Shown: in pieces, positions 1 to 24,863 of the stretch
Numbering within the stretch: position 1 is the stretch's first letter
Layout of the letters: the number at the start of each line of letters is the position of its first letter
Assembly (NCBI GenBank): GCA_947462945.1
Contig: CANHTE010000001.1
Location: 1-24,863, forward strand
Direction of reading: 5' to 3'
Length of the DNA stretch: 24,863 bases
Origin: Acetobacteraceae bacterium
GTDB lineage: Bacteria > Pseudomonadota > Alphaproteobacteria > Acetobacterales > Acetobacteraceae
The notes under the pieces: model-generated
What the model was told of the DNA's origin: nothing
Seen by the model: only the letters and a program-made list of their open reading frames with translations
Database searches by the model: none
Translations under genes and position numbers: made by a program

Positions 1-791
1 AGCGCGGCCCTTGCCTCGGCCACGGTGATGGGGCCTTCGAATTCCACATTCACCGATTCCGCATGGCCGATGAAGACCGGCACGCGCACGCAGGTGGCAA
101 AGACCTGGATGTCGGGGTCGAGGATTTTCCGCGTCTCGACCGCCATCTTCCACTCCTCCTTCGTGGCGCCATCCTCCATGAACTTGTCGATATGGGGGAT
201 GACGTTGAAGGAGATGGGCTTGGTGAATTGCTCCATCACCGGCATGTCGTGCACGAAGCTGCCCTTGGTCTGGTTGAACAGCTCGTCCATGCCCTCCTTC
301 CCGGCGCCCGAGACGGATTGGTAGGTGGAGACGACGACGCGCTTGATGCGCACCAGATCATGCAGGGGCTTGAGGGCCACCACCATCTGGATGGTGCTGC
401 AATTGGGGTTGGCGATGATGTTGCGCTTGCGGAAGCGGGCCAGCGCCTGGGGGTTCACCTCCGGCACCACCAACGGCACATCGGGCTCCATGCGGAACTG
501 GCTGGTGTTGTCGATCACGACGCAGCCCTGCGCGCCCGCACGCGGCGCATGAATGGCAGAAATGGCGGCGCCCGGACTGAACAGTGCCAAGTCCATGCCC
601 GTGAAGTCGAAGGTTTCCAGGTTCTTGATCTTGAGCACGGTCTTGTCGCCGAAGCTCACGCTTTGCCCGGTGGAGCGCGGCGAGGCGAGGGCCACGACCT
701 CACTGACGGGAAAATTCCGCTCCGCGAGAATTTTCAGGATTTCACGCCCGACAGCACCCGTGGCGCCGACAACAGCGACTTTATAGGCCAT
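1..791 (-). CDS. asd: Aspartate-semialdehyde dehydrogenase (3' end beyond window)
   Basis: Catalyses NADPH-dependent reduction of aspartyl-4-phosphate to aspartate semialdehyde, the branch point to lysine/diaminopimelate, threonine, methionine and isoleucine; cytosolic. About 263 codons are visible. The N-terminus MAYKVAVVGATGAVG is the Rossmann NADP-binding loop. The active-site cysteine is about residue 131, in the motif NPNCSTIQ, and VVSTYQSVSGAG follows, as in the proteobacterial Asd family (usually about 340 residues, so roughly the last 75 are missing). The start is the ATG at 789-791 on the minus strand; the protein begins exactly at the conserved N-terminus. It is divergent from the chemoreceptor gene with a 125-bp gap in which I see no clear promoter. 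Assignment is firm; only the truncation by the window edge is limiting. Confidence 0.96.
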   Translation of the reverse strand, partial: MAYKVAVVGATGAVGREILKILAERNFPVSEVVALASPRSTGQSVSFGDKTVLKIKNLETFDFTGMDLALFSPGAAISAIHAPRAGAQGCVVIDNTSQFRMEPDVPLVVPEVNPQALARFRKRNIIANPNCSTIQMVVALKPLHDLVRIKRVVVSTYQSVSGAGKEGMDELFNQTKGSFVHDMPVMEQFTKPISFNVIPHIDKFMEDGATKEEWKMAVETRKILDPDIQVFATCVRVPVFIGHAESVNVEFEGPITVAEARAA

Positions 792-916
792 GGCTGGTCC
801 CCTTGCGATACAGGCTGGGCTTTACGGCCTGGGGCGGGGCGCGTCCAGCAAGGCGCGATTCATGAGGCGTTTACCGATGGGGTGCAACTGAATCTGCCCT
901 GCCTGGAATTTGCAGC

Positions 917-3178
917 ATGACCCTTCGTTTTCGCCTTCTCCTCATCATCGGATTGCTGGGCCTGGGGCTTGCTGCCCTGCTGAGCCACGGGGCCTGGACC
1001 GCCTGGGGGGAGGCCGATGCCTCGGCCCAGCGCCGCGCCGTGAACCAGGATGCGCGGCGCCTGGCGGAAGCGGCGGGTCATTTCGCGGTGGAGCGCGGCG
1101 AAATCAACGGCGCATTGGCCAGCCGTGACACGGCGGCGCTGGCCCGCGCCATTGAGCGCCGCCGGGCGGCGGAGGCGGCCATGGCGGAGGTCCTGCCCCG
1201 CCTGACCGACCCAGGCCTCGCCACGCCGCTTGGCACCTGGCGCGCCGCGCATGCCCAATTGCAGACGGCCCGCGTGGCGGCGGAGGCGGCGATTGCCGGC
1301 GGCCCACCGGCCGGCCCATGGTTCGCCATCGCCTCGGCGCAGATTGACCAGTTGACGGCGCTGCGGCGCGGGCTGGAGGCAGGGCTGGTGCAGGACCGCG
1401 CCGCCAATTGGGTCGCTCTGCGCGACTCGCTGGCTGAACTCACGGAATATGCGGGGCGGGAGCGGGGCTTCGTGAATGGCCTGCTCGCCGCCGGCCGGCC
1501 GCTGACGGCAGAACAAATCCTGGCGCTGGGCGGGCTTCGCGGGCGGATCGAGGGCGCGCGCTCACGCATCACGGCCCTGGCTGAACCCGGCGCGGTGGAG
1601 GCGGGCATGGCGGGTTACTTCACCCGCTTTGAGGCGGTGCGCGCGCCGGTCATTCAGGCGTTGCTCCAGGGCCAGCCGGCCACGATGGCGCCGGCCGAAT
1701 GGTTCCGCGCGGCGAGCCTCGCCATCGAGCCCTTGCTGGCCGCCCAGGCCGAGATTTCAGGGCAGCTCTCGGCGGATGCGGAGGCCAAGACCCGCGCGGC
1801 CTCGGTGCGTGCATTGATCCTGCTGGGGCTGCTCGCCTTGGGCCTGGCGCTGATCATGGCCGGGTTGGCCTATGTCGAATGGCGCATGTCGCGGCCCTTG
1901 CGTGAGGCTGTGGCAGCGCTGGATCGCCTGGCCGAGGGGGATCTCGACGCCCCCATCCCGCAGGTCCAGGGCAAGGACGAAATCGCCGCCTTGGCGCTGG
2001 CCACCACACATTTCCAGGAGGCAGCGCGCACCCACCGCAAGTTGGAAGCCGAGCAGGAGGGGCTGCGCGAGCGCAGCGAAGCGGCGCGGTCGGAAACATT
2101 GCGCGAAATGGCGGAGCTGATCGAGGCCGAAAGCGGGCGGGTGATGGGCGCAGTGCAGGCCCGCACCGAATCGCTGGGGCATCTCTCGGCCGAAGTGCGC
2201 GAAGCGATGGCCAGGATCTCGGAAGCCACTTCCAACGCCACGCAGGCCGCCACCGCCACCGCCGAACGCCTCGGTACGGCGGCGCAAACCGGCCAGGAAA
2301 TGGGCGAGGCCGCGCTGGGCATCGCGCAGAAGATGCAGCAGGCCGGGCTTGAAACGCAGGAGGCGGTGGCCCGCGCGGAGGCGGCGCGCGGCGCCTTCCA
2401 GTCGCTCAACACCATGGTCACGCAAATCGGTGAGGTGTCCCGCCTGATTGCGGATATCGCCAGCCGCACCAACCTGCTGGCGCTGAACGCCACGATCGAG
2501 GCGGCGCGCGCGGGTGAGGCCGGCAAGGGCTTCGCCGTGGTGGCGGGCGAGGTGAAGGCCCTGGCCGCGCAGACGGCCGGCAGCACGGCCGAGATCTCCA
2601 CCCGGATCATCGCCCTGACCCAGGGTGCCGAACAGGCGGCCGCAGCCTTGCTGGGCATCCAGCAGGGGGTGGACCTGCTCAGTCAACTCACGCTGGAGGT
2701 GGCCGGGGCGGCGGATCGTCAATCGGACACCACGCGGGATATTTCCGGCGCCGTGCAGGCGGGCGACAGCCATGCGCGCGCTTTGGTCCGGCAGATGGAA
2801 ACCATCGCCGCGCAAGCGCAGGAGACGGATGGCCGGGCCGGGCAATTGGCCGACGAAGCTCGCCAGGTGATCAGCCAGGTGGAAGGCCTGCGCGGCAGCC
2901 TGATCAGCATGGTGCGTGAGCGCTTTGATGAGCTGGAGCGCCGGGCCGCGCACCGGCAGCCGGTGCAGGAGCAGGCCCGGCTGGACACGGAACGGGGCAG
3001 CATCACCGGCACGCTGCGCGACACCTCACGCGATGGGGCCTTCTTCGCCACCCGTGACGCCGTGCCCGGGGACCGCGTGACGCTGCGTCGCACCGGCGCC
3101 AAGGATGAGGCCATGCGGGTGGTTCGCCGCGTGCCGGACGGCGTGGGCCTCACCAGGGTCGATGCGGCGGCGGCTTGA
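917..3178 (+). CDS. Methyl-accepting chemotaxis protein with C-terminal PilZ-like domain
   Basis: Predicted inner-membrane chemoreceptor of 753 residues. Visible layout: transmembrane helix at about 5-24; a helical periplasmic sensor region of about 270 residues; a second transmembrane helix at about 298-320; HAMP at about 322-375; then the cytoplasmic coiled-coil signalling domain. The signalling hairpin tip lies at about 504-554 and includes [16 protein letters not shown] and [13 protein letters not shown]. The last 80 residues contain RAAHR (about 675) followed by DTSRDG (about 701). These match the RxxxR and (D/N)xSxxG elements of PilZ domains that bind cyclic di-GMP. This suggests input from both an extracytoplasmic ligand and c-di-GMP; ligand and output partners are unknown. 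There are no che genes nearby, so it is an orphan receptor. A GGAA about 9 nt before the ATG is a weak ribosome binding site. Confidence 0.92.
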
Positions 3179-3249
3179 TGATTGGACGTTTCGCCGCCAT
3201 GTTGATGGGGCCGGCGTCGGGCCGGTCTGAATTGGGAAGGAATATCGTC

Positions 3250-3330
3250 ATGGCCTGGAAGACTCCCCGCATCGTTGAAGTGTCGCTCGCGCTCGAGATC
3301 AACAGCTACGCCTGCGCCGAAATCGGCTGA
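3250..3330 (+). CDS. pqqA: Coenzyme PQQ precursor peptide PqqA
   Basis: Ribosomally made substrate for pyrroloquinoline quinone. The 26-residue peptide begins MAWKTPRIVEVSLALE and ends ACAEIG. It carries the diagnostic Glu-x3-Tyr motif, Glu16 and Tyr20 (EINSY). In the known pathway PqqE, with PqqD as peptide chaperone, cross-links this Glu and Tyr, and the pair becomes the PQQ skeleton. A good Shine-Dalgarno (GGAAGGAAT) ends a few bases before the ATG. It is the first gene of a plus-strand pqqABCDE operon, 71 bp after the chemoreceptor stop. It is too short for default gene-length cutoffs and could easily be missed. Confidence 0.96.
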   Translation: MAWKTPRIVEVSLALEINSYACAEIG

Positions 3331-3336
3331 GGCCCT

Positions 3337-3358
3337 GGCCCGGGCGGGTGCCCGGGCC
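3337..3358 (+). promoter_or_regulatory. Perfect stem-loop between pqqA and pqqB
   Basis: A 9-bp perfect inverted repeat, GGCCCGGGC and GCCCGGGCC, flanks a 4-nt loop (GGGT). It starts 6 nt after the pqqA stop and ends 6 nt before the pqqB ATG. All stem pairs are G-C, so it should be very stable. There is no T-run, so it is not a standard terminator. In other PQQ producers pqqA transcript is much more abundant than the distal genes. A partial terminator, an mRNA 3'-end stabiliser for pqqA, or a brake on pqqB translation (it covers the pqqB ribosome-binding region) are all plausible. The function is inferred. Confidence 0.7.
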
Positions 3359-3364
3359 GTTCCC

Positions 3365-4291
3365 ATGTTGCGCGCCATCGTGCTGGGCGCGGGGGCCGGT
3401 GGCGGCTTTCCGCAATGGAATTCTGCGGGCCCCGGCTGCCGCCGTGCGCGGGCGGGCGATCAGGCCGCCAAGCCGCGCAGCCAGGCCTCCCTGGCGGTGA
3501 GTGCGGATGGCGAGCGGTGGCTGCTGCTCAATGCCTCGCCCGATTTGCGCGCCCAGATGGCCGCCACGCCGGCGTTGCATCCGCGCCCTGCCCCTTTGCG
3601 CAATTCCCCCATCGCGGCCATCGCGCTGACCGGGGCCGAGGTGGATACCATCGCGGGCCTGCTGAACCTGCGCGAACGGCAGCCTTTTCGGCTCTATGGC
3701 GCGCCTCAAAGCCTGGATGTGCTGGCGGCCAACCCGATTTTCCGCGCGCTCAACCCCGATTTCGTGACGCGCGAGGTGATGCCCCTGAACACCCCCTTCA
3801 CGCCCAAGGATGGCGCAGGGGAGGCGCTGGGCCTGCGCATCGAGGCCTATCCCGTGCCGGGCAAGGTTCCGCTTTTCGCCGAAGCCGGCCATGACCCCTC
3901 GCAGATGCCCGCCCTGCTGGAAGATGGCGAGGCGGTGGGCCTGGCCATCTCGGCCGGTGGGGCCGTGCTGCATTACATCCCCGGCTGCGCCATGATGACG
4001 CCGGCCCTGGCCGGGCGGCTGCGCGGCGCCGCCTGCGTGATGTTCGACGGCACGCTCTACACCGATGACGAGATGATCACGGCCGGCGCCGGCCCCAAGA
4101 CCGGCCAACGCATGGGCCATATGTGCATGACCCAGACCATGGCCGCCTTCGCGCCGCTGGGTGTTGCGCGGCGCATCTTCATCCATATCAACAACACCAA
4201 CCCCGCTTTGCTGGATGACAGCCCCGAGCGCGCCACCCTCACCGCCGCCGGCTGGGAGGTCGCGGAGGATGGCATGGAGATTTCACTGTGA
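3365..4291 (+). CDS. pqqB: PQQ biosynthesis protein PqqB
   Basis: Metallo-beta-lactamase-fold protein of the PQQ pathway, known as a hydroxylase acting on the Glu-Tyr-derived intermediate. The 308-residue protein begins MLRAIVLGAGAGGGFPQWN, the conserved PqqB N-terminus. It also carries LTGAEVDTIAGLLNLRE, MFDGTLYTDDEM, MGHMCM and IFIHINNTNP, all typical of the family. Length is as usual (about 300). The frame is open 30 codons further upstream, but that would run into pqqA and add an unconserved Arg/Ser-rich leader, so the ATG at 3365 is chosen. No clear Shine-Dalgarno precedes it because a hairpin occupies that space. The stop overlaps a GTG start of the following short reading frame (GTGA). 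Confidence 0.95.
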   Translation: MLRAIVLGAGAGGGFPQWNSAGPGCRRARAGDQAAKPRSQASLAVSADGERWLLLNASPDLRAQMAATPALHPRPAPLRNSPIAAIALTGAEVDTIAGLLNLRERQPFRLYGAPQSLDVLAANPIFRALNPDFVTREVMPLNTPFTPKDGAGEALGLRIEAYPVPGKVPLFAEAGHDPSQMPALLEDGEAVGLAISAGGAVLHYIPGCAMMTPALAGRLRGAACVMFDGTLYTDDEMITAGAGPKTGQRMGHMCMTQTMAAFAPLGVARRIFIHINNTNPALLDDSPERATLTAAGWEVAEDGMEISL

Positions 4292-4365
4292 GCCTGATGC
4301 CACCGGATGAGTTCGAGGCGGCGCTGTGCGCGATTGGCGCCGCCGCGGAGCGGCACAAGTCATGA
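4288..4365 (+). pseudogene. 25-codon duplicate of the pqqC 5' end, coupled to pqqB and pqqC
   Basis: A short frame starts with GTG overlapping the pqqB stop (GTGA) and ends with TGA overlapping the pqqC start (ATGA). GGAG lies 8 nt before the GTG. Its product contains PPDEFEAALCAIGA, nearly the same as APDEFEAALRAIGA at the start of PqqC, then diverges (AAERHKS, stop). At DNA level 4301-4342 matches 4378-4419 at 40 of 42 bases with a 77-bp offset, so the copies lie in different frames. This is a relic of a tandem duplication at the pqqC start. It may persist because it keeps ribosomes moving from pqqB to pqqC and supplies a GGAG for pqqC. Whether a peptide is made is unknown. Confidence 0.75.
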
Positions 4366-4419
4366 AGGCGCCGCTGGCACCGGATGAATTCGAGGCGGCG
4401 CTGCGCGCGATTGGCGCCG
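4301..4419 (+). repeat. Imperfect tandem duplication across the pqqC start (two 42-bp arms)
   Basis: Arms at 4301-4342 and 4378-4419 are identical except for two transitions (G/A in a Glu codon, T/C giving Cys or Arg). The 35 bases between the arms include 6 extra bases within the first copy's Ala run and the actual pqqC start codon. Because the period is 77 bp, not a multiple of three, the copies are read in different frames. Confidence 0.85.
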
Positions 4420-5087
4420 AAAGGTATCACATCCTGCACCCGTTCCATCACCTGCTGCACAACGGGAAGCTCAGCCGCGGCCAGGTGCAGGCCTGGGCGC
4501 TGAACCGCTATTACTATCAGGCCAGCATTCCAGCGAAGGACGCCTCCCTCCTCGCCCGCCTGCCCACCCCGGAATTGCGCCGCGAATGGCGCCGCCGGCT
4601 GGAGGATCATGATGGCGATGGCACCCAGCCGGGCGGCGTGGAACGCTGGCTGAAGCTCACCGATGGGCTGGGGCTGGACCGCGCCTATGTGATCTCGCTG
4701 CAAGGCATGCTGCCCGCCACGCGCTTCGCGGTGGACGCTTATGTGCGCTTCGTGCGGGAGATGAGTCTGCTGGAGGCCATCGCCTCCTCGCTGACGGAAA
4801 TGTTCTCGACGAACATCATCCAGCAGCGCGTGGCCGGCATGCTGCGCAATTATGATTTCGTGAGCGAGGAGACGCTGGCCTATTTCAAGCCGCGACTGAC
4901 CCAGGCGCCACAGGATGTGGATTTCGCGCTGGGTTACGTGAAGCAGCACGCCGATACCCGCGAAAAGCAGGAGCAATGCCTGGCCGCGCTCCGCTTCAAA
5001 TGTGATCTGCTCTGGGCGCAGCTGGATGCGCTGCATCTGGCCTATGTGGAGCCGCGCCTCGTCCCGCCCGGCGCCTTCCGGATATGA
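4362..5087 (+). CDS. pqqC: Pyrroloquinoline-quinone synthase PqqC
   Basis: Cofactorless oxidase that performs the last step of PQQ formation, an eight-electron oxidation and ring closure of AHQQ. The 241-residue all-helical protein shows family blocks HPFHHLLHNGKLSRGQVQAW, NRYYYQ, SIPAKDA, DHDGD, LTEMFSTNI and LRFKCDLLWAQLDALH. The ATG at 4362 gives a family-like N-terminus; a GTG at 4326 in frame would add an unconserved arginine-rich leader and is rejected. The ATG overlaps the stop of the preceding duplicate frame, with GGAG 11 nt upstream. The last codons overlap the pqqD ATG (ATGA), so translation is probably coupled. PqqC and PqqD are separate, not fused as in Methylobacterium. Confidence 0.96.
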   Translation: MKAPLAPDEFEAALRAIGAERYHILHPFHHLLHNGKLSRGQVQAWALNRYYYQASIPAKDASLLARLPTPELRREWRRRLEDHDGDGTQPGGVERWLKLTDGLGLDRAYVISLQGMLPATRFAVDAYVRFVREMSLLEAIASSLTEMFSTNIIQQRVAGMLRNYDFVSEETLAYFKPRLTQAPQDVDFALGYVKQHADTREKQEQCLAALRFKCDLLWAQLDALHLAYVEPRLVPPGAFRI

Positions 5088-5350
5088 GCGGGGTGCCGCG
5101 TTTCGCCCCAGGCGTCCGCTTGCAGGAGGACCGCGCGCGCGGGCGCTGGATCGTCATGGCGCCGGAGCGCATGTTCATCCCCGATGAAATCGCCCTCGAA
5201 ATCCTGCGCCTGGTGGATGGCGTGCGCGATGAGGCCGCCATCGTCGCGGCGCTGGCCGAGACATTCGCGGCCCCCGCCGAGGTGATCGCGGCCGATGTGC
5301 GGATGATGCTGGATGACCTGACCGCCAAGGGCGCGCTGCGCGATGGCTGA
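5084..5350 (+). CDS. pqqD: PQQ biosynthesis peptide chaperone PqqD
   Basis: Small RiPP-recognition-element protein that binds PqqA and presents it to PqqE. The 88-residue length is typical. It has the family pattern RLQEDRARGRWIVMAPERMF, then an acidic helical C-terminal half ending DVRMMLDDLTAKGAL. It starts on the ATGA shared with the pqqC stop and overlaps pqqE by 8 nt, consistent with a tightly coupled pqqCDE block and stoichiometric PqqD-PqqE production. Confidence 0.95.
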   Translation: MSGVPRFAPGVRLQEDRARGRWIVMAPERMFIPDEIALEILRLVDGVRDEAAIVAALAETFAAPAEVIAADVRMMLDDLTAKGALRDG

Positions 5351-6413
5351 CGCGCCCCTGGCCCTGCTGGCCGAACTCACGCATCGCTGCCCGCTGCGCT
5401 GCCCCTATTGCTCCAACCCGGCCGAGTTGACGCGCGCCAGCGCCGAACTCTCCACCGAGGAATGGGCGCGGGTTTTCGGGGAAGCGGCGGCGCTGGGCTG
5501 CCTGCAAATCCATCTCTCGGGCGGTGAGCCGACAGCGCGGCGGGACATCGCGGAGATCGTGGCGGCGGCGCGCGCGGCCGGGCTCTACACCAACCTGATC
5601 ACCGCCGGCGTGCTGCTCGATGCGCGGCTGATGGGGCGGCTGACACAGGCCGGGCTCGATCACGTTCAGCTCTCGGTGCAGGATGCCGAGGAAGCGGGGG
5701 CCGAGCGCATTGGTGGCATGAAGGGTGCCATGGCCAAGAAGCGCGCGGCGGCGGCGCTGGTGCAGGATGCCGGGCTGCCGCTGACGCTCAATGCCGTGGT
5801 GCATCGGCAGAACCTGCATAATCTGCCGCGCCTGATCGAGATTGCGCTGGAATGGGGCGCGCAGCGGCTCGAAGTGGCGCATGTGCAGTATTACGGCTGG
5901 GCGCTGGCGAACCGGGCCGCGCTGCTGCCGACGCGAGCGCAACTGGACGAAGCGACGCTGATCGTGGAGGCGGCGCGCGCCAGGCATCGCGGCCGGCTGG
6001 TGGTGGATTATGTGGTGCCGGATTACCACGCGGCCCGGCCCAAGGCCTGCATGGGCGGCTGGGGGCGGCGCTTCCTGGGCGTTTCGCCGGCCGGGAATAT
6101 CCTGCCCTGCCACGCGGCGGAATCCATCACGGGCATGGTTTTTCCCAATATCCGCGAGACCTCCCTGGCTGAGGCCTGGGCCGAGAGCCCGGCCTTCAAC
6201 GCCTTTCGCGGCACGGAATGGATGCCCAAGCCCTGCCAGGGCTGCGAGCATGCCGAGCGCGATTGGGGCGGCTGCCGCTGCCAGGCCTTCGCGCTGACGG
6301 GTGGGGCCGCGAATACCGACCCTGCCTGCGCCCTTTCGCCCCATCACGGCATGCTGGCCGAAGCCCTGGCCGAAGCGGGTGAGACGGAGTTCCGCTATCG
6401 GGAGTTTTCCTGA
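5343..6413 (+). CDS. pqqE: PqqA peptide cyclase PqqE (radical SAM/SPASM)
   Basis: Radical SAM enzyme that forms the carbon-carbon bond between Glu and Tyr of PqqA, with PqqD. In 356 residues the CxxxCxxC cluster motif is Cys16-Cys20-Cys23 (CPLRCPYC). An SGGEPTARRD segment follows (SAM/GGEP motif). The C-terminal SPASM domain supplies further cysteines in KACMGGWG, ILPCHAA, PCQGCEHA, GGCRCQAF and DPACALS. Length and motifs are standard. It is the last recognisable pqq gene; no pqqF protease gene follows, so PqqA trimming must rely on a peptidase encoded elsewhere. Confidence 0.96.
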   Translation: MADAPLALLAELTHRCPLRCPYCSNPAELTRASAELSTEEWARVFGEAAALGCLQIHLSGGEPTARRDIAEIVAAARAAGLYTNLITAGVLLDARLMGRLTQAGLDHVQLSVQDAEEAGAERIGGMKGAMAKKRAAAALVQDAGLPLTLNAVVHRQNLHNLPRLIEIALEWGAQRLEVAHVQYYGWALANRAALLPTRAQLDEATLIVEAARARHRGRLVVDYVVPDYHAARPKACMGGWGRRFLGVSPAGNILPCHAAESITGMVFPNIRETSLAEAWAESPAFNAFRGTEWMPKPCQGCEHAERDWGGCRCQAFALTGGAANTDPACALSPHHGMLAEALAEAGETEFRYREFS

Positions 6414-6462
6414 CCGCCGCCCCGGTTGAGCAATCCGCCCCGGGGGTCTATCGGTTTGAGAC

Positions 6463-7623
6463 ATGGATTCACTGCCTCCCCCCCCCAATCAGGGCCCTTT
6501 GGCAGCCTATCGGGCACGCGTGGCCGAAGGTGCCTTGCACGCCGACCCGGCCCAGGCGCATGCGGCCGAGACGCTGCAAAACCTGTGGCGCATCCTGCAG
6601 CATTACGACCCGCTGCCCTCGGCCCCCACCACGCGCGGGCTGTTCGGGCGCCTGTTCAAGCGTGGATCGGGTGATCTTGCGGCGCCGGCCGGCACGCCGG
6701 AGGGGCTCTACCTCGTGGGTGCTGTCGGGCGCGGCAAATCCATGCTGATGGACCTGTTCTTTGATACGGCCGAGGTTCGCCGCAAGCGCCGCATCCATTT
6801 CCACGCCTTCATGCAGGAGGCGCATCAGCGCATCCATCGCTGGAAACAGGCGCATCCCGGTGCGGATGACCCCATCCCCCCCCTGGCCGATGCCATCGCG
6901 GGCGAGGCAGCCCTGCTGTGCTTTGACGAGTTCCAGGTGCATGACATCACCGATGCCATGATCCTGGGCCGGCTGTTCGAGGCATTGTTCGCCCGTGGTG
7001 TGGTGGTGGTGGCCACCAGCAACACCGCCCCCCAGGACCTGTTCGAGGGCAAGCCGGGGCGGGACGCCTTCCTGCCCTTCATCGCCCTGATCCAGTCCCG
7101 GGTGGAGGTGCTGCACCTCGAATCCGCGCAGGATTACCGGCGCGAACGGATTCGCGGCCTGCCCACCTGGCACCACCCGCTGGACGGCCGGGCCGAGCGC
7201 GCGCTGGATTCGGCCTTCCTGGAATTGACCGGCGCCGCGCGCGGGGCACCCACCAGCCTCCAGGTCCTGGGCCACCCCGTGCCCATCGCCGAGGCGGCGC
7301 GCGGCGTGGCGCGGCTTGAATTCAACGAGATTTGTGGCCGCGCCCTGGGCCCGGCCGATTACCTGGCGCTGGCCACGCATTTCCACACGGTGGTGCTGGA
7401 CGGCATCCCCCGCCTGGGGCCCGAAAACTTCGATAAAGCCCGGCGTTTCATCACCTTGGTGGATGCCTTGTATGAGCATCGGTGCAAACTGGTTGCCTCC
7501 GCCGAGGCCGGGCCGGATGAATTATATGAGCGCGGCGAGAACGCGGCGATGTTCGAAAGAACCGCATCCCGCCTCATGGAAATGCAAAGCCATGAATATT
7601 TAGCCTTGCCTCATCTCCCGTGA
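6463..7623 (+). CDS. zapE: Cell division protein ZapE / AFG1-like ATPase
   Basis: AAA-type P-loop ATPase of the AFG1/LACE1/ZapE family, known in Escherichia coli to act on FtsZ rings and in mitochondria in inner-membrane protein quality control. The 386-residue protein has Walker A GAVGRGKSM (about residues 86-94) and Walker B ALLCFDEFQVHD (about 147-158). It also has sensor-like VVVATSNTAPQDLFEGKPGRD and the family C-terminus with RRFITLVDALYEH and ERTASRLMEMQSHEYL. It is usual for alphaproteobacteria to carry zapE near mdh/sucCD, as here. It begins 49 bp after pqqE and is functionally unrelated to PQQ. A proline run at its N-terminus (MDSLPPPPNQ) precedes the conserved part. Confidence 0.92.
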   Translation: MDSLPPPPNQGPLAAYRARVAEGALHADPAQAHAAETLQNLWRILQHYDPLPSAPTTRGLFGRLFKRGSGDLAAPAGTPEGLYLVGAVGRGKSMLMDLFFDTAEVRRKRRIHFHAFMQEAHQRIHRWKQAHPGADDPIPPLADAIAGEAALLCFDEFQVHDITDAMILGRLFEALFARGVVVVATSNTAPQDLFEGKPGRDAFLPFIALIQSRVEVLHLESAQDYRRERIRGLPTWHHPLDGRAERALDSAFLELTGAARGAPTSLQVLGHPVPIAEAARGVARLEFNEICGRALGPADYLALATHFHTVVLDGIPRLGPENFDKARRFITLVDALYEHRCKLVASAEAGPDELYERGENAAMFERTASRLMEMQSHEYLALPHLP

Positions 7624-7642
7624 CGTAATACGGCGTAATACG
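7624..7642 (+). repeat. Two direct copies of CGTAATACG, 10-bp period
   Basis: CGTAATACG occurs at 7624-7632 and 7634-7642, directly after the zapE stop and 22 bp before the start of the next gene. The AT content stands out against the surroundings. A one-helical-turn spacing would suit a regulator site or a -10-like element for the secreted protein gene; this is inference only. Confidence 0.45.
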
Positions 7643-7663
7643 AGAGTCAAAAACGGGGGTTTC

Positions 7664-8197
7664 ATGCGCTCATTCATTGGGGGCCTTCTGGGTCTTTGCC
7701 TTGGCTTGACCCTGCTGCCGCAGGACGCTTCGGCCCGGACGGACCCGCGCTCCTCCGCGCATAACACCACAGCTTCCCGCAGCGCCGTCGCCGCACGCCC
7801 GACCAGCGGCCGGACCGCAGCAGCCCGCCCAACCGCAACGCGCGCAACCGGGGCCGTGGCCGCCAATCCGCGCCAGGCCGCCGCGCCGAATCGTGCCACC
7901 AGCGCGACGACGAGCCGCACCGCCGAGCGCCGTGGCTCCGCGCGCCAGGCTGCCGCCGTGCCCTATTCGCGCCAGGCTGCCGCCTCCGCGCCGCGCGGCC
8001 TGCGCCAGACGGCGATGGCCAGCTGCACCACGCGCAATGGCCGCCGCACCTGCACCCCGGGTGCCACGCGCACCGCCACCTCGTCCTGGACCGGCGGCCT
8101 TGCCCCCGCGGCGATGAGCCAGGCCGGCTGCCCGGATGGCACCATCGCCACCATGGCGCTGGGCCATAACGACATCACACGCTGCGTGCCGCTCTGA
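7664..8197 (+). CDS. Secreted Arg/Ala/Thr-rich protein of unknown function
   Basis: I do not recognise this family. The 177-residue product starts with a clear signal peptide: basic start, hydrophobic core LLGLCLGLTLL, then a likely signal peptidase site after QDASA at about residue 24. Residues about 25-130 are low-complexity, rich in Ala, Arg, Thr and Ser, with repeated RQAA/RxAAA runs, and are probably disordered and strongly basic. The last 50 residues look folded: they hold four cysteines (SCTTRNGRRTC, QAGCPDG, TRCVPL) that could form two disulfides in the periplasm. GGGGGTT about 5 nt before the ATG serves as ribosome binding site. It could be a cell-envelope or nucleic-acid/polymer-binding protein. 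The frame has normal GC codon bias, which supports that it is real. Confidence 0.75.
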   Translation: MRSFIGGLLGLCLGLTLLPQDASARTDPRSSAHNTTASRSAVAARPTSGRTAAARPTATRATGAVAANPRQAAAPNRATSATTSRTAERRGSARQAAAVPYSRQAAASAPRGLRQTAMASCTTRNGRRTCTPGATRTATSSWTGGLAPAAMSQAGCPDGTIATMALGHNDITRCVPL

Positions 8198-8216
8198 GAC
8201 TGGCATTCCCCGGCTT

Positions 8217-8232
8217 TCTTGTCCGGACAAGA
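8217..8232. promoter_or_regulatory. 16-bp perfect palindrome, candidate operator
   Basis: The sequence TCTTGTCCGGACAAGA reads the same on both strands. It lies 19 bp after the secreted-protein stop and 54 bp before the Bug-remnant start. The TTGT...ACAA halves resemble operators of GntR- or similar dimeric regulators, but no regulator gene is adjacent. No T-run follows, so it is a poor terminator. Confidence 0.5.
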
Positions 8233-8245
8233 TGATCTAGCCTTC

Positions 8246-8279
8246 CCTCCGGGCGCCCGTTCAGGATTGCGCCCGGAGG
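8246..8279 (+). promoter_or_regulatory. 11-bp stem-loop covering the ribosome binding site of the Bug remnant
   Basis: CCTCCGGGCGC at 8246-8256 pairs perfectly with GCGCCCGGAGG at 8269-8279 across a 12-nt loop. The right arm contains GGAGG, the Shine-Dalgarno for the ATG at 8287, so the fold would hide it. It could be a translation-control hairpin or part of a terminator/attenuator upstream of the Sua5-like gene. There is no U-tract. Confidence 0.65.
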
Positions 8280-8286
8280 AAACACC

Positions 8287-8460
8287 ATGCGGCGCTGCAT
8301 CGCGCTCATTGCCCTGGCATGGCTGCCGGGCCAAGCCCACCCCTCCCGACCCATAGGCCTGATCATTCGTTGCCCGCCAGGCGGCGGGGCATCCCGCATA
8401 GCGGCACGGGATTGGCGGCGCGCGCCCATCCTGCGCGCCCTCAACCTCCGACAGGATTGA
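8287..8460 (+). pseudogene. Truncated Bug/TctC-type solute-binding protein (57 codons)
   Basis: The frame starts at an ATG 7 nt after a strong GGAGGA and ends at TGA, 6 nt before the Sua5-like gene. The product has a signal-peptide-like start (MRRCIALIALAWLPGQAHP), then SRPIGLIIRCPPGGGASRIA. That resembles the start of mature tripartite-tricarboxylate (Bug) binding proteins, usually P-x-RPI-x-LIVPFPPGGGxDxxAR. Homology ends about 25 residues into the mature region, whereas the family has about 320 residues, so it is probably a decayed gene whose rest was deleted. A short secreted peptide or a leader frame coupled to the next gene cannot be excluded. The call rests on motif recognition alone. 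Confidence 0.6.
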
Positions 8461-8466
8461 ACCCTC

Positions 8467-9198
8467 ATGGAAAGACTGGATATCGCCGGCGACGCGCGGC
8501 GCATCGTGGATGTGGTGAAGGCGGGCGGCCTGGCCGTCTTTCCAACCGATGTCGGCTATGCCGGGGTGGGCGGCTGTGCGGCGGCGTTGACGCGCTTCTT
8601 TCTGGCCAAGGGGCGCGGCGCGCATAAGCGCAACGCCATGCTGGGCAGCCTGGACATCCATGAGGATGTCCACAGCCTGCCCGCGCGGGCCAACATCATG
8701 ATCCGCGCCCTGGTCGAGGATTACGACATGCCGATTTCCGCCATCGGCCCCTACCGGGCGGACAATCCGCTGCTGCGCCGCCTGGGCGAGGATGCGCTGG
8801 CCGCCAGCACGGAAGGCGGCACGGTCGCCATCCTGATGAATGTGGGCGGGCTGGAGCACCGCATGGCGAGCATGGCGGCCGAGGAAGGCCAGCCGCTCTT
8901 CGGCTCCTCCGCCAATCTCACCGGCACGGGCACCAAGTTCCGCGCGGTGGATATCCAGCCGGAAATCCGCGCCTGCGCTGATCTTGTGGTGGATTACGGC
9001 CTGCAGAAATTCCACCCCTATAAGCGCTCCTCCACCATGATCGACTTCACGACCATGGAGGTGGTGCGCATCGGCAGTTGCTATGAGTTGATCCAGCAGG
9101 TGCTGTCCCGCCATTTCGGCGTGGAACTGCCGCCCGATCCGGGGCTGGAGGCTCTGCCCTCGGGCCATGTGCGTGAGGCGCAGCGCCGCTACGCCTGA
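8467..9198 (+). CDS. Sua5/YciO/YrdC-family protein, divergent paralogue
   Basis: The 243-residue protein has the YrdC-like fold signature. GGLAVFPTDVGYAG corresponds to the usual GG-xx-x-PTDTVYG strand. KGRGAHKRN supplies the K-x-R pair. GSSANLTGTG supplies the S-x-N pair. SSTMIDFTTMEVVRIG matches the ST-x-x-D segment near the domain end. The family includes threonylcarbamoyl-AMP synthase (t6A tRNA modification), but the usual TVYGLG and K-x-RP-xx-PL motifs are altered (DVGYAGV, KGRGAHKRNAML). I therefore do not assign tsaC; another nucleotidyl- or carbamoyl-type substrate is possible. It follows the Bug remnant by 6 nt, suggesting it was once cotranscribed with a transport gene. Confidence 0.8.
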   Translation: MERLDIAGDARRIVDVVKAGGLAVFPTDVGYAGVGGCAAALTRFFLAKGRGAHKRNAMLGSLDIHEDVHSLPARANIMIRALVEDYDMPISAIGPYRADNPLLRRLGEDALAASTEGGTVAILMNVGGLEHRMASMAAEEGQPLFGSSANLTGTGTKFRAVDIQPEIRACADLVVDYGLQKFHPYKRSSTMIDFTTMEVVRIGSCYELIQQVLSRHFGVELPPDPGLEALPSGHVREAQRRYA

Positions 9199-9282
9199 GC
9201 GGCCCCGCCTTGCCCAGCCGGGCATGCCAGGGTAACTCTGCGCCGCTCATCGGCGGAAACTTCCTGGCTCGGCCGGGATTAA

Positions 9283-10293
<1,011 letters not shown>

Positions 10294-10302
10294 AGCCAGA
10301 AG

Positions 10303-11040
10303 ATGCGGGTTGCCGTGATCGCCGATGTTCACGGCAACCGCTTGGCTTTGGCGGCGGTGCTGAAGGCCGTCGCTTTGGCCTCGCCCGATCTGGTGATCGA
10401 ATTGGGCGATGCGGTGTCCGGCCCGCTCTGGCCGGCGGAATGCTTCGAGATTCTGGCCGCCAGCGGCGCCATGGCCCTGCGCGGCAATCATGACCGCTGG
10501 GTGGGCCGGAACCCGCCCGAGAAGCTCGGCACCACCGATGCCTTCACCTGGGCGCGGCTTTCCGAAGCGCAGCGCGCGGCCCTTGCCGCCCGGCCGATGA
10601 GCTGGCGCGGCGATGGCATCCTCGCCATGCATTCCTTGCCCGAGGATGACCTGACCTATCTGATGCACGAATCCACCGCGCATGGCATCCGCGAACGCCT
10701 TCCCGCCGAGGTCGCAGCCCTGCTGCCGGAAGCGGCGGGCGAGAGCCTGATCCTCACGGCCCATACCCACCGCGCCCATGCCTTGCAGCTGCCCGATGGG
10801 CGGCTGGTGGTGAATCCGGGCTCGGTCGGGCAGCCGGCCTATAGTGATACCCAGCCCTTTCCGCACATCATGCAGGCCGGCACGCCGCATGCGCGCTGGG
10901 CGCTGCTGGAGCGGCGCGGAACCCGTTGGTCCGCCGCCTTCCACGCAACCGATTACGATTGGGATGCCGCCGCCGCCCAAGCCGCCCAGCATGGGCGCCA
11001 GGACTGGTCGCGCGCACTCGCCACTGGCACATTGCACTGA
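10303..11040 (+). CDS. Metallophosphoesterase family protein (YfcE-like)
   Basis: A 245-residue calcineurin-like phosphoesterase. Metal-binding motifs appear in order: ADVHGN (residues 7-12), [22 protein letters not shown], and [27 protein letters not shown]. All five blocks of the family are present, so it should be active, with two metals and phosphodiester or phosphomonoester substrates. The substrate cannot be predicted. It begins 9 nt after the mdh stop and ends 19 nt before sucC, so it is almost certainly cotranscribed with TCA genes, an uncommon insertion. No membrane segments or signal peptide are seen. Confidence 0.88.
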
Positions 11041-11059
11041 CCCTGAGGGATACCCGAGC

Positions 11060-12256
11060 ATGAACATCCACGAATACCAGGCGAAGGAATTGCTGCGCCG
11101 CTATGGCGTTGCCGTCCTCGAAGGCCATGTGGCCTGGAATGGCGATGAGGCGGAAGCCGCAGCCAAGAAGCTGCCCGGCCCTATCTATGTGGTCAAAAGC
11201 CAGATCCATGCGGGCGGCCGCGGCGCCGGCCGCTTCACCAATGACCCGAATGGCAAGGGCGGCGTGCGCCTGGCCAAATCGGCCGAGGAAGCGAAGGCCG
11301 CCGCCGCCGCCATGATCGGCTCCACGCTGGTCACGAAACAGACCGGCCCCGAGGGCAAGCTGGTCAGCCGCGTCTATGTCGAAGCCGGCTGCGACATCGC
11401 ACGGGAGCTGTATCTCTCATTGCTGGTGGACCGCGACAGTTCGCGCGTCGTCATCATGGCCTCGACCGAGGGCGGTATCGAAATCGAGGAGGTGGCCGAG
11501 CACCACCCCGAGAAGATCCTGAAGGTGGCGATTGACCCGGCCTCGGGCATTTCCGGCTTCCATGGCCGCAAGCTGGCCTTTGGCCTCGGGCTGGAGGGCA
11601 AGCAGGTTGCCAGCTTCGTGAAGTTCGTGGACGCCATGTACAAGGCCTTCCTCGAACTCGACTGCGCCATCGTCGAGATCAACCCGCTGGTCGTCACCAA
11701 GGCCGGCGATGTGGTGGCCCTGGACGCGAAGGTGAGCTTCGATGACAGCGCGCTGTTCCGCCACAAGGACCTGGAAGCCCTGCGCGATGACAGCGAGATG
11801 GACCCCAAGGAACTGGACGCCACCAACCATGATCTGAACTATGTGGCGCTGGATGGCGAGATCGGCTGCATGGTGAATGGCGCGGGCCTGGCCATGGCGA
11901 CGATGGACATCATCAAGCTCTATGGCTCCTCGCCCGCCAACTTCCTGGATGTCGGCGGCACGGCGGATTCGGCGCGCGTGACGGAGGCCTTCCGCATCAT
12001 CACGAGCGACGTGAATGTGAAGGCCATCCTGGTGAACATCTTCGGTGGCATCGCCAAGTGCGACATGATCGCGACCGGCATTGTCGAAGCCTGCAAGAAC
12101 CTCAAGCTGAGCGTGCCGCTGGTGGTGCGGCTTGAGGGCACGAATGTGGAGCTGGGCAAGAAGATCCTGGCGGAATCCGGGCTGGCGATCATCGCGGCCG
12201 ACAACCTTGCCGATGCAGCGCAAAAGGCCGTCGCGGCCGTCAAGAAGGTGGCCTGA
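11060..12256 (+). CDS. sucC: Succinate-CoA ligase, beta subunit
   Basis: ATP-grasp subunit of succinyl-CoA synthetase, which makes ATP or GTP from succinyl-CoA in the TCA cycle together with SucD. The 398-residue protein starts [19 protein letters not shown], the conserved N-terminus. It shows [50 protein letters not shown], and ANFLDVGG (CoA/phosphate loop). An open frame extends 72 codons upstream into the phosphoesterase gene but is not conserved; the ATG at 11060 follows a modest GAGGGA. It ends 3 nt before the sucD ATG. Confidence 0.97.
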
Positions 12257-12259
12257 GCC

Positions 12260-13156
12260 ATGGCGATTCTCATCGACAAGAACACCCGCGTGATGACGCA
12301 GGGCTTCACTGGCGCGCAGGGCACCTTCCACGCGAGCCAGGGCATCGCCTATGGCTCCACCTATGTGGGCGGCGTGACGCCGGGCAAGGGCGGCACCATG
12401 CACCCCACGCTCAACCTGCCGGTGTTCAACACGGTGGCCGAGTGCCGGGACGCGACGCAGGCCAACGCATCCGTCATCTACGTGCCGGCGGCCTTTGCGG
12501 CGGATTCCATCCTGGAAGCCATTGATGCCGAAATCCCGCTGATCATCTGCATCACCGAGGGCATTCCGGTGCTGGACATGGTGCGCGTGAAGCGCGCGCT
12601 GGATGGCTCCTCCTCCGTGCTGGTCGGGCCGAATTGCCCGGGCGTGATCACGCCCGATGCCTGCAAGATCGGCATCATGCCGGGGCATATTCATCGCCGT
12701 GGTTCGGTGGGCATCGTCTCGCGCTCGGGCACGCTGACCTATGAGGCGGTGGCGCAGACGACGGCGGCCGGCCTCGGCCAATCCTCCTGCGTGGGCATTG
12801 GCGGCGACCCGGTGAAGGGCATGGATTTCATTGACGTGCTGGAGCTGTTCCTGGCCGATGACGAGACCAAATCCATCATCATGATTGGCGAGATCGGCGG
12901 CCAGTCGGAAATCCAGGCGGCGGAATTCCTGAAGTCCGAGAATTTCGGGCCGGGCAAGCCGAACAAGCCGGTGGTGGGCTTCATCGCCGGCGCCACCGCC
13001 CCTCCGGGCCGCCGCATGGGCCATGCGGGCGCCGTGATCTCCGGCGGCCGTGACACGGCCGAGGCGAAGATGGCGGCGATGGCCGAGGCGGGCATCCATA
13101 TCGCCGATACGCCGGCGAGCCTGGGCTCGACCATGGTGCGTGCGCTGAAGGGCTGA
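12260..13156 (+). CDS. sucD: Succinate-CoA ligase, alpha subunit
   Basis: Carries CoA and the phosphohistidine of succinyl-CoA synthetase. The 298-residue protein has the N-terminal CoA-binding fold ([16 protein letters not shown]), [20 protein letters not shown], and the catalytic loop [17 protein letters not shown] with His255. Length is standard. It starts 3 nt after sucC. In many relatives sucA/sucB follow; here it is followed by hairpin repeats and a convergent gene, so the TCA group stops here. Confidence 0.97.
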
Positions 13157-13213
13157 CCCTGGCCAGGGGGATTGGTCGAGGCGGTTATCCCATATCCGTT
13201 GGGCGCTGGAGGT

Positions 13214-13236
13214 CTTGAGGGGCGCTGCCCCTCAAG
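13214..13236. repeat. REP-like hairpin 1 downstream of sucD (10-bp stem, GCT loop)
   Basis: CTTGAGGGGC pairs perfectly with GCCCCTCAAG around a 3-nt loop. It lies 57 bp after the sucD stop in a 256-bp gap between sucD and the convergent reductase gene. It may end sucCD transcription. It shares the GAGGGGC/GCCCCTC core with the hairpin at 13339-13357, which points to a repeat family rather than a single terminator. Confidence 0.65.
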
Positions 13237-13266
13237 CTCCCCGGCTTGTTCAAATGTGATGTTCCG

Positions 13267-13285
13267 AGTGAGAGATCCCCTCACT
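13267..13285. repeat. Small inverted repeat AGTGAG/CTCACT
   Basis: Six base pairs with a 7-nt loop. With one bulged G the stem extends by TCC/GGA on the outside (13263-13288). It sits between the stronger hairpins of the same gap and probably belongs to the same composite element. Confidence 0.4.
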
Positions 13286-13312
13286 GGAGCATTTCCACAA
13301 ACAAACATGGGT

Positions 13313-13332
13313 GCAGGGAACTGGTTCCCTGC
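13313..13332. repeat. REP-like palindrome 2 (9-bp stem, 2-nt centre)
   Basis: GCAGGGAAC and GTTCCCTGC are separated by TG. It lies 6 bp before the next hairpin and is the middle part of the composite hairpin element between sucD and the reductase gene. Confidence 0.6.
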
Positions 13333-13338
13333 CGGGGT

Positions 13339-13357
13339 CGAGGGGCAGAGCCCCTCG
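13339..13357. repeat. REP-like hairpin 3 (8-bp stem, AGA loop)
   Basis: CGAGGGGC pairs with GCCCCTCG around AGA. The purine triloop flanked by GC and GC also occurs in the hairpin at 17750-17774 (AAA loop). It is 55 bp from the stop of the convergent reductase gene and may serve as its terminator. Confidence 0.65.
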
Positions 13358-13412
13358 CCTTTCGAAACCACCGCTTCACATCTTCGGTGAAGCCATCAAA
13401 GATGACTGGCGC

Positions 13413-14387
13413 TTACAACCCCGCCGCCCGCGCCCGCGCCCGCACGAGCGCCAGCACCGTCCGGCAAGTCGGTGCCGGCAGGTTGGTCAGCTCGGCGAAT
13501 TCCACGATCACACCCAGCAGCGCCTCGATCTCCATCGGGCGGCCACGCTCCAGATCCTGCAGCATGGAGGTTCGGTGCGCGCCCACTTCGGCGGCGCCGG
13601 CGATGCGCTTATCCACGTCAATCGCGAAGCGCACGCCCAGCGCCTCGCCGATGGCCTGGGCCTCCAGCATCATGTTGCGCGCCACCTCGCGCTGGCCGGG
13701 ATCGCCCGTCAGCTGATCCAGCGTGTTGAAGGTGAGGGCGGAGATCGGGTTGAAGGCGAGATTGCCCCAGAGCTTCACCCAGATCTCGTCGCGGATCTTG
13801 GGGCGGATCGGCGCCTTGAAGCCGGCGGCGACCAGCGCCTTAGCCACGGCCTCGACGCGCGGCGTGCGCTCGCCCGAGGGCTCGCCCAGCGTGAAGCGGT
13901 CGCCATAGGTGTGTTGGATGACGCCTGGCTCCGGCACATCGGCGGCGGGATAGACGATGCAGCCAATGGCGCGCTCCGGCGCCAGCAGCGCCGAGACCTC
14001 GCCGCCCGCATCCACGCTTTCCACGCGGCGGCCGTCATAAGCGCCGCCGAACTTGTAAAAATACCACCAGGGAATGCCGTTCACGGCCGAGACGATGGCG
14101 GTCTCCGGCCCCAGCAGCGGCTGCATCTGCTTGGCCGCGCCGGCCAGGGAATGCGCCTTGAGGGTGACGATCACGGCGTCCTGCACGCCTGCTTCCTCGG
14201 CTGTGGCGACGCAGCGGGGATGGACCACCGTCTCGGTCCCCTCGCTGATCAGCTTCAGGCCGTTCTGCTGCATGGCGGCCAGATGCGGCCCGCGCGCGAT
14301 GATGGTGACCTCGGCCGAAGCTGCTGCCGCGATCTTCGCCGCCATGAGGCCGCCAATGGCGCCCGCGCCGAACACGCAGATCTTCAT
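13413..14387 (-). CDS. 2-dehydropantoate 2-reductase family (PanE/ApbA) protein
   Basis: NADPH-dependent ketoacid reductase fold, 324 residues. GAGAIGG at residues 8-14 binds the cofactor. KLWGNLAFNPISAL matches the catalytic Lys/Asn helix of the family, and SMLQDLERGRPMEIEALLG matches its C-terminal substrate segment. Genuine PanE makes pantoate for CoA, but many paralogues sit in catabolic clusters. This one's start (ATGA) overlaps the stop of the acyl-CoA synthetase gene, so the two are coupled. I suspect a role on the acid imported by the neighbouring TctABC system, but pantoate synthesis is equally possible. The WWYF stretch in the loop after VNGIP is distinctive. Confidence 0.85.
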   Translation of the reverse strand: MKICVFGAGAIGGLMAAKIAAAASAEVTIIARGPHLAAMQQNGLKLISEGTETVVHPRCVATAEEAGVQDAVIVTLKAHSLAGAAKQMQPLLGPETAIVSAVNGIPWWYFYKFGGAYDGRRVESVDAGGEVSALLAPERAIGCIVYPAADVPEPGVIQHTYGDRFTLGEPSGERTPRVEAVAKALVAAGFKAPIRPKIRDEIWVKLWGNLAFNPISALTFNTLDQLTGDPGQREVARNMMLEAQAIGEALGVRFAIDVDKRIAGAAEVGAHRTSMLQDLERGRPMEIEALLGVIVEFAELTNLPAPTCRTVLALVRARARAAGL

Positions 14388-15901
14388 GACAGTGCGAGCC
14401 CCAGCTTTTCGGCCAGGCCGATGCGCATCAGCTTGCCGGTGGCCCCCTTGGGGATTTCCGCCAGGAAGACGACCTTCCGCGGCACCTTGAAATCGGCCAA
14501 GTATTTGGCGGCGAAGTCGCGCAACTCGCGCTCGGTCAATTCGGCGCCTTCGCGCAGCACCACGGCCGCGCCCACTTCCTCACCCAGCTTGCTGTGCGGG
14601 ATGGCGAAGGTCAGCGCCTGGGCCACGGCCGCATGGGCCGAGAGCACGCCATCCACCTCCAGGGGGCTCACCTTCTCGCCACCGCGATTGATGAGTTCCT
14701 TCAGGCGGCCGGTGAGTTGCAGATAGCCATCGGCATCCAGCATCCCCTGATCGCCAGTGCGGAACCAGCCATTGGTGAAGGCCTTGGCGTTCGCTTCGGG
14801 GTTGGCTTCGTAGCCGGCGGTGACGTTGGGGCCACGGATCACCACCTCGCCGATTTCACCCTGGGGCAGGAATTCGCCCGCATCGGTCATGATGCGGACC
14901 TCAGGGCCGGCGGGCAGGCCCACGGCACCCGGCTTGCGCTTGCCGTTCAGCGGGTTGGAGGCCATCTGGTGGGCGGCTTCCGTCATGCCGTAGCTCTCCA
15001 CCAGGGGGCAGCCGAAGGTCGCTTCCATCGCCTCCATCACCGGCCCGGGCAGTGAGGCGGAGGAGGAGCGGATGAAGCGCAGCTTCGCGCGCGCGATGAT
15101 CTCGGCATTGCGCTCGGCCCGGCTGAGGATGGTCTGATGCATGGTGGGCACCGCCGTGTACCAGCTGGGGCGCTCCTCCTCGAGCAGGCGGAAGAATTTC
15201 AGCGCGTCGAAACCGCCGGTGCAGCACACGGCGCCCCCGGCCGCGATGGAGGAGAGGACCGCCGCGATCAGCCCATGGATGTGGAACAGCGGCATGATGT
15301 TCAGGCAGGCATCAGCCTCGGTCAGTTCCAGCGCGGCGCCGATATGCTGGGCAGAGGCGGTGATATTGCGCTGGCTGAGGGGAACGATCTTGGGCCGCGC
15401 CGTGGTGCCGGAGGTATGCAGCACCAGCGCCTCATCATCCGCCTGCGCCATGCCGGGGCGCGCGGCGGTGCCTGGCGTGCCGCCCTCCAGGGTGAAGCTG
15501 CCGGCGGCCTCGCCGGGGGTGAGTTCCAGCACGGCGATGCCCAGCGCCTGGGCGGCGGGGCGCGCGGGCGTTGCGTCGCCCTGCTGGACGATGATGGCCT
15601 TGGGCTTCAGATCATCCAGGTAGAAGGTGAATTCATCGCCCTTGTAGCTGGGGTTGAGCGGCGCGGTGGAGGCGCCGGCGGCCACACACAGGAAGGCTGC
15701 CGCCATTTCCGGCCCATTGGGCAGCACGATGGCCACGCGGTCCCCGCGCCCAATTCCCCTGGCGTTCAGCGTGGCGATGGTGCTGGCCGCCAAATCGCGC
15801 AGGCCCTGATGCGACAGCGCGGGCCGGCCCGGCGCGCGCAGTGCCGGCTGGGCGGCGGGGCCACGTTGCAACAATTGGCCTAGATTGCTGATCGCATTCA
15901 T
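14384..15901 (-). CDS. Acyl-CoA synthetase, AAE3/Pcs60 (oxalate-CoA ligase)-like
   Basis: AMP-forming CoA ligase of 505 residues. The phosphate loop is TSGTTARPK (163-171), with Ala in place of the usual Gly. ESYGMTEAAHQMASNPLNGK is the A5 region and GWFRTGDQGMLDADGYLQL, then GRLKELINRGGEKVSPLEVD, are A7/A8. PKGATGKLMR contains the A10 lysine (about 490). The segments MTEAAHQM-x-SNPL, GPNVTAGYE-x-NPEANAKAF and NRGGEKVSP closely resemble the AAE3/Pcs60 group known as oxalyl-CoA synthetases; the exact substrate is inferred. AGGAG 9-10 nt before the ATG is a good ribosome binding site. It is divergent from tctC and coupled to the downstream reductase gene. Confidence 0.85.
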   Translation of the reverse strand: MNAISNLGQLLQRGPAAQPALRAPGRPALSHQGLRDLAASTIATLNARGIGRGDRVAIVLPNGPEMAAAFLCVAAGASTAPLNPSYKGDEFTFYLDDLKPKAIIVQQGDATPARPAAQALGIAVLELTPGEAAGSFTLEGGTPGTAARPGMAQADDEALVLHTSGTTARPKIVPLSQRNITASAQHIGAALELTEADACLNIMPLFHIHGLIAAVLSSIAAGGAVCCTGGFDALKFFRLLEEERPSWYTAVPTMHQTILSRAERNAEIIARAKLRFIRSSSASLPGPVMEAMEATFGCPLVESYGMTEAAHQMASNPLNGKRKPGAVGLPAGPEVRIMTDAGEFLPQGEIGEVVIRGPNVTAGYEANPEANAKAFTNGWFRTGDQGMLDADGYLQLTGRLKELINRGGEKVSPLEVDGVLSAHAAVAQALTFAIPHSKLGEEVGAAVVLREGAELTERELRDFAAKYLADFKVPRKVVFLAEIPKGATGKLMRIGLAEKLGLALS

Positions 15902-15952
15902 CGAAGCACGTTCTCCTGGACACTCATCAAACTGGAATGGGCCATCGCGCGG

Positions 15953-15976
15953 AAGCCGCTCGCTGCCAAGCGGCTT
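15953..15976. promoter_or_regulatory. 8-bp inverted repeat in the divergent promoter region
   Basis: AAGCCGCT and AGCGGCTT are separated by 8 bp. The site lies 52 bp upstream of the synthetase start, so it falls in its 5' leader or promoter. It could be an operator half of the acs/tct switch or an mRNA hairpin. Confidence 0.45.
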
Positions 15977-16036
15977 TGCAAGCTTTTCATGGCTTCACAC
16001 CAGATTGACTCCTTTACGAAACGAAGGGGGTCCCAA

Positions 16037-16075
16037 GGCGGTTTGTAAAGGGCATTTACAAAGCTGGTAACCGCC
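16037..16075. promoter_or_regulatory. Nested inverted repeats upstream of tctC, candidate operator
   Basis: The inner repeat is TTTGTAAA (16042-16049) and TTTACAAA (16055-16062) with 5 bp between. An outer repeat, GGCGGTT (16037-16043) and AACCGCC (16069-16075), flanks it. The AT-rich core stands out in this GC-rich genome. It sits 18-57 bp before the tctC start, a position where a repressor or activator could control the TTT genes and perhaps the divergent synthetase. No regulator gene is adjacent, so the protein that binds it is unknown. Confidence 0.6.
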
Positions 16076-16093
16076 AAAGGGAATGAATTGCCC

Positions 16094-17110
16094 ATGTTGC
16101 TCAGCCGCCGCTACCTGCCACTCATCGGCGCCGGCCTCGCCACGGCCGGCAGCGCAAGCATCAAGCAAGCTTCAGCCCAGCGTGGATGGGAGCCGCAGCG
16201 CCCCGTACAGTTCATCGTCCCCGCCGGCACGGGTGGCGGGGCGGACCAGATGGCCCGCATCATCCAGGGCATCATCACCAAGCACAGCCTGATGCGCCAG
16301 CCGATGATGGTGGTGAACAAGGCCGGCGGCGCGGGGGCCGAGGGCTTCCTGGAAGCGCGCAGCGCGCGGGCCAATCCGCATCTGCTGATCATCAGCCTGT
16401 CCAACCTTTTCACCACGCCGATGTCCACCGGCATTCCCTTCTCCTGGCGGGATCTGACGCCGGTGAAGATGATGGCGCTGGATGAATTCGTGCTCTGGGT
16501 GAACGCGGCCTCGCCCTGGCAGAACCTCGCGCAATTCGTGGAGGCGGCGAAGGCGGGCCGGATTCGCCTGGGGGGCACCGGCTCCCGCCAGGAGGATCAG
16601 ATCATCACGGTCGCCATGCAGCGCGCCATGGGGACGGAGTTCATCTACGTGCCCTTCCGCGGCGGTGGCGAGGTGGCGACGCAGCTCGTCGGCAATCACA
16701 TCCAGGCGACGGTGAACAATCCGATCGAGGCGGTGACGCATTGGCGCGCCGGGACGCTGCGCCCGCTTTGCGTCTTCGACAGCCGCCGCCTGCCCGGGGA
16801 AGGCCGCGTGACCGAGACGATGGGCTGGCAGGATATCCCCACCTGCAAGGAAGCGGGGCTGGATGTGGAATACCTGATGCTGCGCGGCATCTTCGCCGCC
16901 CCCGGCATCACGGCCCCGCAAACCGCCTTCTACATCGACCTGTTGAACCGCGTGACCCAGACGCCCGAATGGCGCGAGCTGATGGCCACCGGCGCCTTCA
17001 ACACCACCACGATGACGGGGGCACCCTTTGTCGAGTGGCTGACGCGTGAGGAAGCGCGTCATCGTTCCCTGATGCAGGAGGCCGGATTCATGGCCGCTTC
17101 TGGAGGCTGA
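16094..17110 (+). CDS. tctC: TTT-system solute-binding protein (Bug/TctC family)
   Basis: Periplasmic receptor of a tripartite tricarboxylate transporter; it delivers a carboxylate to TctAB. About 338 residues. The N-terminus MLLSRRYLPLIGAGLATAGS has a twin-arginine-like SRRYLPL motif before a hydrophobic stretch, with likely cleavage after QASAQ. The mature part shows RPVQFIVPAGTGGGADQMAR, MVVNKAGGAGAEGF, FRGGGEVATQLVGNH and an IPTCKEAG-like segment, all typical of Bug proteins. ATG at 16094 is given; TTG at 16088 is also possible and lies better spaced from AAAGGG at 16076-16081. The substrate is not predictable. It is followed after 5 nt by tctB. Confidence 0.9.
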   Translation: MLLSRRYLPLIGAGLATAGSASIKQASAQRGWEPQRPVQFIVPAGTGGGADQMARIIQGIITKHSLMRQPMMVVNKAGGAGAEGFLEARSARANPHLLIISLSNLFTTPMSTGIPFSWRDLTPVKMMALDEFVLWVNAASPWQNLAQFVEAAKAGRIRLGGTGSRQEDQIITVAMQRAMGTEFIYVPFRGGGEVATQLVGNHIQATVNNPIEAVTHWRAGTLRPLCVFDSRRLPGEGRVTETMGWQDIPTCKEAGLDVEYLMLRGIFAAPGITAPQTAFYIDLLNRVTQTPEWRELMATGAFNTTTMTGAPFVEWLTREEARHRSLMQEAGFMAASGG

Positions 17111-17115
17111 TTTCA

Positions 17116-17646
17116 ATGAGCGTCACCACTGGCAATGATACCCTGATGGAAGCGGCGGCCGAGCGCGGCCCCAGCGTCAGGGGCATGGAAATCGCCACCG
17201 CCGTCGCGCTGATGACGATGGGCGGCATCGCCATCATGGACAGCCTGCGCATCGGCGCCGGCTGGTCCAGCGATGGGCCGCAATCGGGCTATTTCCCCTT
17301 CTGGCTGGGCATCATCCTGGTGGCGGCCAGCCTGGTGAATCTCGGCATGGCGCTGAAGCCAAATGCCAAGACCGAAGGCGCGCTGTTTGCCACCTGGCCG
17401 CAGCTGCGCATGGTGGCCTCGGTGCTGATCCCGACCACGGTCTATGTCGCGGTGATCCCCTTTGCCGGGATTTACGTGAGTTCCGCGCTGCTGATCGCCT
17501 TCTTCATGATCCGCTTCGGCGAGTTCCGCCCGGTGGTCTCCTTCCCGTCCGGCGCGCTGGCGGCGGGCGTGGCCTTTGCCGTCTTTGAGCTGTGGTTCCT
17601 TGTGGCGCTGCCCAAGGGGCCGCTTGAGACCTATCTGGGCTACTAG
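17116..17646 (+). CDS. tctB: TTT-system small membrane subunit TctB
   Basis: Small integral membrane subunit that works with TctA. In 176 residues it has four hydrophobic segments, at about 26-45, 60-78, 97-122 and 134-160. SDGPQSGYFPFWLGIIL matches the conserved GPGxFPxxLG-type motif of TctB proteins. It follows tctC directly, so it belongs to the same transcript. Its stop is followed by a 204-bp gap with hairpins before tctA, larger than usual for this gene pair. Confidence 0.9.
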   Translation: MSVTTGNDTLMEAAAERGPSVRGMEIATAVALMTMGGIAIMDSLRIGAGWSSDGPQSGYFPFWLGIILVAASLVNLGMALKPNAKTEGALFATWPQLRMVASVLIPTTVYVAVIPFAGIYVSSALLIAFFMIRFGEFRPVVSFPSGALAAGVAFAVFELWFLVALPKGPLETYLGY

Positions 17647-17665
17647 CTCCCCACAAAGCTTTCGC

Positions 17666-17697
17666 CGGCGGAATGCCGGCTGCGCGGCCTTCCGCCG
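17666..17697. repeat. Inverted repeat CGGCGGAA/TTCCGCCG between tctB and tctA
   Basis: An 8-bp perfect stem encloses 16 nt that can form an inner GCCG/CGGC pairing. It begins 19 bp after the tctB stop and may be a REP-type element or attenuator that separates tctCB from tctA expression. Confidence 0.55.
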
Positions 17698-17749
17698 CCG
17701 AAATCTTCGCGGGGGCCCCGGGCCTCCACCATTCCTGCAACCACCTCAT

Positions 17750-17774
17750 CCCGGTGCGGCAAAGCCGCACCGGG
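17750..17774. repeat. 11-bp perfect hairpin with AAA loop between tctB and tctA
   Basis: CCCGGTGCGGC and GCCGCACCGGG flank AAA. It is one of the longest perfect stems in the window and has the same purine-triloop design as the hairpin at 13339-13357. It may act as a transcription brake or mRNA stabiliser inside the tct operon. The rest of the 17647-17850 gap has no gene; it contains CG-alternating stretches (near 17779-17802 and 17818-17836). Confidence 0.65.
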
Positions 17775-17850
17775 GCCACCGGGCGCGCGCCGTCACGCGT
17801 GCGCTTGATGATGCAATCGCGCGCGCGGCGGCGCTGAAGGGTTCGCTTCG

Positions 17851-19350
17851 ATGGAAGAAATCAACCTGCTGATGCAGGGCTTCTCGGTCGCCCTGCAGCC
17901 GGAGAACATTATTCTCATGGTGGCCGGCATCGTGCTGGGCGTGCTGATCGGCGTGCTGCCGGGGCTGGGGGGCGCCAATGGCATCGCCATCCTGCTGCCG
18001 CTGACCTTCGCGCTGCCGCCGGTGAGCGCCATCATCCTGCTCTCCTGCATTTATTGGGGCGCGTTGTTCGGGGGGGCCATCACCTCCATCCTGTTCAACA
18101 TCCCGGGCGAGCCCTGGTCCGTCGCCACGACGTTTGACGGCTATCCCATGGCGCAGCAGGGCCGCGCGGGTGAGGCGCTGGTGGCGGCCTTCACCTCCAG
18201 CTTCGTGGGCGCCCTCATCGCCGTGGTGATGATCACCTTCCTCGCGCCGCTGGTGGCGCAATTCGCGCTGCAATTCGGCCCGCCTGAGTTTTTCGCGGTG
18301 ATGTTTCTTTCGTTTGCCTGCTTCATCGGCCTTTCCAAGGGTTCGCCCTTCAAGGCGCTGGCAGCCATGATGTTCGGCTTCCTGCTGGCGGGCGTGGGGC
18401 TGGACGGCGTGACGGGCCAGCTGCGCATGACCTTCGGCTCGATGGAATTGATGCGCGGCATTGATTTCCTGGTGGTCGTCATCGGGCTGTTCGGCCTCTC
18501 GGAGATTTTTCAGTCCATCGAGGAAGGGCTGCGCTTCAAGGGGCAATCCGCCAAGATCACCATGCGCACCATGCTCAAGACCTGGTCCGAATTGCCGAGG
18601 CATTGGTGGCTGTTCATCCGCTCCTCCGTCATCGGCTGCTGGATGGGCGTGACGCCGGCGGGCGCCACGCCGGCCAGCTTCATGAGCTATGGCATGGCGC
18701 GCCGCATGGCGGCCGATAAGGACAGCTTCGGCAAGGGCCGGGTGGAAGGCGTGATTGCGCCCGAGACGGCGGCGCATGCGGCGGGCACGGCCGCCTTGCT
18801 GCCCATGCTCTCGCTCGGCGTGCCGGGCTCGCCCACGGCGGCGGTGCTGCTGGGCGGCCTCATCATGTGGGGGCTGCAGCCGGGGCCGATGCTCTTTGTC
18901 GAGCAGAAGGATTTCGTCTGGGGGCTGATCGCCTCCATGTATATCGGCAATATCGTGGGGCTGATCATCGTGCTGGCGGCGGTGCCGTGGTTTGCGATGA
19001 TCCTGCGGGTGCCCTTCTCGATCATCGCGGCCATCATCCTGATGGTCTGCGCCATCGGTGCCTATACCGTGAACAGTGCCGAGTTCGATGTGGTGCTGAT
19101 GCTGATCTTCGGCGTCATCGGCTACGTCATGAAGAAGCTGGATTACCCGCTGGCGCCCTTGGTGCTGGCCCTGGTGCTGGGGGACCGCACGGAGGAAAGC
19201 TTCCGCCAGGCGCTGCTGATCAGCGAGGGCTCGATGGCGGTGTTCTTCTCGAACTGGCTGGTGGGCAGCATCATGGTGGCTGGGCTGACGCTGATGTTCT
19301 ACCCGGCCATCAGCAGGCTGATGCAGGGCTTCAGGCCGAAAGCGGCATAA
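17851..19350 (+). CDS. tctA: TTT-system large permease subunit TctA
   Basis: Large membrane subunit forming the transport path of the tripartite tricarboxylate transporter. The 499-residue polytopic protein has the family signatures GVLPGLGGANGIAILLPLTF, YWGALFGGAITSILFNIPGE, GVTPAGATPASFMSYGMARR and PMLSLGVPGSPTAAVLLGG, plus about 10-12 hydrophobic segments. Length is typical (about 500). AAGGG lies about 9 nt before the ATG. It completes a tctC-tctB-tctA set on the plus strand and converges with phaA. Confidence 0.95.
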   Translation: MEEINLLMQGFSVALQPENIILMVAGIVLGVLIGVLPGLGGANGIAILLPLTFALPPVSAIILLSCIYWGALFGGAITSILFNIPGEPWSVATTFDGYPMAQQGRAGEALVAAFTSSFVGALIAVVMITFLAPLVAQFALQFGPPEFFAVMFLSFACFIGLSKGSPFKALAAMMFGFLLAGVGLDGVTGQLRMTFGSMELMRGIDFLVVVIGLFGLSEIFQSIEEGLRFKGQSAKITMRTMLKTWSELPRHWWLFIRSSVIGCWMGVTPAGATPASFMSYGMARRMAADKDSFGKGRVEGVIAPETAAHAAGTAALLPMLSLGVPGSPTAAVLLGGLIMWGLQPGPMLFVEQKDFVWGLIASMYIGNIVGLIIVLAAVPWFAMILRVPFSIIAAIILMVCAIGAYTVNSAEFDVVLMLIFGVIGYVMKKLDYPLAPLVLALVLGDRTEESFRQALLISEGSMAVFFSNWLVGSIMVAGLTLMFYPAISRLMQGFRPKAA

Positions 19351-19364
19351 TCAGGCGGGCATGC

Positions 19365-19388
19365 CCCGGCAGGCCATCGCCTGCCGGG
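19365..19388. terminator. Hairpin between convergent tctA and phaA
   Basis: CCCGGCAGG and CCTGCCGGG pair around a 6-nt loop in the 59-bp gap. Its position, 14 bp after the tctA stop and 21 bp beyond the phaA stop, suits a shared bidirectional terminator, though no T-run is present on either side. Confidence 0.6.
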
Positions 19389-19409
19389 CAATTGCAAAGG
19401 GGCGCGCCC

Positions 19410-20582
19410 TCAGTCCCGCTGCACACACATGGCGACACCCATGCCGCCACCGATGCACAGCGTAACCAGGCCCTTCTTCGCGTCCCGGCGCTGCATCTCA
19501 TACAGCAAGGTGGTCAGCACCCGGGCGCCCGAGGCCCCGATGGGATGGCCAAGGGCGATGGCCCCGCCATTCACATTCACCTTATCCGTATCCCAGCCCA
19601 GATCCTTGTTCACCGCGCAGGCCTGGGCGGCGAAGGCCTCATTCGCCTCGATCAGGTCGAGGTCGCCCACGGTCCAGCCGGCCTTGGCCAACGCCTTGCG
19701 CGAGGCGGGGATCGGCCCCGTGCCCATGATGGAGGGGTCCACCCCGGCCGTGGCCCAGCTGACGATGCGCGCCAGCGGCGTGATGCCGCGCCGGCGCGCT
19801 TCCTCGGCCGACATCACCACCACGGCGGCGGCGCCATCATTGATGCCCGAGGCATTGCCCGCGGTCACCGTGCCTTCCTTGTTGAAGGCGGGGCGCAGCT
19901 TGGCCAGCACTTCGGCCGTGGTCTCGGGCTTCGGGTACTCATCCTCGCTGACGATGGTATCGCCCTTGCGGCCCTTCACCGTGACGGGGGCGATCTCATC
20001 CTTGAAGCGGCCGGCGGCCATGGCCTCGCCCGCCTTGCGCTGGCTATTGGCGGCGAAGGCGTCCTGCTCCTGGCGGGTCAGCTGGAATTTCTGGGCCACG
20101 TTTTCGGCGGTGTTGCCCATGTGATAGCCGTGGAAGGCATCCATCAGCCCATCGCGCAGCATGGTGTCCACCATCTCCAGGCTGCCCATCTTGGTGCCGG
20201 CGCGCATCTGCGCGCAATGCGGCGCCTGGGTCATGCTCTCCTGACCGCCGGCGACCACAATGGTGGCATCGCCGCTGGAAATCTGCTGCGCCGCCAAGGC
20301 CACGGCCCGCAGGCCCGAGCCGCAAAGCTGGTTGATGCCGAATGCGGTGGCCGAGGCCGGGATGCCGGCATTGACGGCCGCCTGACGGGCCGGGTTCTGC
20401 CCGGCGCCGGCCGAGAGGATCTGGCCCAGGATCACCTCATCCACATCGGCGGCGGCGACACCGGCCCGCGAGAGGGCGGCCTCGATCGCCACCTGGCCCA
20501 GGGCATGGGCGGAGAGGCTGGCAAAGGCCCCGTTGAAGCTGCCCACCGGCGTGCGCGCGGCGGAAGCGATGACGATATCCAT
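19410..20582 (-). CDS. phaA: Acetyl-CoA C-acetyltransferase (beta-ketothiolase)
   Basis: Condenses two acetyl-CoA to acetoacetyl-CoA, the first step to polyhydroxybutyrate, or runs in reverse in degradation. The 390-residue thiolase has the nucleophile Cys87 ([11 protein letters not shown]), [33 protein letters not shown], the catalytic His in [17 protein letters not shown] and Cys in TLCIGGGMG. The ATG at 20580-20582 is preceded by GGAGGG with 9-nt spacing. An in-frame extension of 16 codons upstream lacks conservation and is rejected. It lies 44 bp after the PhaC-type gene on the same strand; phaB is not in the window. Confidence 0.96.
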
Positions 20583-20626
20583 GGCTGTGTGCCCTCCGAG
20601 GGAATGATTGGGCCCATATTCACCCT

Positions 20627-21868
20627 TCACCCCGGCTGGCGCAACCAGTCCAGCAGCGGCCGCCAGAGCGCGGCCTCAGCCCCCTGCCCCGCCACCATGC
20701 CGATATGCCCGGCCTGGGCCAGGTGCACCGTGGCGCGCGGCAAGGCGGCGGCCAATGGCAGGGCCGAGGCTGGTGGCACGATGCGGTCCCGCGCGGGGAT
20801 CGCCAGGAAGGCGGGGCCGCGCCAATCGCAGGGCTTGACCGGCAGCCCGGCCACCGCCCATTCGCCCCGAACAGGGCTGTTGCGGCCATACCATTCGCCC
20901 AGCGCCTCACGCGCCACGGGGGCGGCCAGCGGCACGCCATCATTCAGCCAATCCTCCAGCACCACGAAGCGGCGCGCGCGCTCGGAATCCTGGTCCAGCC
21001 GGCCGAAGGCGCGGAATTTTTGGGGGATGCCGTAAGGGTCCATCATCGCGAACAGGCTTTGCAGCATGTCCACGCTGAGCGCCCCGGTGGGCTCCATCAG
21101 CGGCTCGAAGCCTGGGAGCAGCCGCGCGATGCCGGCCGCCTGCGGATCGGCCGCGAAATCCCAGGGGGTGGCCAGCAAGGCGAGCCCCGCCACGCGGTCC
21201 GGCCGGCGAAGGGCGGCGGCCAGCGCCAGCAACCCGCCCATGCAATATCCGGCCAGGATCAGCCCTTCAGGGGCCGCCATCAGCGCGCGTTCCAGCCGGC
21301 CGGCGATGTGATCGGTCAGGGTGAAGCGGCGCTCGATGGCCCCGGGCCAGCCCCAATCCAACAGCAGCGGGCGGACCCCCTGCCCGGCCAGAAAGCGCAT
21401 GAGCGAGGCGCCCGCATCCAGATCCAGCACCGTGGCGCGGTTCACCAGGGAGGGCACGAACAGCACCGGGCGCCCGGCCCCGCCAAAATCCAGCAGCCGG
21501 GCCGCGCCCTCCTGCCAGAGCACGGGGGGGTCGTTCAGCGCGCGCGCATGGGGGTGGCGGCGATAAGCGGCGAGGCCCCGCAGCAGCGCCCGATCCTCCC
21601 GCCAGAGGCGGCGCAGCACGGCGGCGCGAAAGGCTTCAGGGCTTGCGCCGAGGGGCGCGAGGCTTGCGGCGATCCGCGCGGCCTCCGCCTGGCCGGCCTT
21701 CGAGCGCGGCCAGCCGTTGTTCCAACTCGGCCAGCCGGGCCCCCAGGGCGGCGGATTGGCCAGCGGATTGGCCAGCGGATTCATCAGCGCCGCCAGGCCC
21801 CGGCTGGCGCCCAGCATGAGGTGCAGGTTCAACGGGCGCGGGCCGCGCCGCAGATGCGGGGGGCTCAT
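20627..21868 (-). CDS. phaC: PHA synthase PhaC-like (short, class III-type alpha/beta hydrolase)
   Basis: Predicted poly(3-hydroxyalkanoate) synthase that polymerises hydroxyacyl-CoA at the granule surface. The 413-residue protein is shorter than class I (about 600) and nearer to class III. The lipase-like box is GYCMGG with nucleophile Cys209. Catalytic Asp is in [10 protein letters not shown] (about 361) and His in QAGHIGMV (about 388). [26 protein letters not shown] and [19 protein letters not shown] are typical of synthases. The start at 21868 gives [10 protein letters not shown], which I recall in related proteins, but it overlaps the upstream gene by 233 nt; Met29 (21784) is an alternative that still overlaps. 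There is no convincing Shine-Dalgarno at either, so translation may be coupled. Confidence 0.85.
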
Positions 21869-22067
21869 CCGGCGCGCGCCATTTGGCGGCGGCCGACATC
21901 TGCGCCGCGACGCTCGCCCCCTGCGCGCGCCAGAAAGCCGCCATCAGCGCCACCGAGGCAGCCCAGGCCTCGGCGAGCTCCGCATCCTGGCCAAGCCCCG
22001 CCAATTCGCTCTCCCAGAGGGCGATCCAGTCGGCGGCCAGGCTGTCGAGGTCCTCGGGGGGGGTCAT
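21636..22067 (-). CDS. Small PhaE-like or unknown protein upstream of phaC
   Basis: The 143-residue protein begins MTPPEDLDSLAADWIALWE. Its N-terminal 60 residues are helical and Trp/Ala-rich (SVALMAAFWRAQGASVAAQM), resembling the start of class III synthase subunit PhaE, which is normally about 350 residues. The middle is Pro/Ala/Gly-rich; then a heptad-like helix ([17 protein letters not shown]) and a very basic tail ([13 protein letters not shown]). It reads in a different frame from phaC in the shared 233 nt. The first 199 bp lie outside phaC. Position and strand suggest a PhaC partner or granule-associated protein, but identity is not proven. Confidence 0.6.
   Translation of the reverse strand: MTPPEDLDSLAADWIALWESELAGLGQDAELAEAWAASVALMAAFWRAQGASVAAQMSAAAKWRAPDEPPASAARPAPVEPAPHAGRQPGPGGADESAGQSAGQSAALGARLAELEQRLAALEGRPGGGRADRRKPRAPRRKP
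21751..21781. repeat. 12-bp tandem repeat GCGGATTGGCCA (about 2.6 copies)
   Basis: Copies lie at 21751-21762 and 21763-21774, with a partial third to 21781. The repeat is inside the overlap of two minus-strand reading frames. In the PhaC frame it encodes Asn-Pro-Leu-Ala repeats; in the other frame it encodes Ser-Ala-Gly-Gln repeats. As the unit is a multiple of three, copy-number change would keep both frames open. Confidence 0.85.
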
Positions 22068-22146
22068 CCATGCCCGTAACTATGCGTTGATGAGACAAGA
22101 AGCATATCGCGAAGGCTTATCGCTTCCCATGGCACACGTGCTACGC

Positions 22147-22157
22147 TTGCGCTGCAA
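22147..22157. promoter_or_regulatory. Candidate PhaR operator TTGCGCTGCAA
   Basis: The site is an inverted repeat TTGC-N3-GCAA, centred 29 bp before the phaR ATG in the 113-bp gap between divergent phaR and the PhaE-like/phaC/phaA genes. PhaR proteins of Paracoccus and Rhodobacter are reported to bind TGC-N3/4-GCA type sites, as I recall. Autoregulation of phaR is the simplest reading, possibly with effect on the divergent genes. Confidence 0.5.
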
Positions 22158-22180
22158 CAAACGCCAGACTGGGGTTCCGC

Positions 22181-22720
22181 ATGCCCGATCACTCGGCCGA
22201 AACCAAACCGGCCAAAACGCCGGTTGTCGTCAAGAAATATGCCAATCGCCGGCTCTACAACACCGAGAGCAGCAGCTACGTCACGCTGGAGGACCTCGCC
22301 CAGATGGTGCGGGCCGGCCGGGATTTCGTGGTCTATGACGCCAAATCGGGCGATGACATCACGCGCTCGGTCCTGACGCAGATCATCGTGGAGGAGGAGG
22401 CCAAGGGCAGCCATTTGCTGCCGGAGAGCTTCCTGCGGCAGTTGATCGGCTTCTATGGCGACAGCCTGCAGGGCGTGCTGCCGCGCTATCTGGAAGCCAC
22501 CATGACCGGCTTCTCCCGCCAGCAGGAGGAGATGCGCCGGGGCATGGAACAGGCGCTGAAGCCGTTCAGCCTGGAGGAAATCAGCCAGCGCAACATCACG
22601 ATGATGGAACGCGCGATGAGCCTGTTCTCGCCCTTTCAGGGGCGCAGCGAATTGGACGCGCTGAAGAACGAGAATGCCGCTTTGAAGGCCGAAATCAGCG
22701 CATTGCGCGCGAAGGGGTAA
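22181..22720 (+). CDS. phaR: Polyhydroxyalkanoate synthesis repressor PhaR
   Basis: DNA-binding regulator that senses PHA granules and represses phasin and its own gene. In 179 residues the PHB/PHA accumulation regulator DNA-binding domain is obvious: [20 protein letters not shown] followed by [39 protein letters not shown]. The second conserved block, [30 protein letters not shown], follows. The C-terminus is a coiled coil ([22 protein letters not shown]). It is divergent from the pha genes and convergent with nusG. No phaP phasin gene is in view. Confidence 0.95.
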
Positions 22721-22727
22721 AGCTTCC

Positions 22728-22751
22728 CCGCCTTGCGTTCCCGCAAGGCGG
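22728..22751. terminator. Hairpin between convergent phaR and nusG
   Basis: CCGCCTTGCG and CGCAAGGCGG form a perfect 10-bp stem with a 4-nt loop, 7 bp after the phaR stop. The nusG stop is 62 bp beyond on the other side, so it could end both transcripts. A T-run is lacking, as is common in GC-rich alphaproteobacteria. Confidence 0.65.
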
Positions 22752-22813
22752 TTCGGAACATGCCGCCCGCTTGCCCGAGGGGCCGCGCCCCCCGGCCGAG
22801 GCTCAAGCCTGGA

Positions 22814-23350
22814 TCAGAGCTTCTCGACCTGCCCGTATTCCAGTTCGACCGGGGTGGAGCGGCCAAAGATGGAGACGCTGACCTTCAGGCGGCCCTTCTC
22901 CTCGTCCACTTCTTCCACCGTGCCGTTGAAGCTGGTGAAGGGGCCGTCCGAGACGCGAACCTGCTCGCCCACCTCGAAAAGAACGGCGGGGCGGCGTGGC
23001 TTCTCGGCGCCTTCGACCATGGCGTTGACGATTCGCATCGCTTCCGCCTCGGTGATGGGCTGCGGCTTGTTGCGCGCGCCCAGGAAGCCCGTGACCTTGG
23101 GCGTGTCCCGCACCAGGTGCCAGGTGTCGTCGGTCATTTCCATCTTCACCAGCACATAGCCGGGGAAGAATTTGCGCTCGGCATCCACCTTCTGGCCGCG
23201 CCGGACTTCGACCACCTGCTCGGTCGGAACCAGAATATCCTCGATCCGGTCGGCGAGACCCGATTGGGCGGCCTGCGCGCGAATCTGCTCGGCGATCTTC
23301 TTTTCGAAGCCCGAATAGACATGCACGACATACCAACGCTTATCGGCCAT
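22814..23350 (-). CDS. nusG: Transcription termination/antitermination protein NusG
   Basis: Processivity factor that binds RNA polymerase and couples it to Rho or the ribosome. The 178-residue protein has the NGN domain ([19 protein letters not shown], then [20 protein letters not shown], then [11 protein letters not shown]). The KOW domain is at about 126-178 ([20 protein letters not shown], ending GQVEKL). Length and order are standard. It follows secE by 57 bp. Unusually the next gene downstream is convergent phaR, not rplK. Confidence 0.97.
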
Positions 23351-23407
23351 CGGCCAGAACCTCGCTTCACAATCCGGCGCCGTCAGGCGCGGTCACATCA
23401 GAAAAGG

Positions 23408-23599
23408 CTAAAACCCGAAAATCCAGCTCATGGCGAATTGGATGATCTGGTCCACCACCAGGAAGAACACCGCCGCCAGGGATGACAGGGCCAGGACCAG
23501 GCCAGTCGTGATCAGCGTCTCACGCCGCGCCGGCCAGGTGACCTTCGCGACTTCCTGACGCACTTCCCGGGAGAATTGAACGGGATCGATCTTGGCCAA
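23408..23599 (-). CDS. secE: Preprotein translocase subunit SecE
   Basis: Essential small membrane subunit of the SecYEG channel. The 63-residue protein reads AKIDPVQFSREVRQEVAKV, then TWPARRETLITTG (the conserved cytosolic helix with W-P-R-E-T), then one transmembrane helix (LVLALSSLAAVFFLVVDQII). The start is a TTG at 23597-23599 on the minus strand, preceded by AGGAAA at a good distance. The frame is open further upstream, but that would run through the tRNA-Trp gene, so the TTG is strongly preferred. It lies between tRNA-Trp and nusG as in most proteobacteria. Confidence 0.94.
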   Translation of the reverse strand: MAKIDPVQFSREVRQEVAKVTWPARRETLITTGLVLALSSLAAVFFLVVDQIIQFAMSWIFGF

Positions 23600-23704
23600 A
23601 ATTCCGGTTTCCTGATTTGGGCTCGGGTGTCGCCCCCTGAAAGCATGTCGGCGGCCGTCTTGCAACGTGCCGGCCACATCACGGGGATTTCGGGGAAGGC
23701 ACAC

Positions 23705-23724
23705 AGCATCCCTTCGCGGATGCT
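23705..23724. other. Stem-loop just downstream of tRNA-Trp
   Basis: AGCATCC and GGATGCT form a 7-bp stem with a 6-nt loop, 17 bp past the 3' end of tRNA-Trp (minus strand). In the cotranscript from tuf to nusG it could mark an RNA processing point or partial terminator before secE. Nothing else is seen between 23600 and 23740. Confidence 0.45.
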
Positions 23725-23740
23725 TCGTGTCGGAAATGAG

Positions 23741-23817
23741 TGGCAGGGGCGGGGGGTCTCGAACCCACAACCTCCGGTTTTGGAGACCGGCACTCTAGCC
23801 AATTGAGCTACGCCCCT
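23741..23817 (-). tRNA. tRNA-Trp (anticodon CCA)
   Basis: A full cloverleaf of 77 nt reads on the minus strand. The acceptor stem AGGGGCG pairs with CGCCCCT. The D arm is GCTC...GAGT. The anticodon stem CCGGT/ACCGG holds the loop CTCCAAA with anticodon CCA (complement of 23781-23783). The T arm contains GGTTCGAGACC. Discriminator G and a genomically encoded CCA end the gene. Placement between tuf and secE is the classic bacterial location of trpT. Confidence 0.97.
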
Positions 23818-23821
23818 GCAT

Positions 23822-23850
23822 GGGCCAGGGGAGCAATGCCACCCTGGCCC
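23822..23850. terminator. Hairpin between tuf and tRNA-Trp
   Basis: GGGCCAGGG and CCCTGGCCC form a perfect 9-bp stem around 11 nt, 41 bp after the tuf stop and 4 bp before the tRNA 5' end. It may terminate tuf transcripts partly or help process the tRNA precursor. No T-run is seen. Confidence 0.55.
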
Positions 23851-23891
23851 GGTCTCTGATTGCCGCAGGTCCGTGCCCGCGTCAACGCATC

Positions 23892-24863
<972 letters not shown>

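Follow-up and report, generated by a model that had tools for sequence, protein, structure and literature searches.

The MIRUs of senX3-regX3 are about 77 bp long. According to the description in PMC12548453, mycobacterial MIRUs are apparently mobile elements that insert at start codons and carry a reading frame coupled through a 4-nt overlap. Coupling of this kind by termination-reinitiation has been followed with reporters, which, as PMC10666635 presents them, show a need for overlaps or very short distances. The initial annotation of the locus studied here knew of no description of anything similar, which is too strong a statement given the mini-frames at start codons described for MIRU.

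We analyzed a stretch of 24,863 nt from an Acetobacteraceae bacterium (contig CANHTE010000001.1), hereafter the window, in which pqqB (3365–4291, forward strand; NCBIfam TIGR02108, 367 bits) lies upstream of pqqC (4362–5087, forward strand, 241 aa). The window PqqC matches TIGR02111 over its full length (381 bits against a cut-off of 240, model positions 2–235 of 239) and aligns with the solved PqqC/D, PDB 5vrc, from residue 5. PqqD (TIGR03859) and PqqE (TIGR02109) were also identified by NCBIfam, and PqqB, PqqC, PqqD and PqqE are all intact. A frame 5' of pqqB (3250–3330), ending EINSYACAEIG, is one that we take to be pqqA-like. Elsewhere in the window, a tRNA gene (23744–23817, minus strand) adjoins an elongation factor Tu gene (23892–24842, minus strand) that runs into the contig end, and a perfect 12-bp tandem repeat of 2.6 copies lies at 21751–21781.

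At the pqqB/pqqC junction the start of pqqC is present twice on the forward strand, as a direct repeat of 45 nt with 42 identical positions (93%), the first copy at 4298–4342 and the second at 4375–4419, spaced by 77 bp. The repeat had initially been given as 42 bp with 40 identical; its offset of 77 stands and its actual length is slightly greater. The repeat is real and chance is ruled out, since the self-match score of the window is 74 versus a maximum of 35 among 200 shuffles and 8 further genomes have the same architecture at this junction. The first copy lies in a mini-frame of 25 codons (4288–4365, forward strand, GTG to TGA) that has counterparts in 7 other genomes and encodes the 25-aa peptide MSLMPPDEFEAALCAIGAAAERHKS. 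It overlaps pqqB by GTGA (4288–4291, the pqqB TGA being 4289–4291) and pqqC by ATGA (4362–4365, the pqqC ATG starting at 4362, just 5' of the second copy). Stop and start codons overlap at both of its ends, which is the geometry of termination-reinitiation, and the 4 nt shared with the downstream gene are as in MIRU-like coupled inserts. Both copies encode the peptide PDEFEAAL(C/R)AIGA, in different frames. Inside the pqqB tail, 8 nt 5' of the GTG, stands a GGAG (4276–4279, forward strand) with an anti-SD energy of -6.4 kcal/mol, a value of -5 or better being reached at a quarter of the 476 window ATGs tested. The 25-codon frame, both overlaps and this GGAG had been reported initially, and all were found within 4276–4365. 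A second GGAG (4347–4350), 11 nt 5' of the pqqC ATG, is contained in a palindromic linker, GCCGC-GGA-GCGGC (4342–4354, forward strand); the initial annotation had neither this linker nor the other gene pairs at which it recurs.

We consider it probable that the arrangement arose when the stop-start junction of pqqB and pqqC was duplicated in tandem with a palindrome as the link, a duplication that would recreate coupling on both sides and leave the downstream gene expressed. Duplicating an overlap junction would recreate the overlap on each side when the unit is 2 modulo 3, and because the pqqC start is duplicated in a unit of 77 bp, the first copy would become a short frame running from the pqqB stop to the new pqqC start. 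Ribosomes arriving from pqqB would then, we infer, translate 25 codons, stop at the TGA and reinitiate at the overlapping ATG, with the GGAG of the linker helping reinitiation there. The mini-frame thus probably hands ribosomes from pqqB to pqqC with little presumed benefit or harm, its peptide is most likely a by-product, and the arrangement would persist because PqqC is still made. Since coupling needs overlaps or very short distances in the reporter data presented in PMC10666635, units of other lengths should cut PqqC off or, at 0 modulo 3, fuse with it.

A match was found in 34 of 60 genomes, and we inspected the junctions of 30 loci. Nine genomes from three genera of Acetobacteraceae, the window included, carry a duplicated pqqB|pqqC junction: G000 (the window), G001, G005, G006, G011, G296, G362, G377 and G390. 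They comprise 5 of the 20 genomes with a close PqqC in the genus group of the window (21 searched; the remaining one, G014, has only a relative of 24% identity), 3 of 6 in a second genus group (9 searched) and 1 of 7 in a third (15 searched). G011 corresponds to the isolate Roseococcus suduntuyensis DSM 19979 (locus L051, NZ_JACIDJ010000006), G296 is apparently the same as L054, and the single-contig genome G006 has three copies and two mini-frames in series. The relay of stop and start codons is kept in 8 of the nine bearers and fused in frame in one, G001. The initial view that a tandem duplication of the pqqC start forms a relay is supported, survival because coupling was kept is possible, and recurrence in nine genomes gives no support to a unique structure or to merely recent debris.

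A self-repeat scan of the region upstream of the conserved ERYH codons was run on three locus sets that overlap in genomes. Among 110 loci (7 without the anchor), 7 loci from 6 genomes scored at least 40, a level equaled by 0 of 200 shuffles; 4 of 39 loci in another set were positive, and none of 43 (1 without the anchor) after removal of one masked row. We dropped L241 (score 44) as a bearer, its match being to masked N, and excluded L216 (score 33) from the bearer count. In near relatives without the unit pqqC mostly starts at or near the pqqB stop, a few (e.g., L029) showing no overlap; judged from most of these relatives, the insertion point is a start codon or stop/start overlap.

The unit measures 77 bp in G000, G005, G006 (twice), G011, G296, G362 and G377, 80 bp in G390 and 78 bp in G001. 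All relay units at pqqB|pqqC (77 and 80) are 2 modulo 3, and for this reason the stop of the mini-frame meets the next start; this frame rule, like the anatomy and the recurrence, is directly observed. Together with the 78-bp fusion, these lengths fit the expectation from coupling. Outside the window, relay junctions overlap by 4 nt or by 1 nt (murC); in G005 the stop, a TAG, lies two bases 5' of the ATG, and the pqqC start of G362 is GTG. In G001 the first-copy frame has no stop and is fused to PqqC (MKPVSPEELEAELRAIGAAAKPHQGKEAPLTPDRLEAELRAIGAERYH). A second fused case, P0022, is known as a protein only, among 120 listed of 4348 scored proteins. N-termini of PqqC resembling the second copy occur, among the proteins listed, in P0012 (MKSPMAPDAF) and P0053 (MTSPMAPDAF), both known as protein only, as well as in the single-copy genome G194 (MTTPMSPDEL). 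PqqC of R. pinisoli (L008 and L040) and P0014 have a different, proline-rich N-terminal extension (MPDRPKAEPRPASPPGAKGALL).

Between the copies, the linker GCCGCGGAGCGG is identical in 7 of the 8 relay genomes and differs by one base in G005. All 8 relay genomes have in it a GGAG that lies 8 or 11 nt 5' of the pqqC start; the extra, first linker of G006 has GGAA and the fused G001 has GAAG. Variable columns number 1 of 12 in the last linkers of the 8 relay genomes versus 22 of 36 in the first-copy core (Fisher p = 0.002), or 2 of 12 versus 23 of 36 with the first linker of G006 added (Fisher p = 0.007), p values that are optimistic because the 12-nt block was picked after its conservation was seen. 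Two host origins of the linker were considered and rejected. The pqqB tail is an appealing source in G000 and G005, with an overall combined p of 0.29 (not significant) and only G005 exceeding all 383 background windows, and a continuation of pqqC (GAG CGG TAT CAC) is scored equally well by 19 to 454 of 500 shuffles. RNA at the junction is as stable as its shuffles (z = 0.00), giving no sign of a special structure there.

The linker also occurs with a duplicated junction at tautomerase|M20 peptidase, murG|murC, flgI|flgJ-like (rod-binding) and LUD|Smr, with units of 77, 83, 98 and 92 bp, respectively, all 2 modulo 3. Gene identities were assigned by Pfam, and those of murG, murC and flgI by domain and context. 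In G006, the tautomerase|M20 peptidase (dapE-like) pair has the mini-frame MANNTADPIPLAQALMRCRPAAERPQP, closed by a stop and followed by MTAAADPIPLAQALIRCR; its first codon was set at GTG by choice, and it overlaps the end of the upstream gene by 11 nt. The LUD|Smr mini-frame of G167 (MNPAQAVIMPLAAPRHGPRRVHVILLKDEAA, then a stop) comes with a duplicated part that is the tail of the upstream gene. At murG|murC the relay is found in two genomes, G009 and G015, and the mini-frame of G009 (MRALPLSIGTIHFVGSARRGAALEGSR, then a stop) has TGATG at both ends. The flgI|rod-binding junction of G362 holds two mini-frames of 33 codons each.

Across 397 genomes, a sample of the family, the pattern GCCGCGGAGCGGN(3-9)CATGA was found at 25 places in 23 genomes, compared with 6 for the control. 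Six of the 25 are pqqC; two of the other 19 carry strong duplication, and the remaining 17 show no convincing duplication, with scores up to 34. An exact 13-mer scan of 12 chosen genomes placed the linker core at 65 places versus 228 for the reversed control, by which we rejected an abundant genomic repeat, and added the G009 and G362 cases. Of the 42 non-pqq linker places evaluated (3 further places being left out), 4 reached a flanking-repeat score of at least 70 and 2 (one an array) a score of 40–69; among 2339 random positions in the fetched loci the counts were 0 and 10. Before the 13-mer scan, two of the four high scorers were known (G006, G167) and two were not (G009, G362). The linker accompanies duplication at four other kinds of junction; only its 12–13 nt recur, and their number is not enriched. 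One weak match to the linker, C56 in G003, has the look of an intergenic chance hit.

A period scan of 947,341 bases of fetched loci, many chosen for the linker and hence non-random, returned at a threshold of 30 of 36 units of 98, 77, 77, 77, 80, 77, 92, 56, 89, 83 and 83 bp as well as one of 54, and all but this last are 2 modulo 3; array rows L253, L304 and L305 and the repeat listing L011 were dropped, and weaker pqqC copies fell below the threshold. In R. thiosulfatophilus the 56-bp unit forms a relay between pqqC and pqqD, with a different palindrome; the 54-bp unit lies within a pqqC|pqqD mini-frame, and the 89-bp unit is a duplicated gene end without relay. A scan for mini-frames between two overlaps gave 150 candidates, by eye mostly frames inside other genes.

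Several further arrangements were observed along the way. At pqqC|pqqD, coupled mini-frames number two of 19 codons in R. thiosulfatophilus (L057:2747-2862), one of 38 codons in Roseococcus sp. SYP-B2431 (L043:2711-2827) and one of 19 codons in R. pinisoli (L040:2711-2770), and a second palindrome, CGCCTCCGGGC..GCCCTCCGGCG, is shared by the strains of L057 and L043. A 37-codon mini-frame 5' of a polysaccharide deacetylase gene in G006 (L282:995-1108) has a C-terminal peptide, ATDSRLRAYALRRSGA, resembling that of the pqqC|pqqD mini-frames. G390 carries a 43-codon mini-frame with a GCCGCGGAGCGGC linker (L312, minus strand, 406–537) at a junction that, by eye, we take to be dctQ|dctM, and its places C75 and C120 have longer linker surroundings similar to L312. 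Tandem arrays of the linker palindrome, with a 23–24-bp period and 2 to 6 exact units, occur in G011 (L322, L324), G390 (L304, L305) and G296 (L316). A short tandem repeat array adjoins the linker motif at the end of a gene that is histidine kinase-like by eye (L253 of G065, near 1358), and in G002 (L147, near 1482) a gene end coding for AAAERAPAIV, stop included, recurs at a distance of 89 bp, with a similar hairpin between the copies and no relay.

The bearers are scattered among their relatives on trees of pqqB, of pqqC and of both joined. The AU test rejects a single clade of all bearers for pqqB+pqqC (p = 7.7e-8, 41 rows) and for pqqB (p = 1e-11); on pqqC alone (p = 0.057) it does not. 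Across 9 genomes, the first and the last copy vary together (Mantel r = 0.59, p = 0.0002), which means either that the duplications are lineage-specific or that the copies convert each other. Linker distances correlate neither with those of the host pqqC (r = 0.18, p = 0.24) nor with those of the first copy (r = 0.10, p = 0.29); the linker of G000 is at a distance of 0.09 from that of G377, in another genus group, versus 0.27 from that of its closest relative, G006. The scattered bearers and a linker that does not follow the host tree suggest that the linker may be mobile. Since the lineages have the linker in common, it is unlikely that each of them re-created the same unit by chance. The presence of the linker at other gene pairs favors more than one event, and such a history, in which the linker passed from genome to genome or from gene to gene, appears likely. 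The linker may be mobile, may have traveled by recombination at the repeats or may be a remnant of one old event. As a tentative wider picture, dispersed tiny palindromic linkers may enter stop/start overlaps in Acetobacteraceae and leave a 40–90-bp junction duplication, each insertion building a coupled mini-cistron from host sequence, with selection for the downstream gene acting as a filter on the frame (2 modulo 3) and with pqqB/pqqC as a recurrent site.

It is rather unlikely that the pattern goes back, with nothing mobile, to one ancient duplication in an ancestor shared by the three genera, followed by many losses through recombination between the copies and by gene conversion that homogenized them. 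Such a history would suit the likeness of the bearers' linkers, the capacity of tandem copies to contract and convert, and the three copies of G006. The structure requires 5 changes on the 34-row tree; on the 41-row tree, in which 13 of 38 inner branches are weak and the root is unsure, it requires 7 changes by parsimony, against one gain and 12 losses for the ancient duplication, which also leaves unexplained the same linker and duplicated junctions at the M20 peptidase, murC, flgI and Smr.

Selection on the mini-frame itself, either to tune the PqqB:PqqC ratio or for a working peptide (the ratio and a peptide had been raised initially), seems improbable. The open frame and the succession of stop and start are kept in 8 of 9 genomes, and first copies vary less at non-wobble (11 of 24) than at wobble columns (11 of 12; p = 0.011), as such selection would have it. 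Last copies, however, vary at 15 of 36 columns overall, fewer than first copies do, and appear more constrained at non-wobble columns (5 of 24), a difference that is not significant (p = 0.12). The mini-frame is moreover absent from sister genomes and fused into PqqC in G001, and a conserved mini-frame peptide was rejected, first copies being relaxed. It is hardly credible that the structure stems from faulty assembly or sequencing, or that it is an ordinary pqqC start hit by a frameshift, even for a window whose draft genome is only 57% complete, in 442 contigs, since the same structure stands in different sequence versions in the isolate L051 and the single-contig G006, and since most near relatives without the unit start pqqC where the first copy lies.

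Under the duplication that we favor, copying a junction offers a route for new mini-genes inside operons without breaking them, because a duplicated overlapping stop/start junction gives a frame whose two ends are coupled by construction. At pqqB|pqqC nature provides a series (no extra copy, one, two, and an in-frame fusion) that, with murG|murC and the remaining pairs, opens both termination-reinitiation and the origin of small ORFs to direct tests. It also calls for caution in annotation, as pqqC starts can be displaced by such units.

Among the matches listed in our literature search, none described a relay in the pqq operon or in Roseococcus. The overlap geometry is that of native termination-reinitiation pairs at ATGA or TGATG, as given in PMC10666635 and PMC6728339; those pairs have one overlap, whereas the interposed mini-frame here makes two in series. 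In the engineered bicistronic design, as outlined in PMC12548453, a short first ORF likewise delivers ribosomes to a coupled gene, but the pqqB/pqqC relay is natural, sits inside an operon and is apparently derived by duplication. The enterobacterial RU-1/2/3 are likewise small stem-loop repeats that carry reading frames within genes, and PMC2759123 describes them with terminal inverted repeats and TA target duplications, unlike the direct repeats of 40–93 nt that flank or include the linker in the eight cases measured here. MIRU is the nearest known kind, as it too places a mini-frame at a start codon or overlap and couples it by 4 nt. Here, by contrast, the unit has a body copied from the start of the downstream gene or the tail of the upstream one, only the palindromic linker is common to the loci, and the hosts are Acetobacteraceae. 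We keep the pqqB/pqqC element apart from MIRU proper because its body is largely host-derived and its linker only possibly mobile; likened by description rather than by sequence homology, it would work as MIRU does while being built mainly from host sequence.
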